DNA from: Williamsia sp. 1138
Lineage (GTDB): Bacteria > Actinomycetota > Actinomycetes > Mycobacteriales > Mycobacteriaceae
Reading direction: 5' to 3'
Assembly: GCF_002095435.2 (NCBI RefSeq)
Contig: NZ_MJEJ02000048.1
Location: 124,001 to 188,000, forward strand
DNA: 64,000 bases
Shown: positions 1-64,000 of the stretch, piece after piece
Numbering within the stretch: the stretch's first letter is position 1
Layout: each line of letters starts with the position of its first letter
Position numbers and translations under genes: made by a program
The notes under the pieces: model-generated
What the model was told of the DNA's origin: nothing
The model's input: only the letters and a program-made list of their open reading frames with translations
Databases searched by the model: none

Positions 1-2
1 CG

Positions 3-869
3 CTGCAATCGGCGCACATGATCGTGGCGGCCTACGTCGTGGGCGGGTTCCTGGTCGCATCCGTGTATGCGGTCGGCATGCTTCGCGGCAGGCGCGACCA
101 TTACCACCGCCTGGGCTTCGTCATCCCGTTCTCGGTGGCGAGCGTCGCCATGATCCCGCAGATGGCCATCGGAGATGCCCTGGCGCGCTGGGTCTATCAG
201 AACCAGCCGATGAAGTTCGCCGCCATGGAGATCGTTCCGGAAACGAGCGGCGACGTACCCGAGACCCTGCTCGGCCGCATCAACGACGACGGCACGGTCA
301 GCGGTGGCATACCCATCCCCGGGATGGCGTCCATCCTGTCCGACCCCTCGTCTGGCACGTCCACTGTGGTGCAAGGGCTGAACAGCTTCCCGGTGGCCGA
401 CCGCCCCACCTACTCCCAGGCCAACACCGTTCACCTCGCCTGGGATGTGATGGTGGGCCTCGGATCGTTCCTGATGGTGATCGCGCTCTGGTACGGACTG
501 TGCTGGATCTTCCGGAAAGACATGCCACAGAGCAAACTGTTCCTGCGAGTCGCCGCGTGCTGCGGCGTGCTGGCCGTGATCACGATGGAGGCGGGCTGGA
601 TCGTCTCCGAGGTCGGCAGGCAACCGCGGATCGTCTACAACTACATGAAAGTGGAGGACGCAGCCACCGGAAACACCAGCGTCTGGATCACTTTCATCGT
701 CGTCGTACTGATCTACCTGGCGCTCGGGGTGACCACCGTGCTGGTGCTCCGGCACATGAGCCGCCGGTTCCGTGCAGCCGACGCGGCCGAGCAATCGGAC
801 GACGATGTCGGTGTTCCGTACGGCCCGACCGGTGACCCCGAGCCTGCTTCATCGGTACCGGACCCATGA
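3..869 (+). CDS. cydA: Cytochrome bd quinol oxidase subunit I, C-terminal part
   Basis: This is the end of the large subunit of the cytochrome bd-type terminal oxidase, an inner-membrane enzyme that oxidises quinol and reduces oxygen to water. The gene enters from the left edge already in frame, so its true start is outside the window. Visible are the Q-loop signature QPMKFAAMEI (compare QPxKxAAxE in the family), several hydrophobic spans and the late GRQP motif. The usual Trp of GRQPW reads Arg here (GRQPRIVY). The charged C-terminal tail is typical. It overlaps cydB by 4 bases (ATGA), so the two are translationally coupled. Family assignment is firm; only subtype (classical bd or CIO-like) is open. 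Confidence 0.93.
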   Translation: MQSAHMIVAAYVVGGFLVASVYAVGMLRGRRDHYHRLGFVIPFSVASVAMIPQMAIGDALARWVYQNQPMKFAAMEIVPETSGDVPETLLGRINDDGTVSGGIPIPGMASILSDPSSGTSTVVQGLNSFPVADRPTYSQANTVHLAWDVMVGLGSFLMVIALWYGLCWIFRKDMPQSKLFLRVAACCGVLAVITMEAGWIVSEVGRQPRIVYNYMKVEDAATGNTSVWITFIVVVLIYLALGVTTVLVLRHMSRRFRAADAAEQSDDDVGVPYGPTGDPEPASSVPDP

Positions 870-1867
870 GCGACGTGATCGCGATCGTCCTGATGATCGG
901 CATCATCGCGTATGCCGTGTTCGGGGGCGCCGACTTCGGGGCGGGATTCTGGGATCTCGTCGCCGGCGGTACGGACGCCGGAGCGCGCCCGCGCGAGGTG
1001 ATAGACCGTTCCATCGGCCCCGTGTGGGAGGCCAACCATGTCTGGCTGATCTTCAGTTTTGTGGTTCTGTGGACCGCGTTCCCCGAGGTGTACGCGTCGA
1101 TCACGTTGACCCTGTTCGTCCCTCTCACGATCGCAGCGCTGGGAATAGTGCTGCGGGGCTCGAGCTTTGCCTTCCGCAAGGCTGTGCTGCGCACCCGTGA
1201 CCGGCGGCGCTTCGGCGCGGTCTTCGCGACGTCGTCGGTCCTGGTCCCGTATTGCCTGGGCGCGGTGATCGGCGCCATCGCGTCGGGGCAGGTGCCACCG
1301 GGCGGCACAGCCGGCGACTCGTTCGCGAGCTGGATGAACCCGGTGTCGATCCTGGGTGGTGTGCTCGCCGTCGTCGTGGCCGCCTACCTCGCCGCGGTCA
1401 ACCTCATCTGCGATGCCCGCCGACTCGCCGACGACGAGATGGTCGAGTATTTCCGTCGACGGGCGATGGGCGCAGCGGTCGTCGCAGGGATCGCGCTCGC
1501 GGTCGGCGTTGTGGTGCTCCGCGAATACGCACCGTATCTCTTCGACGGACTCACCTCGAGGGCCTTGCCCTTGATGATCGCGTCCGGGATCTGCGGGGTG
1601 GCATCACTGGCGCTGATCGTCCGCCGCGATACCCGGTTCTCGCAGTGGCTCTCGGGTGCGGCGGTGGTGGCGGCGCTCGTTGCCTATGGCGTCGCGCAGA
1701 CGCCCTACCTGCTGCCGGAGACCGTCACGGTGACCGAGGCGGCAGCACCGTCGGGCACGTTGGGTGCGCTGCTGGTGGCCACCGCCGCGGCCGGACTGAT
1801 CGTACTTCCGTCTCTCGGCCTGCTCTACGTGCTGGACCGGAAGAACCTCTTGCCCGAGGAAGGCTGA
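866..1867 (+). CDS. cydB: Cytochrome bd quinol oxidase subunit II
   Basis: The second subunit of the bd oxidase, 333 residues, which partners CydA in the membrane. The N terminus carries the family pattern of a first helix followed by GGADFGAGFWDL and then GPVWEANHVWLIF, which is highly conserved in CydB. Eight or more hydrophobic spans are readable. The start ATG overlaps the cydA stop. No cydDC transporter genes follow; the next gene is on the other strand and ends 13 bases away, so the operon finishes here and there is no room for a dedicated hairpin terminator. Confidence 0.95.
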   Translation: MSDVIAIVLMIGIIAYAVFGGADFGAGFWDLVAGGTDAGARPREVIDRSIGPVWEANHVWLIFSFVVLWTAFPEVYASITLTLFVPLTIAALGIVLRGSSFAFRKAVLRTRDRRRFGAVFATSSVLVPYCLGAVIGAIASGQVPPGGTAGDSFASWMNPVSILGGVLAVVVAAYLAAVNLICDARRLADDEMVEYFRRRAMGAAVVAGIALAVGVVVLREYAPYLFDGLTSRALPLMIASGICGVASLALIVRRDTRFSQWLSGAAVVAALVAYGVAQTPYLLPETVTVTEAAAPSGTLGALLVATAAAGLIVLPSLGLLYVLDRKNLLPEEG

Positions 1868-1880
1868 ACGAGCCGGGGCT

Positions 1881-4376
1881 TCACAGGCGTGGATCAACCG
1901 GTTCGGACTCCATGGCGAGAACACCGAACACGCATTGGTGCACTCTCCAGACGGGTTCACCCGCCACCGCTCGGCGGATGGATTCGAGACCGAGAGCGTA
2001 CTCGCGCAGAGCCATCGACCGCTTGTGGCCGAGATTGCGCTGCTTGAGGCGCGAGAGCGTCGACGGGTCGGTGTAGTCCGCTCCGTAGATGATGCGCAGG
2101 TATTCGGGTCCACGGACCTTGAGTCCCGGCTGTGCCAGGCCTTTCGGGCCGCGGACCAGATTGTTCAGCGGCTTGACCACCATGCCTTCCCCGCCATTGG
2201 CCGTCAGGTCCTCCCACCACTCGACGCCGGCAGCAAGGGACGTTTCGTCGGCGGTGTCCACCACCAGACGCCTCGTCGACCTGAACAACTCAGGGTCGTT
2301 GTGTACCAGACGGTCCGCGATATCGAGGTGCCACAGGTGATCGTGTTTCTCGTAGGTTCCCGCGTCACTCGCCAGCACCTGGAAGGGCGCAACCTGAATA
2401 CCCAGCGCATTGTCGATCGGCTGCACGTAGTGACGGTACGAGTCCACAAACCGCTGGGCGTTGTCAGCCCTCGACCGCGTTCGAGCGAGCAGATCTCCGA
2501 CATCCGCGCCACGCGCTGCTGCTGCCTCGAGCACGCCTATGGTCGCCGGAACGGCGGCGGTCGCAGCCGCACCGACCTTCGCGTACTGACTGCGGACCAT
2601 TGCCTCGGCCTTTGCGGTCCACGGCAGTATCTCGGTGTCGAGCAACAACCAGCTTGCCCCCAGTTCGGTCCAGATGCCTGCTTCGGCAACGGCATCAGCG
2701 ATTCGGTTCAGTACCTCCGTCTGCCGGTCGGCATCAAAGAACGCCCGTCCGGTGCGCGAGTAGATGACGCCGGAACCATCCACGCTCACGCGCACGATGG
2801 CGCGCGACCCCATGTGCTTCTCCTCGCAGATGACGCGGTCGACGGCACGCTTCGCGTAGTGACTGAACGCCTCGTCCGGATATTCGAGGACCCCGTCCCG
2901 CGACGAGCTGTCGACCGGCGACATCGTCGGCGGCAGGTAGATCAGCTGCGCAGGGGCAATCGCGAACCGGCTCATGACTTCCAGAGCTCCGGCCGCATTC
3001 TCCTCACGCAACGACAGTCGCCCCATGTGCTCGGTCTCGATCACGCGGTGACCGAGGATGTCGGTCAGGGTCAAGACCTCCAGATCACGATCCGGAGGAG
3101 CCAACGGGCGCACCGGCTCGTAGTGGGTGGCAGTGGCAGGCACCGAGACCACCTCACGCTCTGGGTAGCGCAGCGCCGTCAGTGCGCCACCGAACACACA
3201 CCCGGTGTCCAGGCACATGGTGTTGTTGATCCACTCGGTCTCCGGCACCGGAGTGTGCCCGTACAACACCATCGCGGACCCACGGTAGTCATCGGCCCAG
3301 GGGTACCGGACCGGCATGCCGAACTCATCGGTTTCACCACTGGTGTCGCCGTACAGGGCGAATGCTCGCACCCGACCCGACGCCCGGCCGTGGTACTTCT
3401 CCTTCAGACCCGCATGCGCGACAACGAGTTTGCCGTCGTCCAGCACGTAGTGAGCGACGAGCCCGTCGCAGAACCGACGTACGTCGCTGACAAACGACTC
3501 GTCCTCGGATGCCAGCTGATCGAGTGTCTCCTGCAGACCATGGGTTGGCTTGACGTCCTTGCGCCCCAGCGCGCGAACAAGTTTCGCCTCGTGATTGCCT
3601 GAGACACACAGCGCACTGCCGCTTCGGACCATGCCCATCACCAGACGCAGCACACCAGGCGAATCCGGTCCGCGATCGACCAGATCGCCGACGAAGATCG
3701 CTCTCCGGCCGGCGGGATGCGACGCGTCGACCGGGCGACCACTCCCATCACGGGTGATCACGTAGCCCAGGGAGACGAGCAGCGTCTCGAGTTCCTCGCG
3801 ACACCCGTGCACGTCGCCGATCACATCGAACGGACCGTGCTGTTCGCGCTGATCATTGAACAGCCGGGTTCGAACGATCGACGCCTCCGCGACAGCCTCA
3901 GCCGAGTCCAGAACGTGGATCGTGCGAAATCCCTCGCGTTTGAGGCTGCGCAGTGACCGCCGCAACTGATCGTGCTGGCGCTTGATGACGTGCGTGCCGA
4001 AGTCGCGGTCAGGTCGAGACGCGTTGCGCTCCGCCGATACCGCGATCGGCAGGTCCAGGACGATCGCCACCGGGAGCACGTCGTGGTCCTTGGCCAACGC
4101 GAGCAACGACTTTCGGGACGAGGGCTGCACGTTGGTCGCATCGATCACCGTCAGACGACCCCGGTCGAGACGTTTGCCCGCGATGTACTCGAGCAGGGCG
4201 AACGCATCCGACGTCGCGGCCTGGTCGTTCGGATCGTCGGAGACCATCGCGCGGCAGGCGTCGCTGGACACCACTTCCGTCGGCGCGAAGTGTGTGGCGG
4301 CGAACGTCGACTTGCCCGATCCGCTGGTGCCGACGAGGACAACCAGCGACAGTTCGGGAATACTCAATTCGCTCAT
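1881..4376 (-). CDS. pnkp: Polynucleotide kinase-phosphatase with RNA ligase domain (bacterial Pnkp)
   Basis: An 831-residue, three-domain RNA end-healing and sealing enzyme. Residues 1-170 form a P-loop 5'-kinase (GTSGSGKST at 16-24). Residues 183-420 form a calcineurin-type phosphatase, with DxH at 188-190, GDLVDRG at 230-236, GNHE at 260-263, a later VVAHAG and LYGHT. The C-terminal half is a nucleotidyltransferase (ligase) domain with motif I EEKHMG, in which Lys520 is the expected adenylylation site. In the known system Pnkp works with the Hen1 methyltransferase to repair cleaved tRNA-like RNAs and mark the repaired site with a 2'-O-methyl group. Its ATG overlaps the hen1 stop by 4 bases. 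All core catalytic motifs look intact. Confidence 0.95.
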   Translation of the reverse strand: MSELSIPELSLVVLVGTSGSGKSTFAATHFAPTEVVSSDACRAMVSDDPNDQAATSDAFALLEYIAGKRLDRGRLTVIDATNVQPSSRKSLLALAKDHDVLPVAIVLDLPIAVSAERNASRPDRDFGTHVIKRQHDQLRRSLRSLKREGFRTIHVLDSAEAVAEASIVRTRLFNDQREQHGPFDVIGDVHGCREELETLLVSLGYVITRDGSGRPVDASHPAGRRAIFVGDLVDRGPDSPGVLRLVMGMVRSGSALCVSGNHEAKLVRALGRKDVKPTHGLQETLDQLASEDESFVSDVRRFCDGLVAHYVLDDGKLVVAHAGLKEKYHGRASGRVRAFALYGDTSGETDEFGMPVRYPWADDYRGSAMVLYGHTPVPETEWINNTMCLDTGCVFGGALTALRYPEREVVSVPATATHYEPVRPLAPPDRDLEVLTLTDILGHRVIETEHMGRLSLREENAAGALEVMSRFAIAPAQLIYLPPTMSPVDSSSRDGVLEYPDEAFSHYAKRAVDRVICEEKHMGSRAIVRVSVDGSGVIYSRTGRAFFDADRQTEVLNRIADAVAEAGIWTELGASWLLLDTEILPWTAKAEAMVRSQYAKVGAAATAAVPATIGVLEAAAARGADVGDLLARTRSRADNAQRFVDSYRHYVQPIDNALGIQVAPFQVLASDAGTYEKHDHLWHLDIADRLVHNDPELFRSTRRLVVDTADETSLAAGVEWWEDLTANGGEGMVVKPLNNLVRGPKGLAQPGLKVRGPEYLRIIYGADYTDPSTLSRLKQRNLGHKRSMALREYALGLESIRRAVAGEPVWRVHQCVFGVLAMESEPVDPRL

Positions 4377-5785
4377 GCGCTTTCCCCCGTCTCCACCAGT
4401 CGCCCGAAGATGGCCATCTGTGTCGGCGACCCGACCTCGTTGTCGAGATCGCCCACCGGGCGCATCACGACGTCATAACCGTAAGTCTCACCGACAGACC
4501 CGGCCCAGGTGGTGAACTCACCTCGAGTCCACTCGAAGCGGTGGTCAGGGTGCCTAAATCCGCCGCCCTGTAACGCCGGATAGTGCACGTTGTATTCGGA
4601 ATTCGGTGTCGTGACCACGACATGACGTGGACGCATCGCGCCGAAGACGTTGGCCACCACGGCAGGGAGCCGGTCGGGGTCGATGTGCTCGATGACCTCC
4701 ATCAGGATGGCCAGATCAACCCCTTCCAGGCGTTCGTCCTCGTACTGCAGCGATGACAGCAGCAACGACAACCGGGCCGACTGGCGCTCGGTCATGTCTG
4801 CCACGTGCAGACGCTTCGCTGCCTTCGTCAGTGAGGTGTCCGAGACTTCCGTACCGATCACGCGTGCAACCCCCTGAACCTTGAGCAACGCCCCCAGGAG
4901 TGCTCCGGGACCGCATCCGAGATCGACGACCGTCGCCGGGCGCAGGTCATTCACGACCTCGAGAACCGCGTCGTGGCGCAGGCGGACGAGAGGGCGCGAC
5001 ACGGCAGGCTCCTCCTCCTGCACTGCTTCTTCGACGGGTCTGTCATCCAATTCGACCAGCCGCTGAGCCGCAGCGTCTTTCAGCGCGCGCTGGTGGGCAA
5101 GGTAGCGATGCGTGATCAGTTCGCGTTCCGGGTGCGTCGCAAGCCATCCCGATCCTGCCCTGACCAGCTTGTCGACCTCAGCATCATCGACCCAGTAGTG
5201 TTTGGCGTCGTCGAGAACCGGTAGCAACACGTAGAGGTGGTTCAGCGCCTCCGACAGCCGCAGATCGCCCTGAAGGGTCACCGACGCCAATGGGGCGTCG
5301 CCCCACTCCGGCCGGGTCGCATCCAACGGGATCGGATCCGCCGTCACGTTCCATCCCATCGGCTCGAACAGGCGGGTCAGCAGATCCGGGATACCCGGTA
5401 CCGCAGGCAGCGTGATGGTCAGCGGTAGCTCAGTGTCGACCAGATCCGCACGTGCCGTGCAATGCCCGTTCAGCGCAGACCGGAAGACCTTGGCCATCGC
5501 CACCGACAGCAGCGAGGAAGCAACGTACGGACGATCGTTGACGTACTGCCCGAGCGCGAATCCGTCGTTCGCGCCAGATCGGCCACGTACCAACGCGACC
5601 GGATCGACCTCGAGGACCATAGCGACCGTGCACCGATCACCGCTGACCTCCGGATAAAAGACATGCGCCGTTCCGCCGTAGACGGGGAACTGCTGCACCT
5701 TCTCTGGATGCTTGTGCAGCAGGAAGCCCAGATCGCTCGGCACTGCAAAGGCCGGCGATCGTTCGGCGGAGATGGTCAACAGCAT
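4373..5785 (-). CDS. hen1: 3'-terminal RNA ribose 2'-O-methyltransferase Hen1
   Basis: The first gene of the RNA repair operon, 470 residues. The N-terminal region (about 1-240) is the Hen1-specific part that activates ligation by Pnkp, beginning with the typical SDLGFLLHKHPEKVQ stretch. The C-terminal methyltransferase has the SAM motif DLGCGPG at 288-294, the metal-binding MEVIEH at 362-367 and RHPDHRFEWTR at 411-421, which together match the Glu/Glu/His/His site of Hen1. I chose the internal ATG at 5785 because homologues start MLLTI; an upstream in-frame ATG would add 12 atypical residues. Bacterial Hen1 differs from plant HEN1 in acting at repaired tRNA breaks rather than on small RNAs. 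Confidence 0.94.
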   Translation of the reverse strand: MLLTISAERSPAFAVPSDLGFLLHKHPEKVQQFPVYGGTAHVFYPEVSGDRCTVAMVLEVDPVALVRGRSGANDGFALGQYVNDRPYVASSLLSVAMAKVFRSALNGHCTARADLVDTELPLTITLPAVPGIPDLLTRLFEPMGWNVTADPIPLDATRPEWGDAPLASVTLQGDLRLSEALNHLYVLLPVLDDAKHYWVDDAEVDKLVRAGSGWLATHPERELITHRYLAHQRALKDAAAQRLVELDDRPVEEAVQEEEPAVSRPLVRLRHDAVLEVVNDLRPATVVDLGCGPGALLGALLKVQGVARVIGTEVSDTSLTKAAKRLHVADMTERQSARLSLLLSSLQYEDERLEGVDLAILMEVIEHIDPDRLPAVVANVFGAMRPRHVVVTTPNSEYNVHYPALQGGGFRHPDHRFEWTRGEFTTWAGSVGETYGYDVVMRPVGDLDNEVGSPTQMAIFGRLVETGESA

Positions 5786-5824
5786 CAGGACAGTCTGACC
5801 TATGCACCCTGTCCAGAACACCGG

Positions 5825-7831
5825 TTATTCATCGAGCAGTTCTCGGCGCAGTCGGTTGCGATTGCGTTCCTGTTGTCGACGTTGATGTTTGGCTTCGGTT
5901 CTGGACCGGGTGCGGGTTGGTTGATCCGGTTTTCGTCTACGCGGCGGCGCCGGGGTCGGGTCTTCCCATTCTATGTTTCGCAACGCGGGAAAGAGATCGT
6001 CACCGGTCCAGGCAGGACCGTCGTAGGTGCGGCCTTCGGGTGTGATGACCACCGTTCGGGTACGCCCTTGACGGTCGACGTACTGGTCATCTACCCAATC
6101 CGAATGCGTCTTCAGCAGGTGATGGAAACGACAAAGCGCTTTCATCCCCGTCGGATGGGTATGGCCGCCCGCGGCGGGGTCCTCGTGGTTGTATTCGGTG
6201 CTGTGATCGAGATCGGCGGTCCAGGCGGACTGGTTGCAGCCGGGCCACATGCAATACAGGTCACGCATCCGAAGGTAGGCATCAAGAACCGCCGACGGTC
6301 GGTAGTGGTTGCCGCGTTTGACCGGCGGAAGCGGGATCACCTCGAAGGCGCGCGGTGTGACCTTGTCCCAGTCGACGTTGTCCAGATTGCCGAATCGGGG
6401 ATCCTTCGGCGGCGCGGGCATGTTCATCGTCGTGGGGGCAGCCTTCTTCGCCGCGCGGCGGGCTGCGCGATTCGGTTGCGACGACGAGCAAGCGCCGTGT
6501 GCACCCGCATCCGAGTGTTCCCTGGACGCATCCTGGTGAGGAGCCGCGCCATCATTCGATGCGGTGCCGCCCGGCTCTTCACCGGTTTCGGCCTCGGCCT
6601 TGGTCTCGGTCTCGTGCTCGTGCTCGGTTTCGGATTCGTCGGTTTCGTCTTCGTCGGTGACGTCCTCGCCCGGGTCGACGGTCGCCTGTGCGCCTGAATC
6701 CTCTGCGCTAGCAGGTTTTTCGGATCCTGATGCTGGCTCTGCTGGTTTCGGCATGGGTTCTGCTGGTTCTGGCGTGGGCACTGCCGGTTCCGGTTTGGGC
6801 TCCGCTGGTTCTGGCGTGGGCTCCGGCGCAGCTTCGGGTGCTGGTCTCTTCTTGTTGCCCGTGGGCCGCACTGTGGTCGAGTCCTGCTTGGCGAGGTCGC
6901 GAGCGTGTTCGGCGGAAATGACGCCATGGCCTTCGAGGTAGCCGGGCTCGTCGTCTTCACCGTCGAGCGTGGACTGGTTGGCGATGGCATGGAGCACGAT
7001 CTTGACGTCGACCCCACCGATCTGCTGCGTCTTGACCAGCGGCCAGATCTCCGCCTCACAGGGATGCTCGTCGTCCTCATCACACAAGCACTCGAACTCG
7101 CGGCCCATCGTGATCGCGAACAACGCATCAGACATCCGCTGAGCCTTCTTGCGCGGATCGCGTCGGCAGGTCGACTTCGCCAACATCTCCAAGCGCTTCA
7201 TGATGATCGCTGTGTGCTCGGCCGACAACGTCGCGGTGAGGCTGCTCATCCCGTTCTGCTCACCGTCACTCCACACCCCACGCTTGTCCTTGGCGTCCTT
7301 GCGGTCGTCGCGGATCAGGTCCGGATCGCGCCGGAAGATGGTGGCATCGATCATGTCCCGCATCGCCTTGCTCGACCACGACCCTTTGCCGCGCAGGCTC
7401 TCTGCGATGTCGCGGTCGATGTCGGCGGCATGGTCAGTGCCCTCGATCAGATCGGTACGCGAGACGATCTTCGGGATGTGATGCCAGGCCACCAGACCGT
7501 GCTTGAGGGCCAATGCCACCTTCGGCAACCGGTCCCGCAATGCGAGCGCACAGGTGAGATGACTTTCCGCTGCCGTCTGGGACAGACGGTTCGCCAAAGC
7601 CAAGCGAGCTGCGGCCTGGACGTACGCGTCCTGCAGGAAATCATGGGAGGCTACGCTTTCGGCTTCGAGCTGCCGGTGCAGTTCGGCGGCATAGGTGTAG
7701 CGGGCCCATTCCAGATAACCCTGCCCGGTCAAGGCCCGCTCGATCGAGGCCAACAAGTCGTTGGCCCGCAACGACATCGCCGGCGTTATCCCGGTGATGG
7801 AAGGGTCCAGACTCGGCCACGGTTCGAACAT
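5825..7831 (-). CDS. DUF222 and HNH endonuclease-like protein (13E12 type)
   Basis: A 668-residue protein of the large actinobacterial DUF222-HNH group. The N-terminal third is the helical DUF222 region. A long low-complexity insert follows, first Pro-Glu repeats (variants of PEPTPEPAEPKPEPA) and then an acidic Asp/Glu/Thr stretch. The HNH domain comes next: MWPGCNQ supplies one Cys, LDHSTEYNHEDP the His, and CRFHHLLKTH the rest. The tail is Arg/Lys-rich. I chose ATG 7831; a TTG at 7900 would extend it without good support. Members of this group are multicopy in many actinobacteria and are often mobile, but function in the cell is unclear and I do not assign one. Confidence 0.85.
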   Translation of the reverse strand: MFEPWPSLDPSITGITPAMSLRANDLLASIERALTGQGYLEWARYTYAAELHRQLEAESVASHDFLQDAYVQAAARLALANRLSQTAAESHLTCALALRDRLPKVALALKHGLVAWHHIPKIVSRTDLIEGTDHAADIDRDIAESLRGKGSWSSKAMRDMIDATIFRRDPDLIRDDRKDAKDKRGVWSDGEQNGMSSLTATLSAEHTAIIMKRLEMLAKSTCRRDPRKKAQRMSDALFAITMGREFECLCDEDDEHPCEAEIWPLVKTQQIGGVDVKIVLHAIANQSTLDGEDDEPGYLEGHGVISAEHARDLAKQDSTTVRPTGNKKRPAPEAAPEPTPEPAEPKPEPAVPTPEPAEPMPKPAEPASGSEKPASAEDSGAQATVDPGEDVTDEDETDESETEHEHETETKAEAETGEEPGGTASNDGAAPHQDASREHSDAGAHGACSSSQPNRAARRAAKKAAPTTMNMPAPPKDPRFGNLDNVDWDKVTPRAFEVIPLPPVKRGNHYRPSAVLDAYLRMRDLYCMWPGCNQSAWTADLDHSTEYNHEDPAAGGHTHPTGMKALCRFHHLLKTHSDWVDDQYVDRQGRTRTVVITPEGRTYDGPAWTGDDLFPALRNIEWEDPTPAPPRRRKPDQPTRTRSRTEAKHQRRQQERNRNRLRRELLDE

Positions 7832-7953
7832 ACTTGCTAACTTACGGCAGGGGTCTGACACGCCGACGACCAAAACAGGCCTACCGCGACCCCGGATCAA
7901 GATTCATCTGTTCAGATGACAAACAACCCTGTTCGCTACTTCTATTTCGCGGT

Positions 7954-8838
7954 CTACTTCTTTTTGGTCCCAGGAAGTACACCGGAGTCGATAACGGCCT
8001 TCACGAAAGGCTTGGTGGCAGAGAGCAATTCCTCCGACTTCGAATCACCGGCCCACGCGGCGGCCGCAGCGTCGTCGGTGAGGTCTTCGATGTGGTCGTA
8101 CAGTTCGCCGCCCGCGGCCGTCATGGCCTCTCCGGTTTCCGTTCGTTCGAGCAGGCCACGCGCGACGAGGCGCTCCACGGCAGCGTCCCAGTCGTCGTCG
8201 CTCCAGCCCCGGGTGATCATCACCAGCTTCTTACCGAGTGCGCGTCGCCGCAGGGTCGGATCGGGATGGGGCGATTCGTGCAACACCAACGCCTCGAGCC
8301 GATCCAGACCAGCGATCACCAATGCCGCGATGTGCGCGTCCCCACGCCACTCTCGGATGATCGCGATGGAATGCCACAACCGCACGTGCGGCTGGGTCGG
8401 TGGTGTCGACGCCGCCCACGCTGCGGCCAGTGGTCGTCCACCCATGGGCAGAGTCGCCGCTTTTTCGGCGTAGCGATCGGCCAGCTCATCGAGGGCCGGG
8501 TCAGCGATCCGGTCGCCGAGTATCGGGCGGAGGGTTTCGTCGAGCATCTGGTAGCGGCGGGCGTCGACCACGTCGAGGCCAACCGCCTTCGCCGCATCCC
8601 ATCCCGGAGTGACGACAGCGGGACTGAAGTTGAAGAATGCTGCTGCAACGACCGACGCGTCACAAGGTCCCAGCGGCGCCCCTCGCGCCCCGACGTACCA
8701 GCCGTGAAAGTCCAATCCGGTGTCGGCGCAGGCGCCTTTGATCTCGGGGCTGAAGTACGCGAGGACGTGGAACGGCTCGAGGGTCTCGTACGCCGCGCGG
8801 GCGAGTGCCCGGTCGGACCCCGAGTACTTGAATGTCAT
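7954..8838 (-). CDS. SCO6745-family protein, winged-helix-like
   Basis: A 294-residue protein resembling the actinobacterial SCO6745 family. The N terminus (ARAAYETLEPFHVLAYFSPE) and the Arg-rich central segment with VRLWHSIAIIREWRGDAH match my memory of this family, which is usually described as having a helix-turn-helix-like fold. There is no signal peptide or membrane segment. It stands alone between the HNH gene and the divergent lon gene. No biochemical role is established that I can name, so this is a family label only. Confidence 0.7.
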   Translation of the reverse strand: MTFKYSGSDRALARAAYETLEPFHVLAYFSPEIKGACADTGLDFHGWYVGARGAPLGPCDASVVAAAFFNFSPAVVTPGWDAAKAVGLDVVDARRYQMLDETLRPILGDRIADPALDELADRYAEKAATLPMGGRPLAAAWAASTPPTQPHVRLWHSIAIIREWRGDAHIAALVIAGLDRLEALVLHESPHPDPTLRRRALGKKLVMITRGWSDDDWDAAVERLVARGLLERTETGEAMTAAGGELYDHIEDLTDDAAAAAWAGDSKSEELLSATKPFVKAVIDSGVLPGTKKK

Positions 8839-9084
8839 CCGTTCTTCCTACCGGAGACGACCGGGTCACCTCAGCAGATCACCGGGTTCGGGTTCATTCC
8901 GAAATCGGGAGCTGCGGTCTGTTGGAGGTAGATGGTCGCGTTGCTGTCGACACCCCGGCAACGGTGATCATCACCTATCAAGTCGGTTCGACTCCCCCGC
9001 CGGCAACGAATTGCTTCGGTTCGGTCTGCTTACCTGCCTGATAGATAGGCCAGAAGCACACTTCCTGTTCGCCCTCGATGAACA

Positions 9085-9098
9085 CCGCCACCTGGCGG
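9085..9098. promoter_or_regulatory. Perfect inverted repeat upstream of lon
   Basis: CCGCCA-CC-TGGCGG is a perfect 6-2-6 inverted repeat placed 55 bases before the lon start and touching the -35 element of the ECF-type promoter. It resembles a dimeric regulator site. It is reminiscent of ClgR sites, which are built on GTTCGC-type half sites, but it does not match them cleanly, so the protein that would bind is unknown. Confidence 0.45.
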
Positions 9099-9122
9099 AA
9101 CAAAGCTCCTCATGCCGAAGTT
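9097..9122 (+). promoter_or_regulatory. SigH/SigR-type ECF promoter of lon
   Basis: GGAAC (9097-9101), an 18-base spacer, and GTT (9120-9122) match the SigR/SigH consensus GGAA(C/T)-N18-GTT used for thiol-oxidative and heat stress genes in actinobacteria. The -10 GTT is shared with the first half of the HAIR element. Transcription would start near 9129, leaving a leader of about 24 bases that carries the GGAGGA ribosome site at 9144-9149. Confidence 0.65.
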
Positions 9123-9140
9123 GAGTCCGATGTACTTAAC
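9120..9140. promoter_or_regulatory. HAIR-like operator (HspR binding site)
   Basis: GTTGAGT-N7-ACTTAAC agrees with the HAIR consensus CTTGAGT-N7-ACTCAAG at 11 of 14 positions with the correct 7-base spacing. HspR binding at this place would cover the -10 element and block transcription. In Streptomyces lon is known to be repressed by HspR, which makes the position persuasive. hspR itself is not in this window. Confidence 0.65.
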
Positions 9141-9152
9141 TTTGGAGGAAAC

Positions 9153-11477
<2,325 letters not shown>

Positions 11478-11488
11478 CCATCGACACC

Positions 11489-11525
11489 AAGACCCCACCG
11501 ACATCTCGACTGTCGGTGGGGTCTT
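11489..11525 (+). terminator. Hairpin terminator after lon
   Basis: A 15-base-pair perfect stem (11489-11503 with 11511-11525) and a 7-base loop (TCTCGAC) begin 11 bases after the lon stop. The stem ends in CTT and is followed by CGTCT, so the U tract is weak, as is usual in high-GC actinobacteria. Confidence 0.85.
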
Positions 11526-11665
11526 CGTCTATCGTCCATGTCGTGCTTATCTGCTCCCCGACGATGATGCAGCCGCACGCCTCGAGACGCTGCCCACTCT
11601 CAACAGTTTCGGCGTCCGGACGTTCGGCACCAACTTGCTGACCATCCGCATCGATTTGGACTGAC

Positions 11666-11992
11666 ATGGCCTACGACGACGACCTCGCCGATCGGATCCG
11701 CGAACTGGTAGGCCCCGAGCCCGGGGTGTCCGAGAAGCGGATGTTCGGCGGGCTGGCGTTCCTGATCAACGGGCACATGGCCGTTGCCGCCAGCGGTCAG
11801 GGCGGACTCATGGTCCGGGTGGACCGTGACGAGCGCGAGGCACTGCTGAAGGGCAAGTTCGTATCACCGATGATCATGCGCAACAGAGAGACCCGCGGAT
11901 GGTTGCGCGTCGACGCCGACGGCCTCAAAACGAAACGGCAGCTGCAGACGTGGGTCGCGCGAGGCGTCGAACAGGCGCGGTCTGCTCGGTGA
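11666..11992 (+). CDS. TfoX N-terminal domain family protein
   Basis: A 108-residue single-domain protein of the TfoX/Sxy N-terminal family, shown by the pattern KRMFGGLAFLINGHMAVAASGQGGLMVRVD and the later TRGWLRVDADGL. In proteobacteria full-length TfoX controls competence. Stand-alone versions in actinobacteria have no known task and may bind a ligand, so I keep the family name only. It faces the DUF4436 gene with 12 bases between the two stop codons. Confidence 0.85.
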   Translation: MAYDDDLADRIRELVGPEPGVSEKRMFGGLAFLINGHMAVAASGQGGLMVRVDRDEREALLKGKFVSPMIMRNRETRGWLRVDADGLKTKRQLQTWVARGVEQARSAR

Positions 11993-12004
11993 GATCGGGC
12001 GCTG

Positions 12005-12841
12005 TCAGGCAGCCTGTTTCCACCAGGCGATCACGTACAGCGCCAGCGATGTGACCAGACCGACGAGCACCCAGAGCACGACCGAATAGTCGACCCACGA
12101 TCCGAACGGCGGTGTACCGGGGAAGATGTTGCGAAGTGGCAGCACTGCGAACAACATCACCGCGAACCACGTCACCATCGGGGGCTGAAATGCCTTGCGG
12201 TGACGTACCGTCTGGATCGAGACAAAGAGGGTGCAGATCGGCAGGACGATGAGCATCACGCACAACGCGAGATCGAATGTCAATGAACCGGCAGTCCTCG
12301 ACGACGTGATCGTGAACGCCTGGCCCTCGGTCGGGTCGGTGTCGCCTGCCTCGACGTCCCAGCCGATGAGCGAATCGGTGATCGCGACCTCGGTGGGCAA
12401 TGCCGTGTCGTTCGGGCCGTAGGCCCGGACGGAAACCGACTCCGAGGTATAGGTGTCGAAGGGCCAGTGTCGAATGTCGCCGTCGCTGTACAACGTCACC
12501 GGCAGCGTGCCCGGCCGCGACCCGCTCGAGAACTGGATGTTCGAGGCAGAGAGCATCGGCGACACATCTATCAGCAGATCCTCTTTGAGGTCGCCCCTCG
12601 CATCGAGCAGATCGGCGCCGGGATAGACGGAAACGTGACCGCTCACCGAGAAGTCGGCACCGTTCACGGCATCTACGTCGAGGTAGATCAACACCCCGTT
12701 CGCTGCCGGTTCACGCGAATCCGAATCGTCGTCGGCGTTGCCCGCGGCGTAAGCCACCAGCACAGCGATATAGACGATCAACAGACCGACCACAATCGCC
12801 AGACCCTTTATCCACGTTGGTCGTTTACCGGTCTCCACCAT
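12005..12841 (-). CDS. DUF4436 family membrane protein
   Basis: A 278-residue membrane protein. One N-terminal transmembrane span (WIKGLAIVVGLLIVYIAVLV) is followed by an extracytoplasmic beta-rich domain of about 150 residues with a conserved HWPFDTYTSESV segment, then three C-terminal spans. This one-plus-three layout is typical of DUF4436. The ATG at 12841 was preferred because homologues begin just before the first span; an upstream extension is low-complexity and has no match. Just upstream on the same strand is a small secreted protein gene, so the two may be co-transcribed. Function unknown. Confidence 0.8.
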   Translation of the reverse strand: MVETGKRPTWIKGLAIVVGLLIVYIAVLVAYAAGNADDDSDSREPAANGVLIYLDVDAVNGADFSVSGHVSVYPGADLLDARGDLKEDLLIDVSPMLSASNIQFSSGSRPGTLPVTLYSDGDIRHWPFDTYTSESVSVRAYGPNDTALPTEVAITDSLIGWDVEAGDTDPTEGQAFTITSSRTAGSLTFDLALCVMLIVLPICTLFVSIQTVRHRKAFQPPMVTWFAVMLFAVLPLRNIFPGTPPFGSWVDYSVVLWVLVGLVTSLALYVIAWWKQAA

Positions 12842-12857
12842 TCGGTGAGTGTATCGG

Positions 12858-13235
12858 CTAGAGCTCGAAATAGAGGACGTTGTCGGTCCAGTTGCCGTCG
12901 CCGTTCGATGTGGTGACGACATGTAGGAGGATCGGAGTGAAGCCGCAATCGAAGGCAGTGGCAACGGACGACTCCCCGGGCTCGAGAGTGCCGAAGGTGT
13001 ACGGCCACAGTCCCGGCTGGACATGCACCGTGACGTCTCTGGCGACGTGATCGCCGCGGTTGGTCACCCGGACGGCGCAGGCGTTGAGTCCCTCGCCCTG
13101 CGCACGTTCGATGCCGACGTCGGGCACACCTGTACTCCCCCACGGTGCCGCGCCGGCGGTGCCCGCACCGGCCGTCGCGATGGCCAGGCCCACAATCATC
13201 CCCAGCCCGGCCCCGAGCCGCTGTCGAAATGTCAT
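12858..13235 (-). CDS. Small secreted protein, unknown function
   Basis: A 125-residue protein with a clear N-terminal signal peptide (MTFRQRLGAG, a hydrophobic core, then AGA-AP as a likely cleavage site near residue 30). The mature part has two Cys (ACAVRV and FDCGFTP) that could form a disulfide, and a beta-rich CARDB-like flavour (VTNRGDHVARDVTVHV...EPGESS). The start is supported by GGGGAGGA just before the ATG; longer versions would hide the signal peptide. It lies 16 bases upstream of the DUF4436 gene on the same strand. I do not recognise a named family. Confidence 0.7.
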   Translation of the reverse strand: MTFRQRLGAGLGMIVGLAIATAGAGTAGAAPWGSTGVPDVGIERAQGEGLNACAVRVTNRGDHVARDVTVHVQPGLWPYTFGTLEPGESSVATAFDCGFTPILLHVVTTSNGDGNWTDNVLYFEL

Positions 13236-13310
13236 CAGATTCCTCCCCACGGTGCCCTCATGCCTGGTTAGGTTACTCGGCAGGAAGTACATACGAGGGG
13301 AAGATCGAGC

Positions 13311-13751
13311 ATGGGAACAGTACGGCACAGCTCGCAGGTCAGCGCGCCCCGGGAGCGTGCGTTCGCGTACGTCAACGACCATGAGCACGTCCCGGACTGG
13401 ATGTTCGGGGTGAAGAAGTTCGACCCGGTCTCCGAGGTCACCTATGGACTCGGCTCCGCCTTCGACGTGGTCATGAACGTAGGTCCGAAGGCCTTGTCCG
13501 CAACGGTCGAGGTCACCGAGTTCGTCGAGAACGAATTGATCCGTCTCGAGTCGATCAAGGGGTTCAACGCGGCGACCGTCTGGCGATTCGCCGACACGGA
13601 GAGCGGGACCAATGTATCCGTGGAATTCTCCTACGAGCTTCCCGGCGGCATCGCCGGGCGCGCGTTGGGAGCGATGATCGAACCCTTTGCAGGACAGGTC
13701 ATCAAGCACACCGATTCATCGCTCAAAGCCAAACTGGACGCGCCCGCCTGA
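13311..13751 (+). CDS. SRPBCC (START-like) family protein
   Basis: A 146-residue protein with the helix-grip SRPBCC fold, which binds hydrophobic ligands. Visible are the opening SSQVSAPRERAFAYVNDHEHVPDW, the central glycine-rich turn and the long C-terminal helix (GRALGAMIEPFAGQVIKHTDSSLKA). The start ATG has GAGGGGAAG upstream. No catalytic role can be read. It converges on leuS with 12 bases between the stops. Confidence 0.85.
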   Translation: MGTVRHSSQVSAPRERAFAYVNDHEHVPDWMFGVKKFDPVSEVTYGLGSAFDVVMNVGPKALSATVEVTEFVENELIRLESIKGFNAATVWRFADTESGTNVSVEFSYELPGGIAGRALGAMIEPFAGQVIKHTDSSLKAKLDAPA

Positions 13752-13763
13752 CCCCCACCGGGA

Positions 13764-16610
13764 TCAGGGGACGATGTTCACCATCCGGCCGAGTACGACG
13801 ATCACCTTACGGGGTTCGCCGTCGAGGAGTTCGACGATCTTGGGGTCGGCGAGTGCCGCGGCGCGAACCGTTGCCTCATCGGCGTCGGCGGCAACCGTGA
13901 TCCGGCTCTTGACCTTGCCCTTCACCTGGATCGCGTACTCGATGGTGTCGTCGACGAGCCAAACCGGGTCCGGGGTCGGGAACGGTCCGTGCGCCAAGGA
14001 TTCGGTGCCGCCCAACCGCTCCCACAGTTCCTCCGCCGCATGCGGTGCCACCGGCGCCAGCATCAACACCAGTGGCTGCACCGCATCTCGGGGGGCACCT
14101 GCGGGATACTGCTTGGTCAGATGATTGGTCAACTCGATCAACTTGGCGACGGCGGTGTTGTCGCGAAGATTGCTGTAGTCCTCACGCACTCCGGCGATCG
14201 TCTTGTGCAGCAACCGGTTCGTGTCGTCCGTGAGTGCGTCCTCGGTGACCCGGGTCGCGCCGCTCTCCTCGTCCACCACCAGCCGCCACGCTCGCTGCAG
14301 GAACCGCTGTGCTCCGACGACATCCTTGGTCGCCCAGGCCCGCGAGGTGTCCAGCGGACCCATCGACATCTCGTACACCCGCAGGGTGTCGGCACCGTAA
14401 TCGCGGCAGATGTCATCGGGCGCAACGGAGTTCTTGAGCGACTTGCCCATCTTCCCGTATTCGCGGTTGACCTCGTTGCCCTCGTAGAAGAACTTTCCGT
14501 CTTCTTCGGTGACCTCTTCGGCCGGCACGTAGATGCCTCGCGAGTCGGTGAACGCGTACGCCTGGATCATGCCCTGGTTGTAGAGCCTGCGGTATGGCTC
14601 GGCCGAGGACACGTGACCGAGGTCGAACAGCACCTTGTGCCAGAACCGTGAATAGAGCAGGTGCAGCACCGCGTGCTCGACACCACCGACGTAGAGGTCG
14701 AGTCCACCGGGATCGGTCGGACCATGCAGGTCCGGTCGCGGACCCATCCAGTACGCCTCGTTCTCCTTGGCGCACAATTCCTTCGAGTTCTCGGGATCGA
14801 TGTACCGCAGCTGATACCAGGAGCTGCCCGCCCACTGCGGCATCACATTGGTGTCGCGGGTGTAGTCCTTGAGCCCGTCGCCCAGATCGAGTTCCACATT
14901 GACCCAGTCGGTCGCCTTTGCCAGCGGCGGTGAGGGCTCACTGTCCGCATCGTCGGGGTCGAACGAGATCGGTGCGTAGTCGACTACGTCGGGCAGCTCC
15001 ACCGGCAGCATCGAGTCCGGGATCGAGTGTGGGGCTCCCGCAGCGTCATAGACGATGGGGAACGGCTCGCCCCAGTACCGTTGCCGAGCGAACAACCAAT
15101 CCCGCAGCTTGTACTGGATCGTGCCGCGCCCGGAGCCCTCTGCTTCCAGCTTCTCGATGATCGCGACCTTGGCCTCGTCGACGGACTTGCCGGTCAAGAA
15201 ACCGGAGTTCACCAGGGGCCCGTCACCCGTGTACGCCTGTTCGGCGACGCCCTGCTCGGATCCGATCACCTCGATGATCGGGAGCCGGAAGGCGGTGGCG
15301 AACTCGTAGTCGCGACCGTCGTGAGCTGGCACGGCCATGATCGCGCCGGTGCCGTAGCCGATGAGCACGTAGTCGGCTATGAACACGGGAACCTGCTCGC
15401 CGTTCACGGGATTCGTCGCGTAGCTCCCGGTGAAGACACCGGTCTTCTCCTTGTTCTCCTGGCGCTCGAGATCGGACTTCGCCGCGATGGTCTCGCGGTA
15501 TTTGGCGACTGCGGCCGCGGGGGTGGCAGCGCCGAACGTCCACAGCGAGTCGACGTCGGCCGGCCACGCTGCGGTCGTGAGCTGGTCGACCAACTCGTGT
15601 TCGGGGGCCAGCACCATGTACGTCGCACCGAAGAGGGTGTCGGGGCGGGTGGTGAAGACCTCGATGGGTCCGGCCGGGGAATCGAACGAGACCTGTGCGC
15701 CACGGGATCGTCCGATCCAGTTGCGCTGCATGGTCTTGACCTTCTCGGGCCAGTCCAGCAGATCCAGGTCGTCGAGGAGCCGATCGCTGTACGCGGTGAT
15801 CCGCATCATCCACTGCCGCAGATGTTTCCGGAACACCGGGAAGTTTCCGCGATCACTGCGCCCGTCGGCGGTGACCTCTTCGTTGGCCAGCACGGTGCCC
15901 AGCCCCGGGCACCAGTTGACGAGCGAATCGCTCTGGTAGACGAGCCGGTACTCATCGATCACGTCGTTCTTGGCCGCCTGGTCGAGATCGGCCCAGTCGC
16001 GGCCGTCGCCCAGAGTTCGTGCTCCGGAATCGAGTTCGGTGATCAGTTCGGGGATTCGGCGGGCCTTGCCCTGCTCGGTGTCGTACCAGGCGTCGTAGAT
16101 CTGCAGAAAGATCCACTGGGTCCAGTGATAGAACTCGACGTCGGTGGTGGCCACCCGACGGCGCTCGTCGTGCCCGAGGCCGAGGCGGCGGATCTGCTCC
16201 AGATACCGCTCGATGTTGGCCTCGGTGGTCGTCCGTGGATGCGTACCCGTCTGCACCGCGTACTGCTCGGCGGGCAGCCCGAACGAGTCGAAGCCCATCG
16301 TGTGCAGGACGTTGTGGCCGTTCATCCGGTGGAACCGCGCATAGACATCGGTGGCGATGAAGCCCAGCGGATGGCCTACGTGCAGGCCCGAGCCCGACGG
16401 GTACGGGAACATGTCCTGCACGAACAGCTTGGCGTCGGGCCCGGCGAACTCCGAGAGATCGCCGGCCAACTCGCCGACGGGGTTGGGCGCTTCGAAGGTG
16501 CGCCGCTCGGTCCAGTTCCGCTGCCAGCGCTCCTCGATCTGCCCCGCGAGCTGCGCCGTATAACGGTGCTGCGGGGAATCGTCAGGGCCAGGAGTCGTCG
16601 AACCAGTCAC
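13764..16610 (-). CDS. leuS: Leucyl-tRNA synthetase
   Basis: A 948-residue class I synthetase charging tRNA-Leu. The HIGH-type motif appears as HVGH in [16 protein letters not shown], and the KMSKS motif as KMGKS. The large editing domain lies between them, with the [13 protein letters not shown] segment, and a C-terminal tRNA-binding domain follows. Length is typical for actinobacterial LeuS. leuS near yqgE and the MFS gene resembles the Rv0037c-Rv0041 neighbourhood of M. tuberculosis (synteny from memory). Confidence 0.97.
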
Positions 16611-16693
16611 TTGACCAGCGTAAAGCGTTGCTCACGCGCACCTCACCGCGGCCTGCGCAGTGCTGATTTGCACCGGGCTCGTATCCTGTTCTG

Positions 16694-17137
16694 GTGACCG
16701 TTGCTGCCCTGATCTTCGCCGCTCTCGCGCTGGTGCTGGCGCTGGTCTGTCTGACCGCAGGCGTCCTCGGAACCCTGTCCCGTCTGCCACGTAACCGCTG
16801 GCTCGGCATCCGTTCCACTGAAACACTGCAGAGCGATGAGGCCTTTGTACTCGCCAACCGGGTCGCAGGACCAGGCGTCATCTGCGCCGGAGTGGTGCTG
16901 GCCATGGGCGCGGCGCTGGCCGCGGCGGTCGGTGGCGGAATCGGACTGATCGTCGCCCTCGCCGCCATCACCGTCGGCATCGGTATCGCCGGCGTGGTGG
17001 GCTCCCTTGCCATCCGCGCCGCCGCCGTTGCCGCACCCGCCCCGGCGTCCGACTGCGGCGTTTCCGGCGGGTGCACCAGCTGCTCCCTGCAGAGCATGTG
17101 CGTGACCGAGGACAGCGCCGCAGGCCCAAAGGCCTGA
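16694..17137 (+). CDS. SdpI family membrane protein
   Basis: A 147-residue membrane protein starting with GTG. The segment NRWLGIRSTETLQSDEAFVLAN is the characteristic short motif of the SdpI/YhfL C-terminal family, and it is flanked by three hydrophobic spans. The tail is Cys-rich (SDCGVSGGCTSCSLQSMC), which is unusual for the family and could bind metal or form disulfides. Bacillus SdpI gives immunity to a killing toxin, but most actinobacterial members are uncharacterised. It is divergent from leuS. Confidence 0.75.
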   Translation: MTVAALIFAALALVLALVCLTAGVLGTLSRLPRNRWLGIRSTETLQSDEAFVLANRVAGPGVICAGVVLAMGAALAAAVGGGIGLIVALAAITVGIGIAGVVGSLAIRAAAVAAPAPASDCGVSGGCTSCSLQSMCVTEDSAAGPKA

Positions 17138-17140
17138 GGC

Positions 17141-17398
17141 TCACTCCTTGTTGGTGGCCTTCCGTAGCCGCTCGATGTGTTCGGACGCCTCCGCTTTAGT
17201 GAGGTCGGCCGTGATCGTCTCGCCCGCATCGCGGGCCAAGGTGTCGAGGTAACTGCGCTGCGCACCGGTCATCGGTTCGTCCCCGGTCACCCAGTCGTCC
17301 GGATCCTTTTCCGTGGTGTTGCCTGCGCCGGCACCCAGGACTTCACCGGTGTCGGCTTCCGACGAGGTGCCATTTTCCGAATCTTTGTTCGATGTCAT
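17141..17398 (-). CDS. DUF3072 family protein
   Basis: An 85-residue acidic protein with a disordered N-terminal half. The conserved part is DDWVTGDEPMTGAQRSYLDTLARDAGE followed by LTKAEASEHIERL, the hallmark of DUF3072. This resembles SAP-like or short helical nucleic-acid-associated modules, but no function is known. It ends 3 bases from the SdpI-like stop, in convergent orientation. Confidence 0.85.
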   Translation of the reverse strand: MTSNKDSENGTSSEADTGEVLGAGAGNTTEKDPDDWVTGDEPMTGAQRSYLDTLARDAGETITADLTKAEASEHIERLRKATNKE

Positions 17399-17419
17399 GT
17401 CCTCGGTCTACCCAGAAGT

Positions 17420-19453
17420 TCAGGGAACCAATCGTGACACCGGCACATTGATGTAACTCGGCGCATTCGGGTCGAGTTGGATGTGTTCGGGCTTGAGTTC
17501 CGACTCGTTCAGGAGCGGCCGCAGCGGCAGTCCCTTGGGGAAGTTCATCGCGAACACGTCGATGCGCAGCCGATGCCCGGGTTTGATCAGTGCATCCGTG
17601 GCCAGCAGACCGACGTCCAGTTGCACCGGCTGACCGGGGACCACCGGCTGACGGGTTTCCAGGGTCAGCGAGTTCACCGGATCGATGACATCACCGTTCG
17701 GCGCGTAGCCGGTCTTCTCCTGGTCGAGAGCGCGCAGCGATGCCATCAACTGGCCCGAGGTCAGCACCGTCGACGTTCCGTCGGGTGCCACGTCGTTGAG
17801 TGTTGCCGTCCAGTAGCCATCTGTGGCATCCATGACCGTGTTCAGGTGCAGGTTCACCGGGCCACTCACCGTGGTTGCTTCCGTGACCGGCGGGGTGGTG
17901 AAGGTGAGCGCGTTGGTCTCGGCGATCCGGGCGTCGTCGGCGCAGAACGAGAACACACCCACGATGCCTGCGGTCTGCTGAGCGGCGTCCCGCGAACACA
18001 GGGTCGTCAGTCCGGGCGCGATCGTCATCCGGCCACGACTCGCGGACGGCGTCGCGGACAACGAACCGTCGCGGACGGCGTGCGGCGCCGTGCCACTGGC
18101 CCGGTCGGACAGGTACAGCCGCTGGTTCTCCATCCCCGGCTGCGGGAAGTCCGGGGCGGTGATCCACCCGTTGCCCTGCTGGTACAGCGTGGCCGGACCG
18201 TAGTTCTCGATCCCGTTGTCGATGCCCTTGAGCCACTTGTCGAACCAGGCCTGTTGCAACACATCCAGCCGAGGCGGATAGCCCGGCTCACCGAATCTGG
18301 TGCCCGGATTGATGTGGTACGTCGGGCCCATGATCAGTTGCTTCTTGCCGCCGGAGAGCGGGATGTTGTCGAACATCCGCCACTCGCTGTTGGTGAACAG
18401 GTCGTGCCAGCCGCCGTAGATCATCGTCGGAACCTTGATGTTCTGGGCGTAGTCCTGCCACCCGGTGCGTTCCGCAGAACTCTCGTCGAGCAGGTTCATC
18501 GTGCGCGGCGGCAGTTCACCGATGCTGGGAGCGGTCAGCGCGTCGAGCAGCTGGGGTGCGAAGACCGCCGGATCGGACAGCCGCGACGACAGCCACTTCC
18601 AGTCGAAGGTGCCGTCCAGCATCGACCCGACGTCCGGCACGAACTTGAGCCCGTTGACCAGGGTCAGCCACAACGGCAGGAATCCGAAGCCGAGTGCGCC
18701 ACCGGGAGCGACGATGTCGCGGATCAGGTCACCACCTGGCTCCACCGGGAAGATCGCCTTGAGCGCTTCAGGATTCTTGTTCGCAGCGTGGATCTGGTTG
18801 ATCGCCGAGTAGGAGATACCGCTCATGCCCAGCTTGCCGTCGGACCACTTCTGTTTCGCGGCCCAGTCGATGACCTCGAGGGTGTCCTGCTGTTCCCGCG
18901 CGCGGAAGACATCCCAGACACCTTGGGAGAAGCCGGTGCCGCGAACATCCACGACCACCTGGGTATAGCCGGAGCGTACGAGTTTGGAGTCGACCGAAAA
19001 GGCCTGGACGCCGCCGCCTTTGAGGGCCTGGATCAGATCGGCGAGGCCGTCGATGGGGGTGCCCGAGAAGTTCAGCAGATCAGCGAGCTGGATGGCCAGC
19101 GGTCCGAGCACCGGGTTGGACAGCGCCGCCTCGGCGACCGCGGAGACCAATTTGGTGTACGGCGTCATATTGAGGATCACCGGCGTCTTGGTGTCGACCG
19201 GGCGGCCGGCCGCATCGGCGGGCCGGTAGATGTTCGCCTTGAGTACGGTGCCGTCGCTCATCGTGATCGGGACGTCCCACTGCACGTGGGTTCCCGGGTA
19301 CTGCAGATTGGTGTCGTGCTCGGCTAGCCAGCGCTTACCGTCGGCGCCTCCACTCGGATCTGCCACCGCGGCAACGGGATTGATCAATCCCGCTGTCAAC
19401 GCCAGTGACATCGCGCCTGCGACGATCCCCACGAACCGAACCGAAAGCCTCAT
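17420..19453 (-). CDS. Secreted CocE/NonD family hydrolase (X-Pro dipeptidyl peptidase-like)
   Basis: A 677-residue exported alpha/beta hydrolase. A signal peptide (MRLSVRFVGIVAGAMSLALTAG, ending AVA-DP) starts at an ATG preceded by GAGGGGGAG, which fixes the start. The hydrolase domain has the nucleophile region GMSGISYSAINQ and a later Asp/His region, and the C-terminal half is the jelly-roll X-Pro peptidase domain. Members cleave esters or amides, for example in the cocaine-esterase group. The substrate here is unknown. Confidence 0.88.
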   Translation of the reverse strand: MRLSVRFVGIVAGAMSLALTAGLINPVAAVADPSGGADGKRWLAEHDTNLQYPGTHVQWDVPITMSDGTVLKANIYRPADAAGRPVDTKTPVILNMTPYTKLVSAVAEAALSNPVLGPLAIQLADLLNFSGTPIDGLADLIQALKGGGVQAFSVDSKLVRSGYTQVVVDVRGTGFSQGVWDVFRAREQQDTLEVIDWAAKQKWSDGKLGMSGISYSAINQIHAANKNPEALKAIFPVEPGGDLIRDIVAPGGALGFGFLPLWLTLVNGLKFVPDVGSMLDGTFDWKWLSSRLSDPAVFAPQLLDALTAPSIGELPPRTMNLLDESSAERTGWQDYAQNIKVPTMIYGGWHDLFTNSEWRMFDNIPLSGGKKQLIMGPTYHINPGTRFGEPGYPPRLDVLQQAWFDKWLKGIDNGIENYGPATLYQQGNGWITAPDFPQPGMENQRLYLSDRASGTAPHAVRDGSLSATPSASRGRMTIAPGLTTLCSRDAAQQTAGIVGVFSFCADDARIAETNALTFTTPPVTEATTVSGPVNLHLNTVMDATDGYWTATLNDVAPDGTSTVLTSGQLMASLRALDQEKTGYAPNGDVIDPVNSLTLETRQPVVPGQPVQLDVGLLATDALIKPGHRLRIDVFAMNFPKGLPLRPLLNESELKPEHIQLDPNAPSYINVPVSRLVP

Positions 19454-19556
19454 CGGCTCCCCCTCTGTACACCCCGACCCCAAGCATCGCCGATGAGACG
19501 ACGCTCACAACTGCTGAGGAAGAGTAACAGGCTCACAACAAGGTGTGAACGGGACG

Positions 19557-20132
19557 TCAGTTTCTCTCGAGCTCGATCGGGTGGGTCGCGAGCAGCGGCA
19601 GGGGCCACGGCTGGCGGCGCATCACCTGCGACCACAGGTCCATCTCCGCCGGGGCGATCACGTCGTCGGGTAGCGAGGGCGCCACGATCCAGCTACCGGT
19701 CCTCAGTTCGTCTCCCAGTTGCCCGATCCCCCAGCCCGCGTACCCCGCGAAGATCCGGACGCCCGACAGCGCCTCGGCCAGGTCCTCGGCGTCGGCATCC
19801 AGATCGACCAGCACCACCCGGCCCTCGACGTGGCGAAGAGCCGGCAGATGGCCGATGCTCACCCCCGGCCGGACCACACCCAGACACAGGGCCGAGTCCT
19901 GTTTCACCGGACCGCCCACGAAGATCGCCTTCGGCCGGGCGGCGGTGTCGGTCCACGCGGGCAACAAGTTGTGCACAGCCGTCTGACTCATCCGGTTGAG
20001 GACGACGCCGAGACTGCCCGCGTCGTTGTGCTCGATGATGTAAATCACCGTGCGCCGAAAGGTCGGCTCGGCCAGATCCGTCGAGGCCATGAGCAAGCTG
20101 CCTGCAGACACCTCGATTGAACTGGGTGACAT
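19557..20132 (-). CDS. YqgE/AlgH family protein
   Basis: A 191-residue protein of the YqgE/AlgH family, recognised from GSLLMASTDLAEPTFRRTVIYIIEHNDAGSLGVVLNRM and FVGGPVKQDS, then FAGYAGWGIGQLGDEL. It is a cytosolic alpha/beta protein, linked to alginate regulation in Pseudomonas but of unknown role here. Its M. tuberculosis homologue is Rv0038. It is divergent from an MFS transporter, the same pairing as Rv0037c/Rv0038. Confidence 0.93.
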   Translation of the reverse strand: MSPSSIEVSAGSLLMASTDLAEPTFRRTVIYIIEHNDAGSLGVVLNRMSQTAVHNLLPAWTDTAARPKAIFVGGPVKQDSALCLGVVRPGVSIGHLPALRHVEGRVVLVDLDADAEDLAEALSGVRIFAGYAGWGIGQLGDELRTGSWIVAPSLPDDVIAPAEMDLWSQVMRRQPWPLPLLATHPIELERN

Positions 20133-20220
20133 CGCTTCATCATGTCACGGTCAGGGGCGATTTCGCGTGTGCAGTTCCGCTGCGGCAGCACGCCGAGGCC
20201 ACAAGGTTTGTACGCTGGTG

Positions 20221-21627
20221 ATGGTGAACGTAGAACCGACCGCGGCGGCCTCTGGGCTGCCCTCCTGCTCCGGTAGCCATCGCCTGCCGCTGCGGCAGTT
20301 CGTGCGGTCGTTTCGCGCTTCACCCGGACTTTTCCGGCTGCTCTCGGTACGTCTCGGTAGCCAGTTCACCGATGGTCTGTTCCAGGCCGCGCTCGGGGGC
20401 GCGATCCTGTTCAACCCCGAGCGGCATGCCGATCCCATGGCCGTCGCCGGAGGCATGGCAGTACTGCTGCTCCCCTACTCGGTGATCGGTCCGTTCGCCG
20501 GCGCACTACTCGACCACTGGGACCGCCGCACCGTCCTCGTCTGGGCCAATGTCTTGCGTGCTGTACTGGTCTCTCTGGTCGCGCTGGTGATCGCGACGGG
20601 TGCGAACGACACCGGCGTCCTGATCGCGGCGCTGGCGGTCACCGGCGCCAGCAGGTTCGTGGCCTCGGGGCTGTCCGCGGGCCTGCCACATGTCATCGAA
20701 CGCGACCTGCTGGTCGGGATGAACTCCTTCTTCACCACCATCGGCGCCGGAGCACTCGCCCTCGGCGCAGGCGGCGCCCTGACGTTGCGCGAGATCTTCG
20801 GGTCGAACAATTCCGGCAGTGCGGCGACGGTCATGGGGGCAGTGGTCGTTGCGCTGGCCGCCGCCGCGATCGCGCACCGCTTCGAACCCCTGCAACTCGG
20901 TCCGGATCATCCGGACGTCGTCGGTAAGGTCACCCCGCAGCATCCGAGCGGGTCGGCTTTTCGTGCGGTCACCGTGGGCCTCGGACACGGTGCCCGGGCG
21001 GTGTGGCAGGCCCCGCCTGTCGCCGCCGCGCTCGCCGGGGTCGGGGCGCACCGGCTGGTCTTCGGTTTCAACACCCTGATGCTGCTGGTCCTGACCAAGA
21101 ACTCGACGCTCGGCGGAGGTCTGTCCGGATTCGGCCTGGTCGCTGCCATGACGGCGGTCGGGATGCTGTTCGCCGCACTGCTGACCCCGTTTCTCGTCGC
21201 CCGGTTCGGGCGTCGACGAGCGGTCGTCTCCGCTCTGGCGGTGGGCGTCGTCGCGCAGCTGACCCTGTGGAGTTTCAACGGGATCGTCATCTGTGTGGCC
21301 GCCGCAGTGCTGGGACTGATCGGCCAGGTGTGCAAGCTCTGCGGCGACGCCGCCATGCAGATGGACGTCGCGGACGCCCGGCGCGGCCAGGCGTTCTCGT
21401 TCCAGGACGCGCTGTTCAACTTTGCGTTCGTCGGAGCGATCACCGTCGGCGCCCTGACCATCGCCGACGACGGGCGCTCACCGGGCCTGGTCGTAGCAGG
21501 TGCGGCCATCTACGCGATCGCCATCGTTGTCGTAGGACTGATCCACAATCGCGAGGAAGCGACAGTCCCGGACACCGACCATCCAGGAGACCACCATGCG
21601 ATACGGAATCGTCTTTCCCAAAGGTGA
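20221..21627 (+). CDS. MFS transporter (Rv0037c-like)
   Basis: A 468-residue, 12-span major facilitator family protein. The first span region reads LLSVRLGSQFTDGLFQAALGGAILF, and the cytoplasmic loop between spans 2 and 3 carries DHWDRRTVLVWANVLRA, the MFS signature loop. I placed the start at ATG 20221, where the protein sequence becomes typical. The substrate is unknown. The end overlaps the next gene by 32 bases, implying a shared transcript with the flavin oxidoreductase. Confidence 0.85.
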   Translation: MVNVEPTAAASGLPSCSGSHRLPLRQFVRSFRASPGLFRLLSVRLGSQFTDGLFQAALGGAILFNPERHADPMAVAGGMAVLLLPYSVIGPFAGALLDHWDRRTVLVWANVLRAVLVSLVALVIATGANDTGVLIAALAVTGASRFVASGLSAGLPHVIERDLLVGMNSFFTTIGAGALALGAGGALTLREIFGSNNSGSAATVMGAVVVALAAAAIAHRFEPLQLGPDHPDVVGKVTPQHPSGSAFRAVTVGLGHGARAVWQAPPVAAALAGVGAHRLVFGFNTLMLLVLTKNSTLGGGLSGFGLVAAMTAVGMLFAALLTPFLVARFGRRRAVVSALAVGVVAQLTLWSFNGIVICVAAAVLGLIGQVCKLCGDAAMQMDVADARRGQAFSFQDALFNFAFVGAITVGALTIADDGRSPGLVVAGAAIYAIAIVVVGLIHNREEATVPDTDHPGDHHAIRNRLSQR

Positions 21628-22444
21628 CGCCGCCGACTTCGCGACGATGGCGGTTGCGGCCGAAGACGCGGGCTGGGATGCGGTGTTCGGCTGGGAGGCG
21701 CTCTGGGGCAACGACCCCTGGATCTCACTGACCGCCGCAGCGATGCGCACCGAACGCATCGGGCTCGGCACCATGTTGACCCCGGTGCCGCGGCGCAAAC
21801 CGTGGGACCTGGCGTCCACCACCGCAACCCTCGACCGGCTCAGCGGCGGACGGGTGATCCTCGGGGTCGGGATGGGTGCACTGCACCCGGGCTGGCTGGC
21901 GTTCGAACGCGACCAGGGCCGCAAGACCCGCGCAGAATTGTTCGACGAAGGTCTGGACGTGTTGTTCGGGCTCTGGGGCGGACAGCCTTTCGAGTATTCG
22001 GGCAAGCACTACCAGGTGCGCCCCACCGATTTCGAACTCCCCGACCCCATCGTCTCCACGCCGCGGATCACCACCTGGTGTGTCGGATTACAGGGCGCGC
22101 GCAGGTCGATGGCGAGGGCTGCGCGCTGCGACGGACTGCTACCGAACTTCAGGCGGCCGGATGGATCGATGCCGGACGGCCCCGTCACGGTCGGGGTCGA
22201 GCAGTGGGCAAGCGTCGCGGCCGAGATCCGGGGGCTGCGCGAGGAGCTCGGTTTCACGGGAAACTACGACATCGTCTTCGAGGGCACCGCCGATCTCTCC
22301 GATCGTGACGGCGAACGTCGCAAGGCTGCGCAGCTCGCGGATGCCGGCATCACCTGGTGGCTCGATTCCGACTGGGAGGCCCGGCCGGCCGATCCGGTCG
22401 CGTACCAACTCGAGCGCATCAAGGCCGGCCCACCGTCGTTCTGA
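21596..22444 (+). CDS. LLM class (luciferase-like) flavin-dependent oxidoreductase
   Basis: A 282-residue TIM-barrel flavin or F420-dependent enzyme. Family marks include the N-terminal strand MRYGIVFP, the ERIGLGTMLTPVPRRKPWDLASTTATLDRLSGGRVILGVGMG stretch and a bulge region. The start ATG lies inside the end of the MFS gene. Substrate and cofactor (FMN or F420) cannot be decided from sequence alone. Confidence 0.87.
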   Translation: MRYGIVFPKGDAADFATMAVAAEDAGWDAVFGWEALWGNDPWISLTAAAMRTERIGLGTMLTPVPRRKPWDLASTTATLDRLSGGRVILGVGMGALHPGWLAFERDQGRKTRAELFDEGLDVLFGLWGGQPFEYSGKHYQVRPTDFELPDPIVSTPRITTWCVGLQGARRSMARAARCDGLLPNFRRPDGSMPDGPVTVGVEQWASVAAEIRGLREELGFTGNYDIVFEGTADLSDRDGERRKAAQLADAGITWWLDSDWEARPADPVAYQLERIKAGPPSF

Positions 22445-22451
22445 TCGCACG

Positions 22452-23141
22452 TCAGCGAGTGAAAGGGTCCCGGTAGAGGTAGTGACTCGTCGGGACGGTG
22501 TCGATGTTCTGATCCGCCCCGAATGCGCCGGTGCTCGCCAGCATCCGGGTCATCCGGTCGGTCAGCTCCTCGTCGTCCGCGGCACCGAAGAAAGCATGGA
22601 CGTCGTGCACCGCCTCGATGGGGAAGAACTCCTCGACGATCGCGTCCACTGACGGCGCATCCGGGGTCAGCGACCGCACGACCGCGTTCTGGACGTAGCC
22701 GAACGTCGCCTGGGTCTCGATCGCGATCGGAGTGTGGTCGTGGTGCCAGCGCCTGCGCCATGACGCCTCGTCGAGGTCGGCCGGTCGGCGGATGAAGGCC
22801 AGATTCGACAACCCGGGGGTGCGCTCCCCCGGGTCGACACGGGGCACGGGCAGCGGTACCGATTCCGTCACCAGATACGCCGAAACATGACCAAATGACC
22901 CGCCCAGAAGGTCGATGAGTTCCGCGATCGGCTGCCCGTAGTGTTGCTCCGTCCAGACGCTGACCACCGCGACAATGGGCGGATCGAGGGTTGTCAGCGT
23001 CATTTTAGAACCGGATACCAGATTATCTCGGACGTTGATCGCGACGCCCTCAAAGTGCATCTCGGACCCTTGTTTACGCAGGTCAGAGCACCATTCTGCA
23101 GTCGGTACCGAACCCCTGACAGCGAGCATGACCTTCTCCAC
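22452..23141 (-). CDS. EthD domain-containing protein
   Basis: A 229-residue protein made of two dimeric ferredoxin-like alpha/beta barrel repeats, as in the EthD group. The second half has the typical DEASWRRRWHHDHTPIAIETQATFGYVQN segment with a His pair. The start used is GTG 23141 (MEKVMLAV, the common family opening); an internal ATG at 23129 with GGAGAAGG before it is an alternative. EthD proteins occur beside oxygenases and ether-degradation genes, but none is next to this one. Function is not known. Confidence 0.8.
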   Translation of the reverse strand: MEKVMLAVRGSVPTAEWCSDLRKQGSEMHFEGVAINVRDNLVSGSKMTLTTLDPPIVAVVSVWTEQHYGQPIAELIDLLGGSFGHVSAYLVTESVPLPVPRVDPGERTPGLSNLAFIRRPADLDEASWRRRWHHDHTPIAIETQATFGYVQNAVVRSLTPDAPSVDAIVEEFFPIEAVHDVHAFFGAADDEELTDRMTRMLASTGAFGADQNIDTVPTSHYLYRDPFTR

Positions 23142-23194
23142 GTGAGTGACCTTAGCCGCTCACATAGCGACAAAAGGGCTATTCACCTGGCACT
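23142..23194. promoter_or_regulatory. Short divergent promoter region before the HTH operon
   Basis: Only 53 bases separate the EthD and HTH starts. It contains GTGAGTG (23142-23148) and CGCTCAC (23157-23163), an imperfect inverted repeat (6 of 7 pairs) that could be an operator. A TATTCA stretch at 23180-23185 sits about 10 bases before the HTH ATG, and there is no ribosome site, so the HTH message may be leaderless, which is common in actinobacteria. Confidence 0.4.
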
Positions 23195-23617
23195 ATGGTC
23201 CGCATGCGCAATCGTGATGAGGTGTCTGAGTTCGCAATCGAGCTCAATAGGCTCTGTGCGTCCCGCTGGCCAGGTGGCTCTCGGACGGCAAACGCAGAGA
23301 TCGCCGACTGGGTCACGGCCGAAACCGGCCGGACCATCGATCGGCAGTTCGTGTGGCGGATCCGCAAGGGGCGCGTGATGAAGGTGGACGGCGCCGTGCG
23401 GGACGCCATCTGCTCGTTCTTCGGTGTCTCCAAAGACCATTTCTCCTCGAGTCCCCGGACCCTTGGTGAAGAGGTTCAGGCAGCGATCGAAGAGACCGGA
23501 TTGCAGGTCGCGGGTCTCCGTGCCGATCAACTGTCCTCGACCGGGCGGGCCGAACTGGTCACCTTGCTCCGCGAGGTGAGCCGGGTACTCGAGGCCGAGA
23601 AGAGCGTCGGACAATGA
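23195..23617 (+). CDS. EspR-like helix-turn-helix regulator
   Basis: A 140-residue DNA-binding protein. The N-terminal part (about 10-85) reads like an EspR-type HTH: FAIELNRLCASRWPGG, then TNAEIADWVTAETG-like helices, then a recognition region QFVWRIRKGRVMKVDGAVRDAICSFFGVSKDHF. The C-terminal region (about 95-135) is a likely dimerisation helix pair. It has no clear ribosome site. Its stop overlaps the next start (ATGATG), so it is translationally coupled to the ImmA/IrrE gene. EspR in M. tuberculosis controls ESX secretion and nucleoid structure; the role here is unknown. Confidence 0.75.
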   Translation: MVRMRNRDEVSEFAIELNRLCASRWPGGSRTANAEIADWVTAETGRTIDRQFVWRIRKGRVMKVDGAVRDAICSFFGVSKDHFSSSPRTLGEEVQAAIEETGLQVAGLRADQLSSTGRAELVTLLREVSRVLEAEKSVGQ

Positions 23618-24030
23618 TGACCCGCCAGAAGATGTTTCGGCTCGCCGCTGCCATCTCCCCCGAGGGTGACTGGTCGTGGGAGGCGTTCGAGATCCGGCTT
23701 GCCAAGGAACTCGGTTGCCCTGTCCGTTGCATCACTTCTGACAGTCTCAACTCGGGCGAGGTGACCGGCGCGGCATTGCGGACCAGTCGCGGTACCGCCA
23801 TCATCGTCATCCCGGCGAACGTGTCCAAGGCCCACAGCATTCACATCGCGGCGCACGAGGCCTGGCATCTGCTCGCCGGTCACGAGGGTTGCGATCAGAA
23901 CTCGCGGCGAGAAGCCCAGTCGGAGGCCTTCGCCACGACGGTCGGCACCCTCGCCGAAGGCCGTGGTAGCCAGCCTCGTAACAACCGTGCCTTGACTGCT
24001 GCGTTCGGAGCTGTTGGCATCGTGGCATGA
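23614..24030 (+). CDS. ImmA/IrrE family metallo-endopeptidase
   Basis: A 138-residue compact zinc peptidase. The zinc site is HEAWH at 81-85 (HIAAHEAWHLLAGHEG), with the third ligand likely among REAQSEAFATT (about 99-109). IrrE/ImmA proteins cut partner HTH repressors (ImmA cuts ImmR; IrrE cuts DdrO). Here the partner is the natural candidate encoded 4 bases upstream. The start and stop both overlap neighbours by 4 bases, so the three genes form one translation unit. Confidence 0.85.
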   Translation: MMTRQKMFRLAAAISPEGDWSWEAFEIRLAKELGCPVRCITSDSLNSGEVTGAALRTSRGTAIIVIPANVSKAHSIHIAAHEAWHLLAGHEGCDQNSRREAQSEAFATTVGTLAEGRGSQPRNNRALTAAFGAVGIVA

Positions 24031-24839
24031 GAGATGCGCTCGGCGCGCTTGCCTGGACCGGCGTGGTCCTGGCGGCGCTGGTGGCGCTGCGCGGCGGGTG
24101 GTACCGCCACGCGACCACCATTTCATTCGGCGTGTGCATGGCGTTCTACTCCCTCACCGGCGAGAACTACATCAGCCTCATCCCACTCGGCGGTGTGCGC
24201 GAACCTCTGAGCACCTCGGAGCGCATTTGGGGCGCAACATCGGCCGTCATCGCCGGGTGCGCCCTGATGGGCGCTCTGATGGCCATCCGTCGCAAGAGCC
24301 GTGATCCCGACGGCGACGAGTGGACCGACCCCGATCTGCACCAGCGCTTGATGATGCTCGTCCTCGGGGCCGCCGGCTCGGTGGCAATCATCAATCTCAC
24401 GTTGGTGCACTCGAACTTTCCTCCCAGCGCTGATTTCCTCGCGGACTACGGGAACGTCTTCAACGTGGTGCTCTACGAGGCCGTCTTCTCGATCTGGATC
24501 GGGCTACCCGCAGGCTTCCTCGCCTGGACCGTCGTGCGATCCGAACTGGGCAAGTTGCGCTTCGTCGTCGGGGTGGGTGGCATCTTCGCCGTCGCCTGGT
24601 CCGTATGGAAGATCATCGGGACGGGCCTCATCTGGGCCGCAGACATCCACGTTGCCGAGAACAGTCCGGTCAGCGTGACCCTGGGTCTGCTCGCCCTCAG
24701 CTTCTGCATGGTCGGGACGCTGCTGCTGGGCCTCGAGGCGGCGTTTCGGGTATGGCGAGCCGGACGCACCTATCGCACCGCACGTGCGCTGGAGGATCGG
24801 CGGCTGCGGCACCGGAGCACCGGCGAAGAGGCGGCCTGA
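24027..24839 (+). CDS. Seven-span membrane protein, MAB_1171c-like
   Basis: A 270-residue protein with about seven hydrophobic spans (roughly 7-25, 31-48, 66-85, 102-122, 150-172, 181-202, 214-236) and a short basic C-terminal tail that resembles the start of the cytoplasmic region of the MAB_1171c (putative transporter) family. It is shorter than many members, whose cytoplasmic region is longer. It starts on the ATGA overlap with the peptidase gene. Nothing shows a transported substrate; a receptor-like role is as likely as transport. Confidence 0.65.
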   Translation: MRDALGALAWTGVVLAALVALRGGWYRHATTISFGVCMAFYSLTGENYISLIPLGGVREPLSTSERIWGATSAVIAGCALMGALMAIRRKSRDPDGDEWTDPDLHQRLMMLVLGAAGSVAIINLTLVHSNFPPSADFLADYGNVFNVVLYEAVFSIWIGLPAGFLAWTVVRSELGKLRFVVGVGGIFAVAWSVWKIIGTGLIWAADIHVAENSPVSVTLGLLALSFCMVGTLLLGLEAAFRVWRAGRTYRTARALEDRRLRHRSTGEEAA

Positions 24840-24840
24840 C

Positions 24841-25404
24841 TCACAGCCCGAACCCCGGCTGTCCCACCGACAGGGCGGCATCGGCAGTTCCGTCGAGATC
24901 GCTGTCGACGATGACCTGGTCGAGTGTCGAGTCCAGGTCGGTGTCGAGGTACAACCGCCCGCCGGAGCGCATCACCACGATCTCGGCGAGACCATCGGAA
25001 TCCCGGTCACACACCCTGTCGTCGGTGCCGCCGTCACCGGCGACGTCCACACTCGCGCAGGATCCGTGGAGATCGGTGGTGGCCGGACTCGTGTGCTGCT
25101 CCCCCATCGGATCGCTCCAACGCAGATCGGCGTCTCCCTGCTCGAGCTCTCGACCCCACACCCCCGAACCGTCGTCGGTGTACCAGGCGTCGGGCCGACC
25201 ATCGTCGTCCAGATCCAGCACACTGCAGTCGGCACGGCCGTCTGCGTTGCGGTCCCACATCGCATCGTCGAGGCGGCCGTCGCCGTCGAAGTCGATCCGG
25301 ACCGCGTCGAGACCACCCGATCCAAGGGTCAGATCCGGCGGAGAGGTCCACGACTGGGTCGTACCGTCTCCCGATCCGAAGACGTACTCGATTGTCGGCT
25401 CCAT
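24841..25404 (-). CDS. Asp-rich DxDxDG repeat protein
   Basis: A 187-residue protein with at least six copies of an Asp-rich turn (DFDGDGRLDD, DRNADGRAD, DLDDDGRPD, DRDSDGLAE, DTDLDSTLD, DSDLDGTAD), like Ca-binding loops of EF-hand or thrombospondin-type-3 repeats. Similar proteins are sometimes labelled pullulanase in databases, but no glycosidase motif is visible. No signal peptide is present. The start is uncertain: ATG 25404 is used, while GTG 25479 would add a hexapeptide repeat (TPDGTE/TPDGAV) encoded by a 13-base direct repeat at 25421-25451. It is divergent from the EgtE-like gene. Confidence 0.6.
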   Translation of the reverse strand: MEPTIEYVFGSGDGTTQSWTSPPDLTLGSGGLDAVRIDFDGDGRLDDAMWDRNADGRADCSVLDLDDDGRPDAWYTDDGSGVWGRELEQGDADLRWSDPMGEQHTSPATTDLHGSCASVDVAGDGGTDDRVCDRDSDGLAEIVVMRSGGRLYLDTDLDSTLDQVIVDSDLDGTADAALSVGQPGFGL

Positions 25405-25514
25405 GACGGATATGACGGCGCCATCGGGTGTCTCGGTTCCATCGGGTGTCTTCGCGGTAGCGTGAGAACCGACAAGCACCCGAGCGGGGGCTCTGCGCCC
25501 AGGAGGTTCTACGG

Positions 25515-26606
25515 ATGTACGTGAGCGAGCTCGGTGACCTCTGGCATCGCGCCCGTACCGAGCCGGTGAGCATCCACCTGGACTCGGCATCGGCATCACG
25601 TTCGTCGAAGCGGGTGATCGAGACCATCACCTCGCACCTGTGGCGTGAGGCGGAGCGAGGTGCGTACGTCGCGGAGGAACAGATCGCCGAATCACTCGAC
25701 AGGTGCCGCCGTGACATCGCCGAGCTGGTCGGACACCAGGCCAGCGAGCTCGCATTCCGAGAATCCGCCAAGGCGGCGCTGCGAGCCCTTCTCACCCATT
25801 GGAACCTCCCCATCTCCGCGTCGGTGTGGGTGGCGACGAACGAGTTCGGGCCCAACCTCGACGAGTTCGAGCGTCGCGGTTACGCGGTGCACACGATCCC
25901 GTCGGCGGATGTCTACGGGCACGTCGACACCGACGCCCTCGAGAACATGCTCCAGTTCGAGCAGCCCGACTTCATCCACATCTGCCACATCGGATCACAC
26001 AGCGGTGTGGTGCAACCGGTCTCGAAGATCGTCGACCTCGCGCGCGCCGCGGGCGTACCCGTGGTCGTCGACGTCGCGCAGGCACTGGGCCAGCGGGACT
26101 GCGCATCGGGCGCCGACGTGGTCTACGGGACGAGCCGTAAGTGGCTGGCGGGACCCCGCGGCGTCGGCTTCCTCGCCGTGCGGGCCGATTCGGTCAGGCC
26201 CGTCGAGGTCGAGAGCTCCGAGGCCTTCATCGCGGGCCGGCTCGGGCTCGGCGTAGCGATCCAGGAATTGCAGAGCTTCGGGCCGGCGCGGGTCAACCGC
26301 GAGCTCGCCACGATCGGGCAGTTCACCAGGGAACGGCTGACCGGCATCGGGAGCTGGGAGGTGCTCGAGCCCATCGACGAACCTTCGGCGATCGTCACGC
26401 TGGCACCCCCGCCGGGATGGGAGGCGGGTGACGTGCTGGCGGCGCGCAACAAGCTGCGCTCGATCGGCATCCTCGTCACCTGCGCCGATCCCTGGCGGGC
26501 GCCCCTGAGTTCGGAACAGACGGTGCTCAGGATCTCCCCGCACCTCGACGTACAGCGGGCGCACCTCGATCAGCTGGCGAACGAGTTACGCGGGATGGGT
26601 TACTGA
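25515..26606 (+). CDS. EgtE-like PLP-dependent aminotransferase class V-fold enzyme
   Basis: A 363-residue fold-type I PLP enzyme. The cofactor Lys lies in YGTSRKWLAGPRGVGF, the pattern of EgtE (ergothioneine C-S lyase) and related class V proteins, and the N terminus HLDSASASRSSKRV resembles HLDxAxCSRxS of EgtE. The start ATG is preceded by AGGAGGTT. No egtABCD genes are near, so either it acts with distant genes or it is a paralogue with another substrate. It meets the acyl-CoA dehydrogenase tail to tail with a 7-base overlap. Confidence 0.75.
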   Translation: MYVSELGDLWHRARTEPVSIHLDSASASRSSKRVIETITSHLWREAERGAYVAEEQIAESLDRCRRDIAELVGHQASELAFRESAKAALRALLTHWNLPISASVWVATNEFGPNLDEFERRGYAVHTIPSADVYGHVDTDALENMLQFEQPDFIHICHIGSHSGVVQPVSKIVDLARAAGVPVVVDVAQALGQRDCASGADVVYGTSRKWLAGPRGVGFLAVRADSVRPVEVESSEAFIAGRLGLGVAIQELQSFGPARVNRELATIGQFTRERLTGIGSWEVLEPIDEPSAIVTLAPPPGWEAGDVLAARNKLRSIGILVTCADPWRAPLSSEQTVLRISPHLDVQRAHLDQLANELRGMGY

Positions 26607-27766
26607 TTCCGCTTCTTCTCGGCGCGCACCAGTCCCCCACCGATGATCAACCGCTGGATCTCGCTGGTGCCCTCATAGAGTCGCAACAGCCGGGCGTCAC
26701 GGTAGATCCTCTCCACCACAACACCGTTCATGTACCCCGCGCCGCCGTGGATCTGCACGGCCAGGTCGGCAACGTTGCCGAGCATCTCGGTACAGAAGAC
26801 CTTCGCCACCGACGGCGCGATTCTCCGGTCCTCATCGGCGACCCACTTCCGCGCGGCCTCGGCGACGAGCGCCCGGCCGGCCATCACCCCGGTCTGCTGG
26901 TCGGCGAGCATGGCCTGCACGAGCTGGAAGTCGCCGATTGCCTTGCCGCCCTGCGTGGTCAGCGCGGCGTGGCGGACCGATTCGTCCAGCGCGCGTTGTG
27001 CCTGACCGACCGCGACCGCGGCGATATGGATCCGGCCGCGCGCCAAGATGGTCATCGCGGCCCGGTAACCCACTTCGGGATCGCCTCCCACCAGTGCGGA
27101 CCCGTCCACCCGCACGTCGTCGAAATACACCTCCGCCGTCTGTGATCCGGACTGGCCCATCTTCTTGTCCTTGGGGCCGACCCTGACCCCCTCGGCGTCG
27201 GCGGGAACGAGAAACACCGCGATGCCCGGGCCGTCGGAGTCGGCGTCGCGGTAGCGGGCGAAGACCACGAACAGGTCTGCCGACGGCGCGTTGGTGATAT
27301 AGCGTTTGGACCCGTTGATGATCCAATCGTCTTTGTCGGCAACGGCTTTCGTCCGCAGGCCCGCGGGGTTGGACCCCGCGCCGTCCTCGGTGAGTGCGAA
27401 CGACGCGACCACCTCCCCCGAGGCGATCCGGGCCAGCCAGAGCTGCTTCTGCTCGTCGGTCCCGAACTCGACCAGGACCTGGCCGGCGATGCCGTTGTTG
27501 GTTCCGAACATCGAGCGCACCGCGAGTGAGGTGTAGCCGAGTTCTTGGGCCAGTGCCACATCTTGCTCCAGGTCCAGGCCGAGACCACCCCATTGCTGCG
27601 GGATCGCGAATCCGAACAGGCCCATGTCCTTGATCGCGTCACGCAGATCGTCGGGAATGGCATCTGCGTCGGCGATCTCCTGTTCACGGGGAATCACCTG
27701 TTCGCGGACAAAGCTGCGGGTGGCAGCCACGATGTCGGCGAGATCGTCGGCACTCACTTCGCTCAT
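26600..27766 (-). CDS. Acyl-CoA dehydrogenase
   Basis: A 388-residue flavoprotein of the acyl-CoA dehydrogenase family, which oxidises acyl-CoA to trans-enoyl-CoA. Family markers are FALTEDGAGSNPAGL, a substrate-binding loop ending YITNAPSADLFVVFAR, QIHGGAGYMNG and the catalytic region YEGTSEIQRLIIGG. I chose ATG 27766 because the preceding in-frame sequence is atypical. Substrate chain is not readable. It stops just inside the EgtE-like gene end, and its start is 16 bases from the glpD stop on the same strand, so it may be co-transcribed. Confidence 0.9.
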   Translation of the reverse strand: MSEVSADDLADIVAATRSFVREQVIPREQEIADADAIPDDLRDAIKDMGLFGFAIPQQWGGLGLDLEQDVALAQELGYTSLAVRSMFGTNNGIAGQVLVEFGTDEQKQLWLARIASGEVVASFALTEDGAGSNPAGLRTKAVADKDDWIINGSKRYITNAPSADLFVVFARYRDADSDGPGIAVFLVPADAEGVRVGPKDKKMGQSGSQTAEVYFDDVRVDGSALVGGDPEVGYRAAMTILARGRIHIAAVAVGQAQRALDESVRHAALTTQGGKAIGDFQLVQAMLADQQTGVMAGRALVAEAARKWVADEDRRIAPSVAKVFCTEMLGNVADLAVQIHGGAGYMNGVVVERIYRDARLLRLYEGTSEIQRLIIGGGLVRAEKKRNQ

Positions 27767-27782
27767 GAGAGCCCACACTAAC

Positions 27783-29348
27783 TCAGGCCGACGTCTCCGC
27801 AGCCCCGTCGAGGATCTCCGCGACGGCGCCGGCCGATCGGTCGGCATCGCCCCGCACCAAACCGATCCTCGTACGTCGGTCCACGACGTCCGAGACCGTG
27901 CACGCACCCTCGTGGGTGATCGCGAACTCGATCTCCGCGCGCGTGACGTCGATCCCCGGGGCGATGGGTGCGGCCGGACGATCGGTGGTGGCGACCGCCA
28001 GGACGTGCTCCGCTTCCCCTCCGAAACGCGCGATCATCGACGGCGGTAGCGCCGAATCTGCCGCGGCACCGGAGGCGCCGATCAGGGGAAGGGTTGCGGT
28101 GATACACGGTCCGGCAAGCACTCCCGACCGCGTGAGGGCCACGTCCACGGCCTGCTCGGCCATCTGCCGGTACGTCGTGAGCTTGCCCCCGACCACCGTG
28201 ATCATCCCGCCGGTGTATGCGACGAGGTGCTTGCGGGACAGGTCCGATGTGCTCATCTCGACGCCTGCGCCGACCTCGTCCACCAGCGGACGCAGGCCCG
28301 AGAAGACCCCGAGGATGTCCGACCGGTCCAGTGGCCGGGCCAGTGCCCTGTTGATCGTCTCGAGGAGCATGTCGATCTCGGCCTCGGTGGGCCGTGGTTC
28401 ATCGGGTATCGGCCCCGGCGCATCCTCATCGGTCAGCCCGATGAACACACGGCCGAGTTGTTGCGGCAATGCGAAGACGAACCGGCTGATGCTGCCTGCC
28501 ATCGGCACGGTCAAGGCGCCGGTCGGATTCCCCAGCGCCTGCGCGAAGACCACGAGATGCGTTCCGCGACTGGGGCGCAGGGTGATCGACCGGTCGACCT
28601 CCCCGGCCCACACCCCCGCTGCGTTGATCACCGACCGGGCCGCGACGGCGAAACGGCGTCCGGTCCTGACGTCTGTGAGCGTGGCGCCGTCACCGGTCAC
28701 CTCGGTGGCGCGGGTGTACGTGAGGATGACCGCGCCGTGTGCGGCGGCGGTGCGGGCGACCGCAACCACCAGCCGGGCATCGTCGACGAGCTGGCCATCG
28801 GCTGCGAGCACGGCCGATCGCAGACCCTTCCTGCGCACGCCCGGGACGAGTTCGGCCGCCTCCTCCCCCGAGGCCTTCCGAGACCGGGGAAGCAGTTCGG
28901 ACGGCGTCTTCGCATTGTGGCGCAACAGGTCTCCGGCGAACATGCCGGCGCGGGTCACTATCCTGCCCAATACCGGGCTGTCGTCGAAGACCGGCAGCAC
29001 CTGTGTCATCGGGCGCACCAGATGAGGTGCGATGTCGGTCATGATCCGGTGCCGCTCGACGGCGGATTCGTGCGCGATCCCCACGTTGCCGCTGGCCAGA
29101 TAGCGCAGGCCTCCGTGCACCAGTTTGCTGCTCCAGCGGCTGGTACCGAAAGCCAGATCCTGGGCCTCGACCAGCGCCACCGACAGTCCCCGGGAGGCGG
29201 CGTCGAGCGCGACCCCGACGCCGGTGATCCCTCCGCCGATGACAAGAACGTCCAATGGCTCTGTACGAGAGGCCAACTCGACCAGTTCGCGACCACGCCG
29301 CGACGCGTTCAGCGCACCGGCCGGGAAATTCTCTGGTTCGACGGTCAC
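27783..29348 (-). CDS. glpD: Aerobic glycerol-3-phosphate dehydrogenase
   Basis: A 521-residue FAD enzyme converting glycerol-3-phosphate to dihydroxyacetone phosphate and feeding electrons to the quinone pool. The FAD fold is LDVLVIGGGITGVG; SSKLVHGGLRYL, GVWAGEVD, SGLRPLV and GGKLTTYR are further GlpD markers. The start GTG overlaps the tetR stop as GTGA with GAGG upstream, so it is coupled to the regulator. The pairing with tetR and the divergent flavoprotein/kinase genes copies the Rv2249c-Rv2252 layout. Confidence 0.94.
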   Translation of the reverse strand: MTVEPENFPAGALNASRRGRELVELASRTEPLDVLVIGGGITGVGVALDAASRGLSVALVEAQDLAFGTSRWSSKLVHGGLRYLASGNVGIAHESAVERHRIMTDIAPHLVRPMTQVLPVFDDSPVLGRIVTRAGMFAGDLLRHNAKTPSELLPRSRKASGEEAAELVPGVRRKGLRSAVLAADGQLVDDARLVVAVARTAAAHGAVILTYTRATEVTGDGATLTDVRTGRRFAVAARSVINAAGVWAGEVDRSITLRPSRGTHLVVFAQALGNPTGALTVPMAGSISRFVFALPQQLGRVFIGLTDEDAPGPIPDEPRPTEAEIDMLLETINRALARPLDRSDILGVFSGLRPLVDEVGAGVEMSTSDLSRKHLVAYTGGMITVVGGKLTTYRQMAEQAVDVALTRSGVLAGPCITATLPLIGASGAAADSALPPSMIARFGGEAEHVLAVATTDRPAAPIAPGIDVTRAEIEFAITHEGACTVSDVVDRRTRIGLVRGDADRSAGAVAEILDGAAETSA

Positions 29349-29953
29349 GACTGGTTCCTCAGGTAGGACAGGAGGGCGTATCGCAACTCCGCGGTCCACC
29401 GGTCACCGAGGATGGGAGCGACCAGGGCATGTGACTGGATTGCCGACTGGCAGATCAGCAACACCATCGCGGCCAGTTGGTCGGGCCTACCCGGGCGGAT
29501 GTCGCCGCGCTCCTGCCCCTCTCCGATGGCCCATTCGATCATCGCCAGCAGCATCTGCTGGCTCGTGCCCAGGCGCACCGACACGTATTGCGCCAGGGCC
29601 GTCGCGGGTTCTCGCCACAGCGCGGCGAACAGTGAGTTCTCATGCAGGCCTTGGGCGACGTCGACAAAGCGGTCGACCTGCTCTTCCAGCGAGCTACCGC
29701 GTTCGGGCACCGCGGCCAGGACCGCCGCCATCTCACGATTGAGGAGTTCGCCGGTCAACGACTGCACATCCGGCCAGCGGCGGTACACCGTCGGCCTGCT
29801 GACGCCGGCGGCCCTGGCCACCTCCGCGAGGGCGATCTTGCCGCCCTCTGACCGCAGCATGCAGCTCCGGGCCGCGTCGAGCACACGGTCGGTGATGTTC
29901 GCCGTGTCGGAGTCACGAGAACTCAGGTCAGGACTATCGTTACGGATTGACAT
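29345..29953 (-). CDS. TetR/AcrR family regulator (Rv2250c-like)
   Basis: A 202-residue TetR-type repressor. The N-terminal HTH is typical: ITDRVLDAARSC, then IALAEVARAAGVSRPTVYRRWPD. The C-terminal ligand-binding region is not recognisable by family. The start ATG at 29953 is inside the short divergent region to the FAD oxidase gene. It likely controls both glpD and the divergent operon. Confidence 0.88.
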   Translation of the reverse strand: MSIRNDSPDLSSRDSDTANITDRVLDAARSCMLRSEGGKIALAEVARAAGVSRPTVYRRWPDVQSLTGELLNREMAAVLAAVPERGSSLEEQVDRFVDVAQGLHENSLFAALWREPATALAQYVSVRLGTSQQMLLAMIEWAIGEGQERGDIRPGRPDQLAAMVLLICQSAIQSHALVAPILGDRWTAELRYALLSYLRNQS

Positions 29954-29972
29954 TATGTGTAAAACTGTAACG
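29938..29972. promoter_or_regulatory. Candidate TetR operator between tetR/glpD and the FAD oxidase
   Basis: Only 20 bases lie between the divergent starts at 29953 and 29974. The region contains the inverted pair CGTTAC (29938-29943) and GTAACG (29967-29972), with a perfect ACAT-T-ATGT palindrome (29950-29958) overlapping the tetR start codon. These are plausible regulator sites for the TetR protein, by position and symmetry only. Confidence 0.45.
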
Positions 29973-29973
29973 C

Positions 29974-31593
29974 ATGAGCGCCGAATACCCCCAGCACGTA
30001 CTGCCACTTCCTCCGATGCGGTGGAACGCCTGGGGCTCCGCCGAGTCCGCCACCACCCTTCCCCAGCCCATCAAAGACCTGCTCGGCCAGGTACTCGGTA
30101 TCTCGGGCGAGCCGATCTCCGCGCCGACCGCCCTAGAGGTCCAGCTGTCCCCCAGCCGCCTGACAAGCACCGACGTCGCTGAACTCGAGTCCATCGTGGG
30201 CCCTGTCGGAACCGCCGACGGAGACCGTCTGATCAGGTCAGGAGGCAAGTCGACCCTCGATCTGTTCCGGCGTCGGCAGCCCCACCAGGACGCCCCCGAC
30301 GCCGTTGTCGCGCCGGCGACGAGTGAGCAGATCGCCGAACTCCTGCGCTGGTGCGCCGACCGGTCGATCGCCGTGGTGCCCTTCGGCGGCGGCACCAGCG
30401 TCGTGGGCGGCCTCGACCCCGAGGCCGGCGGTCTGCGCGGTGTCCTCTCGGTGGACCTGCGCAACTTCGACCAGCTGGTCTCCATCGATCCGGTGTCCGG
30501 TCAGGCGACTCTCGGCGCCGGGGTCACCGGACCGCGGGCCGAGGAACTGCTCGGCGCGCACGGTTTCTCGCTCGGCCACTTCCCTCAGAGCTTCCGGTTC
30601 GCGACCATCGGTGGGTTCGCGGCCACCCGATCGTCTGGGCAGGCGTCGGCGGGTCACGGAAGGTTCGACGACATGGTGACCGGCATGCGCGTGGTCACCC
30701 CGGCCGGCGTGCTCGATCTCGGCGGCGCCCCCAAGACCGCCGCCGGACCCGATCTCCGCCAGTTGTTCCTCGGTTCGGAAGGCACCCTCGGGATCATCAC
30801 CGAGGTCACCCTGCGAGTACGTGCCACTGCACCGGTCACCCTCCACGAAGCCTGGCACTTTCCCGACTTCATCACGGGCGCAGCAGCATTGCGTGCCGTG
30901 GCGCAGCAGGGTGGCGGTCCGACCGTGATGCGGGTGTCCGACGAGGCGGAGACAGCGGTGAACCTCGCGAGCCCCGGCAAGATCGGCGCCACCGACGACA
31001 CCGCATCCGGCGGCGCCCTGGCGATCACCACCTTCGAGGGCACGGGCCCTGTCGCGCAAGCCCGGCAGGAGCTCGCCGCGGCGGTGTTGACAGACGCCGG
31101 CGGACGGTCCCTCGGCGCTCCGCGCGGGCAGGCCTGGGAACACGGCCGATTCGACGCGCCCTATCTGCGCGACGCGCTCCTCGACGTCGGGGTCGGATGC
31201 GAGACCCTCGAGACGGCCACCACCTGGAGCAACCTCACCGCACTGAAGGACGCCGTGACCACCGCGCTCACCGATGCGATCGCGACGTCAGGATCGCCCG
31301 CCCTGGTGCTCTGTCACATCTCACACACCTATCCGACCGGGGCCTCGCTGTACTTCACCGTGGTCTACAAGTGCAGCGACGACCCCATCGTGCAATGGCA
31401 GGCCGCGAAAGCCGCTGCGTCCGAGGCGATTGTCGCCGGCGGCGGAACGATCACCCACCACCACGCGGTCGGTGCCGACCATCGACCGTGGGTGGCGGCC
31501 GAGATCGGTGACGTCGGCGTGCGGATCCTGCGTGCGGTGAAAGACGCCCTGGACCCCACCGGGATCCTGAACCCGGGCAAACTGATCCCATGA
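29974..31593 (+). CDS. FAD-binding oxidase, alkyldihydroxyacetonephosphate synthase-like
   Basis: A 539-residue flavoprotein of the FAD-linked oxidase (type 4) family. The RWNAWG opening and the PFGGGTSVVGGLDP, HFPQSFRFATIGGFAATRSSGQASAGHGRFDD and LFLGSEGTLGIITEV stretches match alkyl-DHAP synthase and its M. tuberculosis relatives (Rv2251, Rv3107c). Alkyl-DHAP synthase replaces the acyl chain of acyl-DHAP with an alkyl ether. Proximity to glpD and a diacylglycerol kinase suggests a lipid role, but true activity is inferred. It overlaps the next gene by 4 bases. Confidence 0.82.
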   Translation: MSAEYPQHVLPLPPMRWNAWGSAESATTLPQPIKDLLGQVLGISGEPISAPTALEVQLSPSRLTSTDVAELESIVGPVGTADGDRLIRSGGKSTLDLFRRRQPHQDAPDAVVAPATSEQIAELLRWCADRSIAVVPFGGGTSVVGGLDPEAGGLRGVLSVDLRNFDQLVSIDPVSGQATLGAGVTGPRAEELLGAHGFSLGHFPQSFRFATIGGFAATRSSGQASAGHGRFDDMVTGMRVVTPAGVLDLGGAPKTAAGPDLRQLFLGSEGTLGIITEVTLRVRATAPVTLHEAWHFPDFITGAAALRAVAQQGGGPTVMRVSDEAETAVNLASPGKIGATDDTASGGALAITTFEGTGPVAQARQELAAAVLTDAGGRSLGAPRGQAWEHGRFDAPYLRDALLDVGVGCETLETATTWSNLTALKDAVTTALTDAIATSGSPALVLCHISHTYPTGASLYFTVVYKCSDDPIVQWQAAKAAASEAIVAGGGTITHHHAVGADHRPWVAAEIGDVGVRILRAVKDALDPTGILNPGKLIP

Positions 31594-32516
31594 CCATCCG
31601 GCGCATTGCCGCACTGATCAACCCCACCGCACGTCACGGTCTCGGCGCCGGTGCCGCCGAGACCGCACTGGGCGCCCTCGATGCCCACGGCCTCGACGTC
31701 ACCGAGATGATCGGCCGCGACGCGACACACGCGCAGGAATTGGCCCACATCGCCGCCCGGTCCGATCACGACGCCATCGTGGTCATCGGCGGCGACGGCA
31801 GTATCGGTATGGCGCTGGAGGCGGCGCGGGGGACCGGCATGTCCATCGGCCTCATGCCTGCCGGTACCGGCAACGATCACGCACGCGCACTTGGTATCCC
31901 GATCGACCCGGTCGCTGCAGCAGCGGTCATCGGCGCCGGTCACGAACGCAGTGTCGACCTTGCCCAGATCACCCTCGGCGATGGCAGTACGTCGGTGTTC
32001 GGGACGGTCGCGGCGACCGGTCTCGACGCACTGGTCACCGAGCGGGCGAACATGCTGGCGCGGCCCAAGGGCCAACTGCGGTACCCGATCGCCGCCGTTG
32101 CCGAGATCGCGAAACTGAAGCCGTTCCACTACCGGATCACCGTCGACGGCACCACCATCGAACGCGATCTCGTCCTGGCATCGGTCGGCAACAGCCGTTC
32201 GTACGGCGGAGGGATGCAGATCACACCCGACGCCATCATCGACGACGGGTTACTCGACCTCACCCTCGTACTCAGCGGCTCCCGCCTGCGCCTGCTCACC
32301 CTCTTCCCAACCGTGTACAGCGGCAAACACATTCACAGGCCCGAGGTCGAACAACTGCGGGGCCGCAAGATCGTGCTCGAATGTGAGCCCGCTGCACCCA
32401 TCTACGCCGACGGTGACCGGGTCGGCATGCTTCCCGCGACCATCGAAACCCTCCCCGGTGCCGTAACCTTTCTCGTACCTCGTATTCCCTCGAAGGAGTC
32501 CCGTGCTCAAACGTGA
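31590..32516 (+). CDS. Diacylglycerol kinase (Rv2252-like)
   Basis: A 308-residue lipid kinase of the DagK/YegS group. The nucleotide loop is GGDGS at about 67-71, followed by GLMPAGTGNDHARALGIP. It phosphorylates diacylglycerol or related lipids to phosphatidic acid; in M. tuberculosis Rv2252 affects phosphatidylinositol mannoside synthesis. The start is the ATGA overlap with the flavoprotein gene; the end overlaps the next gene's GTG start. Confidence 0.9.
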   Translation: MTIRRIAALINPTARHGLGAGAAETALGALDAHGLDVTEMIGRDATHAQELAHIAARSDHDAIVVIGGDGSIGMALEAARGTGMSIGLMPAGTGNDHARALGIPIDPVAAAAVIGAGHERSVDLAQITLGDGSTSVFGTVAATGLDALVTERANMLARPKGQLRYPIAAVAEIAKLKPFHYRITVDGTTIERDLVLASVGNSRSYGGGMQITPDAIIDDGLLDLTLVLSGSRLRLLTLFPTVYSGKHIHRPEVEQLRGRKIVLECEPAAPIYADGDRVGMLPATIETLPGAVTFLVPRIPSKESRAQT

Positions 32517-33309
32517 TGTATCTGCCCATCTCGACGTCGACATCACCGGTGAGACCGATCTGGAGTTCCAGATCGCGATCGCGCCGCATCCGGGTACCGA
32601 GGTGACCGAATCACTGTCGTTCCTCCTCGACGGCCGCCCCTTGGACGTACGTGAGATCAGTGGCGCCCACGGCAACCGCATCCACATGATGCACGCCGGC
32701 GTCGGCAACCTGCAGGCCAAGTACGAGGCCACCGTGATCGGCAACACCGAGCCCGCACCGGTGTCCGACTACGACCTGTCGCTCTATCTGCGTCCCAGCC
32801 GTTATGCCGAGGCGGACAAGTTCTTCGGTTTTGCCGCAAAGCAATTCGGCGACATCACCGAGCCCGCCAAGTTGCTGGAGAAGGTATCGGCCTGGGTGGG
32901 AACCCATCTCGACTACGTGCCCGGTTCGAGCGATCCCATCGACGGCGCTGCCGACACGCTGCTGGCCGGCGCCGGGGTGTGCCGCGACTACGCCCATCTC
33001 GTCGTCGCCTCGCTGCGCGCGGTGAACGTGCCTGCCCGGCTGGTGGCGGTCTACGCGCCAGGCTGCGACCCGATGGACTTCCACGCCGTCGCCGAGGCAT
33101 TCGTCGACGGACAGTGGCGGGTGGTGGACGCGACCTGTCTCGCGCCCCGCCAGACGCTCGTCCGGATCGCCACCGGCCGCGACGCCGCCGACACCGCGTT
33201 CCTCGACAACCACAAGGGCGGCATCGTGCTCAACAACGCGACCGTCACCGCGGTGGTCGACGGCGAGCTCCCCAACGATGACCTCGGCCAGTTGGTCTCG
33301 CTCACCTAG
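32503..33309 (+). CDS. Transglutaminase-like protease family protein
   Basis: A 268-residue protein with an N-terminal beta domain and the transglutaminase-like catalytic core: the Cys in GAGVCRDYAHLVVASLRAVNVPARLV, the His in DFHAVAEAFVDGQWRVVDAT, and the following Asp. GTG start with AAGGAG upstream, overlapping the kinase stop. The triad is intact. Members act as peptidases or unknown cross-linkers; the substrate is unknown. It converges on pcnA. Confidence 0.87.
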   Translation: MLKRDVSAHLDVDITGETDLEFQIAIAPHPGTEVTESLSFLLDGRPLDVREISGAHGNRIHMMHAGVGNLQAKYEATVIGNTEPAPVSDYDLSLYLRPSRYAEADKFFGFAAKQFGDITEPAKLLEKVSAWVGTHLDYVPGSSDPIDGAADTLLAGAGVCRDYAHLVVASLRAVNVPARLVAVYAPGCDPMDFHAVAEAFVDGQWRVVDATCLAPRQTLVRIATGRDAADTAFLDNHKGGIVLNNATVTAVVDGELPNDDLGQLVSLT

Positions 33310-33315
33310 ACGCTG

Positions 33316-34785
33316 TCAATCCTGCTGCTCTGCCCACCACTGACGGAGGGCCTCTTCGGCCTCGTCATGTGACATCGGACCCCGATCGAGGCGGAGTTCT
33401 TTCAGGTACCGCCAGGCCTTACCGACCTGAGGACCCGGCGGCAGGCCCAGCAGCTCCATGATCGCGTTGCCGTCCAGATCGGGCCGCACACGTGCGAGAT
33501 CCTCCGCCTCGGCGATCTTGTCGATCCGGGCTTCGAGGTTGTCGTAACTCTGCTGCAGACGCTTTGCCCGGCGCTTGTTGCGCGTGGTGCAGTCCGCCCG
33601 CACGAGTTTGTGTAGCCGGGGGAGCAGTTCGCCGGCGTCCGTCACATAGCGGCGCACCGCCGAGTCGGTCCACTGTCCCTCGCCGTACCCGTGGAATCTC
33701 AGGTGCAGGAACACCAGGTTGGCCACGTCCTCGACCACGGCCTTCGGATACTTCAGCGCACGCAGCCGTTTACGCACCATCTTCGCGCCGACGACCTCGT
33801 GGTGATGAAAACTGACGCCGCCATTGGGTTCATGCCTGCGCGTCGCCGGTTTGCCGATGTCGTGGAGGATCGCGGCCCACCGCAGCACCAGATCGGGATC
33901 GCCGTCCTCGAGATCGATCGCCTGCGAGAGCACCGTGAGGGAGTGGGTGTAGACGTCCTTGTGCTGGTGGTGTTCGTCGATCGCCAGCTTCATCCCGGGG
34001 ATCTCGGGCATCACGCGTTCGGCCAGCCCCGTTTCGCACAGCATGTCGACGCCCTCGACGGCATGCTCGCCGAGGATGAGCTTGTCGAGCTCCGCGGCGA
34101 CCCGCTCGACCGTGATGCGGTCGATCTGCGCAGCCATCCGGACAGTAGCGGCGAACACGCCGGGGGAGAGGGAGAAGCCGAGTTGCGAGACGAATCGGAC
34201 GCCGCGCAGCATGCGCAACGGATCGTCGTTGAATGAGTCCTCGGGCGCCGCGGGCGTGTCGATCACCCCGGCGAGCAGAGCGTCCAGGCCGCCCAGGGGG
34301 TCCACGAATTGCTGACTGCCGTCGGCACCGATCTTCACCGCCATCGCGTTCATGGAGAAATCGCGGCGGATCAGATCGTCCTCGAGGCGATCACCGAACC
34401 GCACCTCGGGGTTGCGCCCGACCCGATCGTAGGAATCGGCCCGGAACGTCGTGATCTCGATCTGGTGCCCGGCCTTGGCGGCGCTGATGGTGCCGAAATC
34501 GATACCGGTGTCCCAGATCGCCTCCGCCCAACCGTGCAGCAGTTCCTTCACCTTGTCGGGCCGGGCGTCGGTGGTGAAGTCGAGGTCGTTCGTGAGGCGC
34601 CCCAGCACCGCATCACGCACCGAACCCCCGACGAGATACAGCTCGAATCCCGCGGCCGCGAATCGCGCTCCGAGCGGGTCGAGCACGTCCGACAGACTCC
34701 TCAGCGAGACCGCAGCCGCAGCCAGCAACCTGGTCCGTCGTTCGGCGGCGGCCAGGTCATCTGTGGAATCAGCAGGAGTTGTCAC
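33316..34785 (-). CDS. pcnA: CCA tRNA nucleotidyltransferase / poly(A) polymerase family (Rv3907c-like)
   Basis: A 489-residue class II nucleotidyltransferase adding CCA to tRNA 3' ends. The active site reads LVGGSVRDAVLGR...NDLDFTT, followed by the RDFSMNA motif and an HD-type domain with HDIGKPATRR and HHHEVVGAK. GTG start at 34785 chosen because the extension upstream is not family-like. It sits head to head with the mutT4 operon, 103 bases away, as in M. tuberculosis. Confidence 0.92.
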   Translation of the reverse strand: MTTPADSTDDLAAAERRTRLLAAAAVSLRSLSDVLDPLGARFAAAGFELYLVGGSVRDAVLGRLTNDLDFTTDARPDKVKELLHGWAEAIWDTGIDFGTISAAKAGHQIEITTFRADSYDRVGRNPEVRFGDRLEDDLIRRDFSMNAMAVKIGADGSQQFVDPLGGLDALLAGVIDTPAAPEDSFNDDPLRMLRGVRFVSQLGFSLSPGVFAATVRMAAQIDRITVERVAAELDKLILGEHAVEGVDMLCETGLAERVMPEIPGMKLAIDEHHQHKDVYTHSLTVLSQAIDLEDGDPDLVLRWAAILHDIGKPATRRHEPNGGVSFHHHEVVGAKMVRKRLRALKYPKAVVEDVANLVFLHLRFHGYGEGQWTDSAVRRYVTDAGELLPRLHKLVRADCTTRNKRRAKRLQQSYDNLEARIDKIAEAEDLARVRPDLDGNAIMELLGLPPGPQVGKAWRYLKELRLDRGPMSHDEAEEALRQWWAEQQD

Positions 34786-34888
34786 GAAACGCCAGAGTAC
34801 CGAGGTACACCTCCGGCTTCGTCTCCCGGCACGGTCCAACGGCCACGCTGGAGCAAACAGCGGGTTACACACGACTAGCATCTAGTGG

Positions 34889-35956
34889 GTGTCAGCCGAA
34901 CCCACCGAGCCGAATAGGGACGTCGCCCGACGCCCACGGCGCAGGCGCGGCGGTAGGCGCGGCGCGGCTCGAGATGCCGGCGCGAACCAGAACGGAACCG
35001 AGCCGCGTCAACAAGCCGCAGGTGGCGAGCAACAATCGGCGGGCGCGAACTCCGCGACCGAGTCGGGTGGCGGCGGCTCGCGCCGATCCCGGCGGGGCCG
35101 ACGCCGCAAACCGTCGAGGCCTGCCGACAGCAGCGCCGAGGCGGCCCGCAGTGAGGCGACCGGAGTGGCCGGGAACCCCGTCACCGAGGGCAGGACCGCA
35201 CAGGTCAAGCCGTCGGACGTCGGTAAGTCCAAGGCGCCACCGAAGGTGCCCGCCAACCTCGCCAAACAGCGTCTCCGCACGGTCAGGGAGACCTCCGCAG
35301 GCGGCTTGATGGTGTCGGGCCTGGACGGGCCCGGTGACGAGCGTTGTGCAGCGCTCATCGGCAGGGTGGACCGTCGCGGCCGGATGATGTGGTCGTTGCC
35401 CAAGGGTCACATCGAGACGGGGGAGACGGCCGAACAGACCGCCATCCGCGAGGTCGCCGAGGAAACCGGCATCAAGGGAAACGTCGTCGCGCCCCTCGGC
35501 AAGATCGACTACTGGTTCGTCAGTGAGGGCAAGAGGATCCACAAGACCGTCCACCACTACCTGATGCGGTTCACCGGCGGAGAACTCTCCGACGCCGACT
35601 ACGAGGTCGCCGAGGTGGCCTGGGTGCCGTTGACCGATCTACCCCGCCGGCTGACCTACTCCGACGAGCGTCGGCTCGCACGGGTCGCCGAGGACGTGAT
35701 CGCCGAACTGACCGCCGACCCGGACCGGATGGCGGAATCGGAGTCGCAGGGTGCCCGCACCGAGCCGAACGCCTACGAGAAGGCGGCGGCCGCCCGCAAC
35801 CAGAAACGCAACGAGCCGCTGGTGGTCGCGAAACCCCGGCGACGACGGCGCCGCGGACGTCGCGGGGCCGGCCGCGGCGGCGACGGTGACGACTCCTCGG
35901 GCGCACCGGCTGCACACAGTCCGCCGGCCGACCCCGGCCCACCTGACGCCACGTGA
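34889..35956 (+). CDS. mutT4: NUDIX hydrolase, MutT4-like (Rv3908)
   Basis: A 355-residue protein. Residues 1-120 are a disordered basic region rich in Arg and Gly, then the NUDIX domain with a perfect box, [22 protein letters not shown], then a second disordered, basic tail ([14 protein letters not shown]-like). The basic arms suggest nucleic acid or ribosome contact. It could sanitise oxidised nucleotides or hydrolyse another nucleoside diphosphate linkage. It is coupled (GTGA) to the DUF6049 gene. Confidence 0.9.
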
Positions 35957-38469
35957 AGGCCCGATCGATGCGGGTACTGATCGCGCTTCTCGGGGTGCTC
36001 GCGGTGGGGGTCGTGTTCGTGCTCGGGTCGGGACCACTCGCCGGTGCCGCACCCGGCGACGGAGACTCCGGGACAGAAGAGTTCTTGAGCATCTCGCTCG
36101 ACGCGATCGACCCCTCCACGGTCACCACCACCAGCCCCGGAACGGTGACCGCGCGCGGCACCCTCACCAACGTCGGCGATCGCCCGGTCCGCAACATCGC
36201 GATGCGTCTGCAACGGGCACCGCAGGTGACCACCAGCGCGGGACTAGGGGACTCCCTGTCCGCCGACGCCAACAGCTTCGACGTCGTCGGCGAGTTCCAG
36301 GACATCTCCGAACAGCTCGCGCCCGGCAAGACCGTCCCGTTCACCCTGCGGATCAATCTGTCGGACAACAGTTCCGGCGATCCCAGTCTTCAGATCGACA
36401 AACCCGGCGTCTATCCGCTTCTGATCAATGTCAACGGCACCCCCGATTACGGTGTGCCGGCCAGACTCGACGACTCGCGCACCCTGCTGCCCGTGATGGG
36501 GCTGCCTGCGGACCGCGACCGGGCCCAGATCGCTGATCAGGGCGCGGATCCCGCCACCGCACCGATCGGGGGAGACGGCTCCATCCCACCGGACACATCG
36601 TCGCCGGTCGGCTTGACGATGTTGTGGCCGATCGCCGCCCCGGCTTCGCTTGCGCCCGGCGTCACCGGCGGGGGAGACGAGACCGTGCGCCTGATGGACA
36701 ACGGTCTGCAGCAGTCGATCTCACCGGGCGGTCGCCTCGATCATCTGCTCATGGCGATGGAGCAGGTACACGCAGACGATCCCGACTCCCAGCTCTCCCG
36801 CAGCCTCTGTCTGGCGGTGGATCCCGACCTGCTGATCAGCCTGCAATCGATGACCGAGCCCTACCTGGTCTCCACCGATCCGGGCGACCCCACCGGACCG
36901 GCCCGGGAAGGCACCGGAACCCCGCAGGCCATCGCATTCCTGGACAGGCTCAGCGCCCTGGCCGGCCAGACGTGCGTCGTCGCGACATCGTTTGCGCACG
37001 TGGACACCGCCGCCCTGACCCAGGTGGCGGACAAAGAGCTCTCCGAGGTCGGGCTCCGCGCCCCCTCGGACATCGTCGACACCATCCTGGGCGTCAAGAG
37101 TGTGCGCGGACTGGCCATCCCGGCATCAGGGGTCGTCGACGACGCCGGGGCCGACCTGGTCCGCGACACCGGGTCGACGGGCGCCATCGTCGCCGCCTCC
37201 GGGCTCGCCAACAGCGCGCCCACCTCGCCCGACGGCGTGTACCCCCTCGGCGCAGACCTCGCGGCGCAGACCTACGATCCCGCCCTCGCCAGCGCACTGG
37301 CCGCGGTGGGGACGACCCCGCATTCGGCCCAGGTCACGCCGAACGCACAGCGTGCGGGCTGGGTACACGGCTCCGAGCAGGCCCGCAGGCAGACGGCGAT
37401 CGCCTCGCTGATGTTCTCCGCGCTCGCGCCGTCGGCGAGTGGCGCGACACCCCAGGCCACCCAGGCGCAGAGCCCACCGCCGCCGGCCGATCCGATCGCC
37501 GACCGGATCGGCCGCGGTGAGGTGCTGATCGCACCACCGACGTGGTCGGCCACACCCGAGGACACCAAGGCGGTGCTCTCGGCGATGACGATGCTCCTCG
37601 GTTCCGACCTCGCGGTGCCGCGGGCACTGCCCGACATCGCCTCGGAACTGGCGACCGCCTCCTCCACACCCGCAGGGGCTGCCCTCGTCGCTCCCCGTAC
37701 GGCGCAGATCCAGGGCCCGAGCCCCCAGACGATCGCAGCGGTCCGCTCCAGCAGCGCGCAGATCTCGGAGCTGCAGGACGCGATGACCAGACGGGCCGAT
37801 GTCCCCGTCACCCCGGCCGCCTACATGGCTCCGCTGCGAGAAGATCTGCTGCGCGCGATGGCGTCGGTGGCCCCGCAGGATCAGCACGCGGCGGGCCACG
37901 CCGCGACCATGCGTACCTCGGCGGTCTCGATCACGGTGGCGAGCATCCGCGACGGTGTGGGCATCCTCGATCCGGGGGGCCGCTTCACACTCGCCTCCGA
38001 GCGCAGCCCTCTGCTGCTGGTGATCCGGAGCGATCTGCCGGTGGCGATGCGGGTGCGATTGAACATCGCGGTGCCCGACGGGATGACCGTCGGCGACCTG
38101 GGCGTGATCGAGATCCCCCCGAACGGCACCCGCCAGATTCAGGTCCCCACCCGAGCGGACCGGTCGAGATCCATGACCGTCGCAATCGGTCTGGTGACCG
38201 CGAACGGCGTCCCGTTGGGCGATCCCATCAACCTGTCAGTACATTCCAACGCATATGGAAAACCGCTCTTCATCATCACGATCTGCGCCGGGGTGCTGCT
38301 GGTCTTACTGGCCGGACGGCGTCTGTGGCACCGTTTCCGAGGTGAGCCCGACCCGGCTGACCTCGACCGACCCGAGCCCGACGAGCGAGATCGCCTGATG
38401 GCCGACTCACGCGCCTTGCACAGTCCACCCGAACGCGGTGGCCACCACCCGGACGGCGGACACCGATGA
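35953..38469 (+). CDS. DUF6049 family exported membrane-anchored protein (Rv3909-like)
   Basis: An 838-residue protein with an N-terminal signal region ([30 protein letters not shown]) and a C-terminal transmembrane span ([16 protein letters not shown]) followed by a short basic tail. The large outside part has an Ig-like start and a long central domain. It resembles Rv3909. Position directly before murJ in an overlapping operon suggests a role in cell envelope assembly, but no activity is known. Confidence 0.85.
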
Positions 38470-41400
38470 CCCAGGGTGGATCACCACCTCCGCCGATGCG
38501 GGGTTCGACCCCGGTGGTGGTGCCCAAGCAGCCGTCCGACGACAGCGTCCTGCGGACCAGCGGTTCGATCGCGCTCGCCACCCTCATCTCCCGCATCACC
38601 GGTTTCGTGCGCACCGTCCTCGTGCTCGCACTCCTCGGCGCGGCCATCGCGTCGTCGTTCCAGGCCGCGTACGTGCTGCCGAACATGGTCGCCGAAGTCG
38701 TACTGGGCGCGGTGCTCACGGCGATCGTCATTCCCGTCCTGGTCAGGGCCGAACGCGAGGACGCCGACGGGGGAGCGGGCTTCGTCAACCGCATCTTCAC
38801 CCTCACCGTCGTGGTGCTGGGCGTCGCAACACTGCTGGCCCTCGTCGCGGCACCGGCGCTGACGATCCTCAACCTGGGTGACGGCAAGGTCAACCGAGAT
38901 CTCGCGACCGCGCTGGCGTTCTTGCTGCTGCCCTCGGTGCTCTTCTACGGATTGTCGGCACTGTTCATCGCGATCCTGAACATGAAGGGCCTGTTCAAAC
39001 CGGGTGCGTGGGCGCCTGTGCTCAACAACATCGTGCAGATCACCACCCTGATCGCGTACGCCGCGGCGCCGGGGGACATCTCGTTGAACCCGGTCCGGAT
39101 GGGGGACACCAAACTCCTCATCCTCGGAGTCGGCACCACGCTCGGCGTGGTGGCCCAGACCTTGATCCTGGTACCGGCCATCCGCCGTAGCGGCGTGAAA
39201 CTGCGCCTGCAGTGGGGTCTGGACGCGCGGCTGCGCAAGTTCGGCAACATGGCGCTGGCCATCGTCATCTACGTCGCCGTGCTGCAGGTCGGCCTCATCG
39301 TCACCTACCGGATCGCGTCGAGTGCCAGTGAGGCCGGCGTCAGCGTCTATGCCACCCAGTGGCAGCTGCTGCAGCTGCCGTACGGGGTGCTCGGGGTGAC
39401 GATCCTGACCGCGATCATGCCGCGGCTCTCCCGCAACGCCGCCGCCGACGACACGCACGCCGTGGTCGACGACCTCTCGCTCGCGACGCGGCTGACGATG
39501 GTGTCGATGGTCCCGATCATCGCGTTCATGACGTTCTTCGGACCGGCGATCGGTGTCGCCGTGTTCAACTTCGGCAAGTTCGACGCCGACACCGCATCGC
39601 AGCTGGGCAGCGTCCTCTCCTGGGGCGCTTTCACGATGATCCCGTACGCGATGACGTTGGTGCAGCTGCGCGTCTTCTATGCCCGAGAGGACGCCTGGAC
39701 CCCGACGTACATGGTCATCGGCATCACCGCCGTCAAGGTCGCGGCGTCCTATCTCGGGCCCGTCCTCTTCGACGATCCCGACGCGGTGATCCGGTGGCTG
39801 GCGCTGTCCAACGGACTGGGTTACCTGGTCGGTGCGATCGTGGGCCATTACCTGCTCCGTAGTCGACTCGGCGGGGCCCGGATGGACAACGTGGGCCGCA
39901 CGGTCCTGTGGACCATCGGCGCCTCCGTCGCCTGCAGTGCACTGGTCTGGGGCCTGGCGGAAGTGTCGGGGCTGCACCGGATGTCAACCGAGCACGGCAA
40001 GCTCGGCTCCGTCGCGTACCTGTTCCTGGTCGCGGTGGTCGCCATCGGGCTGACCTACACCGTGCTCACCCTGCTCCGGGTCCCCGATGTGCTGGCCGTG
40101 GTCGTCGCCGTACGCCGGCTGCTCGGCAGGTTCATCCCGGCCATCGCTCCGGCACCCGAACCGGACACCGACGGTGCGGCCACCATGACCGTGCAGTTCC
40201 CGCGGATCTCGGCCGACGAATCCGTTCCGTATTCTGGTCAAGTCGAGGTCATCCGACGTTTCGACCGGGGAACATCGAGCTGGCAGGCCTATGCGGTCAC
40301 CAGTGGTGGCGCGGCCGGACCCGACTCACGGCCACCACAAGATCTGCGCTATCGACGGAGAGGAGCTGCTGCTTTGGGTAAACAAGAGGCCGACAAGCCG
40401 GACGTGCCACCCACGCCGCCGCGCCCGTCGTCGACCGCCGACGAGACCGCGAAGATGGATCTCGGTGCCGGCAAAGTCGAACGCCCTGCGAAGGCCGACA
40501 GGGCTGTCCGTCCGGCGCCACAGGGGAACAGGCGGGGACCCAGGCTGGTCCCCGGGGCGGCCGTCGCGGGTGGCCGCTACCGATTGCTGCAGCACCACGG
40601 CGGGGCACGCGGTCTGCAGTTCTGGCAGGCCCGTGACATCAATCTCGATCGCGATGTCGCTCTGACGTTCGTCGATGCCCAGCAGGTGGCACCGCCACCG
40701 GAGCCCGGTGCCCGCATCGACCCGCGAGACGAGGGCCCACAGGCCATCTTGTCGCGCACCCTGCGGCTCGGCCGGATCAATTCACCCGGGATCTCGCGCG
40801 TTCTCGACGTGGTGCGCGGCTCCTCGGGTGGAATCGTTGTGGCCGAGTGGGTTCCGAGTTCGTCGCTGGCCGACGTCGCGAAGTCGGGTCCCTCACCGGT
40901 CGGCGCCGCCAGGGCTGTCCGTGCACTCGCGGCCGCGGCCGAGTCCGCACACCGCAACGGGGGTGCACTCTCGATCGACCACCCCGAGCGCATCAGGATC
41001 AGCCAGGAGGGCAACGCCTTCGTGGCGTTCCCCGGAACGCTCGCCGATTCCGACAAGTCGACCGACGTCCGCGGACTCGGCGCAGTGCTGTACGCGCTAC
41101 TCCTGGCCCGCTGGCCGCTGGACCCCGACACCGGCTCGACCTTGGCCACGAGCCGCAAGTCCAACGAGCCGGTCGGCGGCCTGCTGCCCGCGGCCCCCGG
41201 CCCGGACAATCTCCCTCGCGAACCGCGCGCCGAACGACCGGACGTGCCGTTCGAGATCTCCGCCGTGGCCGCCCGGGCGCTGGAGGGCAACAGCGGTATC
41301 CGAACGGCAGCGACGGTGCAACACGTTCTCGATCAGGCAACGGTGCTGGATCAGAAGACCGACCTCATCGCGCAGGTCGGTCCCGGGGGAGCCCCGGTCA

Positions 41401-42083
41401 GCTCGACGCCGCGAGCGAAGCCGCGCATGTTGGGCTCGGGTGCAACCGAGCAGAAGAAGCCGCGTTCGGTGCGGATGATCGCCACCATCGCGGGCGCCGC
41501 ACTGCTGACGCTGTTCCTGGTGATAGCGCTGGTCGTATGGGCGAGCAACTCGTTCGGCGCCGACGACTCGACACCCGACATCGACTCGATCTTCTCGTCG
41601 TCGGCCCCGAGCACCGGGGCCGGGGGCGCCCCGGTGGCAGCAGCTCCGGTACCCCTGGCCGCGGTCACGATGCTGGACTACTCCGATCAGGAGCCCGACA
41701 GCAGGCAGAACCTGAACAACGTCATCACCGGACAGGCACCACCCTGGCAGACCGACGAGTATCGCGGCGGACCCAGATTCGGCAACCTCAAACCCGGTCT
41801 CGGTCTGATGTTCACCCTCGAGCGCGATGCCACCCTCACCGAGGTCGTCATCCGGACACCGACCCCAGGGATCCAGCTGGAGATCCGTACCGCCGACGAT
41901 CCGGAGGCCGCTTTCGAGACCACCCGCCGGGTCGGCGCGGCCACCCTGGAAGCGCAGGAGACGCGCATCCCGATCACCGGTGCCGGGGCGTCCAAGTACG
42001 TACTCGTGTGGCTGACGTCGTTGCCGCGCAATGACAACGGCCGCTATCAGGGTGCGATCAGCCAGGTCTCGATGACGGGCTGA
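38466..42083 (+). CDS. murJ: MurJ lipid II flippase with pseudokinase and extracellular domains (Rv3910-like)
   Basis: A 1205-residue fusion. The first half is the MurJ flippase with about 14 spans (SGSIALATLISRITGFVRT, ending LLRVPDVLAVVVAVRRLLG). A disordered linker leads to a cytoplasmic kinase-like domain from about 690. It lacks the catalytic marks: the VAIK Lys position reads VALTF, the HRD site reads HRNGG, and no DFG is present. A span near 1000 leads to an outside domain. In mycobacteria phosphorylation of this pseudokinase recruits FhaA. ATGA overlap with the DUF6049 gene. Confidence 0.95.
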   Translation: MTQGGSPPPPMRGSTPVVVPKQPSDDSVLRTSGSIALATLISRITGFVRTVLVLALLGAAIASSFQAAYVLPNMVAEVVLGAVLTAIVIPVLVRAEREDADGGAGFVNRIFTLTVVVLGVATLLALVAAPALTILNLGDGKVNRDLATALAFLLLPSVLFYGLSALFIAILNMKGLFKPGAWAPVLNNIVQITTLIAYAAAPGDISLNPVRMGDTKLLILGVGTTLGVVAQTLILVPAIRRSGVKLRLQWGLDARLRKFGNMALAIVIYVAVLQVGLIVTYRIASSASEAGVSVYATQWQLLQLPYGVLGVTILTAIMPRLSRNAAADDTHAVVDDLSLATRLTMVSMVPIIAFMTFFGPAIGVAVFNFGKFDADTASQLGSVLSWGAFTMIPYAMTLVQLRVFYAREDAWTPTYMVIGITAVKVAASYLGPVLFDDPDAVIRWLALSNGLGYLVGAIVGHYLLRSRLGGARMDNVGRTVLWTIGASVACSALVWGLAEVSGLHRMSTEHGKLGSVAYLFLVAVVAIGLTYTVLTLLRVPDVLAVVVAVRRLLGRFIPAIAPAPEPDTDGAATMTVQFPRISADESVPYSGQVEVIRRFDRGTSSWQAYAVTSGGAAGPDSRPPQDLRYRRRGAAALGKQEADKPDVPPTPPRPSSTADETAKMDLGAGKVERPAKADRAVRPAPQGNRRGPRLVPGAAVAGGRYRLLQHHGGARGLQFWQARDINLDRDVALTFVDAQQVAPPPEPGARIDPRDEGPQAILSRTLRLGRINSPGISRVLDVVRGSSGGIVVAEWVPSSSLADVAKSGPSPVGAARAVRALAAAAESAHRNGGALSIDHPERIRISQEGNAFVAFPGTLADSDKSTDVRGLGAVLYALLLARWPLDPDTGSTLATSRKSNEPVGGLLPAAPGPDNLPREPRAERPDVPFEISAVAARALEGNSGIRTAATVQHVLDQATVLDQKTDLIAQVGPGGAPVSSTPRAKPRMLGSGATEQKKPRSVRMIATIAGAALLTLFLVIALVVWASNSFGADDSTPDIDSIFSSSAPSTGAGGAPVAAAPVPLAAVTMLDYSDQEPDSRQNLNNVITGQAPPWQTDEYRGGPRFGNLKPGLGLMFTLERDATLTEVVIRTPTPGIQLEIRTADDPEAAFETTRRVGAATLEAQETRIPITGAGASKYVLVWLTSLPRNDNGRYQGAISQVSMTG

Positions 42084-42700
42084 TGGCCCCGACCCACGAG
42101 GATCTGCCCGAGGGCGCCGTGCGGTGTGAGGACGGACTCGTCCGCCCGGTGTGGGCGGCACAACAGGGACTGATGCGCACCTACTACGACACCGAGTGGG
42201 GCATGCCGGTGTCCGGCGAGAACGCCCACTTCGAACGTCTCGTGCTCGAAGGGTTTCAGGCCGGTCTGTCGTGGGCGACCATCCTGCGCAAACGTCCCGC
42301 GTTCCGAGAGGTGTTCTGCGATTTCGACGTGGACACCGTTGCCGGGTTCGGCGACGCCGAGATCGACTCCCTGTTGACCGATGCCCGGATCATCCGGCAT
42401 CGCGGGAAGATCGAGGCCGCCATCGGCAATGCGCGCGCCACCCAGCAGCTCCGTGCCGGCGGTGGCCTGGTCGACTTCCTGTGGTCGTTCAAGCCGCAGC
42501 AGACGCCGCGCCCTGAGTCGGTCGCGGACGTACCCACCACCTCCCCCGAATCAGTTGCAATGTCGAAGGCGCTGCGTAAAAACGGTTTTCGGTTCGTCGG
42601 GCCGACGACGATGTACGCCCTGATGGAGGCGATCGGAATCGTCGACACCCACCTCCTGTCGTCATTCCGGCGCGGCAGTTCCGGGATCTGGAATGACTAA
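42083..42700 (+). CDS. tag: DNA-3-methyladenine glycosylase I
   Basis: A 205-residue base-excision repair enzyme of the Tag family removing 3-methyladenine. Family markers: MRTYYDTEWGMPVSGENAHFERLVLEGFQAGLSWATILRKR at 29-70, FRFVGPTTMYALMEAIGIV, and later His/Cys zinc ligand positions. The start overlaps the murJ stop by one base (TGATG). It meets the NUDIX gene tail to tail with a 4-base overlap. Confidence 0.93.
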   Translation: MAPTHEDLPEGAVRCEDGLVRPVWAAQQGLMRTYYDTEWGMPVSGENAHFERLVLEGFQAGLSWATILRKRPAFREVFCDFDVDTVAGFGDAEIDSLLTDARIIRHRGKIEAAIGNARATQQLRAGGGLVDFLWSFKPQQTPRPESVADVPTTSPESVAMSKALRKNGFRFVGPTTMYALMEAIGIVDTHLLSSFRRGSSGIWND

Positions 42701-43143
42701 GCCCGGTGTCGCCGGACCAGTTCCGCGAGGTTGACCGGGAAGATGAACTCGGTGCTGGCCTCGATCTCTTCAGGGCTCCACCACCGATGATCGAGAAATG
42801 AAGTGCGCTCCAGCTCCGTCCATCCGGCCGACCTGGGTTCGAATGCGGGCACGTGAGCGACGAAGTAGACCTCCGACTGATGGATCGGCTCGCCGACGAA
42901 CACGATGTCGAACTCACGGTGAAGCACCGGACCCGACATCTGCCCCACCTCGAATCCCGTCTCCTCCAGCACCTCGCGGCGCGCGGTCTCTTCCTGTGTC
43001 TCGTCACCCTCTCGACCACCGCCAGGGGTGAACCACCACGACCCCGCGGCCGGATCCGTGGGGTCGAGACCTCGGATGAGCAGGGTTCGGCCATCTTCGT
43101 CGATGAGGACGATGCGGGCCGCTTCTCGCCGTCGACGATCCAT
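42697..43143 (-). CDS. NUDIX hydrolase
   Basis: A 148-residue NUDIX protein with a box GGREGDETQEETARREVLEETGF. The start ATG has GGGAGAGG before it; longer forms run into atypical sequence. The Arg-rich start (MDRRRREAARIVLID) and the WWFTPGGG loop fit ADP-ribose or nucleotide-sugar-type members; the substrate is unknown. It overlaps the end of tag. Confidence 0.9.
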   Translation of the reverse strand: MDRRRREAARIVLIDEDGRTLLIRGLDPTDPAAGSWWFTPGGGREGDETQEETARREVLEETGFEVGQMSGPVLHREFDIVFVGEPIHQSEVYFVAHVPAFEPRSAGWTELERTSFLDHRWWSPEEIEASTEFIFPVNLAELVRRHRA

Positions 43144-43343
43144 TGCCACCTCTCCCGCGCGGGCACACCGCGTACCAGCGTGCCAGAGCGCACCCATCGC
43201 CGCGCGCACCTTGCCGGTGGCCCACTGTTCACACCACGAACCCGGGTATGTACCCATCAGGGCATCCTCAGTGTGTTTGGCTAGTGTGAGTGGCGGCAAT
43301 CGCCGGTATTGCAGCGCACGTCCAATTGCGAAACGAGAGTGCG

Positions 43344-44255
43344 ATGACCGTCCGCAGAGCCGAGTATCCCCGGCCGAACCATTGCCTCGTCCACGTCAGT
43401 GACACGCATCTGATCATCGGCGACGAGAATCTCTACGGCGGGGTCGACAGCACCGCCCGGCTTGCGCAGATTCTCGCCGAGCTCACCGGGTCGGGTGTGG
43501 ACATCGATGCGATGGTGTTCACCGGTGACCTCACCGACCAGGGTGACCCGACGGCGTACCAGACGCTGCGGACCATGGTCGAGCCCGTGGCGGCCGCTCT
43601 GGACGCCGACTTGATCTGGGCCATGGGCAATCACGACGACCGCGCGAGCTTCCGGGTCGAATTGCTCGGCGAAGCACCCGGGACCACCCCGATCGATCGC
43701 ATCCATGACGTGGACGGACTCCGGATCGTCAACCTGGATTCAACGGTCCCCGGCGAACACCACGGCGAACTGACCGATGCCCAGCTCGACTGGCTCACGG
43801 AGGTGCTGGCGACCCCGGCAGAGCAGGGCACCATCCTGGCGATGCACCATCCACCGGTCCCCTGCGTGCTGGACCTGGCGGTCGTCGTCGAGCTACGCGA
43901 CCAGCACCGGCTCGCAGATGTGTTGCGTGGCAGCGATGTCCGGGCAATCATCGCCGGGCACCTGCACTACTCGACGACAGCGACCTTCGCGGGTATCCCG
44001 GTCTCGGTGGCGGCAGCGACATGCTACAACCAGGACCTCAACGTGCCGGCCGGTGCGATGCGGGGACGTGACGGGGGTCAGGGTTACAACCTGATCCACG
44101 TCTACGACGACACCATCGTGCACTCGGCCGTACCCATCGGCACGTTCGACACGGTGGGGGAGTATGTCTCACCCGAGCAGACCGCGGCGAGGCTCACCGA
44201 GGCAGGCGTGTACATCGCCGACAGCACCCGACGACGCGCGCGCACTCGCGTCTGA
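43344..44255 (+). CDS. cpdA: Metallophosphoesterase, Rv0805-type cyclic nucleotide phosphodiesterase
   Basis: A 303-residue class III metallophosphoesterase. All metal-site motifs are present: VSDTHLI, GDLTDQG, GNHDDRA, HHPP and GHLHYS. The overall sequence is very close in plan to Rv0805 of M. tuberculosis, including [25 protein letters not shown] and [14 protein letters not shown]. Rv0805 hydrolyses cAMP (weakly) and 2',3'-cyclic nucleotides. ATG 43344 fits the family start with GAGAG before it. It is not in this neighbourhood in M. tuberculosis. Confidence 0.9.
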
Positions 44256-44271
44256 ACCGGCCCGTCTCGCG

Positions 44272-45945
44272 TCAGGCCCTGATCACCGCGTCCGTGGTCG
44301 ATGCCGTTGTCTCCCAAGGGGCCACGATCGGGAAGTAGCGGTCGAGGAAGTCGGTGACCGTCTTGGTGCGCAGCTCGAGGTCCACCTCGGGAAAGCTCCC
44401 GTCGTTGAGGCAGAAGAAGTCGACCGCCCGCTTGGGCAGCATCTTCTCCATCGCCTTGAGTCCGGCGTAGCCGGTGGTGTCGATGTACTTGACCTTTGCG
44501 TCCTTCTGCACCACCGCTCGACCGCTCATCAGCGCGTAGTAGTGGTACAGCGAGTTGGTGACCGAGATGTTGGTGCTGGCCCGGAACACGCTCGCTGCGG
44601 TGGCCGCGAACTCCTCGGGGAACTCGCGCTCCATCTCGGCCATCACGCTCTTGCGCAGCGGGGTGGCGGCATGTTCGAGGTGACGGGTCGTCATGAGGCC
44701 GAACCGTTCCTGCAGCAGACGCCGGTTCACCCGGGCTGCGTTTTCGAAGCCGCTGCGGTCGGTATCGCTGTACCCCAACCCGATTCGGGTGTCGGCTTCG
44801 ATGAACATGCTGATGCCGCCAGGGGAGAAGAACATCTGCGGCCCCACCGGACGGCCGAAGAACATGTCGTCGTTCGAATACAGGAAATGCTCGGAAAGCC
44901 CTGGTATGTGGTGCAACTGACTTTCGACGGCCTGCGAGTTGTGCGTCGGCAACACCGAGGTGTCGGCGAAGAAGTCCTCGCTGGCCATGAAGGTCACCCG
45001 CGGGTCGTCGGCGAGCCACGCAGGCCTTGGCGAATCCGTCGCCACGAAGATCCGTCGGATCCAGGGCGCGTACATGTGCACCGACCGCAACGCGTACTTG
45101 AGCTCGTCGATCTGGCGAAAGCGAGCCGCTGAGGTATCTCCCTCACCGACAACGTAATTCTTCATCCGCTTCGCACGCTGCGCCTGGAACTCGGCCGACG
45201 AACCGTCGACCCAGGAGAACACCAGGTCGATGTCGAAATCGATGTCGGAGGCGTGTCCGGCGAACATGTTCTCGATGGACGGCCAGGTCTTGCCGAAGCG
45301 CTCGACGGTGCCCCGCACCGCCTCGTCGCGGCGAACGGTGCGACGGGTCAGCGAGTTCTCGATGGGCAGCACGATGTCGGTGTCGTCGAACGACCACAGT
45401 TCGATCTGCACACCTGTCGCTGCTCCGTAGTTCAGGCCACTGACCGGCTCGACCCGCGGCCGGTAGAGCCGGAAGATCCGGGCCTTCGGGGATACCGAGA
45501 GCAAACCGTCGCCCACCAGCACAGCCTTGCCGCGCTCGGCATCCACGGTCTTCGAGTAGAACGGTTCCCGAATACAGGCGTCGACGAGCGCCGCCTTGAG
45601 GGCAGCGCGATCGGTCCACCCGATTGCGATGACCGGGCGTTCGTCGTTCCCCCGGACCAGCAGGTATTCGATGCCGGCCGCATCCAGCACAGCGCGGATG
45701 AACAGCAGGTCCTCGACCATCGCCTCCTGCGGCGTCGTCGAGGTGATCTTCAGGGCATACCTGCCCTCGAACCCGACGACATCCGAGCGCTCACCGAGCC
45801 GGGCCACCGATGCGGCCGATTCCTGCAGAACCTTCTCGTGACGGGAGGGTTCCGGCGGAAGCAAGTAGATCTCGTGCGGCGCAGACGACAAAGTGGTGTG
45901 AATCCTTCCGGGGACGGCGAACGGCCGAGAAGTCCCCGGGATCAA
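44272..45945 (-). CDS. Stealth family protein (sugar-phosphate transferase)
   Basis: A 557-residue Stealth protein, a family that transfers hexose-1-phosphate to make phosphate-linked polysaccharides. The four conserved regions are visible: CR1 IDLVFSWVDGSS, CR2 with RQIDELKYALRSVHMYAPWIRRIFVATD, LPTHNSQAVESQLHHIPGLSEHFLYSNDD and the later MFFGRPVGP-MFF, CR3 near HAATPLRK, and CR4 near FFCLNDGSFPEVDLELRTKT. The N-terminal 170 residues are an added domain. The start is uncertain: TTG 45945 is used; TTG 45891 after GGAAGG is an alternative. Confidence 0.83.
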   Translation of the reverse strand: MIPGTSRPFAVPGRIHTTLSSAPHEIYLLPPEPSRHEKVLQESAASVARLGERSDVVGFEGRYALKITSTTPQEAMVEDLLFIRAVLDAAGIEYLLVRGNDERPVIAIGWTDRAALKAALVDACIREPFYSKTVDAERGKAVLVGDGLLSVSPKARIFRLYRPRVEPVSGLNYGAATGVQIELWSFDDTDIVLPIENSLTRRTVRRDEAVRGTVERFGKTWPSIENMFAGHASDIDFDIDLVFSWVDGSSAEFQAQRAKRMKNYVVGEGDTSAARFRQIDELKYALRSVHMYAPWIRRIFVATDSPRPAWLADDPRVTFMASEDFFADTSVLPTHNSQAVESQLHHIPGLSEHFLYSNDDMFFGRPVGPQMFFSPGGISMFIEADTRIGLGYSDTDRSGFENAARVNRRLLQERFGLMTTRHLEHAATPLRKSVMAEMEREFPEEFAATAASVFRASTNISVTNSLYHYYALMSGRAVVQKDAKVKYIDTTGYAGLKAMEKMLPKRAVDFFCLNDGSFPEVDLELRTKTVTDFLDRYFPIVAPWETTASTTDAVIRA

Positions 45946-46036
45946 CCCAGTGTAGTGCTGTGCACCCGTTGTCCATCAAACAGATGCTTTGCAGTTCCCC
46001 CTCGCGCGAGACATAACCGTCCATTAGTCTCCATCC

Positions 46037-46627
46037 ATGGCCGAGTGGGGGAAGGTCGGTGGGGATGATTCGCGTACCGATGAGGAATTGTTGTCTGCGC
46101 ACGTGTCGGGGGATCGTGATGCTTTCGGCATCCTGATCACCCGCCATCAGGGCCATCTGTGGGCGGTCGCCCGGCGGACCTCGCATACCGGTGAGGACGC
46201 AGCCGACGCACTGCAGGACGCGCTTCTCAACGCCCATCGCATGGCCCACCGCTTCCGCTCCGACTCGAAGGTGAGCTCCTGGCTGCACCGCATCGTGGTC
46301 AACGCGAGCCTGGATCGTATCCGCCGCAACAAGTCTCGGCTGACGGTGCCGTTGCCGGAGTTCGACGTCAGTCAGTACGCCGATCCGCGAGACCACCACG
46401 GCGACATCGATCTGTCGATGTCGATCGGACGCGCTCTCGACACCCTCCCGCCGGAGCAACGCGATGCCATTGTGGCAGTGGACATCGAGGGTTACTCGGT
46501 CGCCGAGGCCGCGGCCCTGCTCGGCGTCCCCAGCGGGACGATCAAGAGTAGATGTGCCCGCGGCCGCACGAAACTCGCCGTGGTGCTCGGCCATCTGCGC
46601 GATACAGCGGACGAACCGACCACCTGA
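46037..46627 (+). CDS. sigM: ECF RNA polymerase sigma factor SigM
   Basis: A 196-residue extracytoplasmic-function sigma factor. Sigma-2 region: DAFGILITRHQGHLWAVARRTSHTGEDAADALQDALLNAHRMAHRF. Sigma-4 region: LPPEQRDAIVAVDIEGYSVAEAAALLGVPSGTIKSRCARGRTKL. The position between murJ/tag and trxB/trxA and the homology fit SigM (Rv3911). In mycobacteria sigM is directly before its anti-sigma gene. Here they are separated by a TetR-MFS pair and a glycosylase gene, 3 kb in all. Confidence 0.92.
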   Translation: MAEWGKVGGDDSRTDEELLSAHVSGDRDAFGILITRHQGHLWAVARRTSHTGEDAADALQDALLNAHRMAHRFRSDSKVSSWLHRIVVNASLDRIRRNKSRLTVPLPEFDVSQYADPRDHHGDIDLSMSIGRALDTLPPEQRDAIVAVDIEGYSVAEAAALLGVPSGTIKSRCARGRTKLAVVLGHLRDTADEPTT

Positions 46628-46636
46628 GCCACGAGC

Positions 46637-47368
46637 TCAATTGAATCTCTTCTCCAGCCCGTCGAACAGGACCCCCAGCCCGAAGTCGAGTTCGTCTGCG
46701 TAATAGCTCCCCCCGGTGGCGGGTTGCGCTGTCACCGTGTCGAGCAGGAGTGGATACCGTTTCGGGTCTGCAAGACGTGCGATCGTTGCCTCGTACGTCC
46801 CGTCGTCCTCGGTCACCGTCCCTCGGGTATCGACCGCCCCGAGTTGGACGGATTGTCGTACATGGTTGCGGATGAAACCGTCCACCAAGAGCAGCGCCGA
46901 CAACTTGTCCTGGGCGCGGAGTTCGACATCTTCGAATGCACGAAGTCCGGATTCGGTCCAGGTCAACACATTTGGCGTGACGGGGGCATCATTCATCGGA
47001 ACCATCACCACCCAGGGTCGGCGGACCAGGGCCGCGGCAACCTCTCGTGCCCATCGATCCAGGCGGGTTCGCCATGGTCCGGTCGACGTCCAGGCCGGAT
47101 CCGCTTCGCCATAGGCGATGTCGAGCATCACATGCTGTAGCTCCTCTCGGGAATCGACGTAGCGATACAGCGACATGGTGGTCACTCCGAGGGCGCCTGC
47201 GACCGACTTCATCGACACGGCATCCCAGCCTTGTCCGTCCGCGATCGCCACCCCCGCCGAACCGATGTCCCAGATGGTCAGCGCGGGTTTCGGTCCACGC
47301 CGCGTCGTGGGTTCCACACCCCACAGCAATTGCAGGTAGCGGGGCACGGCGGCAGTCGAAGCGCTCAT
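46637..47368 (-). CDS. TetR family regulator of the adjacent efflux pump
   Basis: A 243-residue TetR-type repressor. The HTH reads VSMKSVAGALGVTTMSLYRYVDSREEL. A preceding N-terminal extension (about 25 residues) holds RGPKPALTIWDIGSAG. The C-terminal domain is like the TetR_C group found with antibiotic efflux pumps. It is divergent from the MFS gene, the standard repressor-pump arrangement. Confidence 0.9.
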   Translation of the reverse strand: MSASTAAVPRYLQLLWGVEPTTRRGPKPALTIWDIGSAGVAIADGQGWDAVSMKSVAGALGVTTMSLYRYVDSREELQHVMLDIAYGEADPAWTSTGPWRTRLDRWAREVAAALVRRPWVVMVPMNDAPVTPNVLTWTESGLRAFEDVELRAQDKLSALLLVDGFIRNHVRQSVQLGAVDTRGTVTEDDGTYEATIARLADPKRYPLLLDTVTAQPATGGSYYADELDFGLGVLFDGLEKRFN

Positions 47369-47390
47369 GGCCCGATCCTACTTTCTGCTT

Positions 47391-47461
47391 GCGACATACA
47401 CAGATAGGTGCTTATCATCATCCGCGTACGTCATAAACAGTATGCGAGATACACAGAACGG
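47391..47461. promoter_or_regulatory. 18-base direct repeats in the TetR-MFS divergent promoter
   Basis: GCGACATACACAGATAGG (47391-47408) and GCGAGATACACAGAACGG (47444-47461) match at 15 of 18 positions and start 53 bases apart, five helical turns. They lie on the same face between the TetR start (47368) and the MFS start (47469), so they are strong candidates for the regulator's binding sites. TetR sites are usually palindromic, so direct repeats would be unusual. Confidence 0.5.
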
Positions 47462-47468
47462 ACACCTC

Positions 47469-48959
47469 ATGACTGCTCCTGTCCGCAGCCCATGGCTCGG
47501 CCTCGCCGCGCTGTGCCTGCCCATGCTCATCGTCTCGATGGACGTATCGGTGCTGTTCTTCGCGGTGCCGTTCATCTCTGCCGATCTCAATCCCACCGCG
47601 GCGCAGCAGCTCTGGATCTTCGACGTCTACGGTTTCGTGTTGGCGGGCCTGCTCATGTCCATGGGAGCTGTGGCAGACCGGGTCGGGCATCGCCGCCTGT
47701 TGGTCATCGGTGCGACCGGATTCGGCATCGCGTCGGTACTCGCCGCCTATGCCGGAAGCGCCGAGATGCTGATTGCCGCCCGTGCGCTCCTTGCCGTCGC
47801 TGGAGCCACCCTCATGCCGTCGACCCTGGCCCTCGTCAGACATCTCTTTGTCGACGAGAAGGCCAGGACGAAGGCCGTCGCGATCTGGACCGCCGTGATG
47901 ACGGGCGGGGTGGCCGTCGGTCCGATCATCAGTGGTACACTGCTGGAACACTTTTGGTGGGGGTCGGTCTTCCTCGTCAATCTGCCGGTCATGATCATGC
48001 TCCTGGTCGCCGCCCCCATCCTCCTCCCCGCACGTACCGGTGATCGCGCACGCCGAATCGATCTCTGGAGCTCGGTTCTGGCGCTGGCGGCGATCTTGCC
48101 GGTGGTCGAGGGGATCAAGACACTCGCCTCCGAGGGCTGGGCCTGGTGGCGGCCATTGATCATTACCGCCGGTGTGCTGGCCGGCTGGCTGTTCGTGCGG
48201 CGCCAGCGGCGGGTCAGCCATCCGCTTGTCGACCTCTCACTCCTGACCGATCGCAGATCGGCCGCGCCTGTCTGGATCAACCTGATCGCCATGTTCGGAA
48301 TCCTCGGTAACGCGATCATCATGACGCAGTACCTGCAGTCCGTCCTGGGCTTCTCGCCACTGACCGCGGCCCTGTGGAGTCTGCTGCCGTCTGTGTTCAT
48401 CGCATTCGTCGCCCCACTGGCCGCGACGCTGTGTCCCCTGGTCGGCCGTCCCGCGGTCATGATCGGCGGGCTGCTGATCGCGACAGGGGGATTCGTGGTG
48501 CTGGCGGGCTTCGCGACGACCAACTCATTGGTCGTGGTGCTCACGGGCGCCACGCTCCTGTCGTCGGGTCTGGTCGCCACCAGCACCATGGTCTACGACC
48601 ATGTGATCGGCGCCGCGCCCACGGAGCGGGCGGGAGCGGTGGCCGGACTACTCGAGACCACCAGCGAGCTGGGCGGTGCCCTGGGGATCGCGGCGCTCGG
48701 CAGCGTCGTCAATGCTCTGTATCGCAACACATTCGACTACCCGGGTGCGGTCGGGCAGGAGGCCCGGGCCAGCTTGTCCGGTGCCGTCGCCACCGGCCGC
48801 GACGGTGTCGTCGAAGCGGGACGAGTCGCGTACGTCCACGGTCTGGTAGGTGCCGCAAGCCTGGGCGCGGCGGTGCTGGCCTGCACCGCGGTCATGGGGG
48901 CCTGGCTGCTGAGGTCGTCTGCCCCACGGTCCGAGCGGGAATCGGTGCACGCGAGTTGA
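47469..48959 (+). CDS. DHA2-type MFS drug efflux transporter
   Basis: A 496-residue, 14-span antiporter of the EmrB/QacA (DHA2) type. Visible are motif A in ADRVGHRRLLVIG, MPSTLALVRHLFVD, and the motif C-like AVMTGGVAVGPIISGTLLEHFWW. A start at ATG 47442 is also open, but ATG 47469 gives the usual short N-terminal tail. With the divergent TetR it forms a drug-inducible export pair. The substrate is unknown. Confidence 0.9.
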   Translation: MTAPVRSPWLGLAALCLPMLIVSMDVSVLFFAVPFISADLNPTAAQQLWIFDVYGFVLAGLLMSMGAVADRVGHRRLLVIGATGFGIASVLAAYAGSAEMLIAARALLAVAGATLMPSTLALVRHLFVDEKARTKAVAIWTAVMTGGVAVGPIISGTLLEHFWWGSVFLVNLPVMIMLLVAAPILLPARTGDRARRIDLWSSVLALAAILPVVEGIKTLASEGWAWWRPLIITAGVLAGWLFVRRQRRVSHPLVDLSLLTDRRSAAPVWINLIAMFGILGNAIIMTQYLQSVLGFSPLTAALWSLLPSVFIAFVAPLAATLCPLVGRPAVMIGGLLIATGGFVVLAGFATTNSLVVVLTGATLLSSGLVATSTMVYDHVIGAAPTERAGAVAGLLETTSELGGALGIAALGSVVNALYRNTFDYPGAVGQEARASLSGAVATGRDGVVEAGRVAYVHGLVGAASLGAAVLACTAVMGAWLLRSSAPRSERESVHAS

Positions 48960-49013
48960 TCAGGCCGGATGGCTTCTCGAGGCAACGGTCCAGCGATGGT
49001 GTCTACTGGAACA

Positions 49014-49577
49014 ATGGGTTTCACCCGCGCTGAACTCGAATCCTTCCGGGACGCCGTGATCGATGACCTGATCGGACCGGGCTGTCGGCTGCTGTTCGTG
49101 GGCATCAACCCCGGCCTGTGGACCGCGGCGACCGGTGCGCACTTCGCGCGGCCCGGCAATCGGTTCTACCCGGCGCTCTACCGGGCCGGCATCGTCGATC
49201 GGGTCATCGATGCGTCAGCCGGGATGAAGCCGGCCGATAGGGACCTGCTGATCGAGCGGGGTGTGGGGATCACGAACATGGTCCACCGGGCCACCGCGCG
49301 TGCCGATGAACTGTCCGCGGACGAGTTCCGGGCCGGCGCCGACGAACTCGTCGCAACCGTCGAGCAGGTGGCGCCCCAGGTCGTCGCCGTCGCGGGGATC
49401 ACCGCGTACAGAACGGCGTTCGGAGAGAAGAAGGCCGCGGTCGGCCGGCAGGACCGACGCCTGGGCGACGCCGAGGTCTGGGTGGTGCCCAATCCCAGCG
49501 GGCTCAACGCACATCACACGGTCGAGACCCTCGCGGCGGCCTATCGAGAGGCGGCTGTGGCCGCAGGAGTCGTTTGA
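49014..49577 (+). CDS. mug: Mismatch-specific uracil-DNA glycosylase (Mug family)
   Basis: A 187-residue Mug-type DNA glycosylase, which removes uracil or thymine opposite guanine. Motif GINPGLWTAATGAHFARPGNRFYPAL is the Mug active site (GINPGL-x2-A-x2-G-x-HFA-x2-GNRF), and NPSGLN near the C terminus is the second motif. The ATG at 49014 fits homologues; an in-frame ATG at 48969 would add 15 residues. It runs in the same direction as the MFS gene and ends 70 bases before the anti-sigma gene. Confidence 0.9.
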   Translation: MGFTRAELESFRDAVIDDLIGPGCRLLFVGINPGLWTAATGAHFARPGNRFYPALYRAGIVDRVIDASAGMKPADRDLLIERGVGITNMVHRATARADELSADEFRAGADELVATVEQVAPQVVAVAGITAYRTAFGEKKAAVGRQDRRLGDAEVWVVPNPSGLNAHHTVETLAAAYREAAVAAGVV

Positions 49578-49598
49578 GAAAACTCGGGTGGGGAAACC

Positions 49599-49625
49599 GG
49601 GAACCAACTGTCACACCACGGCGTC
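49599..49625 (+). promoter_or_regulatory. SigM-type promoter before the anti-sigma gene
   Basis: GGGAAC (49599-49604), a 17-base spacer, and CGTC (49622-49625) match the mycobacterial SigM consensus GGGAAC-N16/17-CGTC. It lies 22 bases before the anti-sigma start, so transcription would begin around 49632 and leave a short leader. This would let SigM raise its own inhibitor, even though the two genes are not adjacent here. Confidence 0.7.
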
Positions 49626-49647
49626 CTAGCTGGGAATCACAAAGACG

Positions 49648-50391
49648 ATGGAACTGGAGCTGGCGACGATGTTCGGTATCGGAAGTCGGGGTCACCCGCC
49701 TCGGGAACTGCCCGAACCTCCCTATTCCGTCGACGTCGTGGCCGATCTGCATGCCGGCGTCTATCCCGAGGACATCGCCGAGCAACTACGTCCTCGGGTG
49801 CTGGCCGATCCCGACTCCATGGCGATCTGGAATGCGCTCGAGACCACCACCGGTCAGCTCCGGGGCAGTGTCACCGGGTCCCGGCCTCTTCCGGACCACG
49901 CGCAGGCCGCGGTGGACGACACGCTGCGGTCGTTGCAGGACGACTGGCCGGCAGATACCTCAGTACCGCTGTGGCGCAGACATTCCGGTGCATTGATCGG
50001 TCTTGCCGCAGCTGCCGCGGTCGCAGGCATCGCCGTGGCCACCACCTTCGCGTTCACCGGTGATTCGGCGGAGCCGGCACTGGCCGATGGCACGCAGAAT
50101 CCCACCAGTGTCGAGGTGCCTACGGAGGCCACTCTCCTCGCGGCTCTCGGTCGCACCGACACCGCTGCGTTTCCCGACGTCGCGGCGCGCGACAGGTGTC
50201 TGGCCGCGAACGGCATCGCGTCGAGCGCGACGATTCTCGGGATCGGGTCACTCGATGCCGGCGGTGATTCGTCCACGGTGATATTGCTGGCCACGGGCAC
50301 CATCGGACGGTTTGACGCGCTCGTGGTCGGTGCCGCGTGCGACACGGGAAACCCTGCGACGATCAGCCGGACCACCATCGGCGACCAGTGA
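49648..50391 (+). CDS. Putative anti-SigM factor (Rv3912-like)
   Basis: A 247-residue protein with a cytoplasmic N-terminal region (PPYSVDVVADLHAGVYPEDIAEQLRPRVLADP at about 26-60), one transmembrane span (GALIGLAAAAAVAGIAVATTFAF, about 112-135) and an extracytoplasmic tail. The N-terminal pattern matches Rv3912, the RsmA-like regulator of SigM. No Cys occurs in the cytoplasmic part, so it is not a zinc-type anti-sigma. It overlaps the end of the convergent PAP2 gene by 144 bases. Confidence 0.8.
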   Translation: MELELATMFGIGSRGHPPRELPEPPYSVDVVADLHAGVYPEDIAEQLRPRVLADPDSMAIWNALETTTGQLRGSVTGSRPLPDHAQAAVDDTLRSLQDDWPADTSVPLWRRHSGALIGLAAAAAVAGIAVATTFAFTGDSAEPALADGTQNPTSVEVPTEATLLAALGRTDTAAFPDVAARDRCLAANGIASSATILGIGSLDAGGDSSTVILLATGTIGRFDALVVGAACDTGNPATISRTTIGDQ

Positions 50392-51210
50392 GGCCATGGC
50401 CACAGCAGCCACGAGGCCGACGGGCGCCACGGCGAGATGATCGGTTGCGACCGCCCACAGGAGCGGACCGACGGCGGCTGCCAGTGCCGTCAGCACGGCG
50501 ATGAACGTCCGCCCACGCATCGCCGAACTCCTGCTCGCCCCGCCCGTGGCCCCCGGGACCAGGTGCATCAGCGCGGCGGCCAACAGTATGGAGCCGAGCA
50601 GATCGCTCGGCCGGTGCCATCCCCACACCATCAAGTCTTGGCTCACCAGCGTCAGCCACCCCACCCCGGCCACGGCCAGAAACGGAGCGATCCGGCGCGG
50701 CGCGGCGCGCACGATCGCTGCGACACATCCCGCGGCAGCAGCGGCGTGTCCGCTCGGGAAAGTGTTCATCGCCCAGGAGAACCCGTCGAAGTCCGCACGG
50801 GTGAGCAACTCGTCACGCAAGAACTGGGTGATCAGGATCGACACCACCGGAAGGGCCAGGAGCGGAGCAATACTGAGGCGGCGTCCGGCCAGGAGTCCGA
50901 GTCCTACGATGGCGACGATCGAGACCAGCCAGAGTCGTACGTCGGTCACCGAGCCCAGCCCGACGACGTGCGGGACGTCCGCGGTGGCTCCCGTACCTCT
51001 CAGGGTCAGAAAGGCCCGCTGGTCGAGGTCTTGCCCCCAAGGGGTCTGGACAGCGATCAGATAGACACCGGCCATCAGGGCCACCAGCAGCGCTGACCAC
51101 ACCAGTGACGGCACCATCCCGCCGGTCGCTGACATGGCGCGCGGAACGCCCAGCCGGCGCAGGGACCTCGAATACATGCGCTCCATGGTGCACGACGAAG
51201 CTGAGTGCAT
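50248..51210 (-). CDS. PAP2-family lipid phosphatase
   Basis: A 320-residue membrane phosphatase of the PAP2 superfamily. The signature is split as expected: NTFPSGHAAAAAG and WGWHRPSDLLGSILLA; the KxxxxxxRP first part is weak. Six or more hydrophobic spans. Such enzymes remove phosphate from phosphatidic acid, phosphatidylglycerol phosphate or undecaprenyl pyrophosphate. Start uncertain among ATG codons at 51210 and 51186. Its C-terminal end runs antisense to the last 144 bases of the anti-sigma gene. Confidence 0.82.
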   Translation of the reverse strand: MHSASSCTMERMYSRSLRRLGVPRAMSATGGMVPSLVWSALLVALMAGVYLIAVQTPWGQDLDQRAFLTLRGTGATADVPHVVGLGSVTDVRLWLVSIVAIVGLGLLAGRRLSIAPLLALPVVSILITQFLRDELLTRADFDGFSWAMNTFPSGHAAAAAGCVAAIVRAAPRRIAPFLAVAGVGWLTLVSQDLMVWGWHRPSDLLGSILLAAALMHLVPGATGGASRSSAMRGRTFIAVLTALAAAVGPLLWAVATDHLAVAPVGLVAAVAMASLVADGGPADRRRVSRVARGTDHERVKPSDGARGQQYHRGRITAGIE

Positions 51211-51227
51211 CCAGAACGTCGGGTGCG

Positions 51228-51253
51228 GGAACAGATCCCCTTACCCTGGTGTT
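51228..51253 (+). promoter_or_regulatory. SigH/SigR-type promoter of trxB-trxA
   Basis: GGAAC (51228-51232), an 18-base spacer, and GTT (51251-51253) match the SigR/SigH consensus exactly, as does the promoter before lon. SigH/SigR controls thioredoxin genes in actinobacteria, so the match is expected. It lies about 113 bases before the trxB start and just upstream of the divergent PAP2 start. Confidence 0.8.
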
Positions 51254-51365
51254 ATCCATCGCGGGTAGAGAATCAGACACGACCAGACCAGATGCCAACC
51301 CCGGATCATCTGCTCGCGGCACAAAAGCCCAGGCCAGATCACCCAGATAGGAAAGTGGAGCACCG

Positions 51366-52352
51366 ATGAGCGCACCAGGAACCGACACCGTCCACGACGT
51401 CATCATCGTCGGATCGGGACCGGCCGGATACACCGCCGCCGTCTACGCGGCACGCGCCGAGTTGTCGCCTGTTGTCTTCGAGGGCACCCAGTTCGGTGGC
51501 GCGTTGATGACCACCACCGAAGTGGAGAACTTTCCCGGGTTCCAGAAGGGGATCCAGGGTCCGGAACTGATGGAAGAGATGCGTGAGCAGGCAATCCGCT
51601 TCGGTGCCGACCTGCGCATGGACGACGTCGACGCGGTCCGTCTCGCGGGTGAGATCAAAGAGGTGGACGCCGGCGGCGAGACCTTCCGGGCGAAGTCCGT
51701 CATTCTCGCGATGGGAGCCGCAGCCCGTTACCTCGACATCCCGGGGGAGCAGGACCTGCTTGGTCGCGGTGTGTCGGCTTGTGCGACCTGTGACGGCTTC
51801 TTCTTCCGCGATCAGGACATCGCCGTCATCGGCGGCGGCGACTCCGCGATGGAGGAGGCGACCTTCCTGACGAAGTTCGCCCGTAGCGTCACCGTCATCC
51901 ACCGGCGCGAGGAGTTCCGGGCTTCGAAGATCATGCTCGAGCGCGCCCGCGCCAACGACAAGATCCGCTTCGTCACCAACGCCACCATCGGCAAGGTGCT
52001 GGGCGAGACCTCGGTCACCGGCCTCGAACTCGTCGACACGGTGACCGGCGCCACGTCGACCATTGATGTGACCGGCATGTTCGTCGCGATCGGCCATGAT
52101 CCGCGCAGCGCCCTGGTCAAAGGCCAGGTCGACCTCGATTCCGAGGGCTACGTCAGGGTGCAGGGACGCAGCACGTACACCTCCCTGCCAGGCGTTTTCG
52201 CCTCGGGCGACCTGGTCGACCACACCTACCGTCAGGCCATCACCGCGGCCGGCTCCGGATGTGCGGCTGCGATCGATGCAGAGCGTTGGCTCGCCGACCA
52301 AGCCGACATCGCGCCCGCCGAGGTGCCCGAGGCCGCCGGCGTGCAGGTCTGA
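51366..52352 (+). CDS. trxB: Thioredoxin-disulfide reductase
   Basis: A 328-residue flavoprotein reducing thioredoxin with NADPH. FAD loop [15 protein letters not shown] near the start, redox pair CATC at 139-142, NADPH-binding [13 protein letters not shown], and the late [23 protein letters not shown] stretch. Start ATG with GTGGAG nearby. Gene order trxB-trxA-cwlM matches Rv3913-Rv3915. Confidence 0.97.
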
Positions 52353-52418
52353 CCCCAGAACCACCCACTTCCGTTCATCCGAACGGACCTCGACCACGTG
52401 TGAAAAGGAGAACAAAAA

Positions 52419-52751
52419 ATGGGAGACAACACCGTCGCCGTCACCGACGCCACGTTCAAAGAAGAGGTGCTGGGATCCGGCAAACCGGTCCTGGTCGACT
52501 TCTGGGCAACCTGGTGTGGACCCTGCAAGATGGTCGCCCCCGTCCTCGAGGAGATCGCTGGTGAGAACTCCGAAAAGCTCACCATCGCGAAGCTCGACGT
52601 GGACCAGAACCCCAACGTCGCAAGGGATTTCCAGATCATGTCGATTCCGACCATGATCCTGTTCGAAGACGGCAAACCCACCAAGACGATCGTCGGTGCC
52701 AAGGGCAAGGCCGCGCTTCTGCGCGAACTCGACGGAGTTCTCGGCAAGTAG
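52419..52751 (+). CDS. trxA: Thioredoxin
   Basis: A 110-residue thioredoxin with the active site WCGPCK (Trp32, Cys33, Cys36) and the cis-Pro region [16 protein letters not shown] lies before the ATG. It is the electron acceptor of TrxB, encoded 66 bases upstream, and the pair probably shares the SigH-type promoter. Confidence 0.97.
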
Positions 52752-52779
52752 CGCGCCTGCGCACCACCGCTCACCGCCG

Positions 52780-52832
52780 CGGCCAGACACCAGTAGCTTG
52801 ATCTCAAAGGTCACCAAACTGGTGCCTGGCCG
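52780..52832. terminator. Long inverted repeat between trxA and cwlM
   Basis: 15-base arms (52780-52794 and 52818-52832) pair at 14 of 15 positions with a 23-base loop. The hairpin begins 28 bases after the trxA stop. There is no T tract on the plus strand, so it may be a weak terminator or RNA stability element rather than a classical one. Confidence 0.45.
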
Positions 52833-52919
52833 TATTGGCTCCCGAGGGTCATTGCTGAGACACTCTTAGCTAGTTCGGGTGCTGACGTGCCACCGATTGT
52901 CAGAAGGAAGGCCAAACCG

Positions 52920-54098
52920 ATGCCGCTGTTCCGGTTGGGAGACCACGGGTCGGCTGTTGCCGAGATACGTGCCATCCTCACTGGCCAGGGCTTCCTGTCC
53001 GACGCACAACTGCCTGCAGGCCGCCTCGTTGACGCCAACGGCTGGGCACTGCCCGAGGCCGTGTTCGATGCCGAGACGGATCAGGCAGTGCGCGCTTTCC
53101 AGCAGCAGCGCGGACTGCTCGTCGATGGAGTCGTCGGCCCGGCCACCTTCGGTGCGCTTCGCGAATCCTCCTACCGCCTGGGTGCGCGAGTGTTGTGCTA
53201 CCTCACCTCGGCGCCCATGCACGGCGACGACGTCGCGACTCTGCAGTCTCGGCTGCAGAACCTGGGTTTCTACACCGGCCTGGTCGACGGGCACTTCGAC
53301 GTCGACACCCACAACGCCCTGCGGAACTATCAGGGCGACTACGGACTCAATCCGGACGGCATCTGCGGCCCGGCGACGCTACGGTCGCTCAAGCAACTCG
53401 GTACCCGCGTCACCGGTGGTTCGCCCCACGCAATCCGTGAAGAAGAGCACGTCCGCCGCCGTGGACCTCAGCTGTCCGGCAAACGCATTGTCATCGATCC
53501 GGGCTCTGGCGGTGACCACCCCGATGCCGACCCTGCAGAATCCGCCATCGAGGCCGAGATTCTGTGGGATCTCAGTGATCGCCTGGTAGGCCGGATGACC
53601 GCCGCCGGGATGGAGACCTTCGTGTCCAGGCGCGAGGACGAGAACCCCACCGACGAAGAGCGGGCCGGTACCGCGAACGCCATCGGCGCAGACCTGCTCA
53701 TCGCTCTCAGATGCGCGCATTACCCGAACAGCCGGGCGAGCGGGGTGGCCAGTTTCCACTACGGGACCACCCACGGATCCTCGTCGACCATCGGCCGTTC
53801 ACTCTCTGGATTCATCCAGCGCGAGATCGTGGCCCGGACCGACCTGCGGGACTGTCGTTCGCACGAACGCACGTGGGAAATCCTGCGCCGCAGTCAGATG
53901 CCGGCCGTCCAACTCGACATCGGATACATCAGTAATCTTCACGATGCGACCCAACTGAGTGATCCGGCTGTCCGCGACACCATCGCCGAGGCGATCTTGG
54001 TGGCCGTCAAACGTCTCTACCTTCTGGGCCGAGACGACCAACCCACCGGCACCTACACCTTCGCCGAACTACTCGCCTCGGAGCAAGTGGCGCGCTGA
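52920..54098 (+). CDS. cwlM: CwlM, peptidoglycan amidase-like regulator of MurA
   Basis: A 392-residue protein with two peptidoglycan-binding helical repeats (about 10-60 and 90-140: DQAVRAFQQQRGLLVDGVVGPATFGAL and HNALRNYQGDYGLNPDGICGPATLRSL) and a C-terminal amidase-3 domain (IVIDPGSGGDHPDADPAESAIEAEI). In mycobacteria CwlM is cytoplasmic; when its C-terminal Thr residues are phosphorylated by PknB it activates MurA. The same tail (PTGTYTFAELLASEQ) is visible here. No signal peptide; ATG chosen with GAAGGAAGG upstream. Confidence 0.93.
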   Translation: MPLFRLGDHGSAVAEIRAILTGQGFLSDAQLPAGRLVDANGWALPEAVFDAETDQAVRAFQQQRGLLVDGVVGPATFGALRESSYRLGARVLCYLTSAPMHGDDVATLQSRLQNLGFYTGLVDGHFDVDTHNALRNYQGDYGLNPDGICGPATLRSLKQLGTRVTGGSPHAIREEEHVRRRGPQLSGKRIVIDPGSGGDHPDADPAESAIEAEILWDLSDRLVGRMTAAGMETFVSRREDENPTDEERAGTANAIGADLLIALRCAHYPNSRASGVASFHYGTTHGSSSTIGRSLSGFIQREIVARTDLRDCRSHERTWEILRRSQMPAVQLDIGYISNLHDATQLSDPAVRDTIAEAILVAVKRLYLLGRDDQPTGTYTFAELLASEQVAR

Positions 54099-54776
54099 GC
54101 CGACCGGCACTGCCGTCCGTTCTCGGCCCGCCACATCGATGGCCGCCATCACCACCAACTTCTCCAACGCACTCTCGACGCCCGCTTTCCAGCCGAGGTC
54201 GTTATCGAGAGCAAGCCGCAACCTGGGATACCGGTGATGGGCTGACACGACGTCGAAACCCTCGCCCTTGAGGAAGTGGGCGTCGATCATGCAGCGTGCG
54301 CAGATCGCGTCCTTCTCGGGATCCTGGTTCGGACTGGTGTGCGCCGACCGGACGATGCCGAACGCTTCGATGGCGCGGACTCCACGCCGGGTGAGGTCGA
54401 TGATCACCGCTTGTGTCAGTGCGGCGGCCGCGTCGTCGTAGCCGGGGTCCACCCACAATGAGTTGAGGATGACCGCGTCCGGGGAGACCGGGGACGTGGG
54501 GAAGAGCAGAGACCTCGGGACGCTACGTGGGGGACCATAGAACGCGGCACCGACGACCTTGCCGGTTGTTCGACTCACTGCGACCTGTCCGCAGGTGCCC
54601 CACTCGAGAAGGATCATCGAGACCCAGGCTTCTTTGTCGAACTCGCTCTCGAATGCGACGCCGCCCGGGTTGTCGGGGATGAGGTTCGGATCCATCTCCC
54701 AGAAGACACAGCGTCTGCTGTGCGAAGGGAGATTTTCGAATCCGTCCATCGTCAGTGGCGCTATCGTTACCGACAC
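54069..54776 (-). CDS. GNAT family acetyltransferase-like protein (Rv3916c-like)
   Basis: A 235-residue GNAT-fold protein similar to Rv3916c. It has a conserved WEMDPNLIPDNPGGVAFESEFDKEAWVS region and a strand-loop segment ILNSLWVDPGYDDAAAALTQAVIIDLTRRG typical of acetyl-CoA binding. Two Cys pairs are present (ICARCM). Position between cwlM and parB is the same as in M. tuberculosis. It overlaps the cwlM end by 30 bases, in convergent orientation. Confidence 0.8.
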   Translation of the reverse strand: MSVTIAPLTMDGFENLPSHSRRCVFWEMDPNLIPDNPGGVAFESEFDKEAWVSMILLEWGTCGQVAVSRTTGKVVGAAFYGPPRSVPRSLLFPTSPVSPDAVILNSLWVDPGYDDAAAALTQAVIIDLTRRGVRAIEAFGIVRSAHTSPNQDPEKDAICARCMIDAHFLKGEGFDVVSAHHRYPRLRLALDNDLGWKAGVESALEKLVVMAAIDVAGRERTAVPVGSARHLLRGE

Positions 54777-55032
54777 GGCACCGACGCCTTTCCTTCAAAT
54801 CGTCGAGCTCCGGCTCTCATGAGATCGTCACGTCGCCCGAATCGACCGAAAACTGCTGTGAACACTCTCCAGCATAAGCGATCGGAGCCGTCGGTCTGCG
54901 GTGAGCGGTCACTGGGACGAAATCTCTTGTCCCAGAGCCGCTTCGGCGCCATCCTAAGGCTCGCAACCCATACTTTGTCACAGTGACGTTTTGGCCGCAT
55001 ACTCCCGTACTCAGAATTTCGCGGCGGAATTT
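54777..55032. other. Gap between parB and the GNAT gene with a hairpin
   Basis: A 256-base gap. It contains one clear stem at 54912-54935 (CTGGGAC, 10-base loop, GTCCCAG) that could end transcription of the parAB operon on the minus strand. No parS or DnaA box was seen in it. The promoter for the GNAT gene should also lie here but I cannot place it. Confidence 0.5.
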
Positions 55033-56121
55033 TCACTTTTGCGCGATGATCTCAACGAGGCGCTCGAGGTCCCCGACAGACCCGAATTCGACAGTAATTT
55101 TGCCTTTTCGTTTCCCCATGGCGACAGTCACCCGGGTGTCGAGCTTGTCCGACAACCGCTCCGCAACGTCTTGGAGTCCCGGCATCTGCATCGGTTTGCG
55201 TTTCGGGGAGGGGGGAGCGGTCTTGCCGTCACCGCGATTGGCAAGCGTCACCGCCTCCTCCGTCGCGCGCACAGACATGCCCTCGGCGATGATCCGGGCG
55301 GCCAGTGCTTCCTGGGCATCGGCGCCCGCATCGAGCGAGAGCAGTGCGCGTGCATGTCCGGCGGAGAGAACTCCGGCCGCGACCCGACGCTGCACCGGGA
55401 TCGGTAGGCGAAGCAGCCGGATCATGTTGGTGATCACCGGCCGAGACCGGCCGAGCCGACTCGCCAGTTCATCGTGGGTGACGCCGAACTCCTCGAGCAA
55501 CTGCTGATATGCCGCTGCCTCTTCCAACGGATTCAACTGCACCCGGTGGATGTTCTCCAGCAGGGCGTCGCGCAGCATGTCGCCGTCGGCAGTCTCGCGA
55601 ACGATCGCCGGGATCGACTCGAGGCCTGCTTCCTGGCTCGCACGCCATCGCCGCTCGCCCATGACGAGTTGATATTCGGCGTCGCCCGCCGGCTCGGGCA
55701 ACCGCCGCACGACGATCGGTTGCATCAGTCCGAACTCGCGAATCGAGTGGACCAATTCCGCCAGCGCTTCTTCGTCGAAGGCAGTGCGGGGCTGCTGAGG
55801 ATTGGGCTGGATCAGCTTGGGTGGGATCTCCCGATAGACCGCCCCGACCTCATCGACCCCCCGCGGATCGGTGACCGTTGGGGGAGTGGGCACAGGCGCA
55901 TTGGCGCTCTGCGACTCCGGCTCCGCCTGCCGGTTGGCGGCACCGAACATCACATCTGTGGCCGCGGAGCCCATCCGGGGACCCTCTGTAGGCCCCGTCG
56001 GGATGAGCGCGGCCAGACCTCGGCCGAGGCCGCCTTGCCGTTTCGTAGGCCGAGCGCCGGCACTCTTGGCGGCCGGCTTACCCGCACCGCTTCCTTTGTT
56101 CGCCTGTCCCGGATCGCTCAC
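55033..56121 (-). CDS. parB: ParB chromosome-partitioning DNA-binding CTPase
   Basis: A 362-residue ParB that binds parS and spreads to condense the origin region. N-terminal [11 protein letters not shown] is the ParA-contact start, then the CTPase motif GERRWRAS, and the HTH in [25 protein letters not shown]. The start overlaps parA by 4 bases. It acts with the parS sites listed below. Confidence 0.97.
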
Positions 56122-57077
56122 GACCGCCCCTCCTCTTCTCTCTTCGAACGCAGTGCGAGTTCACGTCCGGCGTCCAGATAGCTCATGGCTCCACGTGAAC
56201 CAGGGTCGTATTCGATGATGGTGGTCCCGTATCCGGGAGCCTCGGACACCTTCACGCTTCGGGGGATCACCGCGTTCAGGACGCGATCACCGAAGTGCTC
56301 ACGGACGCTCTCCGCGACCTGGTCGGCAAGCTTCGTCCGACCGTCGTACATCGTGAGAACAACGGTCGACACGTGCAGCTCAGGGTTCAGGTGCGCCTGG
56401 ACCAGGTTGATGTTCGACAACAACTGACTGACGCCCTCGAGTGCGTAGTACTCGCACTGGATCGGGATCATGACCTCGCGTGCCGCGACCATCGCGTTGA
56501 TCGTCAACAGCCCGAGAGAAGGCGGGCAGTCGATGAGGACGAAGTCGAAGTCGTACTTCTCGAGTGTCGCCTTGTCGAGAGCATTTCGAAGACGATTCTC
56601 CCGCGCGACCATCGACACCAATTCGATCTCCGCTCCCGCCAGATCCAGCGTCGCCGGGACGCAGAAGAGGTTCTCGTTGCTGGAGCTCTGCACGATCGTG
56701 TCGGCGAAGTCGACCTCGCCGATCAGCAGCTCATAGACCGAGGGGATACCGGACCGGTGGTCGACACCGAGCGCGGTACTGGCGTTGCCCTGGGGATCGA
56801 GATCGATGACCAGAACACGAAGCTGGTGCACCGCGAGCGCCGCCGCCATGTTCACTGCGGTCGTCGTCTTCCCCACGCCACCCTTCTGGTTGGCGATGGT
56901 GATGATGCGGGTGAACCGCGGACGGGGGAGCGCTCCACTCCCTCCTGGTGTCAGCACTCGACTGGCTCGCTCTGCTGCGGCAGCGATCGGGGTGTCGTCA
57001 TGTGGTTGGGGTCTGGCCTCGTACGCGCTGGTTTCACGTGAAACAGTTTCACGTGAAACATGCGATTCGTTGGACAC
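56118..57077 (-). CDS. parA: ParA chromosome-partitioning ATPase
   Basis: A 319-residue Walker-type ATPase with the deviant Walker [16 protein letters not shown] 57077 is chosen because AAGGAG lies 7 bases before it; ATG 57110 would add 11 residues. Two parS sites are inside its coding sequence, where they encode [10 protein letters not shown] near residue 7. M. tuberculosis ParA also has one VSRET-coded site in this region. It follows rsmG by 44 bases in the same direction. Confidence 0.95.
57030..57045. other. parS site 2 (inside parA)
   Basis: The centromere-like site GGTTTCACGTGAAACA matches the consensus TGTTTCACGTGAAACA at 15 of 16 positions, with the 14-base palindrome GTTTCACGTGAAAC intact. 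It shares its last base with the neighbouring site, giving a tandem pair. ParB should load here. Confidence 0.93.
57045..57060. other. parS site 1 (inside parA)
   Basis: AGTTTCACGTGAAACA matches the parS consensus at 15 of 16 positions. It lies head to tail with the previous site, with core palindromes 15 bases apart, so ParB dimers would bind side by side. Confidence 0.93.
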
Positions 57078-57121
57078 GCTTTCACTCCTTCGGCTACGCC
57101 TGCTGAACATTCTGCGCTCTG

Positions 57122-57787
57122 TCACCGACGACCACCAACCCGCGTCGCCAACACCACAGTTGTCGGGGTAGGCAGCGTGGAAACACCGCATTGCTCGACG
57201 TGCAGACCCGACAAGCCGATCCGTCCCAGAGTCCCCAAGTGTGTGGCGATCTCCTCGGCCGCCGACGAACCCTTGATGGCGACCAACCGACCGCCAGGAC
57301 GCAGCAGGGGAGTAGACCACTTACCCAACCGATCGAGGGGCGCCACGGCGCGCGACGTGACCACATCGGCGCGACCGGCCGCCTTCACGACAGCCTTCTC
57401 TTCAGCTCGTCCACGTATCACCCGAACATCGATACCGAGTTCTGCCACGACCTCCTCGAGGAATGTAGATCGGCGTAGCAGCGGTTCGACCAGAGTCACC
57501 TTCACACCCGGCTTGGCGATCGCGACCGCCACACCCGGCAGTCCCGCGCCGCTGCCTATGTCGACCACAGCCTCGCCGTCTTCGAGGATCTCCGCGATCA
57601 CCGCACAGTTCAGAATGTGTCGTGCCCAGAGCCGGTCTACTTCTCGCGGCCCGATCAGCCCGCGTTCGACACCGGCGTTCGCCAGCGCCTCCCAGTACTT
57701 TTCAGCCATCGGCAGTCGATCGCCGAACACCGACACAGCGGCCGTCCTCAGCTGGTCTCCACCCTCGCCCTCGAACTCAGCGGTCAT
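57122..57787 (-). CDS. rsmG: 16S rRNA (guanine-N7) methyltransferase RsmG
   Basis: A 221-residue methyltransferase modifying G527 of 16S rRNA. SAM motif VVDIGSGAGLPGV, then VEPLLRRSTFLEEV, and DVVTSRAVAPLDRLGKW. ATG 57787 is chosen because GGAGG lies 7 bases upstream; a longer form starting at 57814 would read through the parS site. It sits in the conserved jag-rsmG-parA order. Confidence 0.95.
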   Translation of the reverse strand: MTAEFEGEGGDQLRTAAVSVFGDRLPMAEKYWEALANAGVERGLIGPREVDRLWARHILNCAVIAEILEDGEAVVDIGSGAGLPGVAVAIAKPGVKVTLVEPLLRRSTFLEEVVAELGIDVRVIRGRAEEKAVVKAAGRADVVTSRAVAPLDRLGKWSTPLLRPGGRLVAIKGSSAAEEIATHLGTLGRIGLSGLHVEQCGVSTLPTPTTVVLATRVGGRR

Positions 57788-57797
57788 CCCGGTCCTC

Positions 57798-57813
57798 CGT
57801 TTCACGTGAAACA
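57798..57813. other. parS site 3 (rsmG leader)
   Basis: CGTTTCACGTGAAACA matches the consensus at 15 of 16 positions and lies immediately upstream of the rsmG ribosome site, 740 bases from the tandem pair. It completes a parS cluster within 3 to 4 kb of dnaA. Confidence 0.92.
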
Positions 57814-57886
57814 TCACTCGCACCCATCGCCGCCCGGGAACCCAGGACCGGCGGTAAACAACACCGTTGTAACTATGCCTGCAGAT

Positions 57887-57924
57887 AGCAGTGGGCCCCG
57901 GCGACACCGCCGGGGCCCACTGCT
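57887..57924 (-). terminator. Perfect 17-base-pair hairpin after jag
   Basis: A 17-base-pair perfect GC-rich stem with a 4-base ACAC loop starts 14 bases after the jag stop on the minus strand. It very likely ends the rpmH-rnpA-yidD-yidC-jag operon. The T tract is poor, as is common here. Confidence 0.85.
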
Positions 57925-57937
57925 TCAGTTCTGCGAT

Positions 57938-58552
57938 TCAGCCTTTGAGGACGACGACTCGTCGGTTGGGCTCGGTGCCCTCGCTCTCGGAGTACACCCC
58001 GTCGACGGCAGCAACCGCGTCGTGCACGATCTTGCGCTCGAAAGGGGACATCGGGTCGAGCTCTTCGCGCTCTCCGCCATCGCGCACACGCTCGGCAACC
58101 TCGTTGCCCAACCGCGCGAGCCGTTCCCGACGGTCGGCCCGCCACCGCGCGACGTCCAGCATCAGCCGACTCCGGTCGCCCGTCGTGCGCTGGACAGCCA
58201 GGCGGGTGAGCTCCTGGAGAGCGTCGAGGATCTCACCGTTCTTGCCGACCAACTTCACGAGGTCCGACCCACCGTCGATGCTCACGACAGCTCGGTCGCC
58301 GTCGACGTCGAGATCGATGTCACCGTCGAAGTCCAGAACATCGAGCAGTTGCTCGAGATAGTCGCCCGCGATCTCGCCTTCCTCGACCAACCGCTCTTCG
58401 TCCGTCAGACCCGCATCGTCCGACTCCGCATCCTCCGCAGTGGTATCGGCGTCGGTGTCCTCACCGCTAGCCGGCGAGCCGGTCACCTGTTCATCGGTCA
58501 CCGGCTCGTCGATCAATTCCTCGACCACCGCATCCTTGGTCTCTGCACTCAT
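57938..58552 (-). CDS. jag: Jag/KhpB RNA-binding protein (KH and R3H domains)
   Basis: A 204-residue protein with an acidic N-terminal region, a KH-like part (VVSIDGGSDLVKLVGKNGEILDALQELTRLAVQR) and an R3H domain (ERLARLGNEVAERVRDGG...PMSPFERKIVHDAV). It binds RNA and in other bacteria affects cell wall synthesis. ATG 58552 has GAGGGAAG upstream. Confidence 0.92.
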   Translation of the reverse strand: MSAETKDAVVEELIDEPVTDEQVTGSPASGEDTDADTTAEDAESDDAGLTDEERLVEEGEIAGDYLEQLLDVLDFDGDIDLDVDGDRAVVSIDGGSDLVKLVGKNGEILDALQELTRLAVQRTTGDRSRLMLDVARWRADRRERLARLGNEVAERVRDGGEREELDPMSPFERKIVHDAVAAVDGVYSESEGTEPNRRVVVLKG

Positions 58553-58599
58553 CGAACTTCCCTCGCTTTGCACTCATCGGGGTACTGACCACTCATGGG

Positions 58600-59811
58600 T
58601 CAGCGCCGCTTCTTACGTCGTTGCTGGTTGCCGCCGCGTGCTCCGCCGGGCCCTGTGGCCGGACGTCCGCCTGTCGGTTTCTTCGCGCCGTTGGAACTGG
58701 GAGAACCGCTCGCCTTCGGTTTCTCTGCAGACGCAGTCGCCTGCTCCGAGTCCTCAGACGAAGTAGCTGGATCGGCCGTCCCCGCGTCATCCTTGGAGAT
58801 GTTCACCTTCTGCGCACCCGACTTGCCCGCTGCCTTTGGCTTCTCAGCGGGCTTCGCCCCGGGCTTGGGCTTGGTCGTGACCGCCTTCGCCGCCGCAGGC
58901 TTGGCGCCGGGTTTCGGTGCGTTGTTGGAACGCTTCTCGAGCTTGGCGGCCTTCTGGGCTTCTTCTTCCTTCTCGATGTTTCCGAAGACGATGTGTTGCT
59001 GCACATAGGTCCAGAGGTTGTTCGAGACCCAGTAGAGAAGGATCGCCACGGGGAAGAAGGCACCTGAGACGAGAATGCCTAGCGGGAACACATACAACGC
59101 GAGGTTGTTCATGATGCGCGTCTGCGGGTTCTCCATGGCGGCTTCGCTCTGCCGGGCCACGGACGCCCTCGAGTTCATGTGTGTCGCGATCGACGAGATG
59201 ATCACGAGTGGGATCACCAGGATGATGATGTTCAGCCGGGTGAAGTCGACCGGCTCCCCGGGGGGGCTGAAGGCGACCCATTCGGAAGTGGGCTGAATGA
59301 TGTAGGACGACAGCGGAACGCCGAAGAGTCGGGCGTCCAGAAAGTTCTGCACCTGGTCGACGTTGAAGATGTAGTTGCCGTACGACCGGGTTTCTTCGGC
59401 TGTCATGCCCAACTGGCCGAAACCCGTACCCATCCGGTTGAACGAGCGCAGCACGTGGAACAGACCGATGAAGACGGGGATCTGAGCGAGCATCGGCAGA
59501 CACCCGAGCAGGGGATTGAACCCGTGCTCCTTCTGGAGCTTCTGCATCTCCTCGGTCATCTTCACGCGATCCTTGCCGTACTTCTTACGGATCGCCTGCA
59601 TCTGCGGCTGGATCTCTTGCATCTTCCGCGTGGTGCGGATCTGCTTGACAAACGGCTTGTAGAGAATCGCGCGGAGGGTGAAGACCAGGAACACCACCGA
59701 CAGGGCCCAGGCGATGCCGTCGCCACCCGGTGAGTTGGGCAGGAGGAAGCTGAACGCCTCGTACCATACCCACATGATGGCCGAGACCGGCCAGTAAATG
59801 AAATCGAGCAC
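58600..59811 (-). CDS. yidC: Membrane protein insertase YidC
   Basis: A 403-residue Oxa1/YidC insertase. It starts with GTG at 59811 directly before [19 protein letters not shown]. The core includes [28 protein letters not shown] and the later [22 protein letters not shown] and [35 protein letters not shown]. The last 120 residues are Lys/Ala/Pro-rich cytoplasmic tail. Its stop is 47 bases before the jag start. Confidence 0.95.
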
Positions 59812-59814
59812 GCG

Positions 59815-60174
59815 TCAGTTCCTCACTGTTACAACAAGATCCGGCTCTTTGGCCGCGTTTGGGTCGAGTTCCGCAGGTTGCTGCCGGCAAGTGTGCTCGT
59901 CATCGGCGTTCCGGCGCTCAGGAATGGGGTCGTAACCTGGCTTGTGCCAGGGTCCGCACTTCGCGAGCCGAACAAGCGACAAGAGACTTCCACGAACTGC
60001 CCCGTATTCGGTCAGTGCCTCGACGGCATAAGTACTGCACGTCGGTTCGAACCGGCAGGTCGGCAGGCGCATGGGGGAGACCCACGTGCGGTAGAGCTCG
60101 ATCAAGAAGATGATCGCTCTGCGAGGCCAGGTGACGAAGGTCGACCTGCGTACGCCGCGGGGGCTCACCATCAC
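59815..60174 (-). CDS. yidD: YidD membrane protein insertion factor
   Basis: A 119-residue protein with the conserved core [34 protein letters not shown] and [14 protein letters not shown], typical of YidD, which helps YidC insert proteins. The start GTG overlaps the rnpA stop (GTGA). The Cys motif is intact. It ends 3 bases before yidC begins. Confidence 0.94.
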
Positions 60175-60539
60175 ACAGTCGCCTCGATGCGACGCATTGC
60201 CGTGGACATTGCCGACGACAACTGCCGTTCGAGATCTGGCTGCGAACAGTTCGCACTGCCGCCGAGTGCGCGCACCACGACCAACGCCGCAGGATCACAG
60301 TCGTCGAGAAGTGTCCGAGCGGCAGCGCGCAGCCGACGCGACACCGAGTGGCGAACCACCGAGTTGCCGACGGACTTGCCCACGATCAACCCGAACCTCG
60401 GTCCCCCGGAGGTGACGAGTTCGGGCTGGGATGGCACCAGAACATGCGCGATCACATCACGCCGACCAACCCGCACCCCTTGTTTGAGGATGCGGGTGAA
60501 GTCTGACCGCCGGGTGATCCGGTTCGGTGGTGCCAACAC
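60171..60539 (-). CDS. rnpA: Ribonuclease P protein component
   Basis: A 122-residue basic protein that assists RNase P RNA in tRNA 5' maturation. It begins GTG at 60539, [21 protein letters not shown], and contains [23 protein letters not shown], the RNR motif region; the usual RN of that motif reads RH. In the conserved place between rpmH and yidD. Confidence 0.94.
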
Positions 60540-60583
60540 GATAAGTTGCGGCCGGCTAGGCAGGCTGCGATACCGCGGCCGAC

Positions 60584-60727
60584 TCAGGCCGTGAGACTCG
60601 CGCGTCCCTTGCGGCGACGGGTGTTGACGATTGCGCGTCCCGCACGGGTACGCATACGCAGCCGGAAGCCGTGCACACGTGCGCGACGACGGTTGTTCGG
60701 TTGGAAAGTCCGCTTGCCCTTGGCCAC
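60584..60727 (-). CDS. rpmH: 50S ribosomal protein L34
   Basis: A 47-residue gene read with a GTG start: [20 protein letters not shown] and onward to [13 protein letters not shown], the classical L34 sequence. AGGAG lies 9 bases before the start. It ends 44 bases before rnpA. Too short to be obvious by length, but the sequence is unmistakable. Confidence 0.97.
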
Positions 60728-61166
60728 GGCCAAATCTCCTCATGGTGACGGGCTCGCGTCCATGATTGAGCCCAGCTTGTTAATCGGTGGTCTGGTCGCT
60801 ACCTCGATGCGTCGGCTACCTCTCAGCTCCCCGAGGGCGCTGAAACGCGTAGCCGGAATCGACGATCGGCGACCGTTCGAGACTACTGATGACCGGCGTC
60901 AGGGTCAAACCGCGACGAGATGCACGAAACACCCGCGACCTGCGGCATCGATGTTCGACACGCCTGTTCCGGGGAGATTCTTGCCTTTACCTGCAACATG
61001 TGGTGTTCAGTTGTGGCCCCGCGCCGATCTCTGTTAACTTCACCCAAGCTATCCACCCGGGGCGGAATCGCGTTAACCCTTCTGGGGTTCGCTGTGTCTT
61101 CCTATTGCTCCACACCTGTGGATAACGGTGTGGACAATTGGTGACGAACCACCAGGAGGGACGACC
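60728..61166. promoter_or_regulatory. rpmH-dnaA intergenic region with DnaA boxes
   Basis: A 439-base gap with promoters for rpmH and dnaA (not exactly placed). It contains two exact DnaA boxes on the minus strand: TGTGGATAA at 61117-61125 (TTATCCACA) and TGTGGACAA at 61129-61137 (TTGTCCACA), and a poor box CTATCCACC at 61049-61057. The first sits in the inverted repeat TCCACA-CC-TGTGGA (61109-61122). Their position beside the dnaA start suggests dnaA autoregulation. Confidence 0.8.
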
Positions 61167-62744
61167 ATGCCAGCGGATTCCGATCACGACTCTTTCAGCG
61201 TGATCTGGCACCAGGTCGTCACCGAACTCAACGACGACACCGCAGGCAACCGGATCCCGTTGTCCAAACAGCAGAAGGCCTGGCTCTCGCTCGTCCGACC
61301 GCTGACCCTTGCCGAGGGCTTCGCACTACTGACCGTGCCGACCCCCCGGGTCCAGGAACAGATCGAGCGCGGACTCCGCGAGCCGATCGTGTCCGCACTC
61401 AGCCGCCATCTCGGACACACCGTGGATCTGGCGGTCCGCATCGACCCGATCGCCACCGATTCCGTGCCGGGCGGCGCGACCGAACTTCCCGAAGAAGACA
61501 GTCGACCGCTTCCAGTCGACGACTACGGGAGCTCACGGGTCCCGCGCCCCGACAACTACGGACGTCCCGAGATCCCGGGACGAACCGACATCTCACCCCC
61601 GCCCGAAACATTCGCAGACCGCGACCGCGACCTCACCAGGGCCGGCGGCAATGGAGGCGAGTGGTCCAGCTATTTCTCGGCCGACTCGTCGTCGAAGTCC
61701 GACTCCAGCGGCGACTCGAGCCTCAACTCGAAGTACACCTTCGAGACGTTCGTCATCGGCGCCTCCAACCGGTTCGCACACGCCGCCGCGGTCGCGATCT
61801 CCGAAGCCCCGGCGCGGGCCTACAACCCGCTGTTCATCTGGGGTGAGTCGGGACTCGGCAAGACCCACCTGTTGCATGCGGCCGGTCACTACGCCCAGCG
61901 GCTGTTTCCCGGGATGCGCGTCAAATACGTCTCGACCGAAGAATTCACCAACGACTTCATCAACTCGTTGCGTGATGACCGCCGGGTGGCGTTCAAACGC
62001 CGGTACCGCGACATGGACGTCCTCCTCGTCGACGACATCCAGTTCCTCGAGGGCAAAGAAGGTATCCAGGAAGAGTTCTTCCACACCTTCAACACCTTGC
62101 ACAACGCGAACAAGCAGATCGTGGTCTCTTCGGATAGGCCGCCGAAACAGCTTGCGACGCTGGAGGATCGTCTGCGTACCCGCTTCGAATGGGGTCTGAT
62201 CACCGACGTCCAGCCGCCCGAGCTGGAGACCCGGATCGCCATCCTGCGGAAAAAAGCACAGATGGACGACATCCGCGTACCCGACGACGTCCTCGAACTG
62301 ATCGCCTCGAAGATCGAGCGCAACATCCGCGAACTCGAGGGCGCATTGATCCGGGTGACGGCCTTCGCCTCGCTCAACCATTCTGAACTCGACACTGCAC
62401 TCGCCGACGTGGTCCTACAGGCTCTGCTACCCGATTCGGCAAGTCTGGAGATCACCGCGGCCACGATCCTCGCGGTCAACGCCGAGTACTTCGACATCAG
62501 CATCGAGGAGCTCCGCGGACCGGGTAAGACCAGGTCCATCGCTCAGGCCCGCCAGATCGCCATGTACCTGTGCCGCGAACTGACCGACCTCTCGCTGCCG
62601 AAGATCGGTGAGACGTTCGACCGGGACCACACCACCGTCATGTACGCGGACAAGAAGATCCGCAAGGAGATGGCCGAGCGTCGTCGTGTGTACGACCAGG
62701 TCCAGGAACTCACCGCGCGTATCAAACAGCGCTCACGCCGCTAG
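61167..62744 (+). CDS. dnaA: Chromosomal replication initiator DnaA
   Basis: A 525-residue initiator. Domain III AAA+ Walker A is [14 protein letters not shown], Walker [11 protein letters not shown], and domain IV has [14 protein letters not shown] for DnaA box binding. A disordered linker (domain II) runs about 110-190 with Ser and Asp repeats. Start ATG with AGGAGGG at 61155-61161 chosen over the earlier in-frame codon. Confidence 0.98.
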
Positions 62745-63367
62745 CTTCTGCCGCCCTTCACCGGGCTCTCGCGCACGTCGAGCGCGGCCCCTCCATGCCT
62801 CGAGCCACGCCCGTTCCGTGCACCCGTATGGGCGTCCGCCGCGGCACTCTCCACGCGGACGACAACACCTCCCGACGCGACACTCTCGACCCCGCCATGA
62901 GACTTTCCGGTTGTTCTCCGACCGAATCACACGTTCACCGCGAGCAGATCTGCCTGTGTACAAGCCGGTGGATAACTACCGAAATCTGTGGATAGACAGT
63001 GCACCTTTCCCGAACGGAGGCGCCCCGTTCACATGCACGTCACGTGTGTTCATCGGCGACTGACATTTCGCCCCCAGGCCTCCGGTCCCGATACCAGCCG
63101 AATCTGCCTGTCATCCACAAATTCACAGGACCTATTACTACGAAGAATTTATCTCTCAACAAAGCTCTTTAAAAGCAAGGGTGTGCACAAGTCATCTCCA
63201 CAGGCATCGGCCTGGGCAGAATCACAAGGAGTCGAGACGACCCCATCGGCACCGAATACTTGTCATCCGCCTTAGAGTGGAGACCCTGGCGCACGCCGCA
63301 CGGTCGAAGGCTGTCTTCGCACCGGAGCAGGCACAGCTCGAACAACCAGAAGGGCAAGCTGAAGACA
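62745..63367. other. Replication origin region (oriC) between dnaA and dnaN
   Basis: A 623-base gap with no gene. DnaA box variants: TGTGTACAA at 62955-62963 (one change from the consensus), GGTGGATAA at 62967-62975, TGTGGATAG at 62987-62995, TCATCCACA at 63111-63119 and TGTGCACAA at 63182-63190. An AT-rich stretch at about 63128-63180 (TATTACTACGAAGAATTTAT and following) could be the unwinding element. The dnaA-dnaN gap is the known oriC of mycobacteria; box boundaries here are by eye. Confidence 0.85.
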
Positions 63368-64000
63368 ATGAAGTTTCGGGTGACTCGCGACGAGTTCGCA
63401 GATTCGGTCGCGTGGGTTGCACGTAGCCTGCCGAGCCGACCTCCGGTACCGGTCCTCGGCGGTGTGCTGCTGACGGTGACCGACACCGGACTCTCGGTGT
63501 CGGGATTCGACTTCGAGGTCTCAGCGCAGGTCAACGTCTCGGCGGAGGTCGCCGACGAAGGCCAGGTGCTGGTGTCGGGCAAGCTGCTTGCCGACATCAC
63601 CAGGGCTCTCCCGGCCAAACCCGTCGACGTGCAACTCGACGGAACGCGGGTCGCGATCGTCTGTGGCAGCGCGAAGTTCTCGCTGCCCACGATGCCTGTG
63701 GAGGACTACCCGCAGCTGCCCGACGTCCCGGAGAACACGGGGTCCATCCCGTCGGACGTCTTCGCGGAGGCGATCACGCAGGTCGCCATCGCAGCAGGCA
63801 AAGACGACACCCTGCCCATGCTGACCGGCATCCGCCTCGAGATCGACAACAACACCGTGGTCTTGGCCGCGACGGACCGGTTTCGGCTCGCCGTTCGCGA
63901 ACTCACCTGGACCCCGGAGGTCGCGGACACCACGTCCGCAGTGCTGGTGCCCGCCAAGACCCTGGCCGAAGCGGCCAGGACCGCGGGGTCGGACGGCACC
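63368..64000 (+). CDS. dnaN: DNA polymerase III sliding clamp (beta subunit), N-terminal part
   Basis: The first 211 codons of the sliding clamp, cut by the right edge of the window. It begins [20 protein letters not shown], then [13 protein letters not shown] and later [26 protein letters not shown], all standard for DnaN. It has no stop within the window. It follows dnaA and oriC in the same direction. Confidence 0.95.

Follow-up and report, generated by a model that had tools for sequence, protein, structure and literature searches.

Overlapping genes for an EspR-like regulator, an M78-type putative protease and a membrane protein: a conserved trio in Williamsia and the recurrent actinobacterial unit that it resembles

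Proteins of the M78 (ImmA/IrrE) type are known as inactivators of bacterial repressors. In two established systems, ImmA/ImmR (PMC2701414) and IrrE/DdrO (PMC5552922), an M78-type protein inactivates a repressor of the XRE family, and Makarova et al. (2009) suggested that Xre-COG2856 pairs may belong to a three-component system (PMC2701414). This report describes three overlapping genes of Williamsia sp. 1138 in which an M78-type gene is flanked by genes for an EspR-like helix-turn-helix (HTH) protein and a membrane protein. The original prediction considered such a trio to be undescribed, and no account of it or of its parts was found in the open-access literature (papers under CC0, CC BY and CC BY-SA licences).

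The window, that is, the whole 64,000-nucleotide stretch of contig NZ_MJEJ02000048.1 that was analyzed, carries the trio as three open reading frames (ORFs) on the plus strand, the first of which can be read from 23195 or from 23204 (Table 1). Both of the predicted 4-base overlaps are confirmed as ATGA sequences that join all three genes. The trio lies at one chromosomal place in all nine Williamsia genomes, within the order YqgE, MFS, luciferase-like gene, trio, FG-GAP gene and class V aminotransferase; given this conserved order, the trio is therefore a vertically inherited locus and not an obviously mobile one. Gene 2 is present in every one of these genomes (identity 82-100%) and always encodes 138 aa, and gene 3 varies only from 267 to 270 aa. 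For comparisons of the window's genome (G000) with G002, G004 and G001, dN/dS is 0, 0.039 and 0.016 for gene 1; 0.069, 0.085 and 0.10 for gene 2; and 0.038, 0.12 and 0.23 for gene 3, figures that are rough because dS reaches 0.7-1.5 for the two more distant of the three genomes. The trio is under purifying selection.

Table 1. Positions in the window of the three genes and of the sites within and before them
Feature	Position	Strand	Basis or remark
Promoter/operator block GCGACAAA-N10-ACCTGGCAYTAT	23167..23196	+	equal spacing in 9/9 Williamsia genomes
Gene 1, EspR-like HTH protein, 137 aa	23204..23617	+	PDB match to EspR, profile search, conserved start
ATGA overlap, genes 1/2	23614..23617	+	kept in 9/9 Williamsia genomes
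Gene 2, M78 (ImmA/IrrE) type putative zinc protease, 138 aa	23614..24030	+	Pfam, conserved residues, profiles
HEAWH zinc motif, residues 81-85	23854..23868	+	invariant
Glu100 and Glu104	23911-23925	+	3' of HEAWH, invariant
ATGA overlap, genes 2/3	24027..24030	+	kept in 9/9 Williamsia genomes
Gene 3, membrane protein, 270 aa, probably 7TM with N-out/C-in topology	24027..24839	+	hydropathy, charge pattern, profile searches

The genes on either side were considered as parts of the system and rejected. The EthD gene at 22452-23141 is not detected near the trio in G001, and the downstream genes lie on the opposite strand. A luciferase-like monooxygenase gene accompanies the EthD-domain gene upstream (21596-23141). 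The adjoining FG-GAP-like repeat protein (24841-25599, minus strand) evolves fast, with only 49-90% identity to the window's protein across Williamsia species. In G004 another opposite-strand gene, apparently an AMP-binding type enzyme as judged by reading its letters, intervenes between the trio and the downstream genes, and the same spacing is found in G003, G006 and G008.

Gene 1 is EspR-like, as had been predicted. Its residues 12-130 align over nearly the whole length of EspR (PDB 3r1f/3qf3) with an E-value of 5.4e-4, and a canonical relative encoded elsewhere in the same genome (see below) matches EspR in the PDB at 1.3e-10. When a profile of canonical HTH proteins was built without the window, gene 1 was the sole ORF above the inclusion threshold among the 405 ORFs of the window (E 2.2e-11). 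It is distinct from EspR proper, since its recognition helix, QFVWRIRKGRVMKVDG, differs and the conserved upstream block lacks an exact TTTGC[TC][GA], the EspR site with GTTTGC as its core (PMC3315491). The window block does carry TTTGTCG on the minus strand, one base off that site.

This upstream block (Table 1) is kept even in G001, where the other upstream DNA aligns poorly. A search allowing up to three mismatches found one site only in each of the nine Williamsia genomes, always ahead of the trio; the control, the pattern written backward, gave none. A -10-like hexamer, CACTAT or CATTAT, ends 6-7 bases 5' of ATG 23204, and this ATG and the protein from there on are kept in all nine genomes. 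The gene 1 transcript is therefore probably leaderless and starts near 23204. The start at 23195 that had originally been assigned to gene 1 is rejected; the ATG there is not conserved and overlaps the -10-like CACTAT. The sequence TTCACCTGG before the window trio (about 23182-23190) agrees in eight of nine bases with TTCAACTGG before Lentzea trios; it is incompletely kept in other Williamsia genomes and is a weak lead to an operator core common with Lentzea.

In the zinc site of M78 proteins, a Glu downstream of the HExxH motif serves as the third ligand. The corresponding residues of gene 2 (H81, E82, H85, E100 and E104) are invariant in an alignment of 38 sequences. Gene 2 itself scores 20.7 bits against Pfam Peptidase_M78 (PF06114), just below the curated cut-off of 22, and 37 of the 38 aligned relatives match this family at E-values up to 1 (best 4.4e-5). 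Against a profile of canonical proteases built without the window, gene 2 reaches 3.5e-10, again as the sole one of the 405 window ORFs above the inclusion threshold. The ImmA/IrrE-like assignment of the original prediction is supported. Searches of PDB sequences with gene 2 and with the protease profile gave no credible relative and matched no M78 protease, and the protease alignment, compared as a profile with an HTH-fused M78 protein from the same genome, gave no match either.

The trio of the window has a wider counterpart, a recurrent actinobacterial unit that, as judged by its sequences, consists of an EspR-like HTH protein, an M78 protein and a MAB_1171c-family protein with seven helices (7TM) and a DUF6545 domain in the cytosol (hereafter the canonical unit). 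The unit is recovered with each of the three genes as query, so the possibility, raised with the original prediction, that the three families never occur together elsewhere does not hold. Five canonical proteases, used as queries against genome contigs, yielded 209 relatives in one scan, and among the best 80 of these the TM gene directly follows the protease in 79 (the exception is L115), an HTH gene lies no more than 500 nt upstream in 70, and all three genes are present in 69 by an ORF-based count. The commonest spacing between protease and TM genes is a 4-nt overlap (31 of the 79 loci). These 80 loci are not independent, because most come from Gordonia, Lentzea, Tsukamurella and Williamsia.

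With the TM family as query, the best-scoring places of longer lists from the Williamsia and family samples include the protease in 32/32 loci and the HTH in 29/32. The corresponding counts are 16/21 and 6/21 for the phylum sample, where the 29 listed places were reduced to 21 by omitting 8 weaker ones and where some rows are neighbors on one contig. With the window HTH as query, the protease accompanies 18 of the 19 best loci outside the genus, and a TM gene lies inside the 1500-nt flank in 14 of the 19. The one locus without a protease in its flank, L207, differs in this from the trio HTHs and looks like a stand-alone EspR. Protease and TM genes adjoin by position in all 11 annotated plasmid regions viewed, and in five of these (L051, L053, L184, L185 and L190) a same-strand HTH gene lies directly upstream, as far as an incomplete gene table records. 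The TM family has matches in 88 of 201 genomes sampled from the GTDB family (54 above the curated cut-off) and in 19 of the 198 phylum-sample genomes (7 above it). A trio of HTH, M78 and 469-aa TM protein genes was also seen at L029 (536-2871) in G386, a distant 1.6-Mb genome from another family of the phylum.

Each of the nine Williamsia genomes carries a canonical copy (347-380 bits) as well as the copy described here. In the window's own genome this second trio (G000:C38, locus L022, 400-2607; also L142) encodes a full-length TM protein that matches NF042915, the MAB_1171c family model, with 363.8 bits. Where both copies fall on one contig (G002, G004, G006 and G008) they are about 145-152 kb apart. 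The nearest relatives of gene 1 and gene 2 among the ORFs compared belong to Nocardia trio loci (L119 and L116).

The HTH proteins of these units fall into classes by recognition helix. The helix SYLSQLRSGKAKSPSF, which is close to EspR PYLSQLRSGNRTNPS, is common to 44 of 78 aligned HTHs (the window's excluded), and helices of the YIWQLRK type occur in copies from Lentzea, Crossiella, Amycolatopsis and some Nocardia. Among the 41 loci L054-L095, 24 have GTTTGC or its complement in the 300 nt upstream of the HTH domain, where shuffling gives 5.0; among 29 other loci 1 has it, where shuffling gives 3.2. This count took in 70 of the 80 loci and is suggestive only, because the shuffles were of single bases and the genomes are related. 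The motif is missing in 17 of the 41 loci, most Tsukamurella among them. By eye, TCAAC is kept in 19 of 20 loci of the other helix class. Together, helix classes and upstream motifs suggest that the HTH proteins are autoregulatory, with class-specific sites.

For one canonical TM protein, the predicted structure is a seven-helix bundle (pLDDT 92.6), and the 50 top-ranked chains listed by Foldseek for this model are all GPCRs or a GPCR-like design. This likeness to GPCRs is a resemblance of one model to solved structures and no more. Several lineages carry an exchangeable fourth gene, encoding an oxidoreductase or hydrolase, that overlaps the 7TM gene; the kinds include P450, FAD monooxygenase, aldo/keto reductase and amidohydrolase. 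At L125 (992-4697, Mycobacterium attenuatum) the HTH and protease genes are separated by a cytochrome P450 gene, so the enzyme gene can also be inside the unit. On a Streptomyces clavuligerus plasmid (L187, 3478-5783), a gene annotated as a RiPP with an LxmA leader domain was seen roughly 400 nt ahead of the M78 ('ParH-like') and MAB_1171c genes.

The near-constant 7TM partner, the receptor-like bundle and the metabolic fourth genes favor a membrane receptor for a small molecule over a transporter whose expression the HTH and the protease would merely regulate. The transporter alternative, which is unlikely but keeps some weight, draws on the name that NCBI gives to the NF042915 family (putative transporter) and on a knockout of MAB_1171c in M. 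abscessus that forms about 50% less biofilm, a phenotype that its authors attribute to the transport of biofilm constituents (PMC8707978). The same phenotype is equally compatible with sensing, however; a PDB sequence search with the TM profile gave no credible relative, no transporter family appears among the 50 top-ranked structural matches listed, and the position of the protease directly before the TM gene at 79 of 80 loci fits a partnership better than a regulated cargo.

The extent to which gene 3 shares in this picture is a separate matter. Its hydropathy has six clear hydrophobic segments and a weak seventh (about residues 29-50) that was placed by hand, and the charge pattern fits an N-out/C-in topology. 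The original prediction had called gene 3 a short MAB_1171c-like protein, which claims too much: the match to NF042915 is 19.7 bits against a curated cut-off of 100 and covers positions 93-251 of the 362-position profile. Profiles built from canonical TM proteins either leave gene 3 unlisted or give it an E-value of 0.41, behind an unrelated ORF at 0.22. No DUF6545 is matched in gene 3 at E-values up to 10, whereas the canonical protein of L054 has this domain at 64.6 bits, and the TM proteins of the 79 loci counted above exceed gene 3 in length by at least 90 aa. Gene 3 is not filed here as a member of the MAB_1171c family; it occupies the place of that protein and probably has a similar topology.

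These weak scores, including an hhalign probability of 2.8, are what would be expected if gene 3 were an unrelated short membrane protein in the third place and the window held an HTH-protease pair with a different partner. Such a replacement is rather improbable. All nine orthologues of gene 3 match NF042915 at E-values up to 1 (best 3.5e-4), the hhalign alignment is nevertheless in register (134-205 on 134-211), and gene order, overlap and topology are the same or similar. Homology of gene 3 to the canonical TM proteins is putative.

A module akin to toxin-antitoxin pairs, with the HTH protein as antitoxin and either the protease or the membrane protein as toxin, has less to recommend it and is held to be quite improbable. 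Some database records do label the protease 'toxin', and Makarova et al. predicted that Xre-COG2856 pairs are toxin-antitoxin-like, possibly with a further component (PMC2701414). Yet the genes of the Williamsia trio belong to the core and keep one syntenic place in all nine genomes, scans with Pfam and NCBIfam recovered no toxin family, and no PADLOC match was obtained. A phage, mobile-element or defense switch of the ImmA-ImmR kind, a purpose that the original prediction had entertained, is very improbable: although M78-HTH pairs abound in phages and prophages and ImmA/ImmR serve ICEBs1 (PMC2701414), none of the three proteins matched a PADLOC family at E-values up to 1, one canonical TM protein had no match in 50,697 phage records, a scan of viral contigs gave 1 protease relative, and synteny is conserved.

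The reading preferred here, a self-contained signaling cassette with a membrane receptor that may recognize a small molecule and that governs the cleavage of a regulator, is given about an even chance of being correct. The product of gene 1, a DNA-binding protein of the EspR family, would bind its own promoter block and probably further targets, and would be the substrate of the M78-type zinc protease encoded by gene 2. The seven-helix protein of gene 3 would receive the signal, probably a small or lipophilic molecule, and would then release or activate the protease at the membrane; cleavage of the gene 1 product would change the expression of its targets. In the canonical unit, a long seventh helix and the cytosolic DUF6545 domain may pass the signal on. 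Because Williamsia gene 3 is without DUF6545, control in this cassette would run through the bundle itself or through the short basic tail of gene 3, and the coupling must differ or be lost.

A broader proposal is distinctly more tentative, and the odds are against it as a whole. On this view, a recurrent actinobacterial system uses a GPCR-like 7TM receptor to govern an M78 protease by which an EspR-type DNA-binding protein is destroyed, and the ligand is made or removed by an exchangeable enzyme. Williamsia would possess two copies, one canonical and the other minimal, stripped of a domain and equipped with an operator of its own. The Williamsia copy would then be a natural minimal version of the unit. 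If the proposal is true, a function could be given to genes that at present carry no other name than 'toxin', 'hypothetical' or 'putative transporter', and a bacterial type of seven-helix receptor that shares an operon with small-molecule enzymes would be of interest to the study of actinobacterial chemistry. Repressor inactivation by M78 proteases is known for DNA damage and mobile elements, and the near-constant membrane partner offers a testable route from the outside of the cell to repressor cleavage.

Among the systems compared, the canonical unit shares with the window trio its gene order, its overlaps and homologous genes 1 and 2; the third gene of the window differs in being shorter, without DUF6545 and weakly similar, and all three window genes overlap. 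EspR, a nucleoid-associated regulator, resembles gene 1 over nearly the full length of the protein and differs in its recognition helix. In the modules treated in the pertinent passages of Makarova et al. (2009), the further component is a RelE or PIN toxin or another stress gene, and Xre pairs with membrane proteins are set aside (PMC2701414). Like ImmR/ImmA of ICEBs1 and DdrO/IrrE, the trio places an HTH gene next to a gene for an M78-type protein with HExxH and a downstream Glu, and its HTH protein is probably autoregulatory too. The trio differs from both in that its cleavage step is putative, its HTH protein is EspR-like and, across the loci examined, a membrane protein is a near-constant third partner.
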